Shown: piece by piece, positions 1 to 64,000 of the stretch
Layout of the letters: each line of letters begins with the position of its first letter
How positions within the stretch are numbered: position 1 is the first letter of the stretch
Source of the DNA: Marinobacter daqiaonensis
GTDB taxonomy: Bacteria > Pseudomonadota > Gammaproteobacteria > Pseudomonadales > Oleiphilaceae
Length of the DNA: 64,000 nucleotides
Assembly (NCBI RefSeq): GCF_900115285.1
Contig: NZ_FOYW01000001.1
Span: 1,337,616-1,401,615, forward strand
Reading direction: 5' to 3'
Notes under the pieces: generated by a model
What the model was told of the DNA's origin: nothing
The model's input: the letters and a program-made list of their open reading frames with translations, nothing else
Database searches by the model: none
Translations under genes and position numbers: made by a program

Positions 1-1142
1 AGGCTGGCCATCTCGCCAAACTCGGTCAGCAGCAGGATGAACTCATCGCCACCCACCCGGCATACCGTATCGGAGCGTCGCACGCAGTTCTTCAGTCGTT
101 CGGCCACCTCCACCAGAAGATCGTCGCCGGCGGTGTGGCCAAGCATGTCGTTGACCTCCTTGAACAGATCAAGATCCAGGTACATGAGGGCCAGCCGCTC
201 ACCATGGCGCTCGGCGTGGGCGACCTCCTGCATCAGCCGGTCCTTGAGCAGGGCCCGGTTGGGGAGACCGGTCAGCGGATCCCGGGTGGCCAGGTAACCA
301 AGCTGGGCCGTCAGGGCGCGGACATTGCTGACATCGCGAATGGTGACCACGACTCCCAGGAACTCACCGCCGGAATCCCACAGGGGCGCGGCAGCCTCTT
401 CCACCGGAACCTGCCTGCCGTCCTTGCGCTCCAGCAGGATGTCACTTCGGTGCGCGGACTGATCCCGGGTCCTCAAGGTCAGTTCGCTCATGCTTTCGAC
501 CGGCTGGCCGCTGGCTTCATCAAGTACCGCCACGACCTCCCCGACCGGTTTGCCAATCGCATCCTCCCCACTCCAGCCGGTGATTCGCTCGGCTGCCGGG
601 TTGAGGTAATGGGTCAGGCCGTCCGCGTCCGTGCATATCACACCGTCACTGATGTTTCGCAGGGTAACCTGGAGTCGTTCCTGCTCGGACTCGCGCTCCT
701 GGTTGGAGATGGCAACATAGGTGCCGACGCTCTCGACAATGGCGCCATCGAGGGACTCGAACAGAAACCTCAGCTCCTTTTCCGAGAGCTCGGAAATGCG
801 GTCCGATAATGTCTGGACGATGGCGCTGCGCAGTATCCCGTACTCGCGGGCAACTTCCTTGAGGCTGTAGCCCCGGCGCCAGCGAAGTTGGGCATGGTTC
901 CTGGCGGCATTCACGGAAAGCTTTGCAATACTTTGCCCACTGAGGGCCTCGTCCGCATGATCGGCCATGGTCTTCAGGAGTTCCGGCAGGTTATTGCGGA
1001 GCTCCCGGCTGGGCAGCCTGCTCGCACAATCGGCGGCTTTCCTCGCGTCGACTTCCCAGACCTCGAAAATGGACTCCGCCTCCCGGCGGAAAAATTCCGA
1101 AAGGGTGAACGATGACTGTTCTCCCGAGGGGGCTCGCGTCAT
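1..1142 (-). CDS. PAS-GGDEF diguanylate cyclase, 3' end cut by window edge
   Basis: Likely makes cyclic-di-GMP from two GTP. About 380 residues are visible. They start at an ATG with an AGGAAG ribosome binding site about 7 nt upstream, and the frame runs open off the window. Order: an N-terminal all-helical region of about 150 residues, rich in Arg/Glu and resembling RsbR-type N-terminal or histidine-kinase dimerisation helices; a PAS domain (TDADGLTHYLNPAAERITGW); a linker with DPLTGLPNR; then a GGDEF domain with an intact RVGGDEF signature near the edge. RSDT precedes the signature where an RxxD inhibitory site would sit, and T replaces D. No membrane segment is seen, so it is probably cytosolic. 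Whether an EAL domain follows cannot be seen. The family is certain; the signal sensed is unknown. Confidence 0.9.
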   Translation of the reverse strand, partial: MTRAPSGEQSSFTLSEFFRREAESIFEVWEVDARKAADCASRLPSRELRNNLPELLKTMADHADEALSGQSIAKLSVNAARNHAQLRWRRGYSLKEVAREYGILRSAIVQTLSDRISELSEKELRFLFESLDGAIVESVGTYVAISNQERESEQERLQVTLRNISDGVICTDADGLTHYLNPAAERITGWSGEDAIGKPVGEVVAVLDEASGQPVESMSELTLRTRDQSAHRSDILLERKDGRQVPVEEAAAPLWDSGGEFLGVVVTIRDVSNVRALTAQLGYLATRDPLTGLPNRALLKDRLMQEVAHAERHGERLALMYLDLDLFKEVNDMLGHTAGDDLLVEVAERLKNCVRRSDTVCRVGGDEFILLLTEFGEMAS

Positions 1143-1274
1143 GGGCTGACTTCCTGTTAGCTCGGCGATAAAGGAAAAGCGGAACCCTGAATTACCGTTA
1201 TCTGGTATCCACCTCTTTTCAAGCAGTGTAGTCCGAATTTCCGGCCCTGCCCGAACCGCTGGCGGGGTACCACC

Positions 1275-1302
1275 TTGAAATCACTACCGGCTGGCATAAG
1301 CT
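1275..1302 (+). promoter_or_regulatory. Candidate sigma-70 promoter of the encapsulin operon
   Basis: TTGAAA at 1275-1280 and TAAGCT at 1297-1302 are separated by 16 bp and lie about 60 bp upstream of the ferritin start. The -10 is a weak match. A 7-bp inverted pair (TTTCAAG / CTTGAAA) brackets the upstream region. I saw no convincing Fur or IscR box. Confidence 0.3.
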
Positions 1303-1364
1303 CTGTAAGTGGGTAAGACACTTTTCCATCATGAATTCACCACCTATCCATTGCGGAGAAAAAC

Positions 1365-1757
1365 ATGGCAGGGGCAAGCGAGAGTTACCACGAGCCTATT
1401 GAGCAACTATCGGAAAAGACCCGGGACATGCATCGCGCCCTGGTCTCGGTCCAGGAAGAGCTTGAAGCCGTCGACTGGTATCAGCAGCGCGCGGACGCCA
1501 CCGACGATGAAGAACTCAAGGGCCTGCTGCTTCACAACATGCGGGAGGAAATCGAACACGCCTGCATGGTGCTGGAATGGTTGCGGCGCAACCATCCGGA
1601 TTTCGCCGAACAGATGAAGATCTACCTGTTTACCGAAAAGCCGATTCTCGAGGCGGAAGAGGAAGACGCGGATCTCAGCGACGCCTCCCGGTCCGGCCCC
1701 ACCAAAAGCCTGAACAAATTCACCATTGGTTCTATGAAGGGTGAGTCAAAATCATGA
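1365..1757 (+). CDS. Encapsulated ferritin-like protein (EncFtn cargo)
   Basis: 130-residue iron-oxidising ferroxidase expected to be packed inside the encapsulin shell encoded next. EncFtn family proteins form an open ring decamer that oxidises Fe(II) and depend on the shell to store the mineral. The ferroxidase residues known from Rhodospirillum rubrum EncFtn sit at the same numbers here: E32, E62 and H65, with W38 and Y39 nearby. An acidic linker (about 97-110) leads to a C-terminal cargo-loading peptide, FTIGSMKG (119-126), close to the usual L-T-I/V-G-S-L-R/K-G pattern. A GGAG ribosome binding site precedes the ATG. The stop overlaps the encapsulin start by 4 bp (ATGA), which indicates translational coupling. 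Identification is very secure. Confidence 0.95.
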   Translation: MAGASESYHEPIEQLSEKTRDMHRALVSVQEELEAVDWYQQRADATDDEELKGLLLHNMREEIEHACMVLEWLRRNHPDFAEQMKIYLFTEKPILEAEEEDADLSDASRSGPTKSLNKFTIGSMKGESKS

Positions 1758-2560
1758 GCTATCTCAATCGTGGAAACGCCTCCTTCTCCAAAGACATCTG
1801 GGAAAACATTGATCAAGCGGCGGTCGGAGCCGCCCGGGAAGTTCTCACCGGGCGCCGGTTCCTGGAAGTGGACGGCCCCTATGGTGTGGGCCTGACGGCC
1901 ATCGAGGCGGGCGAAGAAGGATACTGCCGCCAGCCGAAGCCGGATGAGGCCGGTGCCGTGCTCAGCCGGGCCAGCGCGATTCCGATGCTGCGCAAGGGCT
2001 TCGGACTGAGCGTGCGCCGCATCGAAGGCTACGAGTCCATGGGCCAGCCCCTGGACCTGCGGTCGGTTGAGGACGCGGCGGAGGCCGTGGCCCGGCGTGA
2101 GGAAGAGTTCATCTACTACGGCCAGCCGGATTTCGGTCTGGAGGGACTGCTGACGGCAAAGGGCCGCAATGAGGTCCAGTGCGAGGACTGGAGCAAGATC
2201 GAGCAGGCCCTGGAGAACGTACTCACCGCGGTCAATCATCTGGATGACAATGGCTTTCACGGGCCTTACGCCCTGGCACTGTCACCAACCTGGTACAACC
2301 TGCTGTTCCGCCGTTACGAAGGCACCGACATGCTGCAGCTCGAGCATCTCAAGCGCCTGTGCGAACTGGGCGTCTTCAAGGCGGAAATCGAGGGTGCCGT
2401 ACTGGTGGATGCCCGGGTTGGCCGCATCATTATCGGCCAGGACCTGATGACCGGATACTCCACCAACGACGGCATCCACCACCAGATGTTCGTCAGCGAG
2501 AGCCTGGTATTGCGGGTCGAGGAACCCGGCGCCATCTGCACGCTTACCAAGAAAGCGTAA
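1754..2560 (+). CDS. Family 1 encapsulin shell protein
   Basis: 268 residues, the usual length of a family 1 encapsulin (HK97-fold shell, about 265 aa). It begins MSYLNRGNASFSKDIWENID, typical of the N-terminal helix that binds cargo peptides on the inner face. It continues through the P-domain and E-loop region (FGLSVRRIEGYESMGQPLD) to the conserved end segment with GYSTNDGIHHQMFVSESLVL. It is coupled to the ferritin gene by an ATGA overlap and followed 6 bp later by a flavoprotein reductase, so the three probably form one transcript. It should assemble into a closed icosahedral compartment storing iron oxidised by EncFtn. The shell flavin-binding Trp seen in some members was not checked. 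Confidence 0.95.
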   Translation: MSYLNRGNASFSKDIWENIDQAAVGAAREVLTGRRFLEVDGPYGVGLTAIEAGEEGYCRQPKPDEAGAVLSRASAIPMLRKGFGLSVRRIEGYESMGQPLDLRSVEDAAEAVARREEEFIYYGQPDFGLEGLLTAKGRNEVQCEDWSKIEQALENVLTAVNHLDDNGFHGPYALALSPTWYNLLFRRYEGTDMLQLEHLKRLCELGVFKAEIEGAVLVDARVGRIIIGQDLMTGYSTNDGIHHQMFVSESLVLRVEEPGAICTLTKKA

Positions 2561-2566
2561 GCCGTT

Positions 2567-3598
2567 ATGGCCGCCGATTCCGATATTACCCGGACGCGCC
2601 AAAGCGCCCGCCAGTCCCTGGTGGAACTGGAGGATCTGAGCCGGCGCCAGCGGGAGTGTGGCGATCAACAGCTGCGCTCCACCCTTGCTGGCATCAACCG
2701 GCGCAAGTCTGCCCAGACCTGGCGACTGCTGGAATGGCTGCGGCGACAGGAAACCGGTGCCGGTGCCGGTGCCGAAGCTCCGCCGCTGACAGGCGGGTCA
2801 GATCCGGCCAGCGCAGATGATGGCAACGGTGAGGCGGCGCCCGCGCCGGAAGCCGAACCCGGGCCGTCACAGACCGGCGCCCTCACCCGGCCGGCAACCA
2901 CCGCCGAAGGCGTGGCGGTGATGGAACGCCGGGATGTGACTCCGGATCTCATCATTTTCAGGGTGCCCCGGCCCCAGGACTTCCAGTTTGTGGCCGGCCA
3001 GTCGGTCAAGGTGGGCCTGGGCGGCATCACCCGTTCATACTCCATCGTCTCCGCGCCCCACGAACCGTTCCTGGAGTTTTTCGTGGAGCTGGTGCCCGGT
3101 GGCCGCATGTCCGAGAAGATGCGCCAGATGCGGGCAGGAGACCCCGTGACACTGGGCACGCCGAAGGGCGGCCTGCGGTTTGATGAAAGCTACCCCCATC
3201 AGCTGATGGTGGCCACAGTGACGGGCATCAATCCGTTCGTGAGTATGCTGCGGGACTACCTGCACCGGGGGAAGAGCGGCCACCATTTTCACCTGCTGCA
3301 CGGGGCCAGCTACCAGAGAGAATACGGCTACCGGGAAGAGCTCGAGGCACTGGCCGCGGCCCACCCCGACCTGCTGACCTACGTGCCCACCGTGAGCCGG
3401 CCGGAGGAGGCCGCCAACCAGGGCTGGACCGGGGCTACCGGGCGGGTGGACACCCTGGTGGAAGAGTATCTGTCCCGACACAACCTGACCAGTGGCAACA
3501 CGCTGATCTACGCCTGCGGCCATTCCGGCATGCTGGCCGCCGTTGGCCAGTATGTGGCGCCTCTGGAGTTCCAGCTGAAAACGGAAAGCTATGACTAG
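2567..3598 (+). CDS. Ferredoxin-NADP reductase-like flavoprotein with N-terminal extension
   Basis: 343 residues. The C-terminal part (about 113-343) is an FNR-type module. RSYS (156-159) is the FAD-binding motif. TGINPFVSML (219 on) stands in for the usual GTGIAPF pyridine-nucleotide motif with its first glycines altered. CGHSGM (317 on) is the C-terminal NAD(P)H motif. The first 65 residues are charged and probably helical and match nothing I recognise; residues 65-110 are a Gly/Ala/Pro/Glu-rich flexible linker. The gene begins 6 bp after the encapsulin gene, so a role in encapsulin iron chemistry is likely, for example supplying electrons to reduce and release stored iron (inference). No cargo-loading peptide is visible. 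The stop TAG lies beside the inverted-repeat element at 3621. Confidence 0.85.
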   Translation: MAADSDITRTRQSARQSLVELEDLSRRQRECGDQQLRSTLAGINRRKSAQTWRLLEWLRRQETGAGAGAEAPPLTGGSDPASADDGNGEAAPAPEAEPGPSQTGALTRPATTAEGVAVMERRDVTPDLIIFRVPRPQDFQFVAGQSVKVGLGGITRSYSIVSAPHEPFLEFFVELVPGGRMSEKMRQMRAGDPVTLGTPKGGLRFDESYPHQLMVATVTGINPFVSMLRDYLHRGKSGHHFHLLHGASYQREYGYREELEALAAAHPDLLTYVPTVSRPEEAANQGWTGATGRVDTLVEEYLSRHNLTSGNTLIYACGHSGMLAAVGQYVAPLEFQLKTESYD

Positions 3599-3620
3599 TG
3601 TAGTGTCCCGGACGGGATAC

Positions 3621-3796
3621 TAGTGTCCCGGCCGGTTAATTCGCTGACCTATTGCTTGCCGCTGGCGACTCTGGCCAAGGCGTCAGTCCGCAGGTGTGGT
3701 GGTTCCACATCAAGGGCTGACAACACAGGTCCAGAGTCGCCAGCGGCAAGCTTTCAGGGGCTCAGTAGGTCAGCGAATTAACCGGCCGAGACACTA
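3621..3796. repeat. 176-bp inverted-repeat element (MITE-like)
   Basis: The outer arms 3621-3650 and 3767-3796 are reverse complements at 29 of 30 positions. The inner arms 3655-3674 and 3731-3750 are perfect over 20 bp. The ends read TAGTGTC...GACACTA. A partial direct copy of the left tip (TAGTGTCCCGG) also lies at 3601-3611, giving a tandem tip. The element sits between the stop of the flavoprotein gene and the stop of the convergent Crp/Fnr gene (3794 lies inside the right tip), so it may also end transcription from both sides. A shorter relative is at 42453-42507. No transposase is nearby. Confidence 0.8.
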
Positions 3797-4567
3797 GGGC
3801 AACGATGCAGACGACGGGTGCGGGTCAGCCAGCAGCAGCTCACTCACCGGCTGCTCAAGGTAGCACCCGTCGAAACCCGCCACTGTCTCCAGGCCCTCGA
3901 TGTCCAGCAATACCACATGGGAGTTGCCGGTTTCCAGCAACCCTTCCGTCCGGAATTCCTGGAAAGTACGGCTCACGTGCACCGCGCTGAGCCCGAGGGC
4001 ATCCGCCAGCACACCCTGGCTCAGAGGCAGGGAAAGGTGATTCTCCACCTGGGCGTTGGTGCGCTGCAGGCGATGGGAGATTTCCACCAGGAAATGGGCC
4101 AGCTTCTCCCGGGCGGAACGGCGGCCGAGGTTCACGAGCCTCTCCAGCAGAATCGCCTGATCCCGTGCGGTAATCATGAAGATGGTGCTGCACAGCGTCA
4201 CTGAGCTGGCGAAAACCTGGGCCAGATGGGACTTTGGAAAGGGGCAGAGTTCGGCATCACTGAGGGCGATCATACTGGAGATGCGGGTCTGGAAGGCGAA
4301 TTCCCGCAGGCCCACGATGTCGCCGGGCACATAGACATCCAGCACCTGGCGGGTGCCGTCCTGCAGGTCACGGAAGGCGCAGACCCAGCCTTTCCTGATG
4401 GTGTAGAAGCCGTCGGATTCGTCTCCCTGGCTCCAGATAATGGCGTTCTTGGTCCAGGTGCGCGGGCCGTCCTCCAGCGAGAGTAAAAGTCGCCTGTCCT
4501 TTTCGCTCAGTTCTGCGTAAGACTCAAAATGCCTGACGATGCAACTCTCTCCAACACCACTGCTCAT
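3794..4567 (-). CDS. Crp/Fnr family transcription regulator (paralogue 1)
   Basis: 257 residues from the ATG at 4567, chosen because GGGAG lies about 7 nt upstream and because the paralogue at 5525-6298 then has exactly the same length. An N-terminal cyclic-nucleotide-binding-like beta roll contains YVPGDIVGL; a long dimerisation helix follows (LERLVNLGRRSAREKLAHFL); then a winged helix-turn-helix (LADALGLSAVHVSRTFQEF). The N-terminus has one Cys in ESCIVRH, not the multi-Cys cluster of Fnr, so an iron-sulfur cluster is unlikely. The effector is unknown. The last codons and the stop fall inside the 3621-3796 inverted repeat. The 5' region is shared with the paralogue, suggesting common regulation. 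Confidence 0.88.
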   Translation of the reverse strand: MSSGVGESCIVRHFESYAELSEKDRRLLLSLEDGPRTWTKNAIIWSQGDESDGFYTIRKGWVCAFRDLQDGTRQVLDVYVPGDIVGLREFAFQTRISSMIALSDAELCPFPKSHLAQVFASSVTLCSTIFMITARDQAILLERLVNLGRRSAREKLAHFLVEISHRLQRTNAQVENHLSLPLSQGVLADALGLSAVHVSRTFQEFRTEGLLETGNSHVVLLDIEGLETVAGFDGCYLEQPVSELLLADPHPSSASLP

Positions 4568-4618
4568 TTCCACTCCCTTAAACACACCCGGCAGGATCGC
4601 CGCGCCCGTGGGAAGTGT

Positions 4619-4697
4619 GAATGCTTTCGCGCTCTTACTCCTACAACCTAAGTTATCGCTTATCAAAACTCCCGGTAGTTACTTTCTCGGAGCATTC
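4619..4697 (-). promoter_or_regulatory. Conserved upstream region of Crp/Fnr paralogue 1
   Basis: This stretch aligns almost without gaps with 6351-6428 upstream of paralogue 2. Shared blocks include AGTGTGAATGCTT, AACCT, GTTATC and AACTCCC. GAATGCT (4619-4625) and AGCATTC (4691-4697) form a perfect 7-bp inverted pair at its edges. It is a likely shared promoter/operator, possibly autoregulated. Seen directly as sequence similarity; the function is inferred. Confidence 0.55.
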
Positions 4698-4734
4698 AGG
4701 AGGACCGGAACAACCTGTCCGGGCCACTCTGGAG

Positions 4735-5409
4735 TCAACCCTGCAGTTTCTCAAGAAACCAGTCAGCGGCGAGCCTGGAGACCTCCTCCAGTTTACCGGG
4801 CTCCTCGAACAGGTGGGTGGCCCCGGGAACAATCTCCGTCTGCACGTGACACTGCATCTCCCTGGCGGCGCCCCTGTTCATCTCGATAACCGGTGTGTCT
4901 TCGCCGCCCACAATGAACAGGGTGGCGGCTTCCACCCGGGGCAGGGCCTCCCCGGCCAGATCCGGTCGCCCGCCTCTCGAGACCACGGCGGAGGCGCGCT
5001 CCGGGCGATCGGCGGCGGCAATCAGGGCCGCGGCTGCACCGGTGCTGGCGCCAAACAGACCCACCGGCAGGCTTTGCAGCTGCGAATCCCCACCCAGCCA
5101 GTCCACGGCATCCGTCAGGCGACCGGCCAGCATCGGGATATTGAACCGCAACTCCCGGGTGACCTGGTCTTCCCTCTCCTCCTCTTCCGTCAGCAGATCC
5201 AGCAGCACCGTGGCGAGGCCTCGGTCAACCAAAGCCTGGGCCACCTGGCGGTTACGGGGGCTGAGCCGGCTGCTGCCGCTGCCGTGGGCAAAGAGGACGA
5301 CGCCGACGGGCTGATCTTTGGGCATGGTGAGATCCGCATTGAGACGACGCCCGTCCGCTTCAATGACAACGCTGTGGGATTTTCCGGGGGCATAGGAGGA
5401 GTCAGCCAT
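4735..5409 (-). CDS. Alpha/beta hydrolase (dienelactone hydrolase-like)
   Basis: 224 residues, cytosolic, with no signal peptide. Alpha/beta-hydrolase features: oxyanion region FAHGSGSSR (about 40-48), nucleophile elbow GASTG with Ser122, probable acid Asp171 (GGEDTP) and His199 (GATHLFEEPG). This pattern matches the small dienelactone-hydrolase-like group often found beside phosphoribosyltransferase or stress genes; the substrate cannot be told. The ATG has AGG about 7 nt upstream. It lies between two Crp/Fnr paralogues, all on the minus strand. The gaps of 115 bp and 167 bp, the latter holding a conserved promoter-like region, argue that paralogue 1 is transcribed separately. Confidence 0.85.
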   Translation of the reverse strand: MADSSYAPGKSHSVVIEADGRRLNADLTMPKDQPVGVVLFAHGSGSSRLSPRNRQVAQALVDRGLATVLLDLLTEEEEREDQVTRELRFNIPMLAGRLTDAVDWLGGDSQLQSLPVGLFGASTGAAAALIAAADRPERASAVVSRGGRPDLAGEALPRVEAATLFIVGGEDTPVIEMNRGAAREMQCHVQTEIVPGATHLFEEPGKLEEVSRLAADWFLEKLQG

Positions 5410-5524
5410 CGATACCTCGCGCTTTTACCGTGAGTGCATGGTGAAATACAGTCCTTTCAGCCTAGACCCGGAAGCGTCCCCAGGCCAGGTGCAGACACCG
5501 GCACACCGATTCTGGCGCATTCAG

Positions 5525-6298
5525 TCAGCACGCTGTCTGTCTGTCTGTCTGTCTGTCTGGGCCAGTAAGCAGGCCGGCGGTTGATTCCAGGTAAAAATCA
5601 TCAAAACCCGCCACCGCTTCCAGACCTTTGATATCCAGCAGCTTGACGTGAGCGTTGTCCGTGCTCACCAGCCCTTCCAGGCGAAACTCCCGGAAGGTAC
5701 GGCTTACGTGCACCGCGCTGAGGCCGAGGGCGTCTGCCAGTACCCCCTGGCTCAGGGGCAGGGACAGGTGACTCTCCACCTGGGCATTGGTGCGCTGCAG
5801 GCGGTGGGAAATTTCCGCCAGGAAATGGGCCAGTTTCTCCCGGGCGGACCGGCGGCCGAGATTCACCAGCCGCTCCAGTAAAACCGCCTGGTCCCGTGCG
5901 GTAATCATGAAGAAAATGCTGCTCAGTGTCCGCGACCTGGAAAAAATCTCGGCCAAATGGGACTTTGGGAAGGCGCAAAGCTCGGCCTCCCTGAGGACGA
6001 CCACGCTGGTGATGCGTTTCTGAAAGGCAAATTCCCGCAGGCCCACTATGTCACCCGGAACATAGATATCCAATACCTGCCGGCTGCCGTCCTCCAGGTC
6101 ACGGAAGGCACAGACCCAACCCTTTTTCAGGGTGTAGAAGCAGTCCGATTCCTCGCCCTGATTCCACAGGATGGCATTTTTTGACCACTCGCAAGGCCCA
6201 TCTTCAAGGGAAAGTAAAAGTCCCTCGTCTTTTTGGTCAATCTCGCCATAGGATTTGATGTGTCTGACGATACAGCTTTCGTCTGAATTATTTGTCAT
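5525..6298 (-). CDS. Crp/Fnr family transcription regulator (paralogue 2)
   Basis: 257 residues from the ATG at 6298 (GGGAAGTG ribosome binding site just upstream). It is closely similar end to end to the regulator at 3794-4567: the same ESCIVRH start, YVPGDIVGLREFAFQ effector-domain strand, LVNLGRRSAREKLAHFL helix and LADALGLSAVHVSRTF recognition helix. They are clearly duplicates that kept both coding and upstream sequence. The C-terminal tail is encoded by a tetranucleotide repeat (5533-5556), giving DRQTDRQTAC, so copy-number changes would alter only the last residues. It is divergent from the dehydrogenase operon starting at 6582 and could regulate it (inference only). Confidence 0.88.
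   Translation of the reverse strand: MTNNSDESCIVRHIKSYGEIDQKDEGLLLSLEDGPCEWSKNAILWNQGEESDCFYTLKKGWVCAFRDLEDGSRQVLDIYVPGDIVGLREFAFQKRITSVVVLREAELCAFPKSHLAEIFSRSRTLSSIFFMITARDQAVLLERLVNLGRRSAREKLAHFLAEISHRLQRTNAQVESHLSLPLSQGVLADALGLSAVHVSRTFREFRLEGLVSTDNAHVKLLDIKGLEAVAGFDDFYLESTAGLLTGPDRQTDRQTAC
5533..5556. repeat. Tetranucleotide repeat (CTGT)x6 in the 3' end of a regulator gene
   Basis: Six uninterrupted CTGT units on the plus strand lie inside the last codons of the Crp/Fnr paralogue 2 gene. Slippage would shift the reading frame after residue about 247 and change the C-terminal tail and stop position. Confidence 0.9.
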
Positions 6299-6350
6299 TT
6301 CACTTCCCTCAAGGGAACACGTCGGTATCGCCGCGTTCATCGGGCAGTGT

Positions 6351-6428
6351 GAATGCTTCCGTGCTCCGCCCCTATAACCTGCGTTATCTCTTGTTGTAAC
6401 TCCCCATGATAGCGTCGTTGGAACATTC
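6351..6428 (-). promoter_or_regulatory. Conserved upstream region of Crp/Fnr paralogue 2
   Basis: Counterpart of 4619-4697. GAATGCT at 6351-6357 and AACATTC at 6422-6428 form the imperfect outer inverted pair, with the same internal blocks. It lies between this regulator and the divergent dehydrogenase operon, so it could control both directions. Confidence 0.5.
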
Positions 6429-6547
6429 ACCGTAGCAAGTTTATTGGGAGACTGAAAAGACAGTTGCTGGCCATGGCTGTAGTTGCCCCCGCCCCCTTTT
6501 GTATCCTTACACGGCCCAGCACTTGGAAAAAGCGCCGATAAGACCTA

Positions 6548-6559
6548 CACCTATAGGTG
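6548..6559. promoter_or_regulatory. 12-bp perfect palindrome upstream of pdhA
   Basis: CACCTATAGGTG, about 22 bp before the start codon of the E1 alpha gene. Its position between promoter and ribosome binding site suggests an operator for a dimeric regulator. Which regulator binds is unknown. Confidence 0.35.
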
Positions 6560-6581
6560 ACAATCAGCGAAAGGGATCGAT

Positions 6582-7673
6582 ATGCCACGAAAGAAAATCA
6601 AGCTTGAGCATTCCATCGAGTATCTTTCGATTCTTGATGAAAAGGGCAAACCCGACAAGGACCTTGACCCCAAAATCGATAAGGACACCCTGCTTCGCAT
6701 GCATCGGACCATGCTGCTGAGCAGGCGCTTCGACGAATACCAGTTGCGATGGCAGAAGCAGGGACGCATCGGCACCTTCGCCCCGGCCAAGGGCCAGGAG
6801 GCGAGCCAGGTCGGCTCCATCGCCGCGGTGGAAGACGACGACTGGATGGTGCCCAGTTTCCGGGAGACGTCGGTGGCACTCTGGCGCGGCACGCCCATGA
6901 GCGGCCTGCTGCTGTTCAATGCCGGCTACAACGAAGGCGGCGAAATCCCGGAAGGCCAGAACGACCTGCCCATCTCCATTCCCGTGGCCTCCCAGATCAC
7001 CGAAGCCGTGGGCATTGCCTATGCCATGAAGATGCAGAAGAAGGACCGTCTGGTGGTGTCCTACTTCGGCGATGGCGCCACCTCGGAAGGGGATTTCCAC
7101 GAAGCCCTGAACTTTGCCCAGGTCTTCAACACCCCCAACATCTTCATCTGCCAGAACAATCAATGGGCGATTTCCGTTCCCCGTGAACAGCAGACCGAGT
7201 CCCGGACCCTGGCACAGAAGGCGCTGTCCTACGGCATGCCCGGTATTCAGGTGGATGGTAACGACCCCCTGGCGGTCTACACCGCGACCCGTGAGGCGGC
7301 CGAACGGGCCCGCAAGGGCGATGGCCCGACACTGATCGAATGCGTCACCTACCGTCTCTCGGTTCATACCACCGCGGACGACCCGGGCAAGTACCGGGAC
7401 GAGGAGGAAGAGGAAAAGTGGGAGGAGTGGGATCCGATCCCCCGCTTCCAGCAATATCTGAAGGACCGCAGGATATTGCGCAAGAAGGACATCGATTCCC
7501 TCGAGGAGGAGATCGACGACGAAGTAAAATCCGCGTGGGACGAGGTCGAGGAGCAGATCGAATCCCTCGGTGACCCTCTGGTCATGTTCGATCATCTGTT
7601 TGAGGAGCGACCTGCCTACCTGGAGGAGCAGCGGCAGACCATGAAGCAGTACCGGGAGGACAAAAATGGCTGA
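6582..7673 (+). CDS. pdhA: 2-oxoacid (pyruvate) dehydrogenase E1 component, alpha subunit
   Basis: 363 residues. With the beta subunit it decarboxylates a 2-oxoacid on thiamine diphosphate and passes the acyl group to E2. The TPP motif runs GDGATSEGDFHEALNFA ... NN (GDG-x(25+)-NN). The phosphorylation-loop equivalent YRLSVHTTADDPGKYR is present. The N-terminus (KDTLLRMHRTMLLSRRFDEY) is typical of heterotetrameric E1 alpha. It resembles PdhA of Bacillus-type complexes more than the single-chain AceE usual in enteric bacteria; a branched-chain 2-oxoacid substrate cannot be excluded. It has a very acidic stretch, DEEEEEKWEEW. AAGGG ribosome binding site. First gene of a three-gene operon; it overlaps the next gene by 8 bp. 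Confidence 0.9.
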   Translation: MPRKKIKLEHSIEYLSILDEKGKPDKDLDPKIDKDTLLRMHRTMLLSRRFDEYQLRWQKQGRIGTFAPAKGQEASQVGSIAAVEDDDWMVPSFRETSVALWRGTPMSGLLLFNAGYNEGGEIPEGQNDLPISIPVASQITEAVGIAYAMKMQKKDRLVVSYFGDGATSEGDFHEALNFAQVFNTPNIFICQNNQWAISVPREQQTESRTLAQKALSYGMPGIQVDGNDPLAVYTATREAAERARKGDGPTLIECVTYRLSVHTTADDPGKYRDEEEEEKWEEWDPIPRFQQYLKDRRILRKKDIDSLEEEIDDEVKSAWDEVEEQIESLGDPLVMFDHLFEERPAYLEEQRQTMKQYREDKNG

Positions 7674-8646
7674 GTTGACGATGGTGCAGGCCATTAACCT
7701 GGCCCTGGAACAGGAAATGGAAAAGGATGACAGCGTCCACGTGCTGGGCCAGGACGTCGGGGTTGACGGCGGTGTCTTCCGGGTGACCGATGGTCTACTG
7801 AAGAAATTCGGCGAAGACCGTGTCATGGACACACCACTGGCGGAGTCCGCCATCGTGGGCATGTCGGTTGGCATGGCCATCGCGGGCCTGAAACCGGTGT
7901 GTGAACTCCAGTTCTCCGGGTTCAGCTACTTTGCCTTTCACCAGCTCGAAGGCCAGGCCGCGAGGATGCGCTGGCGTACCCGGGGACGCTACAACGTGCC
8001 CATGGTGTGCCGCATGCCCTATGGCGGCGGTGTACGGGCCCTGGAGCACCACTCCGAAAGCCGGGAAGCCTACTACGCCCATACCCCGGGCCTGAAAATG
8101 GTGATTCCCTCCGGGCCCCGCAATGCCCGCGCCCTGCTGGTGAGCGCCATGCGCGACCCGGACCCGGTGATTTTCTTTGAGGGCAAGGCCATTTACCGCG
8201 CGTTCAAGGAGGAAGTGCCGGACGAGGAGGAGACCATTCCCCTGGGGGAGTCACAGATTGCACGGGAAGGCGATGATCTGACCATTATCACCTACGGCGC
8301 CATGACGCATCGGACCCTGGAGGCGGCGGAAAAGCTGGCTGAGGAAGATGGCATCGAGGCGGAAGTCATCGATCTGCTGTCCATTTCGCCCCTGGACGAC
8401 GAAAAGCTGAGCGAGTCGGTCCGCAAGACCGGCCGCGTGGTCATTGTTCATGAAGCCCATCGCAGCTTTGGCCCGGGCGCGGAAATCATCGCCCGTATCA
8501 ACGAGAAATCCTTTTATTACCTGGAAGCGCCGATCCAGCGGGTTACCGGTTACGACGTGATCACCCCGTATTTCGCCCGGGAGCAGGATTACATTCCCGA
8601 TGTCGCCCGCATTGTCACAGGCGCACGCCAGGCCATGGCCGACTAG
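7666..8646 (+). CDS. pdhB: 2-oxoacid (pyruvate) dehydrogenase E1 component, beta subunit
   Basis: 326 residues, usual for E1 beta. Starts MAELTMVQAINLALEQEME. Contains GQDVGVDGGVFRVTDGL, the cofactor-binding and subunit-contact region, then FAFHQLEGQAARMRWRTRG and PYGGGVRALEHHSES, and a transketolase C-terminal domain with IVHEAHRSFGPGAEI. It pairs with the alpha subunit into an alpha2beta2 heterotetramer. The start overlaps the alpha gene by 8 bp and the stop lies 12 bp before the E2 start, so the three are co-transcribed. Confidence 0.92.
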   Translation: MAELTMVQAINLALEQEMEKDDSVHVLGQDVGVDGGVFRVTDGLLKKFGEDRVMDTPLAESAIVGMSVGMAIAGLKPVCELQFSGFSYFAFHQLEGQAARMRWRTRGRYNVPMVCRMPYGGGVRALEHHSESREAYYAHTPGLKMVIPSGPRNARALLVSAMRDPDPVIFFEGKAIYRAFKEEVPDEEETIPLGESQIAREGDDLTIITYGAMTHRTLEAAEKLAEEDGIEAEVIDLLSISPLDDEKLSESVRKTGRVVIVHEAHRSFGPGAEIIARINEKSFYYLEAPIQRVTGYDVITPYFAREQDYIPDVARIVTGARQAMAD

Positions 8647-8658
8647 GAGTCATTGTTC

Positions 8659-10104
8659 ATGTCGAAAGAGTACAGGCTTGAAGACCCCGGCGAGGGCATT
8701 ACCGAAGCGGATGTTGTCGAGATCCTGGTGAGCGAAGGCGACAGGGTCGAGGACGGTGACCCATTGCTCACCGTGGAAACCGACAAGGCTGCCAATGAGA
8801 TACCGGCCAACTTCGATGGCACGATCGAGTCCGTTGAGGTCAGCGAGGGAGACACCATCAAGGTGGGCCAGGTGCTGGTCACCTACAGTGATGGTGAAGA
8901 CGACGACGGCAAGGATTCCTCCGACGGGGAAGACGTTGAGTCCGGCAGGGAAGACCGCAAAAGCAAAAAGTCGGACAGGAAAAAAGAAGACAGCAAGTCT
9001 CGTGGAAAGTCCCGGGAAGAGTCCGATGAAGATGCCGGGAAGGAGTCCGAAGAAGATGGCGAAAAGGATGAGGAGAACTCAGCAGAGGACGATGAAGAGT
9101 CTTCTCATGAAACCCGGGAGAAGTCCGGTGACCGGAAGAAGCACGGAAAGAAACGGCAAAAGCCCGGATCGAAAGACCGGGACACGTCATCGGAGCAGCC
9201 GGTGCCCGCCGCCCCCGCCACCCGCAAGCTGGCAAGAGAGCTTCACGTTGACCTCCACGAGGTGGAAGGCTCCGGCCCCGACGGCCGGGTAACCAAGGAA
9301 GACGTTGAGGAGTTTTCCGAGGAGGCGGCATCGAAGGAATCCTCAAGAGCCGGCGGGGAGTCGCCGGAACTGCCGGACTTCAGCCAGTGGGGTGAGACCC
9401 GGAGGGAGCCCCTGGAGGCCATCCGCAAGGCCATCGCCCGCAACATGAGTTTGTCATGGCAGGAGATTCCCCATGTCATGCACCAGAGCATTGCGGATAT
9501 CACGGAGCTGGAACGTTTCCGCGGCCGTCACCAGGACGAGGTGGCAAAGCGCGGGGGCAAGCTGACCATGACGGTGCTGGCAATCAAGGCCCTGGTGGCG
9601 GCGCTGAAGCAGTTCCCGAGGTTCAACTCGAGCCTGGATGTGGACAACGACGAGCTGATCTACAAGGACTACTACGACATCGGCGTTGCCGTGGCCACCG
9701 ACGCGGGTCTGCTGGTACCGGTGGTTCGCGGGGCGGACCGCAAGGACACCATCGAGCTGGCCACCGATCTGGCCCGCCTGGCGGACAAGGCCCGGGAGGG
9801 AAAACTGACGAAGCAGGAAATGGAGGGCGCCACCTTCAGCCTCACCAATCCCGGACCTATCGGTGCGACCAGCTTCACCCCCATTATCAACCACCCCGAA
9901 GTGGCCATTCTCGGCATGGGCAGTGCGCAGCTGGAGCCGGTGGCGACGGGAAATATCGACAACTACAGGCTGGAAGCCCGCCTGCGCATGCCCCTGTGCC
10001 TGGGCTATGACCACCGGGTCAACGACGGCGCCGATGCCGCGCAGTTCCTTAAAACCATCGTCGATATTCTGGAAGATCCGGAGACCCTGATGCTCTCGTC
10101 CTGA
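8659..10104 (+). CDS. pdhC: Dihydrolipoamide acyltransferase (E2) of the 2-oxoacid dehydrogenase complex
   Basis: 481 residues from the ATG at 8659 (GGAG 9 nt upstream); an in-frame TTG at 8653 is less likely. Domains: one lipoyl domain (1-77) with lipoyl-lysine K43 in ETDKAAN; a long charged linker (about 80-180) made almost wholly of D, E, K, S, R and G; the peripheral subunit-binding domain (about 184-218, ATRKLARELHVDL..GSGPDGRVTKEDV); and the catalytic domain (about 250-481) with the DHRVNDGA active-site motif (H452). It moves the acyl group from E1 to CoA. E3 is not in this operon and must be encoded elsewhere. The linker is odd, since E2 linkers are normally Ala/Pro-rich. Confidence 0.92.
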   Translation: MSKEYRLEDPGEGITEADVVEILVSEGDRVEDGDPLLTVETDKAANEIPANFDGTIESVEVSEGDTIKVGQVLVTYSDGEDDDGKDSSDGEDVESGREDRKSKKSDRKKEDSKSRGKSREESDEDAGKESEEDGEKDEENSAEDDEESSHETREKSGDRKKHGKKRQKPGSKDRDTSSEQPVPAAPATRKLARELHVDLHEVEGSGPDGRVTKEDVEEFSEEAASKESSRAGGESPELPDFSQWGETRREPLEAIRKAIARNMSLSWQEIPHVMHQSIADITELERFRGRHQDEVAKRGGKLTMTVLAIKALVAALKQFPRFNSSLDVDNDELIYKDYYDIGVAVATDAGLLVPVVRGADRKDTIELATDLARLADKAREGKLTKQEMEGATFSLTNPGPIGATSFTPIINHPEVAILGMGSAQLEPVATGNIDNYRLEARLRMPLCLGYDHRVNDGADAAQFLKTIVDILEDPETLMLSS

Positions 10105-10157
10105 ACGGAGCGATGCATTGGAGGAAGGTTGGAGAAATAAGCGGAAGAAAAGGATAC

Positions 10158-10186
10158 GCCGGGCTGTCACCAGCCCGGCTTTTTTC
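10158..10186 (+). terminator. Rho-independent terminator after pdh operon
   Basis: A 9-bp GC-rich perfect stem (10158-10166 with 10171-10179), a 4-nt loop and a run of six T. It lies 53 bp after the E2 stop and just before the stop of the convergent dehydrogenase. Confidence 0.9.
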
Positions 10187-10194
10187 TGGCCTGA

Positions 10195-11436
10195 TCAGCA
10201 CCAGCCCCGGGCGAGCACAGCCTCCTCGATACGCTTGAGGGCGTGAATCCACGCGCCCAGGCGCACGGACTTGATGCCATGCTCCTCGGCGATCTCCGCG
10301 GCTTTCTGGTAACTGTGGACCAGCCGCCTGCGACGCTGCTCGCTGATGGTTTCCGCGCCCCAGTAGTCGTCAGACAGCCCCTGGGTGCGCTCCATCTGAC
10401 ACAGGTGCACACTGCCGGCATTGGCCAGCACGTCCGGCACGACGGTCACACCCCGCTCCAGCAGAATCTCGTCCGCCTCGAGGGTTGTTGGCGAGTTGGC
10501 GGCCTCCACAACCATCCGCGCCTTGACGTTCTCAGCGACTTCTTTGGTAATCACGCCCTGAAGGGCAGCCGGCACGAGTACGTCGCAGTCACAGGTCAAC
10601 AGGTCCTCGTTGGAGATGGAGTCCGCATCCGGGAAGTCTTCCAGTGAGCCGTTTTCCTCCCGGTATTCCAGCAGCTTGTCGATGTCCAGGCCATCCTCCG
10701 AATAGACGCCGGCATCGATTTCACGAATGGCTATCACCTTGCAGCCGGCATCCTGGAAAGCCTTTGCAGCCACTGACCCGACCTGCCCGAAACCCTGGAT
10801 GGCGACACGGGCGCCTTCCAGCTTGAAGTCGATTTGCTCCGCCGCAGCCTCGAACACCTCGAACACACCGAGACCGGTTGCCTCGTAACCGCCCAGAGTG
10901 CCGCCGAGAATAGGCGGCTTGTCATTGACCGCCGCCGGGGCATGGTGGCCGGTGATCTGCTCGTACTCGTCCAGCATCCAGGCCATGCTCTGCATGTCGG
11001 TGCCCACATCGGCGCCCGGCACGTCGCAATCGGGACCGGAGGGCCGCAGGTAACGGATATAGGCGCGGCACAGGCGTTCAAACTCCTGCTTGCTGAGCTT
11101 CCCCGGATCCGCCGCAATGCCCCCCTTGCCGCCGCCCGCGGGTATGCGCCCGGCAGCGTGCTTGATCGACATCACCAGGGCCAGGGCCTTGCATTCGTCG
11201 AGGTTCAGGTCTGGTGAGATACGGGTACCGTCCCGGGTCGGGCCTAGGGCGTCGGTATGACAGACCCGGTAGGCGTCGAACACACGACTGCTGCCGTCGT
11301 CCATCTTCAGGGGAATGCGAAAGGCAATGAGGCGCCCCGGCCCCGACAGTAACTCGACGACATCCGGGTTGATCTCACCGATCTCGGCGGCCTGTTTCAT
11401 CAGGCGGGTACTTTGCTCGAGAAAATCGTAGGCCAT
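10195..11436 (-). CDS. Glu/Leu/Phe/Val dehydrogenase family protein
   Basis: 413 residues. Oxidative deamination of an amino acid with NAD(P), most likely glutamate by length. The N-terminal dimerisation/catalytic domain has the lysine-rich glycine motif PAGGGKGGIAADP (K104) and DVPGADVGTD. The Rossmann domain starts near VAIQGFGQVGS (about 210-220), and VVEAANSPTT and VLANAGSV are the usual later motifs. The GDH motif before the catalytic lysine is diverged, so substrate preference is uncertain. The gene is convergent with the pdh operon and shares its terminator region. An inverted TACCAA/TTGGTA pair lies just upstream of the start. Confidence 0.88.
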   Translation of the reverse strand: MAYDFLEQSTRLMKQAAEIGEINPDVVELLSGPGRLIAFRIPLKMDDGSSRVFDAYRVCHTDALGPTRDGTRISPDLNLDECKALALVMSIKHAAGRIPAGGGKGGIAADPGKLSKQEFERLCRAYIRYLRPSGPDCDVPGADVGTDMQSMAWMLDEYEQITGHHAPAAVNDKPPILGGTLGGYEATGLGVFEVFEAAAEQIDFKLEGARVAIQGFGQVGSVAAKAFQDAGCKVIAIREIDAGVYSEDGLDIDKLLEYREENGSLEDFPDADSISNEDLLTCDCDVLVPAALQGVITKEVAENVKARMVVEAANSPTTLEADEILLERGVTVVPDVLANAGSVHLCQMERTQGLSDDYWGAETISEQRRRRLVHSYQKAAEIAEEHGIKSVRLGAWIHALKRIEEAVLARGWC

Positions 11437-11561
11437 AAGTCTCCCTCTGTCGGTTTACCAAATCGTTACCTCAAGCTTGGTAGAACATCGGGCTCCCTGC
11501 AAACCGGGCTGGGTTTCCATCCGTCGGGGCGACAGGAAAAGCGGCGTCAGCCGGCACGGCT

Positions 11562-12728
11562 TTAACGACTGGATTCCGCTGCATTTTTCCCATCGGCACG
11601 TTTTCCATCCGCACTTCTCGCCTCAGCACTTCTCCCATCAGCACCTTCCCCGTCCTTACTCTCCTCACTGACGCTCCCGCCGCTATCCACCAGGCGGGCC
11701 CGCAGACGGGGCAGCTGAGCGGGATAGTTCTGCTGGATAAAGGTCACCAGCCCCTCCCGCACGGCACATCTCAGCTCCCAGTTCCGGCTCGAGTCCGGCG
11801 CACTCATCAGGAAACGGACCTGCATGGCCTGCTCATCCGAATCCGTCACCTGCACCAGCTCCACCTTCCCGTCCCAGTGGGGTGAAACCTTCAGCAGGCG
11901 GGAGAACTCCTGGCGAAGTGGCTCCACCGGCATGGTGTAGTCAACCCAGATAAAGACGGTTCCCAGCAGGTCCGCATTTTTGCGGGACCAGTTCTGAAAC
12001 GGATTTTCGATAAACCACTGCAGCGGCACAATGAGTCGGCGCAGGTCCCACACCCGCAGCACCACGTAGGTGGCGGTGACCTCTTCCACCCAGCACCACT
12101 CCCCCTGTACAAAAAGCACGTCATCAATGCGGAACGGCTGGGTCAGGGCAATCTGCATTCCCGCCAGCAGGTTGCTCAGAACCGGACGGGCCGCGAACCC
12201 CAGGATGATGCCGCCGACACCCGCCGAAGCAAGCAGGCTGGCGCCCAGTTTCTGCACCGGCTCGAAGGTCATCAGGGCCGCGCCGAGACCGATAATCACC
12301 ACGAGGATGTTCAGGCAACGGACCAGGAAACGGGTCTGGGTCTCCACCTTGCGGGCCCGTTGCCACTGCCCTTCCAGGACGGGATTCAGCAGCACGATCA
12401 CCTCGCCGATCACCGAGGTCAGGCGGACCACGGCCCAGGTCAGCGAGAGTATCAGCAGCAGTGTGACCATCTGCCTGACCGCTGCAAGATAGGGCAGGTC
12501 CTCTGGCGCGGCGGCAAGTGTGCCATTGAGCACCAGCAATGACAGGGCAACGCCCAGGGCGCGGGCGGCGGCATCCAGGAACAGCCGGGGGACGGTCCTC
12601 GACTCGGAGAAATGGCGGACCAGCGCCAGGGTGAAGCGGTAGATGACATAGGTCGCGGCCACGGCGAGAAGCGCCGACAGTCCGGGTATCAGCCATGCTT
12701 TAAGGCCAGCCTGCAGAGATTCCAGCAT
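11562..12728 (-). CDS. MscS-family mechanosensitive channel
   Basis: 388 residues, inner membrane. Several hydrophobic N-terminal segments, then the MscS pore/beta domain: ILGFAARPVLSNLLAGMQIALTQPFRIDD, followed by WCWVEEVTATYVVLRVWDLRRLIVP, which marks the small-channel subfamily shared with the partial gene at 62613-64000. It probably gates under hypo-osmotic stress. The tail is unusual: residues about 359-383 are five five-residue repeats of the form D/E-G/A-x-x-A, encoded by a degenerate 15-bp tandem repeat. The start is the ATG at 12728 with only a weak ribosome binding site. Confidence 0.88.
   Translation of the reverse strand: MLESLQAGLKAWLIPGLSALLAVAATYVIYRFTLALVRHFSESRTVPRLFLDAAARALGVALSLLVLNGTLAAAPEDLPYLAAVRQMVTLLLILSLTWAVVRLTSVIGEVIVLLNPVLEGQWQRARKVETQTRFLVRCLNILVVIIGLGAALMTFEPVQKLGASLLASAGVGGIILGFAARPVLSNLLAGMQIALTQPFRIDDVLFVQGEWCWVEEVTATYVVLRVWDLRRLIVPLQWFIENPFQNWSRKNADLLGTVFIWVDYTMPVEPLRQEFSRLLKVSPHWDGKVELVQVTDSDEQAMQVRFLMSAPDSSRNWELRCAVREGLVTFIQQNYPAQLPRLRARLVDSGGSVSEESKDGEGADGRSAEARSADGKRADGKNAAESSR
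11580..11654. repeat. Degenerate 15-bp tandem repeat in MscS gene 3' end
   Basis: Five 15-bp units encode DGEGA, DGRSA, EARSA, DGKRA and DGKNA in the minus-strand frame. The units are degenerate at DNA level but the five-residue period is clear. Confidence 0.7.
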
Positions 12729-13256
12729 TGTGGGTTCCCGATATGGTGAATCAATACCATCAAAACTAACCGATGGGGACTCCCGGCGAAAGACTCAGAC
12801 CTGAAGGAACTCCGCTGGCCAATCGCCCGGGTTGCAAGCCTAAAACCGGATGCCAGCGCGACGGGTTTCGGCGTCGGTCAACTAAACACATATTTTCCGG
12901 TCCCGCTTTGTCGATACCTGGCCACCAGGGGCCGCAGCCCACAGGCCGCTGATCTGGGAGCCTGAACCGGCGGGCCCCCACCGATCGTCATGGCGCCTGC
13001 CAACCAACTCAAGCGACATAGCCAGCACCCCAAAGTTTTCAAGGAACTAGGTCACATCATGAAAATCGGGGGCGTCAGCCTTTGTCAAGAATAGCAGCCA
13101 GGGTCCTTACCCCTGTGGAGGCGCTGGTCTGCTGCCGGTCCCCGGGGTCGACCGACGCCCCCACCTACACGTAAAGCGAATAACGCTGTCGATCAGGTTT
13201 GCCCGACGCCCCTCCCCCGCCAGAGAAGGCTACTGTTCTTTCGTTTATTTCACTGT
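12729..13256. other. Long intergenic region without a recognisable gene
   Basis: About 530 bp between the MscS start and the candidate promoter of the PEP-CTERM gene. I found no convincing open frame, RNA gene or repeat. Base composition is mixed, with several short GC-rich dyads. Confidence 0.5.
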
Positions 13257-13272
13257 CGGCATGATTATCGCT
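13257..13272 (+). promoter_or_regulatory. Candidate sigma-54 (-24/-12) promoter of the PEP-CTERM gene
   Basis: CGGCATGATTATCGCT gives GG (13258-13259) and GC (13270-13271) separated by exactly 10 bp, close to the TGGCAY-N5-TTGCW consensus. PEP-CTERM genes in other bacteria are known to be controlled by RpoN with the PrsK/PrsR pair, which fits. Confidence 0.45.
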
Positions 13273-13287
13273 TCATGAGGGGTGTCG

Positions 13288-13318
13288 CCAGGGTCCGGCG
13301 CGCAAACGCCGGCCCTGG
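13288..13318 (+). other. Stable hairpin in the 5' leader of the PEP-CTERM gene
   Basis: CCAGGG-t-CCGGCG (13288-13300) pairs with CGCCGGCCCTGG (13307-13318) around a 6-nt loop, about 90 nt before the start codon. No T run follows, so it is more likely a leader structure than a terminator. Confidence 0.55.
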
Positions 13319-13407
13319 ATGGGAACAATTACCAAGGATCTCAGACGTGATGATGTTGAGACAGCCTGGACGAGATGGAATTTGTGCCAAACAAGGGGAA
13401 GAACATC

Positions 13408-14148
13408 ATGAATATGAAACTCATCGTCACAGCGGTTGCCCTTGCCTCCTGGGCAGGCTCCGCCAACGCTATCTTTGTCAGCGATGCCACTGGTAACGGG
13501 CTGCAAACCGTACTGGACAATATCACGGTTGGACCGGTGGCCGGTGATTCGTCGGTGGACGTCAATGCGGATCAGATTTCTGACGATTCGGACACGTACT
13601 GGGAGACATTAGGGGCTGGTAGTGCAACCACTCTGGTGTTCGAACTGGCGAACAAGAAAAACAGCAACACCTTCGGTATTTACGATCAGGCGGATCCGAC
13701 CAACTACGTTCAGCTTTTCGCTGGTGGCGATTCGCCAGATACCCCGGAAGCCCAGCGCCTGTTATCAGTGGCCGGAGATGGCACCGTCTCCATTGATGGG
13801 TTCGATACCGGCGTTCAGTTCAGCTCGAGCTCCTTCGGCCTGTACCTTGGTCGTGCCGAGCCACTGTTTTACTCGGACAGCAGTCTGAACAGAGCCGGGG
13901 CCGACCAGATGGCGGCCCTGAAGGGTAAGGGAGACACCGTCAATCTCGCGGGACTCGGTGAAACGACCTGGGACGAGAACAGCCACATCATCGCCTGGGA
14001 AGACCTCGCCTATGACCGGTCGGACAGGGATGTCAATGACCTGGTGTTGTTCGTCAGTTCCATCACCAACGTTCCCGAGCCTGGCACTCTGGCTTTGCTG
14101 GGTCTGGGCCTGGTGGGTCTCGGTGCGGCCCGGCGGCAGAAGGCCTGA
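13408..14148 (+). CDS. PEP-CTERM sorting-domain protein with DUF4114-like domain
   Basis: 246 residues. Exported surface or matrix protein processed by an exosortase. Signal peptide MNMKLIVTAVALASWAGSANA. The body ends with a DUF4114-like signature (HIIAWEDLAYDRSDRDVNDLVLFV). The C-terminal sorting tag is VPEPGTLALLGLGLVGLG followed by the basic tail AARRQKA. The ATG at 13408 was chosen for its AAGGGGAAG ribosome binding site and because the signal peptide starts there. A candidate sigma-54 promoter and a leader hairpin precede it; a strong hairpin follows. No exosortase or exopolysaccharide genes occur in this window, so the processing system must lie elsewhere. Confidence 0.9.
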   Translation: MNMKLIVTAVALASWAGSANAIFVSDATGNGLQTVLDNITVGPVAGDSSVDVNADQISDDSDTYWETLGAGSATTLVFELANKKNSNTFGIYDQADPTNYVQLFAGGDSPDTPEAQRLLSVAGDGTVSIDGFDTGVQFSSSSFGLYLGRAEPLFYSDSSLNRAGADQMAALKGKGDTVNLAGLGETTWDENSHIIAWEDLAYDRSDRDVNDLVLFVSSITNVPEPGTLALLGLGLVGLGAARRQKA

Positions 14149-14176
14149 GATATCGGCAGCAAAATCCTGCCATGTC

Positions 14177-14219
14177 CCTGAAGAATCATAGAGCCCAGCT
14201 CTATGGTTCTTCTGTTCAG
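14177..14219. terminator. Hairpin between convergent genes (bidirectional terminator)
   Basis: A 14-bp stem with one G-U pair (14180-14193 with 14199-14212) and a 5-nt loop. The outer CCTGA/TCAGG bases extend it with a small bulge. AT-rich stem flanks serve as T runs in each direction. It lies between the PEP-CTERM stop and the DUF4112 stop. Confidence 0.65.
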
Positions 14220-14656
14220 GACGCATCGGCATCAGTGGTGGTTTTCCCCGGTGAAAACCGAAGCGGGCCGGATTGTTCAACACCGAACTGACGCTCCAGA
14301 TCCTCCTTGAGCAGTCTTGTGTTGCGGACATTGGCCTTGTACATCACATCAAAGGCGTCCCCCAGCACCGGCACCGAGCCGACAAGGGCGTCAATCAGGA
14401 AGTTCTTGATCATGTGGGCCTTCACCCGGCGGCTGGCCCCCGCCCGCTGCGCTTCCGCAAGGACGTAACCCGAGATCAGCAGACCAGCAAAGTCGCCGAC
14501 CACGGGAATCAGGCCAATCACCGGTTCAATACCCACGGAAATGCGGGTGAAAGGGATCCGCACCGCACTGTCGGTCAGCCGGCTGAAGCGTTCCAGCCGC
14601 TTCAGGATCGCCTGCCGGTCCTCATTGGTAACGGGTTTTCCCTCTGGTGAGCTCAT
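14216..14656 (-). CDS. DUF4112 domain-containing membrane protein
   Basis: 146 residues from the ATG at 14656; the longer frame begins at a TTG without support. Contains the DUF4112 signature: LTDSAVRIPFTRISVGIEPVIGLIPVVGDFAG, a hydrophobic segment, then NFLIDALVGSVPVLGDAFDVMYKANVRNTRLL. The two GxxPxxGD repeats are characteristic. Predicted inner-membrane protein with two hydrophobic stretches; biochemical function unknown. It follows a Pmp3-like gene by 19 bp on the same strand, so the two may be co-transcribed. Confidence 0.85.
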   Translation of the reverse strand: MSSPEGKPVTNEDRQAILKRLERFSRLTDSAVRIPFTRISVGIEPVIGLIPVVGDFAGLLISGYVLAEAQRAGASRRVKAHMIKNFLIDALVGSVPVLGDAFDVMYKANVRNTRLLKEDLERQFGVEQSGPLRFSPGKTTTDADAS

Positions 14657-14675
14657 TGGCCGACCTGACTCCGGT

Positions 14676-14834
14676 CTATTTCTTCGCAATGACCCACACG
14701 GCGTGGACGATACCGGGAATATAGCCCAGCAGTGTCAAAAGGATGTTAATCCAGAAATGCTTGCCAATGCCGACCTGGAGAAACACGCCCAGCGGCGGCA
14801 GCAGAATCGCTATCAGTACTCGTATCAGATCCAT
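14676..14834 (-). CDS. YqaE/Pmp3 family small membrane protein
   Basis: 52 residues from the ATG at 14834, with GGAG about 7 nt upstream. Two transmembrane helices: DLIRVLIAILLPPLGVFLQVG and FWINILLTLLGYIPGIVHAVW, the classic Pmp3/UPF0057 pattern with PPLGV and GYIPG. Such proteolipids are stress-induced in yeast, plants and bacteria and affect membrane potential or salt tolerance. The very short length is normal for the family. The DUF4112 gene follows. Confidence 0.92.
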   Translation of the reverse strand: MDLIRVLIAILLPPLGVFLQVGIGKHFWINILLTLLGYIPGIVHAVWVIAKK

Positions 14835-15060
14835 CGTCCACTCCTTCGTCCGTAACAACTGTACCCCACAGGATAGCAGCTCCCCCGGAAACGGGGGTTA
14901 CAGGACGGACAGGCCCGGACTTTCCTCCGCCCCAACTGTGGATCATCGGCTGTCGTGCTAGGCTGTAATGGATTGCCCTGTCCTGTAAGCTCCAACCCGA
15001 TGACCATGCCCTGGCATGCCGGGTGCGGGAGCAGACCGACCATCAGAGGAGAGAACCCTT

Positions 15061-15201
15061 ATGACGCTTCACCTTGACCTCGCCCCGCTGATCAGTATCG
15101 CGGCCGGTATCGGCATCCTGGTGTTTCCCCGCCTGCTGAACTACATCGTCGCCGGTTACCTGATCATCTTCGGTGTCCTGGGCCTGCTGGGTCACGTCTG
15201 A
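15061..15201 (+). CDS. DUF3096-type small membrane protein
   Basis: 46 residues: MTLHLDLAPLISIAAGIGIL followed by FPRLLNYIVAGYLIIFGVLGLL. Two hydrophobic helices with the PRLLNYIVA motif seen in DUF3096 proteins. AGAGGAGAG ribosome binding site just upstream of the ATG. Function unknown; such genes are usually found singly near stress or envelope genes. Confidence 0.8.
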   Translation: MTLHLDLAPLISIAAGIGILVFPRLLNYIVAGYLIIFGVLGLLGHV

Positions 15202-15313
15202 CCCCATGCCCTGCCCCCGGTGACCGGAAGTGGCCAGAGCCATCGTATAGTTCCGGGGCCGCTCCGGAATAACCGGGGACAGGTCCGACCCTTCACTTAC
15301 CCAGGTACGCTGT

Positions 15314-15937
15314 ATGACCGAGGACAGACACTTCTACCAACCCGCCGAGGGCCACGGCCTGGCCCACGATCCGTTCAACGCCCTGGTGGCGCCGCGCCCC
15401 ATCGGATGGATATCGTCCCGTGACCGGAACGGCGTGCTCAACCTGGCACCCTACAGTTTCTTCAACGCCTTCAACTACCATCCCCCAATCGTCGGATTCT
15501 CCAGCATCGGCTACAAGGATTCGGTGCGGAACGCCGAGGAAACCGGTGAGTTCTGCTGGAACCTGGTGACACGATCCCTGAGTGAGGCGATGAATGAAAC
15601 CTGCGCCCACGTCGGGCCGGAAGTGGACGAATTCACCCTCTCGGGACTGACTCCGAAGCCATCGCGGGTCATCTCAGCGCCCCACGTTGCGGAGAGTCCG
15701 GTTACGCTTGAGTGCCGTGTGTCCCAGGTATTCCAGCTTACCGGTGCCGACGGGCAGAAGGCAGACACCTGGATGGTGTTTGGCGAAGTGGTTGGCGTTC
15801 ACATCTCCCGCCACCTGATCCGGGATGGAATCTACGACACCGCCGCCGCCGAACCGGTGCTCCGCGGTGGCGGGCCGGCTGACTACTTCACCGTGGGGCC
15901 GGAACAGAAATTCCAGATGCACCGGCCGAAACCCTGA
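15314..15937 (+). CDS. Flavin reductase-like FMN-binding protein
   Basis: 207 residues. Flavin-reductase-like split-barrel domain: ALVAPRPIGWISSRDRNGVLNLAPYSFFN is the family N-terminal motif, and ETGEFCWNLVTRSLSEAMNE follows. Likely binds FMN as a dimer and reduces flavin or uses it in an oxidoreductase reaction. This subgroup (about 200 aa, RPIGWISS) is mostly uncharacterised. AGG lies about 8 nt before the ATG. It stands alone, followed by the esterase-like gene 130 bp later. Confidence 0.85.
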   Translation: MTEDRHFYQPAEGHGLAHDPFNALVAPRPIGWISSRDRNGVLNLAPYSFFNAFNYHPPIVGFSSIGYKDSVRNAEETGEFCWNLVTRSLSEAMNETCAHVGPEVDEFTLSGLTPKPSRVISAPHVAESPVTLECRVSQVFQLTGADGQKADTWMVFGEVVGVHISRHLIRDGIYDTAAAEPVLRGGGPADYFTVGPEQKFQMHRPKP

Positions 15938-16067
15938 TCCCGTCATGCCCCGCTGTCCGGAGCCTCCTCCTTGATAAGTCCGTGTGACGCCCCTAGTGTC
16001 AGAAGGAAGTCACTGCACAAAGTGCACTCGTTCTTTACTGTCCAGACGACAACCAGACGGGGGTAAC

Positions 16068-17369
16068 ATGGACACCGACACCATCAGTGATCACATCGCA
16101 GCTGTCTCCATCCCATTCGAGTCGGCCACATCCCTTCCCCTGGAAGGGATTCTGGAACGCATCGGCGACGCCCGCGTGGTACTGATTGGCGAGGCCTCTC
16201 ACGGCACCTCGGAGTTCTACGTGGCCCGGGAGCGGATCACCCGGGCACTGATCGAGCAGAAGGGCTTCTCCTTCGTCTCCGCCGAGGCGGACTGGCCCGA
16301 CGCGTCGCGGGTTGACCACTACGTTCGCCATGCCGAGTACCCGCCCGGGGAATGGACCGCCTTCGCCCGCTTCCCCACCTGGATGTGGCGAAACCAGGAG
16401 ACCCTCGATTTCGTGGAGTGGCTGCGGCGCCATAACGCGGAACTGGACTTCGACGACCGGGTCGCCTTCCATGGGCTGGACCTTTACAGCCTTTTCAGCT
16501 CCATCAACGAAGTTCTTTCCTATCTCGATCAGGTGGACCCGGAGACCGCCGCCATTGCCCGGCAACGCTATGAATGCCTTGCCCCCTACCGCCATGAGCC
16601 GGTGGAATATGCCAGGGCGGCCCTGAGCCCCCGCTTCCAGGACTGTGAGCCGGATGTCCTGCGCATGCTTTCGGAGCTTTACGAGCGGAGGGCGAAACTG
16701 GAAGCAAAAGACGGCACCCGCTTTTTCAACGCCATGCAGAACGCCCGCCTGATTGCCAACGCCGAGGAGTACTACCGCACCATGCTGTTCGGCACCCACA
16801 GCGGCTGGAACCTGCGGGACACCCACATGTTCGAGACTCTGGAAAGCCTGCTGGAACATTATGGAGAAAACAGCCGCGGCGTTGTCTGGGCCCACAACTC
16901 CCATATCGGGAACTCGGCCGCCACCGACATGAGCCGGCGGGGCGAATTCAATATCGGGCAGCTGTGCCGGGAAAAGTTCGGCAGCAAGATGTACAGCATC
17001 GGCTTCGGCACGGACAACGGCACCGTCGCCGCCGCCGACGACTGGGGCGACCCGGTGGACATCAAGCAGGTGCGGCCATCCAGGGAGGACAGCTACGAAT
17101 ACCTGTGCCACCGCTCCGGGGTTCCGAACTTCACGCTGCCCCTGCGCGGTGGTGACCCGTCACTGGTCAAGGCGCTGGAAAAGCCCCGCCTGGAGCGGGC
17201 CATCGGGGTGATTTACCGGCCCCTCACCGAGCGCCAGAGTCACTACTTCGGTGCCAGCCTGCCTCGCCAGTTCGATGAATACATCTGGTTCGATACCAGC
17301 CAGGCGGTCAGTCCGCTGGGCACGCAGCCTGTGGATGGCGTGCCGGATACCTACCCGTTCGGAGTCTGA
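16068..17369 (+). CDS. Erythromycin esterase family protein
   Basis: 433 residues from the ATG at 16068 (GGGGG ribosome binding site). Conserved residues of the EreA/EreB hydrolase fold: GEASHGTSEF with E42 and H45, AEAD with E73, and WAHNSH with H276 and H279. In Ere enzymes these residues activate water to open macrolide lactones. Many chromosomal members, like this one in an environmental genome, have unknown natural substrates, so macrolide resistance should not be assumed. No signal peptide. Found next to phosphoribosyltransferase or hydrolase genes in other genomes, but not here. Confidence 0.88.
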   Translation: MDTDTISDHIAAVSIPFESATSLPLEGILERIGDARVVLIGEASHGTSEFYVARERITRALIEQKGFSFVSAEADWPDASRVDHYVRHAEYPPGEWTAFARFPTWMWRNQETLDFVEWLRRHNAELDFDDRVAFHGLDLYSLFSSINEVLSYLDQVDPETAAIARQRYECLAPYRHEPVEYARAALSPRFQDCEPDVLRMLSELYERRAKLEAKDGTRFFNAMQNARLIANAEEYYRTMLFGTHSGWNLRDTHMFETLESLLEHYGENSRGVVWAHNSHIGNSAATDMSRRGEFNIGQLCREKFGSKMYSIGFGTDNGTVAAADDWGDPVDIKQVRPSREDSYEYLCHRSGVPNFTLPLRGGDPSLVKALEKPRLERAIGVIYRPLTERQSHYFGASLPRQFDEYIWFDTSQAVSPLGTQPVDGVPDTYPFGV

Positions 17370-17432
17370 CCTTCCGCTCTACAGGGGGAGCCGGCGGATC
17401 AGCGCCGCGCTCCTCCGCCGAAGTCCTCAGGT

Positions 17433-17816
17433 TCAGAAGTTCGACAGATCCTCCTGCAGATCCCGCTTGAGTTCTTCCGGTTCGGTAATCCAAAGGGTAT
17501 CGTCCAGACCGGGGAAAACGCCCACCTCCAGACCGTCTTTGCTGAGGCCCGGCACCCACTTCCGGAAGAAGTCGGGCAGGGAAATGCTTTTCGGAGAGAG
17601 GTCGTCCGAACCCACCCCATACTGGGCGGCAAAATCCGCCGTGGGCCATACCGGCACGTATTCGATATCACTGTCCTCGGATACGATCTTCAGGAAGCGA
17701 TTATCGGTGTTGACCAGTATCCAGATCTCCCGGTCTTCAATCACCTGGCTCAGGAAGTAGTCGTATCTCTCTTCCCCATTCAGCTCAAGCACGCTTTGCA
17801 ACTGGTCGTCGGTCAT
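17433..17816 (-). CDS. DUF2750-like protein
   Basis: 127 residues from the ATG at 17816. Soluble and acidic, with MTDDQLQSVLELNGEERYDYFLSQVIEDREIWIL near the start, followed by VPVWPTADFAAQYG and VFPGLDDTLWITEPEELKRDLQEDL, a layout like DUF2750 proteins (which share the D-R/E-W and P-V-W-P-x-x-x-F/Y-A pattern). Function unknown. The longer frame upstream to 17894 lacks a good start signal. Family assignment is from pattern memory only. Confidence 0.75.
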   Translation of the reverse strand: MTDDQLQSVLELNGEERYDYFLSQVIEDREIWILVNTDNRFLKIVSEDSDIEYVPVWPTADFAAQYGVGSDDLSPKSISLPDFFRKWVPGLSKDGLEVGVFPGLDDTLWITEPEELKRDLQEDLSNF

Positions 17817-18017
17817 AGTCTGGCTCACTGTTCCGCTTGTGTTTCCGGCCGGTCCGGCCCATGAGTGCCATTCTACAGAAAGCGGGCCATTCACCCTGCA
17901 TCGGACTATGCGTACTAGTGCTGCTATGGCGATTGTGGCGGCCTGCTATGCTGCTGTTCGCGCCAGGGGATAGGCCCCCAGGTGGCGCATCATCATCACG
18001 AACTGATGGGTCCGGAC

Positions 18018-18122
18018 ATGAGTAAAGAGCAGAAGCGCATCAAGGAAATCAAGAAAAAGCCACTGTTAACCCCGAAAGAGAAAAAAGCCGCCAAGCGCGA
18101 GAAGCAGAACGCGACAGGCTGA
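18018..18122 (+). CDS. Very small basic protein (34 aa), hypothetical
   Basis: 34 residues, strongly basic: MSKEQKRIKEIKKKPLLTPK followed by another Lys/Arg/Ala-rich half ending NATG. It looks like a genuine short protein because the sequence is amphipathic and coherent, but only a weak ribosome binding site is visible. A strong hairpin 16 bp downstream could terminate it. It overlaps antisense frames only. No function suggested. Confidence 0.5.
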   Translation: MSKEQKRIKEIKKKPLLTPKEKKAAKREKQNATG

Positions 18123-18137
18123 CGGGACAGCTCGACG

Positions 18138-18168
18138 GGCCCCTGCCTGCGACCCGCCGGCAGGGGCC
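18138..18168. terminator. Hairpin between the small basic gene and yajD
   Basis: A perfect 10-bp GC-rich stem (18138-18147 with 18159-18168) and 11-nt loop between two convergent genes. There is no clear T run, so it may be a weak or factor-assisted terminator. Confidence 0.5.
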
Positions 18169-18175
18169 AGGGGCG

Positions 18176-18538
18176 TCACGACTTCTTCGCCATGGCATCC
18201 CGGAGCCCGGCGAACGGATTGTGAGTGGCCGGCTCCCGCTTTTTCTCGGCAACACTTCCGTAACGCACGTCGTTTACCGCCTTGCGATGCTCCTCGTCAT
18301 GACAGTACACGCACAACAGCTCCCAGTTGCTGCCGTCCGACGGATTGTTGTCGTGGTTGTGATCCCTGTGATGCACCGTGAGTTCCCGCAGATTGGCACG
18401 GGTAAACTCCCGGGTGCATCGCCCGCAGACCCACGGATACATCTTCAGGGCCCTCTCCCGATACCCTGCCTCACGCTCGGCGATATACTGACGCTGGGCG
18501 GCCAGTACCTTGTCCAGCTTGCTTCTGTCCCCGTTCAC
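18176..18538 (-). CDS. yajD: YajD-type HNH nuclease family protein
   Basis: 120 residues starting at a GTG with GAGGGAAGG just upstream. Closely matches E. coli YajD in layout: ALKMYPWVCGRCTREF (CxxC), LRELTVHHRDHNHDNNP (the HNH-type HH core), GSNWELLCVYCHDEEH (CxxCH), and a NPFAGL tail. Members bind zinc through the four Cys and have a putative beta-beta-alpha metal nuclease fold; a cellular role is not known. It stands alone on the minus strand. Confidence 0.93.
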   Translation of the reverse strand: MNGDRSKLDKVLAAQRQYIAEREAGYRERALKMYPWVCGRCTREFTRANLRELTVHHRDHNHDNNPSDGSNWELLCVYCHDEEHRKAVNDVRYGSVAEKKREPATHNPFAGLRDAMAKKS

Positions 18539-18652
18539 GAACCTTCCCTCAGCTGTTGTGGCGCTTTGACTGTATCAGTATAGCCTGCTGGCCAGCCATG
18601 GCGACGAGGCCCGGGCAACCGCTCCGGACACAACCCTCACTCCCGAACAGAG

Positions 18653-18967
18653 CTATCCCACCAGATAGCGGACCAGCCCGGCGGCGGCAATACCGACGGC
18701 GATGGCCGGCAACGTCTTCTGCGTGGCAAGCATGATCACGGCCGTGGTTGCCAGGGCGGCGATCGCCCCCGCATCGCCACTGAATGCCATGGGGACGATG
18801 ATCGCAATAAGCACGGAACTGGCCATGGTATTGATAAAGCTCTCGATCCGAGGGCTGATCCGTACGAAGGACATGGCAAAAACGCCGCCAAAACGGGTCA
18901 CCACGGTAACCAGTGCCATCAGTGCAATAATCACCAGAATGCCGGCGGTGGAGGTTTCCACGGTCAT
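18653..18967 (-). CDS. azlD: AzlD-type branched-chain amino acid exporter small subunit
   Basis: 104 residues, about four membrane segments (ILVIIALMALVTVVTRFGGV, FINTMASSVLIAIIVPMAFS, then two more). The first helix with TRFGGVFAM matches AzlD/YgaH. Works with AzlC, encoded just upstream with a 4-bp ATGA overlap, as a two-component exporter of branched-chain amino acids. Confidence 0.88.
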   Translation of the reverse strand: MTVETSTAGILVIIALMALVTVVTRFGGVFAMSFVRISPRIESFINTMASSVLIAIIVPMAFSGDAGAIAALATTAVIMLATQKTLPAIAVGIAAAGLVRYLVG

Positions 18968-19704
18968 TGGTCGTTCTCCCCGGATGCGGGCTCAGGCCCC
19001 TGATGGCGCTCCAGCCAGAAGAAGCCGACCGCACCGCCCGCCAGTGCTCCGGCCACCACGTGCATGTTGGCTGGCAGCCACCGCCACGCGGCCAGCGAGG
19101 CAATCGCGGCCACGGCCCAGGCCAGGAGCGTGCGGGGGGATTTCTTTCCGCCCAGGGCCATGGCCAGCAGGAAGCATCCCAGCACCATGTCCAGCCCCAG
19201 GCTTCGTGGGTTCTGCAGCAGACCGCCGAAGTAGACGCCTATTCCTGTCCCCAGCACCCACGCCAGCCAGAGCACCAGCCCGCCCCCGAGAATCACCTCC
19301 AGATTTTTCCGGCCGCTCTGATATTGCTGGGCGGACACCGCCCAGTTGGCATCGGTAAGCAGCAGCAACAGGCCGTAACGCCTGCCCGGGGGCATCTCCC
19401 GCAGCATGGGGTAAAGCGAGGCGCCCATCAGCAGGTGCCGCGAGTTGATGGCGAACACCACAGCCAACAGCGGGACCAGCGATACCTGGCCTCCCCACAT
19501 ATCGACGGCCGCGAACTGCGATGCACCGGCAAACACAACCGCACTCATCAGCAGTGCCTGCAGGGGCTCCAGCCCTTTCTGTACGGCCGCCAGACCGAAG
19601 GCAGCACCAAACGCCACCACGAACAACGAGATGGGCAGTAACCGGAAAAACTCAGCACGCACTCTGGCGGGCTGAAACTGGTAACGATGGGCATCGGCAG
19701 GCAT
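18964..19704 (-). CDS. azlC: AzlC family branched-chain amino acid exporter large subunit
   Basis: 246 residues with about seven membrane segments. Family motifs: LPISLFVVAFGAAFGLAAVQ, SAVVFAGASQFAAVDMWGG (the FAGASQF signature), INSRHLLMGASLYP and LLLLTDANWAV. Partner of AzlD, which it overlaps by 4 bp. The ATG at 19704 has no strong ribosome binding site. AzlCD (YgaZH in E. coli) exports valine and related amino acids. No Lrp-type regulator gene is adjacent. Confidence 0.9.
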   Translation of the reverse strand: MPADAHRYQFQPARVRAEFFRLLPISLFVVAFGAAFGLAAVQKGLEPLQALLMSAVVFAGASQFAAVDMWGGQVSLVPLLAVVFAINSRHLLMGASLYPMLREMPPGRRYGLLLLLTDANWAVSAQQYQSGRKNLEVILGGGLVLWLAWVLGTGIGVYFGGLLQNPRSLGLDMVLGCFLLAMALGGKKSPRTLLAWAVAAIASLAAWRWLPANMHVVAGALAGGAVGFFWLERHQGPEPASGENDQ

Positions 19705-19955
19705 CGTAGGAATCTAACAGAATCTGACGACCTGATGCGAGACCCATCTGCGTTTCGCCAGGGTCCGGGGAGGAACCCTGACGAGGCCTTAGAAACTACC
19801 GGAAATACGAAAAACGACCGTCCGGTCGGATCACCGGCATCACGGCCCTCCCCTGACACCTTTCTCATCTCATCATGGAGGACCTGGTCTTCCGTGAGCG
19901 CTTTGCCGGTAATCCGGCCCCCGGGGCCCGCCCCCCCGGGGATGGCATTTTCTAG

Positions 19956-20087
19956 CGGTTCGCTTTCCTGGCAGGCGGCATCGTTCTCAACGTGCAGAAG
20001 GAGGAACTGCCGGAAGAAAGAAAAAGCCGTTTCTGGCCCTTCGTCTTTGGCATCATTGGCTACTCCGGCCTGCTTCTGGCAATCTGA
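19956..20087 (+). pseudogene. Remnant of a membrane protein gene (C-terminal part only)
   Basis: An open frame of 43 codons between a stop (19953) and TGA (20085-20087) reads RFAFLAGGIVLNVQKEELPE followed by ERKSRFWPFVFGIIGYSGLL and LAI. This looks like the final hydrophobic part of a multi-pass membrane protein (glycine-rich helix, KEELPEER loop, last helix), but there is no start and the upstream frames are broken. I read it as a decayed gene. The exact family is not recognised. Confidence 0.5.
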
Positions 20088-20191
20088 GGAAAGGCGGACA
20101 CAAACCTTCCGGGCGGCGTCGACATGTACCACCAGCCGGCCGGTGCCACTGGCCTGCCGAAGCGTTGAAAACTCCAGGGTGACCAAGGCAA

Positions 20192-21658
20192 ATGATCCTT
20201 CTTTCCAAACGACGCCATGTATCCTTCCGCAATCTTCTGCTCCTGACCCTAGCGGCCATGGCCCTCGTGGGGTGTGCGAGCTATAACCCTCCGGCCCCTC
20301 TCACCAGCGCGGGCTGCACCACCTCATGGGTGGATGTCGGGCAGCGGCTGGACCAGGCTGGCATCAGGGACGCCCAGGGAACGGAAATTCCCGGCTACCC
20401 CTACCTCAGAGTCAATCGCACACTGATGGATTTCGACCTGGACACTCTCACCCCGGAACAGAAGCGGGAATGGCTCGAACATGCCCTGGATAACGGTGAA
20501 CGGGCACTGCGCGCCCGGCTGAAAAGGCTCGACAGTCATCACGGCTTCGACCCGGCCTGGCTGATGCATTGCGCCCGCCAGCAGGTGGATGCCCTGGTTT
20601 CCGATTCAGATCAATGGCAATCACTGGCAGCCTGGGCCCATCAACCGGACGCCTACCTGGACTGGCGCCGGGTGGTCGGGGCCTATCCCCTGGTGCGCCC
20701 GATACTGGCTTACCAGGTAAGGCAGCTTCAGGAGGAGCAGGCGGAGCTTTTCGGTACCCCGGTGGACGGACCGGAAGCCCGCCTGTTCGCCCCGGCTTTA
20801 CCGGCATCCGACCCGGCGGAAGCCGAGGCCATTCTCGGTCGTGAGGGGGCATGGGGCCCGCTGGGGTTGCCTTCGTTGACTCCTCAGGAAACGGCACGGC
20901 TGCTGGCCCGGCACGCACCCTACCTGATGATGGCCAGTGGCGAGCGGTACGACCAGCCAGGCACCCCCTTCTGGAAAAACGGCGAGTGGCGGATCGAGCC
21001 TCCCGCCCGGGCCTACACCCTGCTCTCTCAAGTCCGTTGGCAGGACCAGTGGCTACCCCAGCTGGTCTATGTCTTCTGGTTCGACAAACGCCCGAAGCCC
21101 CATCCCCTGGACCTTTACGGCGGTCGCCTGGACGGGCTGATCTGGCGGGTGACGCTGGATCATGATGGCGAGGTGGTCCTGTACGAAAGCGTGCATCCCT
21201 GTGGCTGCTACCTCCAGTGGTACCCCAACCCGGACCGGCTCCAGCTCAACCCTGACGCCGTGGGCGACGAGATCATGACCGTTCTGCCCCTGGAACCGCC
21301 GTCCGGTGACGCCGACGAGGCCCGGCCCACCATCCACCTGGAAAGCGGCACCCACTACGTCAGCGATGTGCGTTTCGGGTCTGCTCCGGAGCCCGGAAAA
21401 GCCGCAACATCCTACGGGATGGTTCACTATGACCGGCTTCGGGCACTGCCGGATGGCACCGGAAAGCATCGCAGCCTGTTCCTGCCCAACGGCCTGGTGC
21501 CCGGCACCGCCCGCCTGGAGCGGTTCCTGCTCTGGAACACCGGGGTACTGTCGCCCGGAGGAATGCGTCAGTGGGGACACCATGCCACCGCCTTCATCGG
21601 CAAGCGCCATTTTGACGATCCGGACCTGCTCAACCGTTATTTCAACCCGGCTCCGTAA
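20192..21658 (+). CDS. Predicted lipoprotein of unknown function (488 aa)
   Basis: 488 residues. Signal peptide with lipobox LVGC (lipidated Cys28), so probably anchored in the outer or inner membrane on the periplasmic side. The mature part is rich in Trp, Tyr, Pro and His, with blocks YLMMASGERYDQPGTPFWKN, VYVFWFDKRPKPHPLDLYGG, ESVHPCGCYLQWYPNPDRL and a late LWNTGVLSPGGMRQWGHHATAF. The paired His/Cys motifs (HPCGC, HHA) hint at metal binding or an enzyme active site. I recognise no family. AAGG ribosome binding site. Its 3' end overlaps the convergent GAF-EAL gene by 22 bp. Confidence 0.85.
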   Translation: MILLSKRRHVSFRNLLLLTLAAMALVGCASYNPPAPLTSAGCTTSWVDVGQRLDQAGIRDAQGTEIPGYPYLRVNRTLMDFDLDTLTPEQKREWLEHALDNGERALRARLKRLDSHHGFDPAWLMHCARQQVDALVSDSDQWQSLAAWAHQPDAYLDWRRVVGAYPLVRPILAYQVRQLQEEQAELFGTPVDGPEARLFAPALPASDPAEAEAILGREGAWGPLGLPSLTPQETARLLARHAPYLMMASGERYDQPGTPFWKNGEWRIEPPARAYTLLSQVRWQDQWLPQLVYVFWFDKRPKPHPLDLYGGRLDGLIWRVTLDHDGEVVLYESVHPCGCYLQWYPNPDRLQLNPDAVGDEIMTVLPLEPPSGDADEARPTIHLESGTHYVSDVRFGSAPEPGKAATSYGMVHYDRLRALPDGTGKHRSLFLPNGLVPGTARLERFLLWNTGVLSPGGMRQWGHHATAFIGKRHFDDPDLLNRYFNPAP

Positions 21659-23427
21659 ACATCGGTAGTGGCCCGGCTGTGGTACCAGGAACTGAACGCC
21701 TCCGGATCCAGCGGCCTGGAGATGGCGAAGCTCTGGGCCTCGTCGCACCCCAGCTCGGAAAGCGTCATTCCCATGTCCGGGGGCTCGAACCCCTCGGCGA
21801 CGGTCTGGTAGCCCATGCCATGGGCGAGGTCGATCATCGCCTTGAGCATCATCGTCTGTGATTCCCGTCGCTTGCTGCGGCGGGCTGACGTGAATGCCCG
21901 GTCGATTTTTATGATGTCAGCCGGAACATTGAGAAGGTAGGCAAGGTTACTGTAGCCGGTACCGAAGTCATCGATCGCCAGGCGGATACCTGCACCGGAG
22001 AGCGCCTTGAGCTGCTTGCGGACGGCCAGGCTGTTACCCACCAGGGCGCTTTCCGTCAATTCGAGTTCAAAGCGGTCGGCTGGTACTTTGTCCAGATGCA
22101 GCCGGCTGATCAGATGATCGGTAAAGCCGGCCTCCTCGAAGTTCGAGGCCATGACGTTGGCGGACACCCGCAGCGGCATGCCCTGATCGAACCAGGTGGA
22201 CGCCTGCGCAATGGCGGCATCGAGTACCCAGCGGGTCAGGTGCTTCGCCACGGGTGTATTTTCGATCAGGGGGATAAATTCCGAGGGCGAAATATCGCCA
22301 AGTTCCGGATGATGCCATCGCACCAGGGCTTCGGCGCCGACGCAGCGGCCTGAAGCCAGCGCCACCCGGGGCTGGAAAACCAGGCGAAGCTGCTCCGCGC
22401 CGTCCTGAAGCAGGTGGTGCATGTCGTTCAGCAACCGGAACCGGCGTTGCTGCTCGGTATCCATGGAGGGCGTGAAAACGGCGAGGGAGGATTCCCGAAA
22501 ACGCGCGGTCTGGCAAGCGCTCTGGGCGAGACGGATGATATTGTCGGCCACCGCGTCTTTCGGTAAAAACGAGGCGATGCCAATGCGTGGCCTCACGATT
22601 ATGGCCAGGTTGCGCCACAATGAAGAGCGGCTTAACTGGCGTCCCAGTTGCTCCGCCTCGGCCTTCAGCAGTTCTTGGTCCTCCGTGTCACGCAGGAAAA
22701 GATACTGGCACATGCCGACGGAGTACAGATCTCGATGCCTCCCGACCAGTTCCTCCAGTTGCCGGGCTCCCTCCCGTGCAAGCAGGTCCACCTGGCCACC
22801 GCCCAGAACACGAGTCACCGTGTTGAGCTGGACCACACTGGCCAGCTCGACAAAAAGCCCATGGTACGGCCGGTCGGGATGGTCCCGGGCGAGGTCTTCC
22901 AGATCATCGCCAAACTGGCTCCGGTTTGGTAGCAGGGTCACCGGATCGGTACGCCCCAGGGCATGGCGCAACTCAATCTGGGCCATCACCATGTTGCTGA
23001 GATCCATCAGGCTTTCGAGCTCGTCCTCGGAGGCGGTCCGCGGCTCCGGGCCCAGTACGCAGAGCGTGCCGAGGGTATATCCGTCCCGGGTTGTGAGGGG
23101 CGCACCGGCATAAAACCGCATGCCAAGCTTCGCCTGGGGGCTATCGCGATAGAAGTCGGTGGCCAGCAGGTCCTCCACCACCTCCAGTTCCGAAGTTGCC
23201 GATACGTCGCTGCAGGGGGATTTGTAGCGGGCAACCTCGGTCACCCCGGTGCCAAGGCGGGACTTGAACCACTGCCGGTTTTCATCGGTCAGGGACACGG
23301 CCGCCACGGGCAGGTCAAATATCCTGCAGGCCATGCGGGTGATGCGATCGAACGCCTCGGAGGGCGGTGTATCCAGTATGTCCAACTGCCGCAGCGTGTA
23401 AAGCCGTTGGCGCTCATACTCTGACAT
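21637..23427 (-). CDS. GAF - degenerate GGDEF - EAL protein (probable c-di-GMP phosphodiesterase)
   Basis: 596 residues from the ATG at 23427 (AGGA ribosome binding site). N-terminal GAF (about 20-165; DRITRMACRIFDLPVAAVSL and QWFKSRLG). The GGDEF domain (about 175-330) is degenerate: SVGMCQYLFL replaces the GGDEF strand, so no cyclase activity is expected. EAL domain (about 350-590) with the catalytic set: GAEALVRW, SANVMAS (N), ELTES, DDFGTGYSNLAYL, KIDRAF, AEGFE and CDEAQSF. It should hydrolyse c-di-GMP under GAF control. No membrane segment. The layout matches the protein at 34048-35871, suggesting paralogy. Confidence 0.9.
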   Translation of the reverse strand: MSEYERQRLYTLRQLDILDTPPSEAFDRITRMACRIFDLPVAAVSLTDENRQWFKSRLGTGVTEVARYKSPCSDVSATSELEVVEDLLATDFYRDSPQAKLGMRFYAGAPLTTRDGYTLGTLCVLGPEPRTASEDELESLMDLSNMVMAQIELRHALGRTDPVTLLPNRSQFGDDLEDLARDHPDRPYHGLFVELASVVQLNTVTRVLGGGQVDLLAREGARQLEELVGRHRDLYSVGMCQYLFLRDTEDQELLKAEAEQLGRQLSRSSLWRNLAIIVRPRIGIASFLPKDAVADNIIRLAQSACQTARFRESSLAVFTPSMDTEQQRRFRLLNDMHHLLQDGAEQLRLVFQPRVALASGRCVGAEALVRWHHPELGDISPSEFIPLIENTPVAKHLTRWVLDAAIAQASTWFDQGMPLRVSANVMASNFEEAGFTDHLISRLHLDKVPADRFELELTESALVGNSLAVRKQLKALSGAGIRLAIDDFGTGYSNLAYLLNVPADIIKIDRAFTSARRSKRRESQTMMLKAMIDLAHGMGYQTVAEGFEPPDMGMTLSELGCDEAQSFAISRPLDPEAFSSWYHSRATTDVYGAGLK

Positions 23428-23581
23428 GGGAGCTATCCTTTTCCCACAATGAAGACCGGCACTCCCACGATGGGACCGTGCGGCGTTCACAACAAGTGGA
23501 CTGTTCCCCCAAAGCGTAGACGAAGCTTCCGGTTAATGCGCGGGCCTACCCACCCCACGGCTCTTGGGTTATCGTATCAAC

Positions 23582-25069
23582 ATGACTGGCAAGGCAAAGA
23601 TTCGTAAACAGCTGGAACAACAACTCGCCGAAGCCCTCTCCTTCGAGCAGTGGTACGAGGTCGCCCAAAAACTGGACGAACTCGACGGCGGGTTGCGATG
23701 GCGTGAGGAAGGCGAAACCCGGATGTTGCACGAGTCGTTGATTCGCGAGCATATCCGGCTCATGAGGCAGTACCGGGAGCGGGGCCGGATCGCTGATCTG
23801 ACCCAGGTGCTTCAGGAAAGCCTTTACCGCCACCTCGGTGAGCTGTCCAATCCCGACCTCTACGGCGTCGCCCGCACTGGCACCAAGCTCATCGTGTCTG
23901 AGTTCCTCGATGAAGTCCGGTACAGCATGAACTACCTCTGCGATCAGAGGGAGCCGGATGTCTCCGCGGAGCAGAAGCTGCAGATGTTCCGGGATGCGGA
24001 GAAGGTATTCGGCCATCCGGCGCTCATGCTCAGCGGTGGGGCTGCCTTTGGCATCTACCACGTGGGCGTCACCCGTGCGCTCTGGCGGCGGGGTCTGCTG
24101 CCGGAAGTCATTGCCGGCTCCAGCATGGGAGCGATTGTGGCGGCATCGATCTGCTGCCGGAACGACGCTGAGCTCCAGGAATTCTTCGAACATCCGGGCC
24201 GGGCCCATCGTGATGCCCTGCACTGGCTCAGCCCCGCGGATATGTGGCGCAAGGGCTATGTCATGGACCAGGACCGGCTTCATCACCACATTCGTGTCAA
24301 TATCGGCAACCGCAGTTTCCGCGAAGCCTACGAGCACAGCGGCCGGACCCTGAACATTTCCGTATCCCCCACCCGAACCCGGCAGAAACCCCGCCTGCTG
24401 AATGAACTGGCATCACCCAATGTCACGATTGATTCCGCCGTGCTGGCGTCCTGTGCCGTACCGGGCATATTCCCGCCGGTCACCCTCAAGGCCCGGGACC
24501 GTTCCGAGGGGGGCGACGATGAAATCCCCTACATGCCCACGGAAACATGGATAGACGGCAGCCTCCATGGCGACCTGCCTCAGATGCGCCTGGCACGCCT
24601 CCACAACGTCAACAAAACCATTGTCAGCCAGGCGAATCCCCACGTACTCCCCTTTATAGGCCACCGCTTTGAACAGGGTTATCGCGCCTCCCTCAAGCAG
24701 GCGGCTTCCTCGATCGTCCATGCCCATGTCGCCAGTCTCCTGGAGCTGACCCGCAATACCTGGTCCTCATCCGTGGTCCGGCCTCTGATCGAACAGGCCC
24801 ACGCCATGGCCACCCAGACCTACATCGGCGATATCAATATCCAGTTTCCCTTCCAGCCGTCGCTCTATCGCAAGGTCCTCTCCAATCCCACCCTGGAGGA
24901 CCTGGACATGTTCCTTCGCATCGGGGAGCAGGCCACATGGCCAAAAATGGCAATGATCGAGGATCAGACCCTGGTAAGCAGAACGTTCCGGGAATGCATA
25001 CAGCGGCTGAAGGAGCGGGCCGGGGCCGAGCGGCAGCAGGTGGAACCCATTGACTCCCGGCAAGTCTGA
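23582..25069 (+). CDS. Patatin-like phospholipase with DUF3336-type N-terminus
   Basis: 495 residues from the ATG at 23582. The N-terminal helical region (about 1-145; EQWYEVAQKLDELDGGLRWR) is typical of the DUF3336 part of bacterial/eukaryotic triacylglycerol lipases of the patatin type. The catalytic domain has the oxyanion loop LSGGAAFGIYHVGV, nucleophile elbow GSSMG with Ser181, and the catalytic Asp325 in WIDGS. Likely a lipase or phospholipase acting on acyl glycerols. No signal peptide. The ribosome binding site is weak. The gene is divergent from the GAF-EAL gene. Confidence 0.9.
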   Translation: MTGKAKIRKQLEQQLAEALSFEQWYEVAQKLDELDGGLRWREEGETRMLHESLIREHIRLMRQYRERGRIADLTQVLQESLYRHLGELSNPDLYGVARTGTKLIVSEFLDEVRYSMNYLCDQREPDVSAEQKLQMFRDAEKVFGHPALMLSGGAAFGIYHVGVTRALWRRGLLPEVIAGSSMGAIVAASICCRNDAELQEFFEHPGRAHRDALHWLSPADMWRKGYVMDQDRLHHHIRVNIGNRSFREAYEHSGRTLNISVSPTRTRQKPRLLNELASPNVTIDSAVLASCAVPGIFPPVTLKARDRSEGGDDEIPYMPTETWIDGSLHGDLPQMRLARLHNVNKTIVSQANPHVLPFIGHRFEQGYRASLKQAASSIVHAHVASLLELTRNTWSSSVVRPLIEQAHAMATQTYIGDINIQFPFQPSLYRKVLSNPTLEDLDMFLRIGEQATWPKMAMIEDQTLVSRTFRECIQRLKERAGAERQQVEPIDSRQV

Positions 25070-25131
25070 AGCACCACTGTACCGGTTCAGGGCCCGGCGA
25101 CTGTACTTCCCGTGCTGCAAGTGGTTATGGC

Positions 25132-26091
25132 ATGCTGCCCTCCTCTGCCACGCCACCCGACAGTGAACCACCCATGACCACCACCGGAGACAGTATCTGG
25201 ATACGGCTGATGCCGGCCACCTTTGTCCTGCTCTGGAGCACGGGATTCATCGGCGCCAAGTTCGGGCTGCCCTATGCCGAGCCGTTCACCCTGCTCTTCT
25301 ACCGAATGCTGCTGACCCTGATGTGCCTGGGACTGCTGGCGCTGGCATTGCGGGCCCGCTGGTCCGGAAGCTGGCGCCAGGCCGGTCACCTGGCGGTGAC
25401 CGGCCTGCTTGTCCACGGTGCTTACCTTGGCGGGGTCTTCACCGCGATCAATGCCGGCATGCCGGCGGGCCTGACAGCTCTGGTGGTGGGCCTGCAACCT
25501 CTGATCACGGGGGTGCTTGCCGTGCTGGTCCTGAAGGAAACGGTTTCCGGACGGGTCTGGACCGGCCTCCTGCTGGGCCTTGCGGGCGTGGTTCTGGTAC
25601 TGGCGGAAAAGCTCGCGCCGGGATCCGGCAACCTGTTCGAGGGCTTCCCCCTCTGGGCCGTGTTCGCAGCCGTGGCCTCCCTGTTCGGTATTTCCATGGG
25701 CACCCTTTACCAGAAGCGCTTTTGCGGCGGGACAGACCTGATCAGCGGCGCCTTTATCCAGTACTGCGCTGCCGCAACCGCTTTCGGGATACTCTCATTC
25801 AGCATCGAAACCCGGCAGGTCCACTGGACGCCGGAGCTGATCTTCGCCCTTGGCTGGCTGGTGCTGGTGCTGTCCCTCGGGGCCATCAGCCTGTTGCTGG
25901 CTCTGATACGCCGCGGGGCCTCCGCCCAGGTGGCCAGCCTGTTTTACCTGGTAACCCCCGTTACCGCCCTGGAGGCATGGCTGCTGTTTGACGAGCGCCT
26001 CGGCCTGATCGCCGTGGCGGGCACTGCGGTAGCGGTGGCCGGGGTATACCTGGTGATCACCCCCGGCCGTGCGGGCCGCGCCAGTTCCTGA
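25132..26091 (+). CDS. DMT superfamily transporter (EamA family)
   Basis: 319 residues and about ten membrane helices in two EamA repeats. The first starts TFVLLWSTGFIGAKFGLPYA and ends in VVGLQPLITGVLAVLVLKE; the second ends in LFYLVTPVTALEAWLLFDER. Probably exports a metabolite or amino acid; the substrate cannot be told. A second in-frame ATG at 25174 would give a shorter N-terminus closer to the first helix; neither has a strong ribosome binding site. It follows the patatin gene by 62 bp. Confidence 0.88.
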   Translation: MLPSSATPPDSEPPMTTTGDSIWIRLMPATFVLLWSTGFIGAKFGLPYAEPFTLLFYRMLLTLMCLGLLALALRARWSGSWRQAGHLAVTGLLVHGAYLGGVFTAINAGMPAGLTALVVGLQPLITGVLAVLVLKETVSGRVWTGLLLGLAGVVLVLAEKLAPGSGNLFEGFPLWAVFAAVASLFGISMGTLYQKRFCGGTDLISGAFIQYCAAATAFGILSFSIETRQVHWTPELIFALGWLVLVLSLGAISLLLALIRRGASAQVASLFYLVTPVTALEAWLLFDERLGLIAVAGTAVAVAGVYLVITPGRAGRASS

Positions 26092-26110
26092 ACAACCAGC
26101 AACCGTGCCT

Positions 26111-26989
26111 TCACTTGCGGGCCGCGGCCACCAGCATCTCGCAGGGCCCCTCGAAAGCGCCATTGCGTTCGAATTGTCCCAGGGACTCCTCTATTTCAGC
26201 CCAGGCGTCGGCCTGCTCGACAGGTGAGAGAGCGCTGAGCATCTGGTGCAGTGCACCAAAGGACTCTTTCTCGAACTGCAGGCACTCATGGGCCGACGTC
26301 ATCTTGAGCGGCGCTGCCACTCGTTCGATTTCAACATCACGAAAGCCCGATTCCCGGAACAGAGCGGAAAGCACGTCAGGATTTCCCAGACTGAATGGTC
26401 CCGGCTGCCCTGGAAGGGGCGGCGGCAGTGCCGCACGACGTCTTATGATGCCAACAGGCAGCGAGAAGAAAGGATTGGCTTCTGCACTTCCATACACCAT
26501 CGCACCGACATATCCCCCGGGTTTGAGCCGGGAATGCATGCCTTTCAGCGCTTTTACCTGATCAGGGAAATAGATGAGACCCACCCTGGAGATAACCGCA
26601 TCGAAAGGCTCCGTTTCCAACTCTCCCAGCTTCTCGCCATCAACAACTTTGAACTCAATCTGGGAGTGCCCTGCCCTGACAGCGTTCTCGGCAGCCAGAG
26701 CCAGTATCTTCGGTGAAAAGTCGGTAGCCAGGACGTAGCCGTCCGGGCCGACCCGACGGGCAGTAGCGAGGGTCTGTTCACCAGCACCAGCGGCAACGTC
26801 CAGCACACGGCTGTTTTTTGACACATGGGTCATGTCCAGCATGGTTTCCGTCGCCGGACCGAGCCAGCGGGTCAAAAATGCTCCCCACTGATTCCAGGCG
26901 GCAGCGGCATTATCCCACTGCTGCAAAGTGGTGGCCTTGAATATCGCCGGATCAAATGCTGTCAGGGGTTGAGATTGGGTAAGGGGCAT
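26111..26989 (-). CDS. Class I SAM-dependent methyltransferase (UbiE-like)
   Basis: 292 residues from the ATG at 26989 (GAGGAAACGACC ribosome binding site). SAM-binding motif I VLDVAAGAGEQTLATA, motif II region LATDFSPKIL, an acidic VVDGEKL, and motif IV FDAVISRVGLIYFPD, as in the UbiE/COQ5 type. The substrate is unknown. It is divergent from the LysR gene at 27112, with only 122 bp between them, a common regulator-target layout, so the LysR protein probably controls it (inference). Confidence 0.87.
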   Translation of the reverse strand: MPLTQSQPLTAFDPAIFKATTLQQWDNAAAAWNQWGAFLTRWLGPATETMLDMTHVSKNSRVLDVAAGAGEQTLATARRVGPDGYVLATDFSPKILALAAENAVRAGHSQIEFKVVDGEKLGELETEPFDAVISRVGLIYFPDQVKALKGMHSRLKPGGYVGAMVYGSAEANPFFSLPVGIIRRRAALPPPLPGQPGPFSLGNPDVLSALFRESGFRDVEIERVAAPLKMTSAHECLQFEKESFGALHQMLSALSPVEQADAWAEIEESLGQFERNGAFEGPCEMLVAAARK

Positions 26990-27111
26990 GGTCGTTTCCT
27001 CGTCAGATAAGCAATATTTGCTTGTCTCCAGCATGCTCCGGGACTACTGTTGACTCAATTCGCAAAAAATCGACACCTGATGTGCAGGAATGCGCGCAAG
27101 GGGAGCTCGTG

Positions 27112-28002
27112 ATGCACTGGGATGACCTACGGGTATTCCTGGCCGTCGCCCGGGAAGGGTCCATTACCGGTGGCGCCAGGCGTCTGAATGTTCAGCATTC
27201 AACGGTTTCCCGACGCCTGATGATGCTCGAAAAATCCCTGGGCACCCGACTGCTGGAGCGAAAATCATCCGGTTACGAGCTCACCGACGCGGGAGCGGAA
27301 CTTCAACGCTCCGTCTCGCGGATCGAGATGGAGCTCATTGCCTTTGAAGGAGCAATGGGCAATCAGGAAAGCCAGCTTGCGGGCGACTTGCATGTGAGCG
27401 CCATCAACAATATGGCCTCCAGTGTCCTCATGCCACTGTTCGCCCGTTTCAGCAAGACATACCCTGACATCAAACTTCACGTCCAGGTTTCCAACAAGTA
27501 CGTCAGCCTGGCGGATCGACAGGCTGACGTAGCCATTCGACTGACCAATACCCCGCTGGACACCCTCATTGGAGCCAGGCTGACAACGGTCGCTTCTGCC
27601 GTCTACGGGAGCAAGACCTACTTGGCGGGTCTGACCGGCACCACAACACCACCGAGATGGCTGGGCGTGGATTGCTGCGACTTCCACCATGCCTGGACCG
27701 ATAAAGCCTGCCCGACGCACGATCACTGTTTCTTCGTTGATGACACTCTGCTTACTGTCGCCGCTCTGGAACAAGGGCTGGGGCTGGCCTATCTGCCCTG
27801 TTTTATGGGCGATTGTAACCCACTACTTGCCCGCTTCAGCGCGCCCGAGCCGGAGCACGACCTGGGCCTCTGGCTGCTTTATCACCCAGACCTCAGGGAA
27901 TCCCGGCGGGTACGGGTATTTCGGGACCACATGAAGCTGGAGGTTGCGGCCCAGACTGCCCTGTTCCTGGGGGCTCTAGCCGCTCCGGCAGCCGGTGGAT
28001 GA
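27112..28002 (+). CDS. LysR family transcription regulator
   Basis: 296 residues from the ATG at 27112 (AAGGGGAG ribosome binding site). N-terminal winged HTH: HWDDLRVFLAVAREGSITGG followed by ARRLNVQHSTVSRRLMMLEK. The C-terminal effector-binding domain starts around residue 90 (LAGDLHVSAINNMASSVLMP). It belongs to the group with the HWDDLR start, often single-gene regulators of divergent targets. Probable target: the methyltransferase gene upstream. The effector is unknown. Confidence 0.92.
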   Translation: MHWDDLRVFLAVAREGSITGGARRLNVQHSTVSRRLMMLEKSLGTRLLERKSSGYELTDAGAELQRSVSRIEMELIAFEGAMGNQESQLAGDLHVSAINNMASSVLMPLFARFSKTYPDIKLHVQVSNKYVSLADRQADVAIRLTNTPLDTLIGARLTTVASAVYGSKTYLAGLTGTTTPPRWLGVDCCDFHHAWTDKACPTHDHCFFVDDTLLTVAALEQGLGLAYLPCFMGDCNPLLARFSAPEPEHDLGLWLLYHPDLRESRRVRVFRDHMKLEVAAQTALFLGALAAPAAGG

Positions 28003-28101
28003 TATCGATGCGGTAACAGGCCTGGCCCTTTCAGATCGTCTCCACTACCTTCACCAGATAACCACCCGGAATCTTTTTGGGGCTATCATCAGGAGACAAC
28101 C

Positions 28102-28584
28102 ATGATCGACGAGACCGACATGAAACACCTGGACCGCTGCGTCGAGTTGGCCGCCGCGGCCCTGGAAACCGGTAACCCACCTTTCGGTTCGGTACTGGTG
28201 GATGAGGCCGGGGCGATCAGGTACGAAGGCCACAACGAGACCTCCGGTGGTGACAGTACCCGGCACCCCGAGTTCGAAATCGCCCGCTGGGCGGCCGCCA
28301 ACATGACCCCGGACGAGCGGGCCGCAGCCACTGTCTACACCTCAGGGGAACACTGCCCGATGTGCGCGGCGGCCCACGGCTGGGTGGGGCTTGGACGGAT
28401 CGTCTACGCCAGCTCCTCGCAGCAACTGGCAACCTGGCTCAACGAGATGCACGCAGAGCCGTCACCCGTGGCCATGCTATCGATCAACGAGGTGGTGCCC
28501 GGCCTGCCGGTGGAGGGACCTTTCCCGGTTCTGGCCGAAGCCGTTCGCGAACTGCAGAAGCGGTATCACAGGCGCCAGGCCTAG
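28102..28584 (+). CDS. Nucleoside deaminase (cytidine/deoxycytidylate deaminase family)
   Basis: 160 residues. Zinc-dependent deaminase of the guanine deaminase/tRNA-adenosine-like group. Catalytic motif HPE with H55 and E57 (proton shuttle), and zinc ligands C85 and C88 in HCPMC; the usual P before the first C is H here. GNPPFGSVLV is the N-terminal active-site strand. AGGAG ribosome binding site. Substrate probably a free purine or cytosine-like base; it cannot be set. It stands alone. Confidence 0.9.
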   Translation: MIDETDMKHLDRCVELAAAALETGNPPFGSVLVDEAGAIRYEGHNETSGGDSTRHPEFEIARWAAANMTPDERAAATVYTSGEHCPMCAAAHGWVGLGRIVYASSSQQLATWLNEMHAEPSPVAMLSINEVVPGLPVEGPFPVLAEAVRELQKRYHRRQA

Positions 28585-28929
28585 CGTCCCTTTGTACAAC
28601 TTTCTCGGCTGTCAGCCCCCTTACTGGGCGTTTGCGGAGGTGCGTCACCACCTCTGCATAAATCCTCCGTCTTGGGCGCCCCATCGCTGACACCGAACCT
28701 GGCCCCACTGCGCTTTGACATTATTTTGCATTCTTCTTACCAAAAGAAACATTTCCGATACCCATCCTCTCGATCTCACTTGTCCCGACTCACGTATAAG
28801 CCTTTCAAGATACCAATGGGTTGCATGATGATCACGGCGATTCCCATGCGGCTCCGAACTGCCGGCGACCCCCGCTGAGTAGGGGCGTCATTTCAGAACA
28901 ATAAGACGCTAACAGAGAATTTGACCACT
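28585..28929. other. Intergenic region, possible promoter only
   Basis: A short hairpin (GAGGTG 28637-28642 with CACCTC 28649-28654) follows the deaminase. TTGACA near 28717, with a poor -10 seventeen bp downstream (TACCAA), is a weak promoter candidate for the chemoreceptor-like gene. No other gene is evident. Confidence 0.4.
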
Positions 28930-30654
28930 ATGCTCCTACTACTATCCCGTTTGTTTTCCGGTTCCCGACCCGCCCTGACCCTGGAAAAGGCCCCCCACGC
29001 TGTTCTGATGGTCAATCAGCGCAACCAGATCACCTTTTTCAATGCCTGTGCAGAGCGCCTCTGGGGATCCGGCCGGGACAGGGTGCTGGGCCAGCCGGCC
29101 TCGACGCTGCTGCCGGAGTCCGTGATGAACCGGATAACCTCAGGCCAGGAGGAGTCACTGGAAGTTCAGCTCAGAACCGCCGATGGCCGTGAGTTCTGGG
29201 CTCACCTGACGACCGCCAGCGTCCGGGCCGGGGGCACCACGGAAACCACCGTTTTTATTCGTGATATCAGCGAGGAGCGGTACGCCCGTGAAATGATGAA
29301 CCAGACCCTGGAACAGGCCATGGACGCCGTCGTGTCCATCGACCAGCACAACAACGTCACCTTCTTCAATAAAGCCGCTGAAGACATGTGGGGTTACCAT
29401 CGCGACGAGGTTCTCGGCCGGAATGTAAAAATGCTCGTCCCCGAAGCCCTGCGCAGCCAGCACGACGGCTTTATCAATCGCAATCGGGACACCGGCCAGA
29501 ACCGGATCGTTGGCAGTTACCGTGAACTCACGGTGGAACGCAGGGGCGGCACCCGCCTCTGGGGCCAGGCCGCCATCAGCAAGATAGAATTCGACGGCCG
29601 CATAACCTACACCGCGTTCATCAAGGACGTCACCGAGGAAGTGGAAAAGCGGGAGAAGATGGAGATGCTGTCCATGGTCGCAGACCATGCCAACAGCGGC
29701 ATCATCATTACCGATGGCGACGGCAGGATCGAGTACCTCAATGCCGGTTTTGAAAAGCTGACCGGGTACACCCTGGACGAGGCAAGGGGCAAAAAGCCGG
29801 GCCCCATGCTCCAGGGGGAGGGAACAAACCCGGAAACCGTCCGCCAGATCCGGGATGCCCTGAATCGTCAGGAGCCGTTTTACAGTGAGATCCTGAACTA
29901 CCATAAGGACGGCACGCCTTACTGGGTATCACTCTCGATCGCACCGGTTTTTGATGAGAACGGTCGGGTGAAGCGGCTTATTTCTGTTGAGGCGGACATT
30001 ACCGAGAGCAAGCAGCAAACGGTGGACTTTACCCGTCGCATGGAAGCCATCGAGCAGTCCATGGCCATCATGGAGTTCAATCCGGACGGAAGCTTCCTGG
30101 CCGCCAACAAGCTGATCCAGGAAAAATATGGCAGCGGCGACAAAGTTGCCCAGAGCGCCCGGGAGGTCTGGTCCCGGCTGAGCCGTGAAGACCTCGAAAC
30201 ACTCCGCTCGACCGGGGAATTCAGCGGCAAGGCGTCAATTGAACTCCAGGGCATGCCGACGCTGGCCCTGGATTACCAGATCGTGGCCCTGAAGCAATTC
30301 AACGGCGATGTCCGCCGCTATGTGCTGTTCGGCATCGACATCACCAACCGTCACGTTGCCCTCAGCGAAACCCAGCAAGCCATGGATTCCGTCCTGCAGG
30401 TCAGCAACAGGATCAGCGGGATTGTCTCCACCATCAACGACATTGCCGACCAGACCAACCTGCTTGCCCTCAATGCCGCCATCGAAGCCGCAAGGGCCGG
30501 TGAGGCAGGCCGCGGGTTCGCAGTAGTCGCCGACGAGGTTCGCTCCCTGGCCCGGAAATCCAGCACCTCCGCGGGGGAGATCGACAACCTGGTGGGGGAA
30601 ACCAATCAGCGGGTGGAAGCGCTGGCGAAGTCGCTCAGTAAAATCGAGGGCTGA
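28930..30654 (+). CDS. Soluble multi-PAS methyl-accepting chemotaxis-like protein
   Basis: 574 residues from the ATG at 28930; a TTG at 28921 with AGAG upstream is the alternative. Four PAS-type modules: about 15-110 ([20 protein letters not shown]), 125-235 ([20 protein letters not shown]), 240-360 ([20 protein letters not shown]) and a diverged one at 370-460. The C-terminal part has the conserved signalling tip [20 protein letters not shown] followed by [14 protein letters not shown]. Only about 100 residues of the MCP domain exist. No HAMP or membrane helix, so cytosolic, like Aer-2/BdlA-type receptors. Probably senses redox or ligand through the PAS domains and signals to CheA or a c-di-GMP pathway. 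No che genes are adjacent. Confidence 0.85.
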
Positions 30655-30660
30655 AGAATG

Positions 30661-31677
30661 CTAGGCGGCTTTGCGCCGGGCCTGCTTGACGCTGTACATA
30701 TCGGCATCGGCGCGGGCCAGCAGGGCTTCGCTGCCGGATTCGTCCGCAGCTGAAGTGGCGACCCCAACGCTAGCCCCGACGTAGTTGATGGTCCTGCCGT
30801 TGACGTCAAAGCTTCCCGAGGTGAGGCTCTCCAGGCGTTGGCGAATGGCCCGACGACTGGCCTCCGGATCATCTGCACAGGCGGGACCAAAGACAACGAA
30901 TTCGTCACCACCACAGCGCGCGACGAAGTCTCCGTCCCGAACACCCCCTCTGAGCCTTTCGGCAACCTGGATCAGGAACCGGTCTCCGGCGTCATGACCA
31001 TATCGGTCATTGATTTCCTTGAATCCGTCCAGGTCGATGAACGCCAGATTCACGCGCCGTCCATCGCGGCGGCAATTGGCCAGAGCCCTCGCCAACTCCT
31101 GTACCAGCGCCCGTCGATTGGGGATGCCGGTCAGGGGATCGGAGAGAGCGTAATGGCTGTAAACCCTGTTTTCATGCCGCAACTGCTCCAGCAGCCTTTC
31201 GCGCTCCAGCTGGCGGGCAATAATCTGGGCCAGCATGGCGAGCAGTCGCCGTGCCTCCGGACTGACCGGAACCCGTGACCCACTGGCACCGCAAAGGGTT
31301 CCGAAGAGCTCACCATCGCCGACGCGAACCGGTTCGCTGAAATAGGTGGCGATACCCAATGCCCTCGCCGCTTCCGAGTCACCCCAGCAGCTGGCCACGT
31401 CGTCGGTGTAGGTGCGCTGTTCCTCCAATGCTCGTTTGCAGAGCGTATCGTTCCAGTCAACCGACAGTCCTTCGGGGATATCGAGGTGGCTGGTGTTATG
31501 AGAAAACAGGATCCGCTGAACACCCTCGTCCTCGTCGACACGGGTCAGGTAAGTCGATTCCAGCCCCGTCACCGCTTCGAGAATCTCAAGAAAAGGCCGA
31601 ACCATGCCCTCCAGATCATCGCTTTGGGTTACGGCTGTTGCCAGCCTGTCGAGGACATTGTCGATCCCCATCGTCAT
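30661..31677 (-). CDS. GAF-GGDEF diguanylate cyclase
   Basis: 338 residues from the ATG at 31677, chosen because AAAGGTGA lies about 8 nt upstream and overlaps the frame of the longer version. GAF domain (about 10-160; YLTRVDEDEGVQRILFSHNT, then ATYFSEPVRVGDGELFGTLC), a short linker, then GGDEF (about 175-335) with DPLTGIPNRRAL, intact CGGDEFVVF and an RDGD inhibitory site five residues before it. So it is an active cyclase with product inhibition. It faces the chemoreceptor-like gene with 6 bp between stops. Confidence 0.93.
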   Translation of the reverse strand: MTMGIDNVLDRLATAVTQSDDLEGMVRPFLEILEAVTGLESTYLTRVDEDEGVQRILFSHNTSHLDIPEGLSVDWNDTLCKRALEEQRTYTDDVASCWGDSEAARALGIATYFSEPVRVGDGELFGTLCGASGSRVPVSPEARRLLAMLAQIIARQLERERLLEQLRHENRVYSHYALSDPLTGIPNRRALVQELARALANCRRDGRRVNLAFIDLDGFKEINDRYGHDAGDRFLIQVAERLRGGVRDGDFVARCGGDEFVVFGPACADDPEASRRAIRQRLESLTSGSFDVNGRTINYVGASVGVATSAADESGSEALLARADADMYSVKQARRKAA

Positions 31678-31842
31678 CGAGTCACCTTTCATGAGCTGCG
31701 TATACCGGCGAATATACTGAGAGAATGCAACTATATTGACAGACTAGCAGATGGGCCCGCTCGGGACCATTAGGCGGGTCGTTCGTTTGCGCCCGCATGA
31801 TACCGATGATGTGAGGGATGAGAAAGAGGCCGCTGCCCCGTG

Positions 31843-32355
31843 TCAGGAATTGTCGTTCCTGAGGATGACGCTGATATTGCCGCTGCGCTCAAGGCATGCC
31901 TCCCTGACCTGGGACACGTCGTTGACGCTGGAGGTTTCCCGCAGGGCGCTCATGAGATCCTTTTCGCTGATATGGGTTTTCTTCATGGCATCCCACTGGA
32001 TATCGCCATCACGGACCAGTACGCGTGCCTTGCCCTTCACCAGAGTACCAAACGGGTCCCAGTGAAAGGCGGCGCCGGCGAACAGTGAGTGCATCAAGGT
32101 AAGGGCAACTGCCGCGACGAGGTGGGGAATAAAGTCTTCCGGCACCATGATGGCGCGGCTGAGGATCGACCCGATCATGATCGCCATGATGATATCGAAG
32201 GCCGAGAACTTGCCTACGAAGCGTTTTCCACCCAGGCGCACCAGAATGATGCCCAGGATGTAAACCAGAACGGCCCGCAGGATCACGCGCCATATGGTGA
32301 GGTCCTGCCCTTCCAGGCCAAGCGCCCAGCTCGCCCAATACCAGATGGATTCCAT
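31843..32355 (-). CDS. DUF421 (YetF-type) membrane protein
   Basis: 170 residues. Three N-terminal hydrophobic segments (WRVILRAVLVYILGIILVRL, FDIIMAIMIGSILSRAIM, LVAAVALTLMHSLFA) followed by a soluble C-terminal domain with ARVLVRDGDIQWDAMKK and a HISEKDLMSALRE segment, the DUF421 layout. Function unknown; family members are stress- or spore-related in Bacillus. GGGAGGAAGCG ribosome binding site. Confidence 0.86.
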   Translation of the reverse strand: MESIWYWASWALGLEGQDLTIWRVILRAVLVYILGIILVRLGGKRFVGKFSAFDIIMAIMIGSILSRAIMVPEDFIPHLVAAVALTLMHSLFAGAAFHWDPFGTLVKGKARVLVRDGDIQWDAMKKTHISEKDLMSALRETSSVNDVSQVREACLERSGNISVILRNDNS

Positions 32356-32482
32356 CGCTTCCTCCCTGGAATGCTTAGTCTATGTCCGGTCACCGGCGGT
32401 GCCGGTTTCTCTGCTTCCAGCCATCCTAGCCCATGGAGCGTGTCATTGCTGGCGGAGGGCCATGGATCTTTTACGGTGAACG

Positions 32483-33331
32483 TCAGAATTCCAGATAATG
32501 CTGGCCCGCCCGGAGACCCTGCCGGTACCCCAGCTCAAGCTTGTCCGGATCTGTCGTCAGGCGACTGACGGGAAAATCATGGGGCGGCGCGATAACCCGG
32601 ACACTGCAGTCAGCCGGCGGGTTATCGATAAAGGAAAGCGCCTGGTTATATTGCTCGCCCCGGGCCATCACCGCCTGGGCCAGAGCCGGGCGGTCCCGGA
32701 ACAGCGTACGGATCAGGGGCGTGAAGGTGACTGGGGCCTTGCGATAACGGGCAGGCCGTGAAAGCACTACGGTGATGTCACGGGCACCCCGCCGGTAGGC
32801 TTCCTGTACCGGAATCGAGTCCGCAATACCGCCATCACTCATGGCCTCTTCCCCCACCATCGGGTAATCCCGGTACGCCAGAGGAATGGAGCAGGACGCG
32901 GTGAATACATCGTGGAGATTGTGGTCGTCCACCATGAAGTAGCGGGGTTCGCCGCTTTCGGCGGAGGTGGTCGCAACCCACAGGCGGGTATTGCCCTCCA
33001 TGTAGCGATCCAGCCCGAGGGGAACATCCCGCCAGGACTGGTGCCACAGCCAGTGCACGTCGCACAGGTGACCGCCGCCGAGGAATCGCTTCCAGTTGAT
33101 GAACTCGGGCCGGCAGGCATGGTCGGTAATCACCTGGCGATTGCGCCCATAATCCCCGCAGAGATATCCGATCAGGGTGGTGGACCCGGCGGAGACACCC
33201 CAGGCCGACGAGAACGGCTGAAAGTGCGCTTCCAGAAAGGCATCCAGCACGCCCGCCGCAAAAATGCCCCGCATCGCGCCGCCCTCAACCACCAGGGCCG
33301 GATTCGTATTCGTCGAATTCTTCTCAGGCAT
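32483..33331 (-). CDS. Patatin-like phospholipase (YjjU-type)
   Basis: 282 residues. VVEGGAMRGIFAAGVLDAF is the oxyanion region of the bacterial YjjU/patatin group. The nucleophile elbow is GVSAGS with Ser47, and the catalytic Asp lies in SDGGIADSIP. No signal peptide. Probably a cytosolic acyl hydrolase on phospholipids. The second patatin in this window (the other is at 23582), but with a different N-terminus and subfamily. Confidence 0.9.
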   Translation of the reverse strand: MPEKNSTNTNPALVVEGGAMRGIFAAGVLDAFLEAHFQPFSSAWGVSAGSTTLIGYLCGDYGRNRQVITDHACRPEFINWKRFLGGGHLCDVHWLWHQSWRDVPLGLDRYMEGNTRLWVATTSAESGEPRYFMVDDHNLHDVFTASCSIPLAYRDYPMVGEEAMSDGGIADSIPVQEAYRRGARDITVVLSRPARYRKAPVTFTPLIRTLFRDRPALAQAVMARGEQYNQALSFIDNPPADCSVRVIAPPHDFPVSRLTTDPDKLELGYRQGLRAGQHYLEF

Positions 33332-33653
33332 GGCGAGCCGCCTTTCAGACGATTGATAACCTCACCCCTAATGATCGGAAAGGCTGTGGGTTTTTACAAA
33401 TCGCTGATGGGGCCGTGTTGCGCTACTGCGAACCAGTAAAAAACGGATTTGGCTCTCGACGGGATTGATCAGTATCGGTGTCAGGTCCGGCCATCGACCA
33501 GCTTGCCAGACCCGGAAATAGCAGAACCGTTCAACTCCCCTTCTACTTGCCAGGTGGCAAGCAACGTCCCAGGCTGACTCCGCCCGCTGCGACCGTCCAT
33601 CAGTCCCCCCGGCACGAGCTCAGCCTGGTCTACATCTGATCTGACAGGTTGCG
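33332..33653. other. Intergenic region without recognisable gene
   Basis: About 320 bp between two minus-strand genes. A short palindrome TTGCCAGGTGGCAA (33547-33560) and no open frame of note. It may hold the promoter of the patatin gene. Confidence 0.4.
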
Positions 33654-33857
33654 TCAGCCTTTGGTGGACTTTTCAAATTTTTCCACCTGCTTTTCGGCTT
33701 CATCACGGCTGATGCCGTAGGCCTCCTGGATCTGTCCCACCAGCTTCTCGCGCTTCCCGGATATAACATCCAGATGATCGTCAGTGAGCTTGCCCCAATG
33801 GCTTTTTATGTCACCCTTGATCTGCTTCCAGTTGCCTTCAATGGTATCCCGGTTCAT
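33654..33857 (-). CDS. CsbD family stress protein
   Basis: 67 residues from the ATG at 33857 (GGAG ribosome binding site). MNRDTIEGNWKQIKGDIKSH, then WGKLTDDHLDVISGKREKLV, the standard CsbD sequence. Small, soluble, charged and abundant under general stress in many bacteria; molecular role unknown. Stand-alone gene on the minus strand. Confidence 0.95.
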   Translation of the reverse strand: MNRDTIEGNWKQIKGDIKSHWGKLTDDHLDVISGKREKLVGQIQEAYGISRDEAEKQVEKFEKSTKG

Positions 33858-34047
33858 ATCGATACTCCTTCTGTGAGGTGATAACGGTCTTCCGGTCGTC
33901 TCACAGGACGGCCAGAAGAAACCCCTGCCGTGCCCGCCTGCGGCAGCACGCGACGGCAAGAAAGCCCGATCGGCTGCTGTAAGCAAAGATGATCAACTGA
34001 GGCTAGTCAAGGCGGCACACCACCCCGGAAGGTTCCGGCACGGCTGT

Positions 34048-35871
34048 CTACAAAACCACCCCGCGGCCGCGCAGACCGGGAATCTGCTCCGGTGGCAGTG
34101 GGCGGGAGAACAGAAAGCCCTGACCGTACGTGCACTGATGGCCGTGCAGAAATGCCAGCTGCTCCGGCTTTTCAACACCCTCGGCAACCTGATCCAGCCC
34201 CAGGGCCCGGGCCATCTCGATAATGGTGCGGGTAATCGTCGCGCCGTCTTCCCGGGCCGGCAGACCGTCCACGAACGAGCGGTCGATTTTCAGGCTGCTC
34301 ACAGGCAAGCGGCGAAGGTACGACAGGGACGAGTAACCGGTACCAAAGTCGTCGATATTGATCTCAATGTCACGGGCCTTCAGCTGTACCAGATTCTGTT
34401 CCACGGCCTCATTGTCCCGCACCAGGGAATGCTCGGTGATTTCAACCCGCAGCAGCTGCTCGGGGACCTGCGAGGACGTCAGCTGGTCGAGCAGTTCCTC
34501 CGCGAACGTCGGCTGTGCCAGTTCAACCGGAGAGACATTCATCGCGACGGTGATATCCCAGTCAGGGTCCGAACACCAGACCTGTAACTGCCTGCACACT
34601 TCCTCGCGAACCCATCGGCCGATGGGCACGATCAGGCCACTTTGCTCTGCCAGAGGAATAAAACGATCCGGGGAGACCTGGCCAAGCTCGGGACACCGCC
34701 AGCGCAGCAATGCCTCGACGCCTGTCATCCTGCCAGTGCTCAGGGAAAATATCGGCTGGTAGAGCATATAGAGTTCATCTCCCGCCAGCGCCCCCTTCAG
34801 ACAGGACTCGATTTTCAGTATCTCGGCGAACGCATCCGAGTGGGCAAGATCGAAATAGTGCACCGGCTCTGCCAGGCTTTCGGGGCTCACCCGAATCGCG
34901 GCGGACGCCTGTTCAATCAGGGCCTCGGCACTGTCTCCCTGGTCGGGAAACAGGCTTCCGCCGATCTGGACCCTAAGGTAATGCTCCCGGCCCTGACAGT
35001 GATAGGGCCGCTCGAGGGCCCCGTGGATCCGGCGGGTGGCCTCCTGACGCTGGCTCTCACAGTGGACCGGAAACACCAGCACCAGCTCATCGGCCTGCAG
35101 GCGTGCGGCCGAACCACCTTCGGGACAATTCTCCCGCAGCCGCCCCGCCAGTTGCTGCAGCAGTTCATCGCCTCCCCGGGTACCCAGACTCTGGTTGATC
35201 AGGCGCAGCCCTGTCACGTTGAACAGCAGCACCTCCACCTGCATGGACTCCATGGCTGCCAGCCTGACCAGTTGGCCCAGACGGTCCATCAGCAGCTGCC
35301 TGTTGGGCAGCTGGGTCAGGGGGTCGTAATAGGCGAAACGTTCGATGGAGCTTTTCAGGGCCAGCAGATCAGCAATGTGAGCAATTTCATTCTCGACCAG
35401 GTCGGCAAACTGGCGAAGGTGGGCGCGGTGCGCCTCATCGAAGTGTCGGGGCTGGTGATCCAGCACGCAGAGGGTACCCAGTGGCTGCCCTGTCGGGCCC
35501 CGCACGACGGCGCCGGCATAAAAGCGGATGTGAGGGTCCCCGGTGACCAGGGGGTTACCGGCAAATCGCGGGTCCTCCAGCGCGTCGGGCACAACCAGCA
35601 TTGAATCCTGGTTTATGGCATGGCCGCAGAAGGAAATGTCACGGGGGCACTGGGTCTGATTCCAGCCGAGCCTGGACTTGAACCACTGCCGGTCCCGGTC
35701 CAGCAGCGTGATCAGGACGATAGGAAATCCGAAGATGCCCGCCACCAGGCTGGTATAGCGATCAAACCTCAGCTCCGACGCCGTGTCCAGAAGCCGAAGG
35801 CCGTACAACTCCTCCAGGCGCGCCGCTTCACCCTCGGTCACCTCTGGCGGTATGTATGCGATCTGATTCAT
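34048..35871 (-). CDS. GAF - degenerate GGDEF - EAL protein (probable c-di-GMP phosphodiesterase)
   Basis: 607 residues from the ATG at 35871 (the longer frame to 35910 lacks a ribosome binding site). GAF (about 30-165; FGFPIVLITLLDRDRQWFKS, CGHAIN, FYAGAVV). The GGDEF (about 190-340) is degenerate: LQADELVLVF stands where the signature should be. EAL (about 365-600) with GVEALLRW, AMNVSPVEL, EITEHSL, DDFGTGYSSLSYL, KIDRSFV, AEGVEKPEQ and YGQGF; all catalytic residues are present. Expected to degrade c-di-GMP. Same architecture as 21637-23427. It is divergent from the PilZ gene at 36100. Confidence 0.92.
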   Translation of the reverse strand: MNQIAYIPPEVTEGEAARLEELYGLRLLDTASELRFDRYTSLVAGIFGFPIVLITLLDRDRQWFKSRLGWNQTQCPRDISFCGHAINQDSMLVVPDALEDPRFAGNPLVTGDPHIRFYAGAVVRGPTGQPLGTLCVLDHQPRHFDEAHRAHLRQFADLVENEIAHIADLLALKSSIERFAYYDPLTQLPNRQLLMDRLGQLVRLAAMESMQVEVLLFNVTGLRLINQSLGTRGGDELLQQLAGRLRENCPEGGSAARLQADELVLVFPVHCESQRQEATRRIHGALERPYHCQGREHYLRVQIGGSLFPDQGDSAEALIEQASAAIRVSPESLAEPVHYFDLAHSDAFAEILKIESCLKGALAGDELYMLYQPIFSLSTGRMTGVEALLRWRCPELGQVSPDRFIPLAEQSGLIVPIGRWVREEVCRQLQVWCSDPDWDITVAMNVSPVELAQPTFAEELLDQLTSSQVPEQLLRVEITEHSLVRDNEAVEQNLVQLKARDIEINIDDFGTGYSSLSYLRRLPVSSLKIDRSFVDGLPAREDGATITRTIIEMARALGLDQVAEGVEKPEQLAFLHGHQCTYGQGFLFSRPLPPEQIPGLRGRGVVL

Positions 35872-36099
35872 GTCGGTCCGCCCCGTCCCGGAACTCCCTT
35901 TTTTCCCCATTGTAGAGGATCAGACAGCTGTTACCAGACCGGAAACATCAGGAAACAGATTCTTGCGGAGGCCCGGGGGGCAGGCCGCCCTCTGCCCGCA
36001 GGTCCGCGCGGCCACCAGAAGATGGCGGCTTCTGGCAGTTTGGTCCAGACTGGGATTTGAACGGGAGTTTCACATTCAGCCGGGCATCAAGGACCAGCC

Positions 36100-37428
36100 A
36101 TGATAAGGATGCATGGAGAGTATCGCCGGCATTTGAGATCCGGGATCAGGGTCCCGGTAGTCCTGAACTATGCCAACCACACCATCGAAACCAATACGCT
36201 GAACGTATCCGCCAGCGGGTTACGCCTGAAAAGGCCGGATGGGGTGTATATCCGCCCTGGTGAGGTCATCGATGTGGATTTCCCCGACAGGGCCGATCTG
36301 GACGTTGCAGCAAAGGTAACGCACACCGGCAGGTCCCATATTGGTGTGCAGTTCCATCGACGGCGTTTTTCCGAAACCGAACTGAACACGCTCTATCGTG
36401 CTGCCCCCGCCTGGCAGCGCCTCACCGCCAGAAGCAAACGTGCGCTCTGGAAGAACAGTCGCCGGATTGCGGTGTTTTCGGCCAACACCTATCTGCGCCC
36501 CCTCATTCATGCCGCGGCCAGGCCGCATTTTCTGTTTGCCGTGTACGGCAACCAGCAGCAGGCCGGCTCCTATTTCACACCCCGCATGGCAAAGCGCATG
36601 CCGTCCAATCTGGTGCTTGGTTTCATCCGCAACCAGGACATGCGGGGCCTGCTGGTGGCGTCGCAGTTCCTTGAGCATGAACTGGAGGAGGACTCCGAAA
36701 AGGTCCGCCTTTACCTGGACCAGTTGCAACGGGATTACCCGAATGTGCGGAGAATAGCTCTTGTCGGACGGCTCCCCAATTTCGCTATGAAGGCGGGTGT
36801 CGAGATGACCGGACCGCTGGTGGAGGGGAGTCTGGGAACGCGATATATGATCTGGGACGTGGCGCGGCAGATGGGCGAACGACCCCAGTACTGCCAGCAA
36901 ACCAGCATTGTCGTGCTGGGCGGCGCCGGACGCATTGGCAACGCGGTATGCCGGGATCTAACGGGCCTGTATGACAGGGTGATCGGGTTTGACCCACGCT
37001 ATGAGGCCGACCGGGAACTGACCACCGAGCAGGGCACGGTGCTACAGACCTCTTCACTGTCCCATCTGAAGGACGAGAAGCTCTACATTGGCTTGACCCA
37101 CCAGGGCGATGCGGTGCTGGAGCTCCGGGACCATATAACCCCGGGCGCCCTGATCGCGGATGACACCCATCCCTGCATCAGCCTGGCGGCCCGGGAAAAA
37201 CTGCAGGAAAGGCAGATCGCGGTGGAAAAGGTGGTCCTTTCCCACGAGGAGTTCCTGATGTGGCCACGCATGCCGGACTGGAGCAACCGGGACATACCAG
37301 GGTGTCTCGTCGAAGCCCTGGTTCTGCTTCGCCAGCCAGGCGTCGGGGAGGGCAACTTTTCCGAGTTTTGCCAGGAAGCCGAATTTCTCGGCTTTACCGG
37401 CCGCCTGATCAGACCCCTGGACGAATAG
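36100..37428 (+). CDS. PilZ domain fused to an acyl-ACP-reductase-like Rossmann region
   Basis: 442 residues. The N-terminal PilZ domain (about 7-110) has an RRHLR arginine motif (R9, R10, R13) and NVSASGL (NxSxxG type), so it probably binds c-di-GMP. Residues about 120-440 contain VRRIALVGRLPNFAMKAG, a GSLGTRYMIW block, and the dinucleotide motif VVLGGAGRIGNAVC, in the same order as in cyanobacterial long-chain acyl-ACP reductases, whose catalytic Cys I cannot place here. The two parts in one chain are unusual. AAGGA ribosome binding site. The 7TM-EAL gene follows after 16 bp, so the two are very likely one operon: a c-di-GMP receptor-oxidoreductase and a phosphodiesterase. Confidence 0.8.
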   Translation: MIRMHGEYRRHLRSGIRVPVVLNYANHTIETNTLNVSASGLRLKRPDGVYIRPGEVIDVDFPDRADLDVAAKVTHTGRSHIGVQFHRRRFSETELNTLYRAAPAWQRLTARSKRALWKNSRRIAVFSANTYLRPLIHAAARPHFLFAVYGNQQQAGSYFTPRMAKRMPSNLVLGFIRNQDMRGLLVASQFLEHELEEDSEKVRLYLDQLQRDYPNVRRIALVGRLPNFAMKAGVEMTGPLVEGSLGTRYMIWDVARQMGERPQYCQQTSIVVLGGAGRIGNAVCRDLTGLYDRVIGFDPRYEADRELTTEQGTVLQTSSLSHLKDEKLYIGLTHQGDAVLELRDHITPGALIADDTHPCISLAAREKLQERQIAVEKVVLSHEEFLMWPRMPDWSNRDIPGCLVEALVLLRQPGVGEGNFSEFCQEAEFLGFTGRLIRPLDE

Positions 37429-37444
37429 GGGGCAGGAATGGACC

Positions 37445-39991
37445 ATGATAAAAGGCAACCAATGGACAGCGGGGTTACTGGCGATATCGCTTTTATTCGC
37501 CCTTACCGTCAGTGGCAGTGAGCTGACGGTTAAGGGCGACGCTGGTCATTATCGCCTGAACAGTCAGATCGAGTATTTCCTGGACGGGGCACTCAACCTT
37601 GACGAGGTACGGCAACGGGAACAGTGGCGAAAAAAGCACGACGACAGCGTGCTGAACCTGGGGTTCACCGACCGGTCGGTGTGGGTCAGGACCTCCCTTG
37701 CCATCACGGAACCCCTGACCCGCCAGTGGTACCTGGTGATTCCCTATCCACTTCTGGAGGAGGTGGATCTCTACATCGTGCGGGACGGGCAGGGGCCGGC
37801 AATCTACCACACCAGCCGCCGGGAGACCGAAATCCGGCGGGACCTGGCCCACAGCTACCAGGTGGCGCTGCCCTTACCCCTTGACCTTAATGGCCAGGTG
37901 GAACTCTTCCTGCGGGCTCAGTCAACGACTTCACTGCAGGTGCCGGTTGAGCTTTGGCGCGAGGACCAGCTGCTGATCCGGTTTTCCCAGAGGAGTCTCT
38001 ACTGGGGCGCGTATTTCGGTGTGATGTGCGCGCTGGTTATCTACAACCTGTTCCTGTTCCTCTCCATCAGGGACCTGGCCTACGGCTATTACGTGCTGTA
38101 CATCGGCTCGATCAGCCTGCTGGTACTCTGTATCTCCGGGGTGGGGAACGCCTGGCTCTGGGCCGGGCAGCCGTTACTGCCCCGTTATGCGCTGCCCATC
38201 AGCACCGCACTTGGGTCCCTGTTTGCCCTGATGTTCACACGCAGCTTTCTCAAGTGGCAGGACATCTCCCCCCGCTGGGATCACAGCATGAAGATCGCGG
38301 CTGGCCTGGCGGGCGTGCTCATTGTCTACACCTGGGCCGATCCCATAAACGGGACGCTGTTCGCCGGCCTGCTGGGTTTCCTGGTGATTCTCCTGCTCAT
38401 CGCGGTGGGGCTGGCAGGCCTTAGGGCCGGTGTCGTCATTGCCCGTTTTTTCGTGCTGGCCTGGACGACCTTTGCCCTGGGGGCCGCCGTGTATTTACTG
38501 AGTGTTTTCGACCTGCTGCCGGTAAATCTCATCACCAATCACGCCATGCAGGTCGGCTCTGTCGCCGAGGTGCTGCTGCTCTCCTTTGCCCTCGCCCATC
38601 GCATCAAGGATGAACGGTCACGCAAGCTGTCTGCGCTGCGGAGTCAACAGATGGCCGAGCGGCAGGTCCGGGACCTGGAAATGCAATCCCTCGAACAGGC
38701 CATGTACGATTCGACCACCAGGATGCCCAATGCCGCCCTCCTCAATCAGCAGTTACAGACAATGATGGGTCAGAGCAGGCGGGTCGCACTCGTGCTGGTC
38801 CACTATCCCCAGGTCAAGGACATTGCGTCCAGCATGGGCCACCGGCTGGCGGAGGAGATGTTCTGCCAGCTGATGAACAAGCTCAACCATACGCTGGCGG
38901 GACTTGACGGCGTGGTCCGCCTTGAAAGCCGGCAGCCCGCCTACCTTGCAATTCCCGAATTCGGTTCGGCCTCATTCCTGATTGAGGTCGAACAGCTGGA
39001 AGGCCCGCTGACCCCCTTTATCGAACAGACAGTGGGGCACCATGAAATCTTCGTCCAGGCCGTCCGCCTACGTGTGTTCATGAATCTGCACTGCGGCGTG
39101 GCGATCGCCCCGGAACACGGGGAAACCACGGAACTCCTGTATCAGCACGCCTCGGCGGCACGGGACCGTAGCGAATCCCGCAAGGTTCCGGTGCAGGTCT
39201 ATAACGAGGAGATCTCAGGTTTCGCCCGACGCCGCCTGGATCTGGTGACGGCCCTGCCGCCAGCCATTGAGGCCGGGGAACTGGAGCTTTACCTGCAACC
39301 GCAGATGAACAGCGACGGCCAGAAGCTGGTGGGTGCGGAGATACTGTTGCGGTGGCACAGTCCGCGTTTCGGACCTGTACCCACCGGGGAAGTAATCGAG
39401 ATCGCCGAGCATGCAGGCCTGATGGACCTGCTATCGCGCTACATCCTGATCGAGGCCTGGAGAATCATGCAGGTGCTTCAGGAACGGCAACTGAACATCA
39501 CCTGCAGCATCAACCTGTCGGTCCAGAACCTCACGGATAGTCACTTTGTGTCCTTTGCTCTGGCGGGAATCAGGAAACACGCCATTCCAATGAACCGCGT
39601 GATCTTTGAAGTGACGGAAACCTCCATGATGCACAACATGGAAGCGGTGATCGGATCCCTGCTTCAGATTGCCAACAGCGGCTGCAGGATCGCCCTGGAC
39701 GATTTTGGCACGGGTTACTCCTCCCTGGCCTATCTGAGCCGCCTGCCCATCCACGAGCTGAAGGTCGACCGTTGTTTTGTAAGCCAGATGTATTCCAACC
39801 AGAACGACCTGGGAATCGTCCAGAACATCCTGAAACTGGCACATACCCTCAACCTGGAAGCCGTCGCCGAAGGCGTGGAGGACAATAACACCCGGGAGCT
39901 CCTCACCCAGCTGGGCTGTCACCGGCTGCAGGGTTATCTTTTCGCGAGGCCGATGCCCCTGGACAGGTTCTGCGACTGGGCGAAGGGGTAA
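37445..39991 (+). CDS. 7TMR-DISM sensor with degenerate GGDEF and EAL domain
   Basis: 848 residues. Signal peptide, then an extracellular DISMED2-type ligand domain (about 25-175), seven membrane helices (about 180-385), a coiled region, a degenerate GGDEF (about 410-555; no GGDEF signature), and EAL (about 595-845). EAL residues: GAEILLRW (E kept, A to I), SINLSVQNL, EVTETSM, DDFGTGYSSLAYL, KVDRCF, AEGVED and LQGYLF. So probably an inner-membrane phosphodiesterase that responds to an outside carbohydrate-like ligand, as known for DISMED2 proteins. It follows the PilZ gene closely. Confidence 0.9.
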   Translation: MIKGNQWTAGLLAISLLFALTVSGSELTVKGDAGHYRLNSQIEYFLDGALNLDEVRQREQWRKKHDDSVLNLGFTDRSVWVRTSLAITEPLTRQWYLVIPYPLLEEVDLYIVRDGQGPAIYHTSRRETEIRRDLAHSYQVALPLPLDLNGQVELFLRAQSTTSLQVPVELWREDQLLIRFSQRSLYWGAYFGVMCALVIYNLFLFLSIRDLAYGYYVLYIGSISLLVLCISGVGNAWLWAGQPLLPRYALPISTALGSLFALMFTRSFLKWQDISPRWDHSMKIAAGLAGVLIVYTWADPINGTLFAGLLGFLVILLLIAVGLAGLRAGVVIARFFVLAWTTFALGAAVYLLSVFDLLPVNLITNHAMQVGSVAEVLLLSFALAHRIKDERSRKLSALRSQQMAERQVRDLEMQSLEQAMYDSTTRMPNAALLNQQLQTMMGQSRRVALVLVHYPQVKDIASSMGHRLAEEMFCQLMNKLNHTLAGLDGVVRLESRQPAYLAIPEFGSASFLIEVEQLEGPLTPFIEQTVGHHEIFVQAVRLRVFMNLHCGVAIAPEHGETTELLYQHASAARDRSESRKVPVQVYNEEISGFARRRLDLVTALPPAIEAGELELYLQPQMNSDGQKLVGAEILLRWHSPRFGPVPTGEVIEIAEHAGLMDLLSRYILIEAWRIMQVLQERQLNITCSINLSVQNLTDSHFVSFALAGIRKHAIPMNRVIFEVTETSMMHNMEAVIGSLLQIANSGCRIALDDFGTGYSSLAYLSRLPIHELKVDRCFVSQMYSNQNDLGIVQNILKLAHTLNLEAVAEGVEDNNTRELLTQLGCHRLQGYLFARPMPLDRFCDWAKG

Positions 39992-40027
39992 GTTATCGGA
40001 GCAGATGCAATCATCAACCGGTCCACC

Positions 40028-40459
40028 CTATTTCGCCATATGCCCCACGTAGGCGGTGATAAAGGCGGTCTCCTGAAAGGCCTTCAGGCCGGTCTCGGCA
40101 AACGGTACCGGCAGCGGATGAGCGGCCAGGGTGGACTTGATCAGCGCCGATGGCAGCAACCGCACCTCCAGCCCGTCATTGTCGATCAGCTGGATAGCCG
40201 CCTCCAGCTTGAAGCTGATGGCACCACCGGCGAATTTGCCCTTCGGCATCCGCTCCTTGATGGCAACACCGGTCACCCCATACTCCGCCATCAGGCCGGC
40301 AAAATCAGACTGGAACCGCTTCAGGTCTGCCCGGGTGTGGTTCCTGCTCAGCGACAGCTTGCGTATCTTGCACTCCGGCAAGCTGAACTGTCCCCGGTCG
40401 AGATTCAGTAGGCACACCACCGCGTCGCTGCCGGTGAGTTCAACTCCGCAAATAATCAT
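40028..40459 (-). CDS. DUF3010 family protein
   Basis: 143 residues from the ATG at 40459 (AGGAG 5 nt before). MIICGVELTGSDAVVCLLNL, then RADLKRFQSDFAGLMAEYGV and AIKERMPKGKFAGGAISFKL, the layout of DUF3010, an RNase H/RuvC-like-looking small family of gammaproteobacteria (the LTGSDA start and KERMPKG motif). Function unknown. It ends 32 bp from the stop of the 7TM-EAL gene, with no clear terminator. Confidence 0.85.
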   Translation of the reverse strand: MIICGVELTGSDAVVCLLNLDRGQFSLPECKIRKLSLSRNHTRADLKRFQSDFAGLMAEYGVTGVAIKERMPKGKFAGGAISFKLEAAIQLIDNDGLEVRLLPSALIKSTLAAHPLPVPFAETGLKAFQETAFITAYVGHMAK

Positions 40460-40529
40460 CGTACTCCTGGCCTTGAGCCATCCGTAATACCTGGAACAGG
40501 TCCCGTCCCAATCCGCGCACCTTACAGCA

Positions 40530-41141
40530 TCAGCCCGTTGCGGCGTTATACCAGCGAAACACCCGCATGGGTGGTATGTTCCGCATTTCCAGGGTGCAGC
40601 TCTCCGGGGGGCCCATGACCGGATTGGTGAACCGGGCCACATCGCCGCGAAACTGATAGGCGATGAAACGTCCGTTCTCTGCGAGGTTGTCCTTCACCGC
40701 CTTGGCAACCCTGGTGGCGACGGGTTCCGGCATTTTCGAGAAGGGGATGCCGGAGATCACCACGTCTGGTTGCTCCATGTGATGCAGCGCCAGAATATCC
40801 GCCAGGTCTTCCGCACTCCCCAGGTGATTGGTGAAACGGGGGTCCGTGATATCACCGAGCAGTTCGTGGAAAAAGGGACTCAGTTCGATGGAGATCAGGC
40901 GTGCATCCGGGCTGAGGTGCCGCAGGAAGGTCTGCGTCGTGCCGCCGGTGCCGGGTCCCAGCTCCACTACCCGGCGGGCGCCAGCCAGGCCGGCTGCATC
41001 CACAATCCGACGCTCGAGGAATCGGGAACTGGGGATGACCGAGCCAACCTGGCGGGGCTCACGCAAAAATCCACGGAAAAAGGCTGCCGGACTGGTTCTC
41101 CGGTTTGTACTGTCTTCCGAGCCAATACTTTCCCCGCCCAT
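40530..41141 (-). CDS. Class I SAM methyltransferase (phospholipid methyltransferase-like)
   Basis: 203 residues. N-terminal FFRGFLREPRQVGSVIPSSRFL is typical of the phospholipid/rRNA-adenine methyltransferase-like group (PmtA type). SAM motif I VVELGPGTGGTTQTFLR, an acidic ISIELSPFFHELL, and VVISGIPFSKMPEP at motif IV. Could methylate a phospholipid head group; the substrate is not proved. GAGGGAG ribosome binding site. Confidence 0.85.
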   Translation of the reverse strand: MGGESIGSEDSTNRRTSPAAFFRGFLREPRQVGSVIPSSRFLERRIVDAAGLAGARRVVELGPGTGGTTQTFLRHLSPDARLISIELSPFFHELLGDITDPRFTNHLGSAEDLADILALHHMEQPDVVISGIPFSKMPEPVATRVAKAVKDNLAENGRFIAYQFRGDVARFTNPVMGPPESCTLEMRNIPPMRVFRWYNAATG

Positions 41142-41436
41142 ATTGCTCCCTCAACCTGGTCGTATGAATTATTGATCAGACCTAACAATGAGACCTGTAT
41201 GCACCGCCGTCAATCACTATCCGCCTCCACTGACCGGATTACAGGCCCGGCCCTGAATGACCGGAGGTCCATGACGAACTCGTGCGGTGCTATCAGGGAC
41301 ATGACGATCTGCTTTGTACTGATGGGTCCACGTTCCAGAATAGCAGTGCCCCGGGTGTCATCCCATGGCATCTGGACTTACGTATTCATCCCCTGCATCC
41401 TGCATCCATCCAGCTGACTTGCGAGGCACACTCCCG

Positions 41437-41649
41437 ATGACCGACGAAGACACTCTCAACGCCCTGAAAACCGCCTTCACCTTCATGCCCCAGCCGGTGG
41501 AAATAAATCGCTTTGAGTACGGCGACGATGCGGACAGAATTCTCGCCCAGGTAAATTTCGTGAGGGAGGTTCTGGTAAGCCACGGCATTGACCCAGACGA
41601 AGTGGCCGGCGAAATCAATCCGGATTCGTCACCGAATTCCTGCTACTGA
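41437..41649 (+). CDS. Small hypothetical protein (70 aa)
   Basis: 70 residues from the ATG at 41437. Acidic and soluble: MTDEDTLNALKTAFTFMPQP then VEINRFEYGDDADRILAQVN. No family recognised. It is located 133 bp before the GST gene, with AGG about 12 nt upstream of the start. The longer in-frame start at 41365 lacks a ribosome binding site. Confidence 0.6.
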   Translation: MTDEDTLNALKTAFTFMPQPVEINRFEYGDDADRILAQVNFVREVLVSHGIDPDEVAGEINPDSSPNSCY

Positions 41650-41782
41650 AACGGAGCGACAGACTTCTCCGCCGGTCAGTAGTCCGGTATACCGGGACGG
41701 GCGTATTTCTGCAGCGTCCTCCAGCCATTGGCAGAGGACTCTGCTACCCTGCCTATTCCACGGATGCGAACGGAGTACCTGC

Positions 41783-42454
41783 ATGATCACAGTCCATCAC
41801 CTGAACAACTCCCGCTCACAACGCGTTCTCTGGATGCTGGAGGAGCTGGAAGTGCCCTACGAGATCCGGTATTACGAACGGGATCCCAAAACCATGCAGG
41901 CGCCTCCAAGCCTCAAGAAAGTACACCCCCTTGGCAAGTCACCGGTGATCACCGACGGCGACCTGGTGGTGGCGGAATCCGGCGTTATTATCGACTACCT
42001 TGCCCGCACCTACGGCAAGGACACCATGCCCCCGCCGGGCAGCGGCCAGGCGTGGCTTGACTACACCTACTGGCTGCATTATGCCGAGGGCTCCCTGATG
42101 CCGCCACTGCTGATGCGCCTGGTGTTCGAAAAGGTAAAAACCAGCCCGATGCCGTTTTTTGTCAAGCCAGTGGCAAAAGGCATCGCGAACAAAACCAATC
42201 AGACGTTCATCGGACCGATGATCGACACCCACATGGATTTTGTCGAATCCCACCTCTCGAAGAGCACCTGGTTCCTGGGCGACAACCTCAGCGCGGCGGA
42301 TTTTCAGATGAGCTTTCCGCTGGAGGCCTCCGTGGCCCGGGGAATTGTCGGTAAAAACCGGCCTCACATCACCGAGTGGGTGGAACGGGTGCACGCCAGG
42401 CCCGCTTACCGGAGGGCCCTCGAGAAGGGCGGAGAGTATGCTTTTGCGGACTAG
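41783..42454 (+). CDS. Glutathione S-transferase family protein
   Basis: 223 residues from the ATG at 41783. Thioredoxin-like N-terminal domain: HHLNNSRSQRVLWMLEELEV (active-site Ser region), HPLGKSPVITDGD (the cis-Pro), VVAESGVIIDYLA (ESxxI glutathione-binding). C-terminal helical domain with NLSAADFQMSF (N-cap box). Conjugates or reduces electrophiles with glutathione; the substrate is unknown. The stop codon lies inside the inverted repeat at 42453-42507, as does that of the convergent TetR gene. Confidence 0.92.
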   Translation: MITVHHLNNSRSQRVLWMLEELEVPYEIRYYERDPKTMQAPPSLKKVHPLGKSPVITDGDLVVAESGVIIDYLARTYGKDTMPPPGSGQAWLDYTYWLHYAEGSLMPPLLMRLVFEKVKTSPMPFFVKPVAKGIANKTNQTFIGPMIDTHMDFVESHLSKSTWFLGDNLSAADFQMSFPLEASVARGIVGKNRPHITEWVERVHARPAYRRALEKGGEYAFAD

Positions 42455-42507
42455 TCTCCGGTCCGGTTGATTCGCTGATCCACTACGAATCAACTGGACG
42501 GGGCACT
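42453..42507. repeat. Short inverted-repeat element, relative of 3621-3796
   Basis: Arms 42453-42474 and 42486-42507 pair at 18 of 22 positions across an 11-nt spacer. The left tip (AGTCTCCGGTCCGGTTGATTCG) matches AGTGTCCCGGCCGGTTAATTCG of the larger element at most positions. Both flanking genes stop inside it (GST TAG at 42452-42454 and TetR TGA at 42490-42492), so it probably works as a bidirectional terminator. Confidence 0.75.
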
Positions 42508-43128
42508 GGGTTGCCGAGCGGGTTCATGCCCGGGCGTTTGCGATGAGAGCGCAACCACGGATGTCGAGAAGGCATCAAGCGCCGCCTCCGCCATCTCGTC
42601 GTCACGATCTGCCAGCCAGCCCAGAACCAGCCCGTCCATCCCGCTGCTCAACAGCCGGGCGAGTACCGGCCGCGGAACCGTCCAACCGGTACCGGTAGCC
42701 GCTTCAATGGCCTGAGCCAGCCTCTCGCCCTGCTCCGCATACTGGCGGTACTGCCATGACGCCAGGTCCCTCAGGTCCTTATCCCGAAGCATGAAAGTGG
42801 TCAGCTCATAGGCTGCGAGCTGCCGGTCGGGGTTTTCCGTGGCATGTTTCCACACCCGTAAAAGGCTCATCCGAATGCACTGTTCCGGGTCACCGCCAAA
42901 GTCGGGAACGGTCACCGCGGCATCCACCATGTCGACCACCATTACCCGGATCAGCTCCCGGTACAGCTCCTGCTTGGACCGGAAGCAGTAGTGGAATATC
43001 CCCTGCTGCATGCCAGCTTCCCCACAGATGGCGCGGGTTGTAGCCCGACGTATTCCCAGTCGGGCGATGGTGCGAAAAGCGGCCTCCACAAGTTCCTGGC
43101 GTCGCTGATCCACTGGTACTGGAGCCAT
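42490..43128 (-). CDS. TetR family transcription regulator
   Basis: 212 residues. N-terminal HTH: QELVEAAFRTIARLGIRRAT, then TRAICGEAGMQQGIFHYCFR, the TetR signature. The C-terminal ligand domain is 150 residues. Divergent from the monooxygenase at 43354, with a double operator-like site (43232-43257) between them; likely a repressor of that gene and itself (BetI-like arrangement). The last codons come from the repeat at 42453-42507. Confidence 0.92.
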   Translation of the reverse strand: MAPVPVDQRRQELVEAAFRTIARLGIRRATTRAICGEAGMQQGIFHYCFRSKQELYRELIRVMVVDMVDAAVTVPDFGGDPEQCIRMSLLRVWKHATENPDRQLAAYELTTFMLRDKDLRDLASWQYRQYAEQGERLAQAIEAATGTGWTVPRPVLARLLSSGMDGLVLGWLADRDDEMAEAALDAFSTSVVALSSQTPGHEPARQPSAPSS

Positions 43129-43231
43129 TTCCGTCCCCTTTTCACTCGGTAACGATCCGAGCCTTGATCACTTTTTTTACCGGAAACCGGGATGTTGCCG
43201 CTTCGGACCTCATCCAGTCTACAGCATCTTA

Positions 43232-43257
43232 TTGGTCAATCGACTTGGTCAATTGAC
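43232..43257. promoter_or_regulatory. Tandem 13-bp operator for the TetR regulator
   Basis: TTGGTCAATCGAC (43232-43244) is directly followed by TTGGTCAATTGAC (43245-43257); 12 of 13 bases are equal. The second copy includes the perfect 10-bp palindrome GTCAATTGAC (43248-43257). Placed between divergent tetR and monooxygenase genes, it is probably bound by the TetR protein. Confidence 0.65.
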
Positions 43258-43353
43258 AAACTTCTGCCCGCAACCTATGTTCAAGGACAGGCTTGCGACG
43301 TCCGGAGGGGACAGAGCGCAGGCACTATTCCCTGATCGCAAGAAGGAGAACCC

Positions 43354-44685
43354 ATGTCTGTCATCGACCGCAGTGACACCGTTTGTGTCGTTGGCGCCGG
43401 GCCCGCGGGCCTGGTCGTCGCCCGCCAGCTTCGCCAGGCCGGCATCCCATTCGAGGTTTATGAACGCCACAGCGATGTTGGCGGTATCTGGGACCCTGAA
43501 AACACCGGCAGCCCGATGTATCGGAGTGCCCACTTCATCAGCTCCAAGTACAGCAGCGGATTCGTGGGGTTCCCCATGCCGGAGGAATTCCCGGACTACC
43601 CCTCCTGGCGGCAGATACTCGGATACATTCGCGATTTTGCCCGGGCCGAGGATCTCTATCAGCACATCACGTTCGACACAGAAGTTGAACGCGCCGTCCC
43701 CCTGGAAAATAACCTCTGGCGAGTCACCATCGGCAATCAGCAGTACGATTACCGGGCTCTGGTAGTGGCACCGGGTGTGACCTGGCATCCGAGCCGGCCA
43801 AGGATAGCAGGAGAAGAGCGGTTCACTGGTGAAATCATTCATTCATCGGAGTACTTTGAGCCTTCCACCTTCAGGGACAAGCGGGTTCTCATCGTTGGTG
43901 CGGGCAACTCCGGTGTCGACATTGCCTGCGACGCGGCAGCAAATGCCGAAGCTGCTTTCCTGAGTGTGCGGCGGGGTTACCGCTTCCTGCCCAAGCATGT
44001 GTTCGGTGTTCCCCTCGACGTCTTCATCAACCATGGCGGTCAGCCCCCCGCAGGCATCACCATACCGGAGGACCCGAACGAACTTGTCGATGCCCTGGTC
44101 GGCGACCTGACACGCTTCGGGTTACCGGCACCGGACCACGACGTTCTGAGTTCTCACCCGATTGTTAATGACCGGATCATTCATCACTTCAACCATGGCG
44201 ATATCAGTGCCAGGCCCGACATCACCCGTCTGGACGGTCAGGACGTGGTGTTTGCCGATGGCAGCCGGGAGTCCATTGACCTGATTGTGTTGGCGACAGG
44301 TTATGAGTATCGCGTTCCGTTCATCGACGAGGACCTTTTCGAGTGGTCAAGCGGGCATCCACAGCTCTACCTGAACATTTTCCATCGCAACCTCCCCACC
44401 CTGTCGATCGTCGGCTTTATCGAGTTTGCCGACGCCGCTTACGAGCGCTTTGAGGAAATGGCACAGCTGGTTGCCATGGATCTTTCACTGAAAGGCAGTG
44501 ACCTGGAAAGGTTCACCGAAATGAAGCGCAGCCACCGTCCGGATTTACGTGGCGGCGCGGAATACATCGATACACCACGGCACGCCAACTATGTGGAGAC
44601 TCATACCTACCAGGCGGTGCTCGCCGGTATCCGTGAGCAGTTTGGCGTGGCTTCGCTTTCGCCCACTCGGGCCAACGCAGCGTGA
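43354..44685 (+). CDS. Flavin-containing monooxygenase (FMO/BVMO-like)
   Basis: 443 residues. FAD motif VCVVGAGPAGLVVARQLR (near 10-27), NADP motif VLIVGAGNSGVDIACDAA (about 177-194), and the linker FTGEIIHSSEYFEP, like the FMO FxGxxxHxxxY/W fingerprint. ATGY is present as in the FMO family. Uses NADPH and O2 to oxygenate a soft nucleophile (N or S) or a ketone; the substrate is unknown. AAGGAG ribosome binding site. Probably controlled by the divergent TetR gene. Confidence 0.9.
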   Translation: MSVIDRSDTVCVVGAGPAGLVVARQLRQAGIPFEVYERHSDVGGIWDPENTGSPMYRSAHFISSKYSSGFVGFPMPEEFPDYPSWRQILGYIRDFARAEDLYQHITFDTEVERAVPLENNLWRVTIGNQQYDYRALVVAPGVTWHPSRPRIAGEERFTGEIIHSSEYFEPSTFRDKRVLIVGAGNSGVDIACDAAANAEAAFLSVRRGYRFLPKHVFGVPLDVFINHGGQPPAGITIPEDPNELVDALVGDLTRFGLPAPDHDVLSSHPIVNDRIIHHFNHGDISARPDITRLDGQDVVFADGSRESIDLIVLATGYEYRVPFIDEDLFEWSSGHPQLYLNIFHRNLPTLSIVGFIEFADAAYERFEEMAQLVAMDLSLKGSDLERFTEMKRSHRPDLRGGAEYIDTPRHANYVETHTYQAVLAGIREQFGVASLSPTRANAA

Positions 44686-44725
44686 GGTAGCTGGTCACTC
44701 AAGGAGGGTTCCTGGGTTATCAGAA

Positions 44726-44761
44726 GCCCCGAAGACCGGATCGACATCCAGCCTTCGGGGC
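44726..44761. terminator. Hairpin between FMO and katG
   Basis: 9-bp stem GCCCCGAAG (44726-44734) / CTTCGGGGC (44753-44761), 18-nt loop, no T run. Probably ends the converging transcripts but is weak. Confidence 0.4.
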
Positions 44762-44805
44762 CCGGTTCTGCGGCGCGGGACTGCCTTCCCTGGCGGACCG
44801 GAACC

Positions 44806-47004
44806 TCAGCGGTGGAGGTCGAAGCGGTCGTTCTCCATGACCTTGACCCAACCCTTGACGAAGCGGTCGATCATTCTCTCCTCACCGCCGCTGGCGGCGT
44901 ACTCCTCGGCGATGGCGCGAAGCTGCGAGTTGGAGCCGTAGACAAGATCGACCCGTGACGCGGTCCACTTCTTCTCGCCCGTCCCACGGTTACGGCCCTC
45001 GAACCGCTCCTCGTTCTCATCGATCGGTTCCCAGACGGTACCCATGTCGATGAGATTGACGAAGAAGTCGTTCGTCAGCTGGCCCGGGCGATCAGTGAGG
45101 ATCCCTGACTGGTCATCACCGACATTTACGCCCATGGCCCGCATGCCCCCGAGGAGCGCCGTCATCTGCGGTACGCTGAGGTTCAGCATGAAGGCGCGAT
45201 CAACCATCAGGTGCTCGGCCGGAATGGCGGTCGTCTGGGTCTGCGCGTAGTTGCGGAACGCGTCGTGCTTCGGCTCGAGGTGGGCCTGGGTATCCACCTC
45301 GGTCATTTCCTGGGTCGCATCGGTGCGGCCCGGAGTGAACGGCACCGTGATATCGTGGCCAGCCGCCCTGGCCGCCATCTCGACCCCGACACTGCCGGCC
45401 AGAACGATCATGTCCGCCAGCGAGATGTTGGCCTCGGAGGCGCTCCTGATCTGCTCGAGCTGGTCGATCACCTCGGGCACGCCTGAGCGCACGTTAACGT
45501 CCCAGCCGGCCTGCGGCTCGAGACGAATGCGCGCGCCGTTGGCGCCGCCGCGATGGTCGGTCTGGCGGTAGGTGCAGGCCGCGGACCAGGCGGTTCCCAC
45601 CAGTTGCCTGACCGTGAGGCCGGAATCGGCGATCTGACTCTTGAGTTTGGCAATCTGCTCATCGCTCACCAGCGGCCCCTGGTGCTCGGGTACCGGATCC
45701 TGCCAGACAAGAACCTCATCGGGCACCTGCGGACCGAGGTAGCGGGCGCGGGGCCCCATATCGCGATGCAGCAGCTTGTACCAGGCCCGGGCGAATTCGT
45801 CGGCGAGAACGTCGGGATTCTCGTGATACTCCTTCGAAATCTTGAGGTAGTCCGGATCGGTGATCATGGCGATGTCCGCAGCGGTCATGACCGGCGGATT
45901 CTTCTTGCCTTTAACGTGGGCATCGGGAACCCAGTAGCCTTCCTTCACCTCCACCGGTTCCCACTGGTTGGCGCCGGCGGGGGATTTCTTGACCTCCCAC
46001 TGGTGGGCGAAGATTGTGTCGAGGTACTTGTTGTCCCACTTGGTCGGCGTCGGAGTCCACGCACCTTCAAGGCCCGACGTGATGGTGTACTCACCGAGGC
46101 CGGTCTCGTGCTTGTTGGCCCAGCCCAGCCCCATCTCATGGACTTTCGAACCCTCGGGGGCCTCGCCCACGGCGTCCGCGGGGGCATTGCCGTGCATCTT
46201 GCCGAAGGTGTGACCGCCAACGGTCAGGGCGACGGTCTCACGGTCGTTCATCCCCATGCGGCCGAAGGTTTCCCTCACATCCTGCGCGGACTTCATCGCG
46301 TCCGGAACGCCGTTGGGGCCCTCCGGGTTCACGTAGATCAGCCCCATCTGCACTGCGGCGAGTGGGTTGTCGAGGACACGGCTGCCATCTTCCCAAGTGC
46401 CGGTGTAACGCTCTTCGTTGGTCGAGAGCCACTCGGTCTCGGGCCCCCAGTAGATGTCATCCTCGGGCGCCCAGATGTCGGAGCGACCGAAACCGAAACC
46501 AAAGGTGCGGAACCCCATCGTTTCGAGGGCCCGGTTACCGGCGAAGACCATCAGGTCCGCCCAGGAGATCTTCTCGCCATACTTCTTCTTGATCGGCCAT
46601 AACAGCCGGCGCGCCTTGTCCAGGTTGCCGTTGTCCGGCCAGCTGTTCAGAGGCGCGAAGCGCTGGGCACCGGTGCCGCCACCACCGCGGCCGTCCATCG
46701 CCCGGTAAGTTCCGGCCGCGTGCCACGACATGCGAATGAAAAACGGGCCGTAATGACCCCAGTCCGCCGGCCACCAATCCTGTGAATCCGTCATCAGCGC
46801 ATCCACATCAGCGGAGAGTTCGTCGACGTCAAGCTGCGAGAACGCGTCGGCGTAGCTGAAATCGGGTCCGAAGGGGCTGGCGTCCGGGTGCTTCTGGTGC
46901 AGCACATTGAGGGTAAGCTGGTCCGGCCACCAATGTTCGTTACCCTGCAGTTTCGGTGTGGTTCGTGCGCCCCACTCCGGGCGTTGAGGCTTGATATCAG
47001 ACAC
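44806..47004 (-). CDS. katG: Catalase-peroxidase
   Basis: 732 residues starting at a GTG with AGGAGG 5 nt upstream (the overlapping ATG is in another frame). Breaks down hydrogen peroxide by catalase and peroxidase routes with one heme. N-terminal heme domain: [10 protein letters not shown] (distal Arg-Trp-His site with W), YVNPEGPNG (the Tyr of the Met-Tyr-Trp adduct), and [13 protein letters not shown] (proximal His). The C-terminal half repeats the fold without heme ([20 protein letters not shown]). Two dyads lie upstream (47101-47146). Complete and ordinary. Confidence 0.97.
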
Positions 47005-47100
47005 ATTATCCTCCTAGGCGAAATAGTGGCCTAAAGAGCGTTTTCAGCCGGCGACTCTGAATCGCCCCGTGCTTTGCAAACACCTTCGGGCCCTGGCGGA

Positions 47101-47146
47101 ACGCGTTATGGGAACCATAAGCGTCAGGAACAGGGAACCGTTCCTG
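47101..47146. promoter_or_regulatory. Two adjacent dyads upstream of katG
   Basis: ACGC-g-TTATGG GAA CCATAA-GCGT (47101-47124, 10 pairs with a single bulged G) and CAGGAAC (47125-47131) pairing with GTTCCTG (47140-47146). They lie about 100 bp before katG and 260 bp before the divergent 47407 gene. Not a clear OxyR site. Candidate operator or RNA structure. Confidence 0.35.
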
Positions 47147-47406
47147 TCGAAGCCGTCAAGCAGGCAGGTACACCGACGATTTGGCCTCGCTTCAGGAATA
47201 CGTATAGTCTTGTTAGCGAACCTTGGCCAATAGAGACCTGCCTATAGCCTGCATAGATTTAACGAATTACAGAGGAGCTGAGGTTCGACGACCCCGTCTT
47301 TTCGCAGGGTTGCTCATGGACAGCCCCCGCCACAGGGCGAACATCATCGAGCAGAAACGACAGCCCCATTTGACATGGCCTGAGCTTCGCCGAAGAATAA
47401 GACAGT

Positions 47407-49395
47407 ATGACCAAAGCCAACAACGAATCCGAAAATCCCGATAAAGGCGCGCCAGATGAGCTCTTGGCGGCACTTGACGGGGCGATCGACCGCCTGGCTG
47501 AAATCAATGCCATTGAGGGCGTCTCGCCGGTATTCGAGGTGATCGACGCGGCCAGACCCCTGATGTTGAGCCCTGCAGGCCTGGAGGCGCTCTACGAACG
47601 CGTTCCGGCCATTGAATCAGCCGGATTCTTTCGTGGGAGCGACTGGGACTACCCCCAGACACTGGTGCCCTCCCTGGCTGCGCGCACGATTCGCCACGGC
47701 GAACCGACCGCCACACTGGTTGAAAGCCTGAGCCAGATTCGCCTTCTGGCGGTGGCCAAAGGCGATTACACCCACGTTTCCATCTCGGCGGAACATGCCC
47801 ATCACTTTCTCGCCCAGGTACTGGCGATGAATCTCGACCTGGTGGTCGGTGATCTGCATGAGAGCGACCGGCTGCGGCCCGAACAGATCGGCTACGCCGT
47901 TCAGAACCTGTATCACTACCTGCTGCGGCATCTCGGCTACGAAAACCTCCTGGAACACCTGGTGGCCGAGGTCTGGCGGATTCTCGAGCAGCGCCCTGTC
48001 CAGGTAGAAGGTGTCAAACACATGGTGACCCAGATAGCGGTCTGCCTGGAAAAACCGGACGCGCTGGGTGGCGAAGCCAGCGACGACGCCGTGCAGCTGA
48101 TCCATGCCGTGTTCAGCCCCACCGAGGGGTGCCGTGAAGACCCCGGCCTGGATGTCTATGGGGAACGACTGGCGGAAATGGACGATGCCACCCTGCTGCA
48201 GGAAGCCATCGCTTTTGCCCGGGCCATGCACAGTACCGGCCTGGTATCGCCGTACATGCCGGTATTCATACGCTACCTGCGTGGCCGTTGGAACGAGCTG
48301 ATTCCCACCGCCCTGGGGCTGAGCTACACAGGTGCCGATGCTTTTCACTGCTACCCCGCGTTGATCCATCGCCTGATTGACGAAGCTCTGTTTCCGGAGA
48401 CCAGTCAGTGTGCCTATGGCCTGGCCATGATGCTCGAGCGGGGCATTCTCTACGCGCCTCCCGTGGCGCCGTCCCTGTGGCGCCAGATACGCCTGACGCT
48501 GTGCGACGCCGCGGCCGAGAAAATCGTGACCGTCTTCGGGAGCAGTCGTCCCCCCGAATGCTTTTTGCTCGCCGACGTGCTCAACGTACTCGGGCGCCCG
48601 CTGGGCATCGGTCAGGGGAACTACCCCACCTGTCAGTCGACGCGCGCCCTGTCCATGTGGGCCTACAACATGCCGGCGGAACTGCTTCGCATCCTTGCCT
48701 GGGCGGCACGGGACGATGAAATCGTGATGCGCTTTGAAGGTAACAGCATATCGTCGCGGGAACTGGGCACCGGGCTGGCGACCGAGCCTCCGGTGGATGT
48801 GGATGCGGTATCCCTGCTGACCGTGCCGCACCTGGATCGCATCTATTTTGAAATGGGCCGGCGCAGCATCGGGCGCGGAGAAGATCCACACAAATGGGTC
48901 AACGCAGAATTCCATGGCGATCATGTCGGTCACGGATTCCGCATCGCCGTGGATGTGTTCACGGGAGGCCTCAAAGACTTCGACGGGTTTATTCGCGATT
49001 TCTATGCCGCCTATCACCCTTTCTACAACGGCGACATCCCGGTCATCAATCCGCAGCCGGCCGGTATTGCGGTGACAGACAGCGCCACCCGCTTTCTTGG
49101 CTGGCACGCCATCACAATCCAGCGGCTTGCGCTGGACGCGGACAAAACCATGCGGGTCTACTTTTTCAACCCGAACAACGACAGCGGGCAGAACTGGGGC
49201 CAGGGGATCGTCACCTCAACCCACGAACACGGCGAGCGTTTTGGTGAAGCCTCGTTACCCGTGGCCGAGTTCGTCTCCCGCCTGTATGTATTTCATTATG
49301 ACCCCATCGAAAAGGGTGACCCGAGTGCCATTCCGACCGAGGAAGTCAATCGGGCCAGGGAATTGGCGAAAGGCAGTTGGGCGGCGGGGCGCTAG
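47407..49395 (+). CDS. Unknown 662-aa protein with papain-like Cys-His-Asn pattern
   Basis: 662 residues, soluble, no signal peptide. The first about 380 residues are helical (repeats such as LLRHLGYENLLEHLVAEVWR). The second half looks like an enzyme: GNYPTCQSTRALSMWAYNMP with C409, then GWHAITIQRL with H567, then FFNPNNDSGQNWG with N588/N596. This order and spacing (C, H, then N/Q-N-W-G) resembles papain-fold or transglutaminase-like active sites. I recognise no family. The ATG at 47407 has only a weak ribosome binding site. It is divergent from katG. Could be a protease, deamidase or transglutaminase, or none of these. Confidence 0.85.
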   Translation: MTKANNESENPDKGAPDELLAALDGAIDRLAEINAIEGVSPVFEVIDAARPLMLSPAGLEALYERVPAIESAGFFRGSDWDYPQTLVPSLAARTIRHGEPTATLVESLSQIRLLAVAKGDYTHVSISAEHAHHFLAQVLAMNLDLVVGDLHESDRLRPEQIGYAVQNLYHYLLRHLGYENLLEHLVAEVWRILEQRPVQVEGVKHMVTQIAVCLEKPDALGGEASDDAVQLIHAVFSPTEGCREDPGLDVYGERLAEMDDATLLQEAIAFARAMHSTGLVSPYMPVFIRYLRGRWNELIPTALGLSYTGADAFHCYPALIHRLIDEALFPETSQCAYGLAMMLERGILYAPPVAPSLWRQIRLTLCDAAAEKIVTVFGSSRPPECFLLADVLNVLGRPLGIGQGNYPTCQSTRALSMWAYNMPAELLRILAWAARDDEIVMRFEGNSISSRELGTGLATEPPVDVDAVSLLTVPHLDRIYFEMGRRSIGRGEDPHKWVNAEFHGDHVGHGFRIAVDVFTGGLKDFDGFIRDFYAAYHPFYNGDIPVINPQPAGIAVTDSATRFLGWHAITIQRLALDADKTMRVYFFNPNNDSGQNWGQGIVTSTHEHGERFGEASLPVAEFVSRLYVFHYDPIEKGDPSAIPTEEVNRARELAKGSWAAGR

Positions 49396-49445
49396 AGGTT
49401 TCATGATACCGGATCCAGGTTGAAAGCCATTTCCATCAGCCGACC

Positions 49446-49523
49446 GAGCTGAAGCCGCAGGTGCTTGGGCGGGTGGATATGGGGCATTTGAGCAAGAGAG
49501 TGCGGGAGATACTGGCCGGCTGA
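49446..49523 (+). pseudogene. Remnant of a GatB/YqeY-domain gene (C-terminus)
   Basis: 25 codons ELKPQVLGRVDMGHLSKRVR then EILAG and a stop (49521-49523). The motif LKP-x(3)-GR-x-DM-G is the usual C-terminus of YqeY/GatB proteins. There is no upstream gene body; an in-frame TGA precedes it. Read as a fragment left by deletion. Confidence 0.55.
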
Positions 49524-49567
49524 TCGGAAACCTCTGCTCCGGCGATCGCTACACCTACGATATAAGC

Positions 49568-50023
49568 CTACAGATACCGGCCGCCAGCCCCGATCGCCAC
49601 CACGATCAGCCCAAGAATCAGGTTGGTGCCCACCAGCTTGCGGATCTGGCCCACCTGGCGGCCGCCCTCCTGCGGATCCTGATTGGCAACGGCCTGCTTC
49701 AGCCTCCGGAAGGGGGCAAAGTAGACGTGAAAATAGAGCAGGATCATTACAATCCCCAGCCCCTGCATGGCGTGGATATGCCAGCCGGCACCGGCCATGC
49801 CACCAAACACGCTGAAGATCATCCAGTAACCGGTCACCAGCAACAGGATTACGGCCGCCCATACCCACCGGAAAAACCGGGACAGGGTGTGACACCAGAG
49901 TGCGCCCCGCTGGGACGCATCAATCACCTCGACCACCGCCGGACGCATGGCCATGTAGGCGAAAAACATGCCGCCAACCCAGATCACGGCAGACAGAACA
50001 TGCAGTGCGACAGCCAGACTCAT
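49568..50023 (-). CDS. CopD-like membrane protein
   Basis: 151 residues from the ATG at 50023 (AGGAG 8 nt upstream). Four helices: VALHVLSAVIWVGGMFFAYM, WVWAAVILLLVTGYWMIFSV, HAMQGLGIVMILLYFHVYFA and LVGTNLILGLIVVAIGAG. H8 and H81/H95-type positions (VALHVLS, WHIHAMQG, YFHVYF) resemble the copper resistance D/heme-binding helical family (DUF4149/CopD-like). Could move or bind copper or heme. The family is not certain. Confidence 0.75.
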   Translation of the reverse strand: MSLAVALHVLSAVIWVGGMFFAYMAMRPAVVEVIDASQRGALWCHTLSRFFRWVWAAVILLLVTGYWMIFSVFGGMAGAGWHIHAMQGLGIVMILLYFHVYFAPFRRLKQAVANQDPQEGGRQVGQIRKLVGTNLILGLIVVAIGAGGRYL

Positions 50024-50127
50024 AATGCGACTCCTGGATGGGAAATGGGTGTGATCAGCATAGGCTAAACGACAGGGCCTGTTGCAAATCGTCGTGTCCA
50101 AATGCGCAAGCCGTTTCCAAGGTCTCC

Positions 50128-50607
50128 CTATTGCTCAACAGGCCAGACAGGCTGATCGGCCCCGCTATCCCCGGGAATGGAGTCACAGAGTTGCTCAAGC
50201 CTTATATCATTTTCCACGGCGATCAAGGGCTTCGATATTACCTCCCCTGTTTCGCGATCTACCGCGTCGACAGAGAGAATTGATTTCAACGGAGTATAGT
50301 CGGCGTTCTTCTTTTCATACACGAAATACTCCCTCCGGGTGGCCGACGACACGCCAGTCTCCACGTGGGCTTTTACAACGGGAATGGCATAGTTTCCGTG
50401 CCTGCAGGAAAGAGCGATAACTTCCTCCAGGTCGAGATCCTTTGCACCGTCCAGGTAAACATGGACGCCACCCGTATCCTGGTCAGGGGGCGTCAGAATA
50501 AACTCGTCACCTTCATCAAAACTCAAGTCAAACGAGCCGGTGCAGGCACTGGAGGGCACTGCCAACAAACCAATCAGCCCCGCCATGACCAGCCTAGAAA
50601 ACACCAT
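50128..50607 (-). CDS. Secreted small protein, possible immunity partner of GH19 enzyme
   Basis: 159 residues from the ATG at 50607 (GGAG 6 nt before, inside the previous gene). Signal peptide ending in VPSSAC (Cys23 could be lipidated), then an acidic mature part with DQDTGGVHVYLDGAKDLDLE. No known family recognised. The start lies inside the end of the GH19 gene (14-bp overlap), which makes translation coupled. In toxin-immunity pairs, a periplasmic immunity protein next to a cell-wall hydrolase is common, so an immunity role is plausible but unproven. Confidence 0.7.
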   Translation of the reverse strand: MVFSRLVMAGLIGLLAVPSSACTGSFDLSFDEGDEFILTPPDQDTGGVHVYLDGAKDLDLEEVIALSCRHGNYAIPVVKAHVETGVSSATRREYFVYEKKNADYTPLKSILSVDAVDRETGEVISKPLIAVENDIRLEQLCDSIPGDSGADQPVWPVEQ

Positions 50608-51295
50608 CAAAGACTCCGTTCTTCATGAATTCCGAAAAGTTGTCGTGCCTGACAGAGTAACTCGAGGTATGCCGGTTAACGACCCGGGTAATGGCATCGG
50701 TGACATCTCGATCGATGCCCCGATCCGCCACCTGGTAGAGGCCGTTATCGACCCAGAACGCCAAAGCGGACCGCAGGCTATATTTTGGCTGCAGCAGGAG
50801 ATCGGGATTTTCGAGACAGTCCGTACCATCCGGCCAGAGCCTGCTGTATACAGACTGGAACCTGGTGTAGTTGGCCCGCCCCGTCAACTGGATCATGCCC
50901 CTGCCCCGATAGCGCCAGCCGTCACCAGAAGAGGCGTTGCCGTTGCCTATGCGGTTGGCATAAGCGTGATTGGCTATGGCTTCTTTGTCTGCGCTTTTCC
51001 CCTTTGCCCGATCGTATCCATGTGCATCGGCCAAGGCAGGATTGTTCTTGTAAAAGAGGAAGATTTTTTTGAGAACGTCCGGCCGGTAATTGAGATTCTC
51101 CTCCAGCAGAAACCGGGGGCCGACCTCCTGCCTTACCTGGGCAAAGAAATGACAGATTCGTAGCTCGGAATCTATCTTTCCAACGGCAAGGCTCGAAGTT
51201 ACTTCGTTTGCGATCTCTGTCAGAAAATCATCGCCAACCCACTGACGGTTTGACCAGATTTTTCTGAGGTGCTGAACATCGATTTTCCCTTTCAT
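50594..51295 (-). CDS. Glycoside hydrolase family 19 (chitinase/muramidase-like) protein
   Basis: 233 residues. GH19 core: FFAQVRQEVGPRFLLEENLNYRP with Glu57 (catalytic acid; the common HET is QEV here) and Glu65/66, then GWRYRGRGMIQLTGRANYTR, the family substrate-binding signature. No signal peptide, so export would need a type VI system, phage-like lysis, or cell lysis. Strong AAGGAGG ribosome binding site. It is AT-richer than its neighbours, suggesting horizontal transfer. A secreted protein gene overlaps its end. No holin, VgrG, Hcp or PAAR gene is seen in the window. Confidence 0.85.
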   Translation of the reverse strand: MKGKIDVQHLRKIWSNRQWVGDDFLTEIANEVTSSLAVGKIDSELRICHFFAQVRQEVGPRFLLEENLNYRPDVLKKIFLFYKNNPALADAHGYDRAKGKSADKEAIANHAYANRIGNGNASSGDGWRYRGRGMIQLTGRANYTRFQSVYSRLWPDGTDCLENPDLLLQPKYSLRSALAFWVDNGLYQVADRGIDRDVTDAITRVVNRHTSSYSVRHDNFSEFMKNGVFDGVF

Positions 51296-51498
51296 TCGGT
51301 TCCTCCTTGGAGAAACGGCGAAAACCTCCGGCTTTTTCTTGCTTCCGGGGGGAACAGGTCACCATTCCATGCCTTCGGGTGCTCCCTGGTTATTCCTGTT
51401 ATTAATGATGCTCCGATTCCTTACCGCGGGAAACCGGAAAAGATCCATTTTTCACCGATCTGTTTTTACCTCAGATGTTGCGGCATTTCGTCGCCCGT

Positions 51499-51984
51499 TC
51501 AGAAGTACCCCAGGAACCTGCCTAAGATCAGCACACTGATCCAGACGCCCAAAGACAACGCGGCCCCTGCCCGTAAAGCCAAAGGCATGCGGGCCCTCAT
51601 CGGGAGGCTCTGTATATCCATGCGCTTGAACGTCCGGCCGAGAATCAAGGCGTTCAACACACCCAACAGCACAAGCGAGATCTTCGCCTGGAACAGCGGC
51701 GACCCGACGTAGTCCACGGCCGCTGTGGCAAACAGGAGTGCGCCAAAGAGAATGGCCAAACCCAGACCAACCGCCGATGTCACTCGAAGCACATCGACAA
51801 ACACCATCACAGGGTAGTTGCGCCAGAGACCCAGCAAACGCAGATCCAGTGGCACAATGCCGCCAATCAACATCGAAATCCCGAGAATATGCCCGGCGTT
51901 TACTAGCGGATACATGAATGTGGAGTTGCGCAGGGCCGAAACAAAGGCCAGCTCCTCGACGAAGACCAGCAGCTGCTCAGTCAT
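51499..51984 (-). CDS. DUF6644-like membrane protein
   Basis: 161 residues with four helices: STFMYPLVNAGHILGISMLI, VLRVTSAVGLGLAILFGALL, ISLVLLGVLNALILGR and AGAALSLGVWISVLILGRFL. The YPLVNAGHILGI pattern with H32 recalls DUF6644-type proteins usually paired with DUF6152 proteins. That partner is exactly the next gene upstream (9 bp away). Function unknown; possibly a respiratory or cofactor-linked membrane pair. Confidence 0.8.
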   Translation of the reverse strand: MTEQLLVFVEELAFVSALRNSTFMYPLVNAGHILGISMLIGGIVPLDLRLLGLWRNYPVMVFVDVLRVTSAVGLGLAILFGALLFATAAVDYVGSPLFQAKISLVLLGVLNALILGRTFKRMDIQSLPMRARMPLALRAGAALSLGVWISVLILGRFLGYF

Positions 51985-51992
51985 CGCCGGGA

Positions 51993-52373
51993 TCAGGAAT
52001 CGCGACCCGGATACAGATTGTAGTCCTTGCCGTCGATCACGACCCGCTCAGCCTTGACCTTCCGCATGTCCTCTTCGGCAGCGCGATGACCGTGCACGGT
52101 AATTTCCCGGCCCGGGCTCAACATCTCCTTGGTGAGCCCGACACGGTCGTTACGCCAGGGCTGACCCACTTCCACAACCCATTCCTCGCCATCCACGGTT
52201 ATGGTGACCCTGCCGTGGGGATTACCCAGGCGCACAGACTGGATGACGCCTGTGATTTCAAACTCCTCGTCCGATGCCCAGGCCCAACCGTGATGAGCGT
52301 GGACCGCAGAGGTGGCGAGGAAAGCGGCAAAAACCGCAAAACAGAGCAGACAGGTAAAACGAAGCTGAAGCAT
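51993..52373 (-). CDS. DUF6152-like periplasmic protein
   Basis: 126 residues from the ATG at 52373 (AAGGAAATTGGAT ribosome binding site). Signal peptide ending at SAVHA, then HHGWAWASDEEFEITGVIQS and a beta-rich domain with NPHGRVTITVDGEEWVVEVG and GREITVHGHRA, typical of DUF6152 (HHG start after cleavage, NPHG motif). An OB-like small fold; role unknown. First gene of a pair with the DUF6644-like gene. Confidence 0.85.
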   Translation of the reverse strand: MLQLRFTCLLCFAVFAAFLATSAVHAHHGWAWASDEEFEITGVIQSVRLGNPHGRVTITVDGEEWVVEVGQPWRNDRVGLTKEMLSPGREITVHGHRAAEEDMRKVKAERVVIDGKDYNLYPGRDS

Positions 52374-52712
52374 ATCCAATTTCCTTATCGCGATTTTGTC
52401 GGGGCAATCACCCAAGCACTCTTCAAACTCATGGAAATGTACGAGCTTTCCATTACACCAGTCTAGAACAGGTCAACCAGAGAAGCCTGGCATCACGTCG
52501 ACCACTTCCTGGTCAACGCAGAAACGTTTAGGTCGCTGAAACAGGCCTTTCCTTCTTCATCAACTCACTTAAAAATCGTTGCATGACCCGAGTTCACTAC
52601 GATCATAAACAGCGAAAAAACAAAGGCCGGGCTGAGTCCCGTATACTCGTGGCTGGCTGGCGAAACCAAGCCAGAGTCGATCCTTTTATTGACCCATACC
52701 AGAGCCCACTGA
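52374..52712. other. Intergenic region, AT-rich in part
   Basis: No complete gene. Lower GC content than the neighbourhood, which fits the decayed gene piece that follows at 52713-52787. Confidence 0.4.
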
Positions 52713-52787
52713 CTCATCCGCACCTTCCGCGACGCCACCCGGCTGGAAATTGATTTCTGGGAGATGGGGCTAATGCTGAGCGATTGA
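52713..52787 (+). pseudogene. Remnant of a TenA-like gene (C-terminus)
   Basis: 24 codons LIRTFRDATRLEIDFWEMGL then MLSD and a stop (52785-52787). The F-x-x-A/S-x-R-L/Y-E-x-x-FW-x-M pattern is the normal C-terminus of TenA/thiaminase II family proteins. An in-frame TGA precedes it, so the rest is missing. Confidence 0.5.
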
Positions 52788-52843
52788 TTCAGTGGGCCGC
52801 TACCTGGGTGAAACCGGGGCTCGGATCTTGCCCTTTGCCCGGT

Positions 52844-53299
52844 TCAAACCGGCAGTTCGATGATTTCACCCGCCACACGGTCCTCGTTCACCTTCAGCCG
52901 CCCTACCGTGATCGGCAGAGTAAAGCGGCGGGGCCCGGCGCCACCCGGGTTGAAGTAAAGCACGTCGCCGATCCACTCGTTACGGGGTTTGTGGGAGTGG
53001 CCCGCGATCACCACGCGGTAGCGACCTTGTGGGTCCGTGTCGAGGGTTTTGACGTCGTGGAGCATATGGAAAGCGTGGCCGAGGAATTCCAGATCCAGAA
53101 CATCGGGAAGATTCCCAGCGCGGCCTGTCTTGTCGATATTGCCGCGAATCGCAACCACCGGCGCAATCGCCTCCAGCGCATCCAGAACCTCGTCCCGCCC
53201 GACGTCACCGGCGTGAAGGATCAGGTCCGAGCCTTTCAACACGTCCAGGGCTTCGGAACGCATTTTGCTGTGGGTGTCTGCAATGACGCCAATTTGCAT
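52844..53299 (-). CDS. YfcE/MJ0936-type metallophosphoesterase
   Basis: 151 residues. Metal motifs: GVIADTHSKM (D8, H10), LHAGDVG (D31 type), VAIRGNID (GN), MLHD, and GHSHKP (two His). These five blocks mark the small calcineurin-like phosphatases of the YfcE/MJ0936 group; they hydrolyse phosphodiesters in vitro, and the natural substrate is unknown. It stands 48 bp from the RadD gene on the same strand. Confidence 0.92.
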   Translation of the reverse strand: MQIGVIADTHSKMRSEALDVLKGSDLILHAGDVGRDEVLDALEAIAPVVAIRGNIDKTGRAGNLPDVLDLEFLGHAFHMLHDVKTLDTDPQGRYRVVIAGHSHKPRNEWIGDVLYFNPGGAGPRRFTLPITVGRLKVNEDRVAGEIIELPV

Positions 53300-53347
53300 G
53301 CTTCAGCCTTATATCGTTCTTTCCCATGAAGAATGAGTCTTTGACCT

Positions 53348-55129
53348 TCAATACACCTCATTCGCCTTACGATAGTGACCCTGATAATCGAAAATCCGTT
53401 CCTGCACCCGCCAATAGTGCTTTTGCTTTCGGGCAATCTCAAAATCCGGTGCAGGCAGCAAGGCCTGCATCTCCAGCACCTCGTCAAGCCTGCTGAACGC
53501 TTTCGGGGCCTGACTGTTGGCAAAACGGCGCCCGAACAGCCGGTTAAAAACGGAGCGCTGCGCCGGCTTGCCGAAATCAAACGACTCGCTGAGCTCTTCC
53601 CCATCCTCACCGTGATAGGTGATCTCCAGTTTGCTCCCGTTCACACTCGACGTGATGCCGGCGCAACGGATCACCATGGCATCCTTGAGTTTGAGTGCAT
53701 CCCTGAGCTGATCGTCCGGGTCGATGATGGCTTTCCGACATTGCTGGCAGTTACGGGCAGCAATATCGTTCTCGCCACCGCAGTGGGGGCACTCCTTGAA
53801 CCGGAAGCGGTAATCGCACTGTTGAGGGCGCCCATTCTGCGCTGCAGGTTCACCCCCTTCCCCAGGCTCCAGCAGCCCCTGGCAACGGCGGCCGAAGTGC
53901 TCGATCACTCGGCCCTCACCGTCGGTTTTGCCCCAGAAGATATTGGCAAAACCACAGCCCGGGCAGAATACCTGCACCGGCTCACTGTCGGAATTCGGTT
54001 TCGGCTCCCCCACTTCCGGGTGATGCAGATTCACATGGTTGCCCGCATAATCTACCACCAGACAATCCTGTTTATCGTCATCCAGACGAAGACCGCGGCC
54101 CACAATCTGCTGATACAGACTGACCGACTGGGTAGGGCGGAGAATGGCGATGAAGTCCACATGGGGCGCGTCAAAGCCCGTGGTGAGCACGGATACGTTC
54201 ACCAGATACTTTAACTGCCGTAGCTTGAAGCGCTGAACCAGCAACGCCCGTTCATTCAGGTCGGTCGCACCGGTCACCAGGGCTGTCTCGTGGTCTGGCA
54301 GATAGCCGGCGATTTCCCGCGCGTGATCCACCGTTGCCGCAAAGATCATCACCCCCTTGCGCTCAACGGCCAGCTCCATCACCTGCTCAATGATGGCCCG
54401 GGTGACACGCCGATGTTTGCTCAGCAGCTGGTTGACCTCTCTCTCGGCGTATTCGCCAAAGCGGTCCTGAGACAGCGCGGAGAAATCGTATTGCGTCACC
54501 GCCGCATTCACCAACTCAGGCTTGGTGAGATACCCCCGGTTGATCATATAGCTCAACGGCAGTTCGTAGATGCAATGCCTGAAGGGTTTGTCCTGCTCTT
54601 CACTGGAGCCACGAACAAAACCCCGGTAGTGATAGCGGTAGATCCAGCCCATGGCCAGACGATAGGGTGTGGCGGTCAGTCCGAGCACTTTCAGGGAGTC
54701 GTTCTGCTGTCGCAGCAGTTCGATGATCCTTTGATACTGACTGGTTTCATCACCGCTGACCCGATGGCACTCATCAATGATGACCAACGAGTATTCATGC
54801 CTGAAGTGATCCAGGTTCGCCGATACGGACTGCACGCTGGCGAAGGTCACCTGATGGCGGTTTTCCCTGCGCTTCAGCCCGGCGGAGAAGACGCCGGCCG
54901 TTAACCCATAGCTCTGGTATTTGGCGTGATTCTGCTCCACGAGCTCTTTGACGTGGGTGAGTACCAGAATCCTGCGCCGGGCAAGACGGGCCAGCTCGGC
55001 AATGACCAGGCTTTTACCCGCGCCGGTTGGCAGCACGATAACAGCTGACTCGTCAGATTGGCGAAAATGCCTCAACGTGGCATCAACCGCTTCCTGCTGG
55101 TAAGGCCGCAGCTTGAAAGGCGCGTTCAT
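53348..55129 (-). CDS. radD: RadD (YejH)-type DEAD/DEAH helicase
   Basis: 593 residues. Superfamily 2 helicase core: motif I VIVLPTGAGKSLVIAE, motif II VIIDECHRV, motif III LGLTATPYR, motif V VLTTGFDAPHVDF, and motif VI YQQIVGRGLR. The C-terminal region has three CxxC pairs (CPGCG, CPHCG, CQQCR), the zinc finger of RadD. It works in DNA repair/crossover after replication or radiation damage, with SSB. Length as in E. coli (586). Confidence 0.93.
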   Translation of the reverse strand: MNAPFKLRPYQQEAVDATLRHFRQSDESAVIVLPTGAGKSLVIAELARLARRRILVLTHVKELVEQNHAKYQSYGLTAGVFSAGLKRRENRHQVTFASVQSVSANLDHFRHEYSLVIIDECHRVSGDETSQYQRIIELLRQQNDSLKVLGLTATPYRLAMGWIYRYHYRGFVRGSSEEQDKPFRHCIYELPLSYMINRGYLTKPELVNAAVTQYDFSALSQDRFGEYAEREVNQLLSKHRRVTRAIIEQVMELAVERKGVMIFAATVDHAREIAGYLPDHETALVTGATDLNERALLVQRFKLRQLKYLVNVSVLTTGFDAPHVDFIAILRPTQSVSLYQQIVGRGLRLDDDKQDCLVVDYAGNHVNLHHPEVGEPKPNSDSEPVQVFCPGCGFANIFWGKTDGEGRVIEHFGRRCQGLLEPGEGGEPAAQNGRPQQCDYRFRFKECPHCGGENDIAARNCQQCRKAIIDPDDQLRDALKLKDAMVIRCAGITSSVNGSKLEITYHGEDGEELSESFDFGKPAQRSVFNRLFGRRFANSQAPKAFSRLDEVLEMQALLPAPDFEIARKQKHYWRVQERIFDYQGHYRKANEVY

Positions 55130-55146
55130 TTGCAGGGCTTGATCGT

Positions 55147-55626
55147 TCAGTGATGCCCGCCCGGTCCATGGGCGTGGCCATGGGCGATCTCTTGCGCATC
55201 GGCAGCGCGTACTTCAATGATGTCGATATCGAAGGTCAGGGTTCTGCCGGCCATAGGGTGGTTGGTGTCGACATCGGCAAACTTGTGGCCGACCTTGGCG
55301 ACAACCACATGGCGTGGGCCCTGCTCGGTTTTCACCTGGGCGATCATGCCCGGCTTCCAGCGCTTGGCGCCCATCAGGTGCTTGATCGGCACGCGCTGGA
55401 TGGCATCGGGATTGCGCGGACCGTAGGCTTTTTCGGGCGTGACGGTAACACTGAAGCTTTCGCCGGCGTCACGACCCTCCAGAGCTTCTTCCAGGCCCCG
55501 GATAATACCGCCATGGCCATGCAGGTAGGCGTTCGGCTCGCCGTCACGGGAGTTTTCAACGACGTTGCCCTGTTCATCACTGACGCTGTAGTGAAACAGG
55601 ACCACTTGATTCTTTTCGATGGGCAT
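55147..55626 (-). CDS. slyD: SlyD-type FKBP peptidyl-prolyl isomerase
   Basis: 159 residues. FKBP-type domain with the IF insert: FHYSVSDEQGNVVENSRDGE, YLHGHGGIIRGLEEALEG, GESFSVTVTPEKAYGPRNPD, and a His-rich C-terminal tail (HGHAHGPGGHH) that binds Ni or other metals. Assists folding and metal delivery to proteins such as hydrogenases. It lies 17 bp from RadD on the same strand. Confidence 0.93.
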   Translation of the reverse strand: MPIEKNQVVLFHYSVSDEQGNVVENSRDGEPNAYLHGHGGIIRGLEEALEGRDAGESFSVTVTPEKAYGPRNPDAIQRVPIKHLMGAKRWKPGMIAQVKTEQGPRHVVVAKVGHKFADVDTNHPMAGRTLTFDIDIIEVRAADAQEIAHGHAHGPGGHH

Positions 55627-55697
55627 AGGGTTCTCTGCGATGGATTAAAGACCACCATTATAACCGGGGGAGGCTCTGGCTGCAGTGGCCCCTGCGG

Positions 55698-56090
55698 TCA
55701 GGCCGGCTCGAACCGTTCCTGCAGCCACGCCTTGATCTCGGCAGACTCGTACAGCCATTGCACACTGCCATCATCCTGACGAATCTTCAGGCAAGGTACC
55801 TTGATGCGACCGCCGCCAGCCTCCAGTGCTGCCCGATGCTGTGGGTCATGCTGGGCATCGCGGGTTTCGATATTCAGACCCAGCCGGGCGATTTCCTTGC
55901 GCACCTTGATGCAGAACGGGCACGCGCTGAACTGGTACAGAGCGAGATCTTTGCTGGCCTCGTCGACCAGGGCCTGGTCTTCAGCGGCGCGGGTCATGCC
56001 CTTTGGTGTGCTGAACTTTTCGCTGAGCAGCATGAAGGGTGTCAGGACGAGGCGCAGGGTGCGGAAAAAATAACGAATAATTACTCTCAT
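55698..56090 (-). CDS. Membrane-anchored glutaredoxin
   Basis: 130 residues. A hydrophobic N-terminal segment (YFFRTLRLVLTPFMLLSEKF) acts as a signal anchor. The glutaredoxin domain has CPFC in YQFSACPFCIKVRKEIARLG, and the later IKVPCLKI is the cis-Pro loop. Likely faces the cytosol; could be a thiol reductase for membrane proteins. Family members of this form are common in gammaproteobacteria. Confidence 0.9.
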   Translation of the reverse strand: MRVIIRYFFRTLRLVLTPFMLLSEKFSTPKGMTRAAEDQALVDEASKDLALYQFSACPFCIKVRKEIARLGLNIETRDAQHDPQHRAALEAGGGRIKVPCLKIRQDDGSVQWLYESAEIKAWLQERFEPA

Positions 56091-56273
56091 GGGTAAGACT
56101 CAAACTCCGGATTGAAGTGATTTGCCGGGCGGCGATGTTGTGGATTGAATGGCGTATTTGACAGCGGGGTGTGAGGATATCACTTTACAGGAACGGGCGA
56201 ACCCGGCGCGACTGGCCCTGGTTCTGCCGAAACGTCACCGGGAGCGGATGGAGACAGGAGCGCTGGCACATAC

Positions 56274-56495
56274 TCAGCTTAACCAGAACCAGACGGCAGC
56301 AAGCGCAACAAGCATTACCAGGACATGGACCATCAGGCTTTTCCGGGACGTTGGAGCGGGCGTTTCAGGAAAACGGAAGTAATCCTCATCAAACAAACCT
56401 GTCCCACAGCGCTCACAGTAGTTTCTTGAGTACGAAACCCTGAGTGCAGAGGGCTCAAACCTTTTCCGGCAGCTGTAACAACTGGGCTTGATCAT
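56274..56495 (-). CDS. Small zinc-ribbon, tail-anchored membrane protein
   Basis: 73 residues. Four-Cys ribbon: C6-x2-C9 and C27-x2-C30 (CYSCRKRF, YCERCGTGL). Then a Pro-rich linker and one C-terminal membrane helix, MVHVLVMLVALAAVWFWL. Probably binds zinc and sits in the inner membrane. Function unknown; the ribosome binding site is not clear. Confidence 0.65.
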   Translation of the reverse strand: MIKPSCYSCRKRFEPSALRVSYSRNYCERCGTGLFDEDYFRFPETPAPTSRKSLMVHVLVMLVALAAVWFWLS

Positions 56496-56595
56496 AATGA
56501 CTGGCGCATGATGTGTTCAATGGTATCCGCTGGCAGAACAACGGGATTGGCTTTTACGGAGAAGAAGCTCACCGCTACCCGGGAGGCTTCCCTGG

Positions 56596-57441
56596 TCATC
56601 GAACCCGCTCCAGTCGGGTCACCTGTACCGCCACAGTCAAGGTCAGTTCGGTCAGGGCCGCGGCCCGGGCACGACCCTCGGCATTTGCGCGATAGAGGTG
56701 GGGCGTCATTGCCAGCAGGTCGGCAATGGCGCCACTGTCGTCTAGCACCAGCGGAAAATCGACCGCTTCGGTCGCCAGCTCCCGGAATCCTTCCGGCGCC
56801 TCCGATCGTTGCTGACGTTCCGGTTTCAGCTCGGGGTAGACGATCTCCCGCAACTGCCGCAGGTGCTCCGGCCCCGCGCCCACCCGCAGTAGCTGCCCGC
56901 CCGGTTTCAGGACCCGGGCAAACTCAGGATACACCGGGAACCCGAACAGGCAGAGCAGCCGGTCCAGGGAGCCACTTTCCACCGGCAGGTTGGCGTTACT
57001 TCCCACCACCCAGCTGGGCCGCTTGTCCTGACCGGCGGCCGCCTGCACCGCCCATTTGGAAATATCGAGCCCCAGCAGTGACAGGTCGGGCCCCTTGGCG
57101 GCCGCATCGGCCAGCTCCCGCAGGTAATAGCCTTCGCCACAACCCGCGTCCAGGCAGCTGAGGGCATCTCCCCCTCGCGCATCAGCCAGTACAGCCTTCG
57201 TCACCGCAAGGGCAATGGGCCGATAATACCCTGCATTGAGAAATCGCCGGCGGGCCGCCACCATGTCCTTGCTATCGCCGGGATCCCGGGAGCGCTTTTT
57301 CTGAACCGGTAACAGATGGACATAACCCTGACGGGCAATGTCGAAGCTATGGCCGTCGCTACACCGCCAGGAGCCCTGCTCCTGGCGCAACGGATGGTTG
57401 TCGAGGGGACAGCGAAGGCGGTCGAAAGGGTGGATAGCCAT
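56596..57441 (-). CDS. rlmA: 23S rRNA (guanine-N1-)-methyltransferase RlmA
   Basis: 281 residues. N-terminal zinc-binding region: RLRCPLDNHPL, WRCSDGHSFDIARQGYVHLL; then PVQKKRSRDPGDSKDMVAAR, a strong RlmA motif. SAM motif I LDAGCGEGYYLRELAD; LLGLDISKWAVQAAA follows. Methylates G745 (or an equivalent) of 23S rRNA. One zinc ligand of E. coli RlmA (second Cys) is Asp14 here: C11, D14, C27, H31. So zinc binding may be weaker. Confidence 0.9.
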   Translation of the reverse strand: MAIHPFDRLRCPLDNHPLRQEQGSWRCSDGHSFDIARQGYVHLLPVQKKRSRDPGDSKDMVAARRRFLNAGYYRPIALAVTKAVLADARGGDALSCLDAGCGEGYYLRELADAAAKGPDLSLLGLDISKWAVQAAAGQDKRPSWVVGSNANLPVESGSLDRLLCLFGFPVYPEFARVLKPGGQLLRVGAGPEHLRQLREIVYPELKPERQQRSEAPEGFRELATEAVDFPLVLDDSGAIADLLAMTPHLYRANAEGRARAAALTELTLTVAVQVTRLERVR

Positions 57442-57494
57442 TTACGTCTTCTACAGCTCAGGGAAATCGAAAGCGACCGTTCCCTCAAGGAGTT

Positions 57495-57839
57495 TCAGCC
57501 GCAGCACTTCTTGAACTTCAGGCCACTGCCACAGGTGCAGGGGTCATTACGGGAAGGCGCTTTTGAGGTGGTCACCGTCGCCCCTTTGCCCGAGAGTGCA
57601 GTCAACTCGCTGATGGACTCCACCGCCCCGTCGCGGGTATCCACCGTGATGTTCGCATGCAGCCTGGCCCTGGTCACCTGGGCTTCAAGTTCCTGCTTGC
57701 GCGCCTCGCTAGTGACCACCAGCGTCAGCGGGTATTTCCTGCTGCCCGCCTTCTTGCTGGCCCGGGTGTCGAAGCCGCCGTAAGCGGTGTGGTGCTGGCG
57801 CGCGTCCTGCCGGCCCTTGTAGAAAAACTTGTCTGACAT
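57495..57839 (-). CDS. PBPRA1643-type SWIM/SEC-C metal-binding protein
   Basis: 114 residues. KFFYKGRQDARQHHTAYGGF, then a middle region (YPLTLVVTSEARKQELEAQV) and a C-terminal SEC-C motif NDPCTCGSGLKFKKCCG (CxCxnCC) that binds zinc. It has the layout of the PBPRA1643 family. Function unknown; SecA uses the same motif to bind SecB and ribosomes. Upstream of rlmA by 53 bp on the same strand. Confidence 0.9.
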   Translation of the reverse strand: MSDKFFYKGRQDARQHHTAYGGFDTRASKKAGSRKYPLTLVVTSEARKQELEAQVTRARLHANITVDTRDGAVESISELTALSGKGATVTTSKAPSRNDPCTCGSGLKFKKCCG

Positions 57840-58113
57840 GCTGACATCCTGATGAACGAAAGAATACCGGGGGCGGCTCGACTGCGGCCCACTGGGCGGC
57901 GACGTTTTAGCATGCTTCGGGGATCGGCGATATAGGGAGAAACGGAAAAGCCAGGCGGAAGGCCAGTTCCGCCAAAAACCAGCCCCTTCTTTCCCTGGGC
58001 TACCTGTCGCAATCCCCTTCGTAATGGTTGCCAGATCCGGATCGATGCCATCCGTAACAAATACGAGTGTTCAGTGTCTCAGAGTTAGCCTGTTACCCGA
58101 AAAGGAAGGTGCC

Positions 58114-58557
58114 ATGGACCGACTTCTCACATTCATCACGATAACACTGCTTTTTGTTGGCAATGCATTGGCGGGAGAACCGCCCGTGTATACCAGTCTG
58201 CTGAGCAATACCGGTGCCGGAGGATACGACACCGTGAGCTACTTCGAATCCGACGCTCCGGTGAAAGGCTCTGCCCGACACACGACGGAGTACAAGGGCG
58301 CAACCTGGCGCTTCGCCAATGCCGATAACCTGGCAAGATTCGAGGCAGATCCGACACGCTACGCTCCGGCTTACGGAGGTTATTGTGCCTGGGCGGTAAG
58401 CCAGGGCTACCTGGCCAAAGGCGATCCGAAACACTGGGCCATCAGAGACGGACGGCTTTTCCTGAACTACGACGAGGCAGTACAGCAAAAGTGGCTGAAA
58501 GACCCTGAAGGCTTTATTCGCCAGGCAGATGCGAACTGGCCGACCGTGCTGGAGTGA
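58114..58557 (+). CDS. YHS domain-containing secreted protein
   Basis: 147 residues from the ATG at 58114 (AAGGAAGGTGCC ribosome binding site). Signal peptide ending in GNALA. GYDTVSYFESDAPVKGSARH, YKGATWRFANADNLARFEAD, YAPAYGGYCAWAVSQGY: the YHS motif (Y-x-H/T-x-S reduced, with Y-G-G-Y-C-A). Family members may bind metals in the periplasm. It is followed by a weak hairpin. Confidence 0.9.
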   Translation: MDRLLTFITITLLFVGNALAGEPPVYTSLLSNTGAGGYDTVSYFESDAPVKGSARHTTEYKGATWRFANADNLARFEADPTRYAPAYGGYCAWAVSQGYLAKGDPKHWAIRDGRLFLNYDEAVQQKWLKDPEGFIRQADANWPTVLE

Positions 58558-58559
58558 GG

Positions 58560-58606
58560 CCGGCAACGATCAGGAATATCTCCTGTCGTTAAGGCCCTGA
58601 TGCCGG
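58560..58606. terminator. Weak hairpin after the YHS gene
   Basis: Two short arms pair: CCGGC with GCCGG at the outside and ATCAGG with CCTGAT inside, separated by a bulge. It starts directly after the stop. A short A run rather than a T run follows on this strand. Confidence 0.3.
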
Positions 58607-58654
58607 AAAAGAGGATCTGAAGTCCGGAGTTGCTCAGGGCCGGTTGCCGAACCC

Positions 58655-59011
58655 TTACTCCTGCGCGGTCGCACGACCCGCCTCAAATAGCGCACGGTAA
58701 GGTCGCTCCACCGCGCCTCGTATCTCGCCAAGGGAGAACACCCGGACAAACTCTGCGAACCGCTGCCCCTCGAACCAGAGCTGTACTACCGGCAACGAGA
58801 AGATGCCCCGGCAGGCGCACAGGACGCCAGCGGTTTCCTGGCAGTCGATATAGGCAGTGACCAGCCCTGGAAACTCACCGGTGGCCAACGTTTCGAGCTG
58901 GGGTTTGACAGCCTGGCAAACGCCACAGTGCCGGCCGCCGAAAAACAACAGCACGGCGGCCTCGGTTTGTAGCAACTCCGTCAGGCTTTCTTCAGAGGTT
59001 ATGTTTTTCAT
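58655..59011 (-). CDS. Thioredoxin family protein
   Basis: 118 residues. FFGGRHCGVCQAVKPQLETL gives the active site CGVC; FSLPVVQLWFEGQ is the cis-Pro part. No signal peptide, so cytosolic. Likely a thiol-disulfide reductase of unknown target. It is followed (on its upstream side) by the REP-like palindrome 59119-59168. Confidence 0.88.
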   Translation of the reverse strand: MKNITSEESLTELLQTEAAVLLFFGGRHCGVCQAVKPQLETLATGEFPGLVTAYIDCQETAGVLCACRGIFSLPVVQLWFEGQRFAEFVRVFSLGEIRGAVERPYRALFEAGRATAQE

Positions 59012-59118
59012 CCAGCCTCATAGCGAAACATCCGCCGCTCTATTCCCAAACCGCAAGTAGAAAAATGCCGCGTCCCTGTCCATCAGCTCAGCGTCAACGG
59101 CTTTCCGTAACCTTTTCC

Positions 59119-59168
59119 AAAACCGGGAGATTTATCTGCGATGAGGGAAATCAATCTGCCCCGGTTTT
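59119..59168. repeat. REP-like palindrome 1 (AAAACCGGG...CCCGGTTTT)
   Basis: AAAACCGGGAGATTTATCTG (59119-59138) is an imperfect match to the reverse complement of 59148-59168 (AAAACCGGGGCAGATTGATTT on the other strand). It lies about 50 bp after the SDR stop. Same family as 60324-60359 and 61141-61196. Confidence 0.65.
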
Positions 59169-59215
59169 CAGCAAACGCCAGCCGGTGACAATCCCGTTAG
59201 CAGGAGTAAATCTTT

Positions 59216-60016
59216 TTACTTTCTCTCCGGAAGACTCAAGCAGTCTGCGCTGGCATCGCCCAGTTCAGTGCCACCGTCCACCGTCAGGATGGTCCCATTC
59301 ACATAGGCGCCAAGATCCGAGCATAAATAGATCGCCGCATCGGCAATGTCCTTCTTCTCGCCAACCCGGCGCGCAGCGATTTGCTGAATCATGCGCTCCC
59401 GAGCTGGGCCTTTCGGGGCCAGACGGTCCAGCCCTTCCGTCTCATCGATAGGGCCCGGGGAAATGCCGTTGACTCGGATACCTGCCGGCCCCCACTCAAG
59501 AGCCAGGCATTTTATCAACATATTGATGCCTGCTTTGGCGGCACACACGTGGGCCTGAAAGGCCATTGGATTTACCGCCTGAGGCGCGGTAATCGCGATC
59601 AGTGAGGCGCCCTTGTTGCAGTGTTTAAAGCCGAGGTGAAATACGTTGTAAGTGCCGAGGAGGTCGATGTCCACCACACTTTTAAACCCTTTCGGAGAAA
59701 TTCCTATCGCCGGCGCGGGGAAATTTCCCGCTGCACCCGAGATCAGTATATCCAGCTGACCCAGTTCCTTGACGGCATCGGCGAGGGCCTGCTCGACCTG
59801 CTCCGGGTCACGCACGTCAGCGGAGAAGGCCAGGGCTTTCGAGCCCGTTTCGTCACTTATTTCTTTGGCGGCAGCTTCAGCCTTCGCTGAGTCCCGGCCG
59901 AGCACCGCGACTTTCGCGCCGACTTTTGCAAGGCCCTTGGCAATTCCCAGGTTGATGCCGCTGGTGCCGCCTGCAATGAACGCCACTTTGCCACTTAGAG
60001 TGTCATCTTTGTACAT
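59216..60016 (-). CDS. SDR oxidoreductase (2,4-dienoyl-CoA reductase-like)
   Basis: 266 residues from the ATG at 60016 (GAGGGATCGGAC ribosome binding site). NADP motif AFIAGGTSGINLGIAKGLA; ISGAAGNFPAPA is a strong match to 2,4-dienoyl-CoA reductase/peroxisomal-type reductases. The normal YxxxK is changed: HVCAAKAGIN, where Y is missing, as in dienoyl-CoA reductases that use another Tyr. Probably acts in beta-oxidation of unsaturated fatty acids. Ends with DGGTELG. Confidence 0.86.
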   Translation of the reverse strand: MYKDDTLSGKVAFIAGGTSGINLGIAKGLAKVGAKVAVLGRDSAKAEAAAKEISDETGSKALAFSADVRDPEQVEQALADAVKELGQLDILISGAAGNFPAPAIGISPKGFKSVVDIDLLGTYNVFHLGFKHCNKGASLIAITAPQAVNPMAFQAHVCAAKAGINMLIKCLALEWGPAGIRVNGISPGPIDETEGLDRLAPKGPARERMIQQIAARRVGEKKDIADAAIYLCSDLGAYVNGTILTVDGGTELGDASADCLSLPERK

Positions 60017-60210
60017 GTCCGATCCCTCGTAATACAGTTCTTTCGACTCGAGCGGTTGCTGCAAGCAGCCGTCTTCTCAGGTCATCGTGGCCAGGGGCGC
60101 CTGACGGCATTGCCAAACCCGAGGATTCGACCTGCCTGGCTGATTTCAGGAAGCTTAGCAAAACCAGAAGAGTGTAGCTCACGATTTAATCGATATTGTC
60201 GCAGTTGGCA

Positions 60211-60268
60211 ATGCCTCTCCCGACTCCTGCGAAACGTTATCGCCCGGTTAGCGCCGGTACTATCGCGG
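60211..60268 (+). pseudogene. Fragment homologous to the 3' end of the gene at 61228-61860
   Basis: 60231-60268 is identical to 61749-61786 at 34 of 38 positions. The local frame reads PAKRYRPVSAGTIAG against IPKRYRPVSADTIAA of the intact gene. No gene body remains. Read as a decayed paralogue between the SDR and HAD genes. Confidence 0.6.
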
Positions 60269-60323
60269 GGGTTTATAGCGGTTTTTGTGCTTTAGCCATC
60301 GCCCTGGTCGGTATGGAAACCGT

Positions 60324-60359
60324 AAAAACCGGGACAGACCTGTTTTTTGTCCCGGATTT
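60324..60359. repeat. REP-like palindrome 2
   Basis: AAAACCGGGACAG (60325-60337) pairs with TTGTCCCGGATTT (60347-60359) at most positions around a T-rich loop. It is placed 25 bp after the HAD stop, where it may also stop transcription. Confidence 0.7.
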
Positions 60360-60384
60360 CGAAGGTTGCCGGAGTGACCAGCTT

Positions 60385-61053
60385 TCAGTGTAGCGACATC
60401 AGTTTGTCTGCCACCTCAACAAGAGTATCGCCAGTGACGTCGGGGGCCAGAAAGACATCGCCAGGCTCGTACTCAAGTCGCGAACACCAGCCCGTAAGTG
60501 CACCAGCCCGTTTCGCACCATGGCAGTCCCACGCATGCACGGCCACCAGCGCCAGGCGATCGATCGGCGTACCCAAACGTTTTGCCGCGAAACGGTAGAT
60601 TTCCGGGTGAGGCTTCCAGACGCCCGCCTCCTGGGAGGTGACTACGTGATCAACCAACCCGGCAAGCCCTGCACCCTCGAGGAAGCGGCGTGTCTTGTCG
60701 GGACTGTTGACGGTAAGGCATCCAACGGATGCGCCGGCCTGAGAAATTTTCTTCATGGCCGGCGCGGCATCGTCGAAGGCAGGCAGCGTGGAGAACCCTT
60801 CCACCACATACTCAATATCACCTTCACTGAGAGTATGTTTCGTTTCCGTGCGGAGTGATTCCCGTGCTACAGCGTCGAAGGGTGCCGTTTCACCGGCAAG
60901 GGTCAGGGCCATGGCATCCCGTTGAAAGCGCAGAAACCAGGGCTGTAGAACAGTCGCGGGCTGGCCAACCTCTTCCAGCCGAGCCGCCAGCGGATCCAGA
61001 TTGATCAATGTCTCAAGGACATCAAATAAAACTACGTTCGGTCGGACAGCCAT
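60385..61053 (-). CDS. HAD-type haloacid dehalogenase-like hydrolase
   Basis: 222 residues from the ATG at 61053 (GGGAGG ribosome binding site). Motif I VVLFDVLETLINLD (nucleophile Asp), motif II LTVNS (Ser), motif III Lys in SQEAGVWKPHPEIYRFAAKR, and motif IV HAWDCHGAKRAG, the pattern of type II haloacid dehalogenases (WDCHGA variant of WDxxGA). Likely a 2-haloacid dehalogenase or phosphatase. Confidence 0.88.
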   Translation of the reverse strand: MAVRPNVVLFDVLETLINLDPLAARLEEVGQPATVLQPWFLRFQRDAMALTLAGETAPFDAVARESLRTETKHTLSEGDIEYVVEGFSTLPAFDDAAPAMKKISQAGASVGCLTVNSPDKTRRFLEGAGLAGLVDHVVTSQEAGVWKPHPEIYRFAAKRLGTPIDRLALVAVHAWDCHGAKRAGALTGWCSRLEYEPGDVFLAPDVTGDTLVEVADKLMSLH

Positions 61054-61140
61054 TTCGAGAGCCTCCCTATACCGGTGTCGGTTCACTGGAAGTATAGTTC
61101 AGGTCATTGCTGCGTGCTGATTCGTGGAATATCCAGTACC

Positions 61141-61196
61141 AGAGCCGGGGCAGATGTATATTTCTAAAGGTGACGAATAGATCCGTCCCGGTTTTC
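61141..61196. repeat. REP-like palindrome 3
   Basis: Left arm AGAGCCGGGGCAGATGTATA (61141-61160) is an imperfect inverted match of the right arm ATAGATCCGTCCCGGTTTT (61177-61195). It sits in the divergent intergenic region between the HAD gene and the NAD(P)-binding gene. Confidence 0.6.
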
Positions 61197-61227
61197 GGTC
61201 TTTAATGGCGGTCAACAGGAGGTTCCG

Positions 61228-61860
61228 ATGAAGCTGATGATTCTTGGAGCAACAGGTGCCGTGGGCAGCCAGGTTTTGGCACAGGCCCAGAGGGATGACA
61301 GGTTTGAAACCATCTTCGTTCCCACCCGTCGGCCTCTAGGGTCGCCCGGAAAGGCCCATAACCCGATCATTCCCTTTGATTTGCCGTTGCCGGAGACCGA
61401 CTGGTGGGCGGTGGATGCCGTTATCTGCTGCCTTGGCACAACCCTCAAACAGGCCGGCTCAAAGCAGGCCTTCTACCGGGTTGATCACGACCTGGTGCTT
61501 GCCTGTGCAGAGCAGGCCCGAGGGGCAGGCGCCAGCGTATTTGTCCTGAACTCGGCCCTCGGGGCCAACCCGCAAAGCCGGAGCTTTTATTTGCGGACCA
61601 AGGGAGAGGTGGAATCCGCTGTAGCCCGGATGGGCTTTGAGCGAGTAGTACTGGCAAGACCGTCGCTGATTGACGCCGAACGGGAGGAAACCAGGCCAGC
61701 CGAGAAACTGGGCCTGATGGCCGGCCGTCTGCTGGCACCCATTATCCCGAAACGTTATCGCCCCGTTAGCGCCGATACCATTGCGGCCACCCTCTTACGG
61801 GAGGTGACGGGCAGGCCCGGCGTGATCACTTTGGAATCCGAACAGATGAGGCACGACTAG
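61228..61860 (+). CDS. NAD(P)H-binding protein (HTATIP2-like, atypical SDR)
   Basis: 210 residues. Starts MKLMILGATGAVGSQVLAQA, the dinucleotide motif. VICCLGTTLKQAGSKQAFYR and VDHDLVLACAEQARGAGASV follow, then VLNSALGANPQSRSFYLRTK and RVVLARPSLI; this is the NAD(P)H-binding group with HTATIP2/TIP30-like motifs. Strong AGGAGG ribosome binding site. A decayed fragment of its 3' end lies at 60211. Confidence 0.9.
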   Translation: MKLMILGATGAVGSQVLAQAQRDDRFETIFVPTRRPLGSPGKAHNPIIPFDLPLPETDWWAVDAVICCLGTTLKQAGSKQAFYRVDHDLVLACAEQARGAGASVFVLNSALGANPQSRSFYLRTKGEVESAVARMGFERVVLARPSLIDAEREETRPAEKLGLMAGRLLAPIIPKRYRPVSADTIAATLLREVTGRPGVITLESEQMRHD

Positions 61861-61887
61861 GCTCCGCAACACTTGATGATGCTCTTT

Positions 61888-62577
61888 CTACCCTATGACG
61901 TCCCGCAAGGACTGCTCAATCTGACCACCACAGTAGGCCTTGCCCAACTCCCTTCGCTGATTGTCAAGAAAGAGCCTGATCGACGGACGATCTTCCACTC
62001 TCCGGCAAAGACTCGCGACTCGGGGAGCGTTGTGTTCCAGGTCCGCGGCGAGTTCCGGAAAGCTGTGGACCAGTGTGCCAAACAACGCGGTAGTCGCGAT
62101 ATCGGCCGCCGTAAGGCTGGAGCCCAGCAGATAGCCCGCGTCCGGTTTGAGGCGATGCGCCCGGCCGGTCTTTTCGAAAATCGCCATCCAGTCGGCCAGG
62201 CGATGAGTCCGGAATTCGGTCCATGAATCCTGATCCCACATCACGGTGCCATTGTAGTTGGTGATTTCCATGAGAATATCATGGCAGTCCAGCACCACCT
62301 TCAGGGCCAGAGTGTGTTGCTCGGGCTCGTCGGGAAGAAAATGGCAGGCCTTCGCCAGATGCATGAGAATCGCCGACATCTGTGCGAACCAGACCTGGGC
62401 CCTGCAGTCGTAAAGATACGGCGGTGCCATGCCCGGGTACTGAATGTTCAGGTTCCTGCCAGGGTAGAGCTCGCTGGCATCCAGCTTTCGGTAATCCGCC
62501 CGGACCTCCTCCAGAAAAAGCTGGATAAAATTCCCTCGAAAGGGCAGGCCCCAGTAATAGAGTTCGTAGTCCTGCAT
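61888..62577 (-). CDS. Glutathione S-transferase-like protein
   Basis: 229 residues. YELYYWGLPFRGNFIQLFLE is the thioredoxin-fold start, with FRGN in place of the more typical SxY/S-x-x-x active-site segment. MAPPYLYD is the cis-Pro part. The C-terminal helical domain is GYLLGSSLTAADIATTALFG (S/T-x-x-D cap). Function unknown; it may not use glutathione, since the normal ESxA motif is RAQVWFAQMSA. Confidence 0.82.
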   Translation of the reverse strand: MQDYELYYWGLPFRGNFIQLFLEEVRADYRKLDASELYPGRNLNIQYPGMAPPYLYDCRAQVWFAQMSAILMHLAKACHFLPDEPEQHTLALKVVLDCHDILMEITNYNGTVMWDQDSWTEFRTHRLADWMAIFEKTGRAHRLKPDAGYLLGSSLTAADIATTALFGTLVHSFPELAADLEHNAPRVASLCRRVEDRPSIRLFLDNQRRELGKAYCGGQIEQSLRDVIG

Positions 62578-62612
62578 TGTGGTTCTCCCCTACTGACGGG
62601 TGAGTTTGTGGG

Positions 62613-64000
62613 TCACGTAGAGTCTCCTGCACCAGACTCGGCCGCTGCGGTCGCTGGACCGGTTGTTGGCCTTTCACCACCTGTGATGTCGTGCTGGCTG
62701 GTGACCACCACCTCCCTCGGCCACCATTCGGGGTGGTTGTCGCGGATGAATCCCAACAGCTTTTCACGGACATTCATTTCTGCTTCCCAGCCGGCAAAGG
62801 GTTCGGAGGTCATGAGGTAGAAAGACATCGTCTGGGCCGCAGCGGTCTGCGCGGTGACGTAGCAGCAGAGCTTGTGGTGCTCGATGACGTTTTCCTCTGC
62901 CTCGGCGAACTCTATGAACTTCTCCCTCAGGCATTGGATATCCGCATTCAGGTGAAGCGCCAGCTCTATCATTCTGTACATCTTGGCAGTCTGGACCGAC
63001 AGATTCTCGAAGGGTTTGGAGGTGAAGTACTGGACGGGTACGACGAGACGGCGTTCATCCCAGGTTCTCAAACGAATGAACGTATAAAAGATGCCGTCCA
63101 CGTAACACCATTGATCCTCGAAGATGATCAGGTCACCGATGCGTATGGGCTTGGCGAGCGATACCTGAAATGAGGAGAAGATATTGCCCAGCACAGCCTG
63201 ACCGGCGATACCCAGCAGGACGGTGAGAACACTGGCCGACGCCAGCAGAGTCAGGCCCAGCGTCTCGAAGAGCTGGATCTGCGAGAGTATGTAAATGCCG
63301 ACCGCGACAACCGTCACCAGAATGATGCCCCGACGCAACGCCTGCAGCGTCGTCAGGAGCTGGCGTTCATCCCGGGGTTTGGTGTCATCGATTTCGCCCA
63401 CGAGACGTCGCTTCACCTTCAGCAAGATGACGTCCACAAAACGCAGCGCGATCAGTCCAACGCTCCAGGCCATGCCGGTGATCAGCAATATGCGGAAAGA
63501 CGTCGTCGCCACAGCCGAGAAGGAGACCACGTAATTGAGCAGAATCTGGGCCACAACCGTCATGAGCGCCAGGGCCAATGGCAATTTAATCTCGGAGGCG
63601 AAGATGCTGGGAGAGCCGGAAGGTAACCAGCGTGCCACCAGCCCGACCAGACCATAGACGAGCCAACCCACCAGGCCCGTCCCCAGCAGGAAAACAGGAA
63701 TGGCGATCCACTCCCAGATCTGGAGCATGCCGAAGTTTGATTTGAGACTTTGCGGTAGACGCTCTTCCAGCCAGGAGGGCCCGTATTTTTCGTAGAGCAG
63801 AGGAGCTGGAGTCAGACTGTCCGGCGTGAACAACCAGACGGGATCCTCATCGCTCACACGATAACGGGCCAGACGAATAGCATAGGCTCGACCTTCGGCC
63901 TCCAGGGATGCGATCCGGAGGTTGCGTCTTGGCCGCCCTGCCTGGGGATTCTGCCCCGACGGATCTTCAATCACGGCATCCTGTCGTGCCGGCAGGTCGG
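62613..64000 (-). CDS. MscS-family mechanosensitive channel, 5' end cut by window edge
   Basis: At least 462 residues in frame; no stop up to the edge, and a GTG at 63974 is an internal codon. A periplasmic N-terminal region with VWLFTPDSLTPAPLLYEKYG, then several helices, then the MscS domain: VLLGIAGQAVLGNIFSSFQV, WCYVDGIFYTFIRLRTWDER, RRLVVPVQYF. Same subfamily as 11562-12728. It should respond to membrane tension; the missing N-terminus probably has a signal peptide. Confidence 0.9.
   Translation of the reverse strand, partial: DLPARQDAVIEDPSGQNPQAGRPRRNLRIASLEAEGRAYAIRLARYRVSDEDPVWLFTPDSLTPAPLLYEKYGPSWLEERLPQSLKSNFGMLQIWEWIAIPVFLLGTGLVGWLVYGLVGLVARWLPSGSPSIFASEIKLPLALALMTVVAQILLNYVVSFSAVATTSFRILLITGMAWSVGLIALRFVDVILLKVKRRLVGEIDDTKPRDERQLLTTLQALRRGIILVTVVAVGIYILSQIQLFETLGLTLLASASVLTVLLGIAGQAVLGNIFSSFQVSLAKPIRIGDLIIFEDQWCYVDGIFYTFIRLRTWDERRLVVPVQYFTSKPFENLSVQTAKMYRMIELALHLNADIQCLREKFIEFAEAEENVIEHHKLCCYVTAQTAAAQTMSFYLMTSEPFAGWEAEMNVREKLLGFIRDNHPEWWPREVVVTSQHDITGGERPTTGPATAAAESGAGDST

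Follow-up and report, generated by a model that had tools for sequence, protein, structure and literature searches.

We have found that, in Marinobacter daqiaonensis, the gene following an encapsulated ferritin-like protein (EncFtn) and its encapsulin shell codes for an FNR-type flavoprotein whose N-terminus is, judged by sequence profiles, a degenerate EncFtn domain (pseudo-EncFtn), with an active site that appears to be replaced rather than simply lost. We give roughly even chances to the view that this third gene serves to supply an iron-storing encapsulin with electrons: the domain would join the EncFtn ring as a decoy, the reductase would be carried into the shell and ferric iron would be reduced there for release.

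The three genes form one tight operon on the forward strand of the window (the whole stretch of 64,000 nucleotides analyzed), as the initial annotation had described. The first (positions 1365–1757) codes for an EncFtn of 130 aa that matches the Pfam EncFtn-like family (PF22277, 1.2e-40) and TIGR04535 (4.5e-43, exceeding its cut-off), with 7oe2, 5n5f and 5da5 among its PDB matches. The second (1754–2560) codes for a shell protein of 268 aa that belongs to the family 1 encapsulins (Linocin_M18 9.1e-65; NF041155 4.3e-77, 259 bits against a cut-off of 100), the nearest solved shells being 6nj8 and 4pt2. The two genes overlap by ATGA (1754–1757) and the reductase gene (2567–3598, 343 aa) starts after a gap of six bases, both details having been read correctly before. 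The ferroxidase ligands named in the same annotation are all present in the EncFtn, Glu32 at 1458–1460 (its role is described in the accessible text of PMC5012862) and Glu62 with His65 at 1548–1559, and they are invariant in the 12 EncFtns aligned; its C-terminus carries the cargo-loading peptide, with the core FTIGSM at residues 119–124 (1719–1736). Upstream of the operon there is a promoter-like element, CTTGAAATCA..CATAAGCT (1273–1302, forward strand), similar in the genomes G930 and G865 and weaker in G899 and G872. A sigma-70 promoter scan of the upstream region found none, and a Fur box was rejected there, the best candidates agreeing at 10–12 of 19 positions.

The AlphaFold2 model of the reductase consists of a two-helix hairpin (residues 4–30 and 34–62), a linker and the reductase module. 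Hairpin and module are predicted with confidence (mean pLDDT of 88–97 over residues 1–60), and the linker (residues 67–106, positions 2765–2884), rich in Ala, Pro, Gly and Glu, is predicted to be disordered, with pLDDT under 50. The extra helical N-terminus of 110 residues proposed earlier is thus present, with a length closer to 115, as the FAD-domain match begins at residue 118; its helical character holds in the model for residues 4–62 and not for residues 67–106. The module itself (2885–3595) matches PF00175 (2.5e-20) and PF00970 (2.6e-9), and no 2Fe-2S family appeared among the Pfam matches of the protein. Its closest solved relatives by Foldseek were the ferredoxin-NADP reductases 5tr9, 6rr3 and 1a8p, with 22–26% identity among the best matches, and the predicted model has the FNR fold. 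The motifs found were RSYS, VTGINP and YACGHSGM, and the R-x-Tyr/Phe-Ser motif is present in 12 of 13 operon reductases (His replaces Arg in G109); together with the FAD_binding_6 and NAD_binding_1 domains, it places the enzyme in the FNR/FPR type. Like the bacterial FPRs (5tr9, 1a8p, 2qdx) it has the FAD/NAD(P)-binding fold, this motif and a C-terminal Tyr, but it differs from them in its low identity, in the pseudo-EncFtn fusion and in having VTGINP in the nucleotide loop.

The 13 operon reductases form a single group (support 100/98) in a tree that also includes 29 other reductases, a scan for outside relatives having supplied 12 of these; an earlier tree, with seven operon members and all 34 outside loci, gave 100/99 for the operon group. 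Of these loci, 32 were titled Chloroflexi, Dehalococcoidia or SAR202, one Desulfobacterota and one 'Bacterium HR23'. A formate dehydrogenase/NuoG-like cluster was found at 28 and a NuoF-like gene at 22 of the 34 (named by eye), so that the electron acceptor cannot be read from this ancestry, in which the nearest reductases of Chloroflexota adjoin such genes. None of the 34 loci counts as a further operon, since all lacked a match to the EncFtn or shell of the window in the stretch read (some end at contig ends). A plasmid origin of the gene was also rejected, as 322 plasmid records matched and none over 80% of the query; the record ranked first (from Vibrio campbellii, with 31% identity) showed no match to EncFtn or shell within the 12.7 kb read.

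The case for homology of the N-terminal domain (residues 1–64, positions 2567–2758) is built on several sequence comparisons. Pfam EncFtn-like matched residues 4–63 at 0.0013 in the full-length protein, below threshold, and the domain alone at 6.3e-5 with 23.1 bits, still under the gathering score of 27. Four of the five domains from the genus matched this family when searched alone, with no other family listed (best 23.1 bits); it was not listed at E up to 1 for the four other full-length reductases of the genus. BLASTP aligned the N-terminus with the EncFtn of the same operon, ungapped, at 27% identity over 55 residues (5e-4). A profile of the five N-termini was run against 177,635 PDB sequences and the nine top rows were all EncFtn, coming from three proteins: NE0167 (3k6c, 1.6e-5), the Rhodospirillum rubrum protein with its variants, and 33bf (0.13–0.24 for the EncFtn rows other than NE0167); the first unrelated entry was at 0.72. 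When whole genomes were searched with the same profile, the operon EncFtn was the top non-self match in the five genus genomes (E 0.0012–0.05), in G865 at 0.050, barely ahead of an unrelated place at 0.067. It was also the best in G109 (3.8e-4) and came second in G781 (0.019), behind an unrelated place (0.008). Profile-profile comparison by hhalign gave a probability of 92 and an E of 5e-7 (a single comparison).

Shuffled sequences gave the same picture. A profile built locally from 102 EncFtn domains gave the window domain 17.6 bits; among 3000 shuffles the highest score was 8.7, and none attained that of the domain. Against the 11 N-termini of the family the same profile gave E-values of 9e-5 or better for seven and of 0.0014–0.008 for four (again as single comparisons). 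In the reverse direction, with a profile of the 11 domains, all 13 operon EncFtns outscored every one of their 1000 shuffles, the narrowest margin being in G865 (13.9 against 13.7 bits). Structure was less discriminating. In a Foldseek search with a hairpin model built without any EncFtn row, the best 50 of 229 matches were all EncFtn or EncB chains (many from the same few proteins, best E 0.023), and with VIA-align 2 EncB reached a Z of 9.3, mixed with unrelated hairpins with Z up to 10.2. We therefore rejected geometry alone as proof of an EncFtn fold, because unrelated hairpins score equally high, and the homology rests on the sequence profiles.

The exceptions are the enzymes of G109 and G781, whose N-termini are shorter than those of the other operons. 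Their similarity to EncFtn was unsupported, with 757 and 994 of 3000 shuffles scoring as high with the EncFtn profile, and 321 and 239 of 1000 with the 11-domain profile. These N-termini may be eroded or unrelated, and as they are unrecognisable the operon also occurs with no decoy that can be detected. They are the chief evidence against a decoy being universal.

We have compared the ligand positions in the 11 N-termini that can be aligned. The ferroxidase ligands were absent in all 11, while the scaffold residues Leu36, Leu40 and Trp57 were kept in all of them, so the domain would be an EncFtn homologue and not a ferroxidase. The place of Glu32, Ser17 in the window (2615–2617), is never acidic (S/A/S/M/V/V/N/S/T/T/T). 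The place of Glu62 (Lys47) is Lys or Arg and that of His65 (Gln50; 2705–2716 for both) is Gln throughout, and Arg stands at the place of Met68 in the 11, giving a conserved Lys/Arg-Gln-Arg face at positions 47, 50 and 53 of the hairpin. Besides, in the 11 operons of the family the net charge is between -1 and +4 for the pseudo-EncFtn domain (slightly negative, -1, in G1287 and G1284) and between -10 and -13 for EncFtn. The accessible text of PMC5012862 describes the metal-bearing interface of EncFtn as a four-helix bundle made by helices 1 and 2 of two subunits, negative patches on the decamer, and E32A and E62A mutants of the R. rubrum protein that are decamers without iron. By analogy with these mutants, the replaced ligands suggest that pseudo-EncFtn may pair with EncFtn in a metal-free way. 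The hairpin lacks helix 3, that in EncFtn contributes to the larger dimer interface.

EncFtn reaches the shell through its C-terminal peptide (PMC8791618, in the text available), and we found the pattern of this peptide in the EncFtns of all 13 operons. The same pattern was absent from both ends of the 13 reductases. A hidden loading peptide was rejected too: among the 13 searched there was one chance occurrence only, inside the FAD domain of G1287. Since every EncFtn has a loading peptide and no reductase end does, recruitment through the EncFtn-like domain is favored.

We located the operon in 13 genomes (12 besides that of the window), which belong to three families, always in the order EncFtn-shell-reductase. 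In the genus, the reductase family is present in 5 of 124 genomes, a count that leaves out four weaker matches (1e-31 to 1e-34), two of which were, by eye, reductases containing a ferredoxin domain, and neither EncFtn nor the shell was matched there. A separate search for the shell recovered the same five genomes, all with the three genes. In the order (390 genomes) the shell search gave two, that of the window and G1231, the latter also followed by the reductase, so that the six shells found in the genus and order searches all carry it. The family had the reductase in 11 of 163 genomes (six weaker matches were left out, three of them inspected), and the six operons outside the genus kept the gene order. 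In other families of the class the operon appeared in G109 and G781, the order of G109 having the reductase in 2 of 54 genomes, including G781. Of the orders of G233 and G158, with three genomes each, the first yielded one shell match, which is the half shell already known, and the second had no match to the reductase.

To place these numbers in a broader sample we examined 369 genomes of the class, in which EncFtn occurred in 98, at 103 places. We read all of them (13 with 1.5 kb or less on each side, some others ending at contig ends) and found a shell beside EncFtn at 21; the other 82 had none in the stretch read. Three of these shells run off the contig and one is half present; 18 have sequence beyond the shell, and the reductase followed in two, the window and G109. 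It therefore marks a minority lineage. The proposal that the reductase is a conserved partner of the EncFtn-shell pair is borne out by the 13 operons and by its distribution in the genus; as to how often such a gene follows the pair, the same order recurs in 12 other genomes, but in only 2 of the 18 readable operons of the class sample. In the phylum sample, 42 of 398 genomes matched the reductase at 1e-19 or better, and at 11 loci read, from the 40 matches beyond the window and G109, neither EncFtn nor shell was found. The shells accompanied by a reductase group together on the shell tree with a support of 71/68, a value at which we rejected the tree as proof of a single origin. By eye, the flanking genes differ among several operons, which suggests that the operon was transferred as a unit. 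EncFtn positions such as 53, 54 and 67 distinguish operons that have the reductase from those that lack it, a difference confounded with kinship.

Starting from the operon, the domain homology, the ligand replacement and their conservation, which are observed, we infer a mechanism in four steps, together with the acceptor, cofactor preference and location of the reductase. In its full form, which we hold as a tentative proposal, somewhat below an even chance, a catalytically dead EncFtn subunit would be the adaptor by which an NAD(P)H ferric reductase lacking a loading peptide enters the shell as part of mixed EncFtn rings, and the one operon would amount to a self-contained store-and-release iron organelle. 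The neutral-to-basic face of the hairpin would pair with a true EncFtn subunit at its acidic ferroxidase face, metal not being needed. The C-terminal peptide of EncFtn would bring the mixed assembly into the shell, so that the reductase would need no loading peptide of its own. The flexible linker would then allow the FAD module to reach the mineral. Finally, NAD(P)H would enter through the shell pores and reduce the FAD, which in turn would reduce the ferric mineral, directly or via free flavin, and Fe(II) would leave.

Alternatively, the reductase could stay in the cytosol, outside the shell, with the hairpin self-dimerising or binding new EncFtn and reduced soluble flavin diffusing through the pores. 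FPR-type enzymes act on soluble partners, and the fold of this one, its long linker, the lack of a loading peptide at either end and the hairpin without helix 3 are all in keeping with such a location. However, a domain derived from EncFtn, conserved and with substitutions at the same three ligand positions in 11 of 11, is something that a cytosolic enzyme would not need, and we think this reading unlikely. Somewhat more improbable is that pseudo-EncFtn mainly controls the assembly or dosage of EncFtn rings, as a dominant-negative subunit, and that flavin reduction near the ferroxidase centre serves turnover or the handling of oxygen instead of iron release. A ligand-dead subunit could indeed cap or open the ring, and the E32A and E62A proteins assemble without metal (PMC5012862, accessible text), but this would leave unexplained why all 13 operons have retained a full reductase.

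The initial annotation had suggested that the N-terminal extension docks on the encapsulin shell. The part of this idea that stands is a conserved helical domain that could dock, and the 5 of 124 genus genomes that have the reductase are also those with the shell. The hairpin is however EncFtn-like, and the contact of EncFtn with the shell is its C-terminal peptide (PMC8791618, accessible text), absent from the hairpin. Because the domain seems homologous to EncFtn, EncFtn is the likelier partner, and we find docking on the shell itself doubtful. That the reductase is a chance neighbour unlinked to iron storage, with a helical N-terminus merely resembling EncFtn, would agree with its nearest outside relatives not being near encapsulins in the stretches read and with helical hairpins matching many folds by geometry alone, but it is already largely refuted by 13 operons, whose surroundings differ by eye and whose reductases form one group on the tree, and by a profile that puts EncFtn first in the PDB and, excluding self, first in 6 of 7 genomes.

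The decoy reading with iron release can be compared with several known systems. The statement in the initial annotation that iron release from encapsulins is poorly understood is partly outdated: a 2024 review presents it as still to be shown and then reports EncD of Myxococcus xanthus (PMC11202242), a flavin ferric reductase that is itself encapsulated and reportedly frees iron from the shell (PMC11202242, PMC12693112; accessible parts of both). Like the window enzyme, EncD is an NAD(P)H reductase that depends on flavin and is associated with a family 1 encapsulin storing iron. It is, however, a protein of ~11 kDa with its own C-terminal loading peptide, whereas ours has 343 aa, is of the FNR type and has the pseudo-EncFtn domain and no end peptide; no EncD-type C-terminal loading peptide was found in the 13 operon reductases. 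Many IMEF encapsulin operons encode a Bfd-like 2Fe-2S ferredoxin, proposed to act in iron release (PMC8346489, PMC6668986; accessible parts), again an electron-transfer protein encoded with an iron-storing encapsulin. These ferredoxins, mostly from Firmicutes and many with an N-terminal motif like a loading peptide, differ in not being FAD/NAD enzymes, and no EncFtn domain is described for them in the parts of the sources available. With EncD and the IMEF ferredoxins known, the simplest role for a reductase encoded next to EncFtn is iron release. A parallel exists in Pseudomonas, where Fpr is an FPR-type enzyme feeding electrons toward stored ferric iron. In the Fpr-Bfd-bacterioferritin system, as far as the accessible sources describe it, the link to the storage protein is a separate ferredoxin, whereas the window operon has no ferredoxin gene and the fused ferritin-like domain may dock. 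The N-terminus has in common with the EncFtns of R. rubrum and Haliangium ochraceum and with the EncFtn-like NE0167 (5da5, 5n5f, 3k6c) the two-helix core, and differs from them in lacking Glu32, Glu62, His65, helix 3 and the loading peptide.

A Marinobacter encapsulin had been placed in a ferritin-like cluster, with its cargo given as 'hypothetical protein/other' (PMC6934571, accessible text). In the literature searched, mostly excluding subscription papers, we found no encapsulin operon described as having a reductase of the FNR type or one fused to EncFtn. With EncD, a flavin ferric reductase inside an encapsulin is already known, and it is the FNR fold and the recruitment by a decoy that did not appear in that literature. 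The operon offers a second enzyme candidate for encapsulin iron release, of the FNR type, and possibly a new cargo-loading route, by mimicry of the primary cargo in place of a loading peptide. The substitution of Lys/Arg for Glu62 and of Gln for His65 in 11 of 11 leads to a sharp, testable prediction, a metal-free interface between EncFtn and pseudo-EncFtn, that would give engineers a second loading handle. Two ferritin-family genes (PF00210) are present elsewhere in the genome of the window, indicating that the encapsulin is not its only iron store.

The encapsulin shell of the window operon (1754-2560) scored higher against 6nj8 and the EncA shell of M. xanthus (4pt2) than against the shells of Thermotoga (3dkt) and 7odw. 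The 6nj8 shell is T=4 and that of M. xanthus EncA is T=3, and a shell of the T=4 or T=3 type would give the reductase more room. As for the N-terminus of the reductase, its profile found the best PDB match in NE0167 (3k6c), an EncFtn-like protein. EncFtn-like genes were found at 103 places in the class sample, and at 82 of them the shell was absent from the stretch read. Relatives of the reductase located outside these operons (34 loci, L072-L105) are a group of FNR modules, many of them of about 250 amino acids and nearly all from Chloroflexota. Their neighbors, named by eye, were formate-dehydrogenase/NuoG-like at 28 of the 34 loci and NuoF-like at 22.

Upstream of the operon, the element CTTGAAATCA..CATAAGCT (window 1273-1302) is common to the equivalent operons of genomes G930 and G865, and is weaker in those of G899 and G872. 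It could be a promoter of the sigma-70 or sigma-32 type, though a sigma-70 scan found none. On the other side, a MITE-like inverted repeat (3620-3797) starts 21 bases past the stop codon of the reductase, with 35-nt arms that are 94% complementary and inner arms of 21 nt that are 100% complementary. Further copies of its 19-base core, with three mismatches, were detected at 23530 and 42464. Convergent to the operon are two genes of Crp/Fnr-family regulators, both on the minus strand (3794-4666 and 5525-6430), flanking an alpha/beta hydrolase gene.

At locus L065 (5480-6886, minus strand) the EncFtn frame runs on into the latter half of a gene for this type of shell; the arrangement looks like a fusion of both genes by deletion and may be an assembly artefact. 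At locus L225 an open frame of 55 amino acids (7853-8020), located 3' of an intact operon, duplicates the reductase's end and may have been left behind by recombination.
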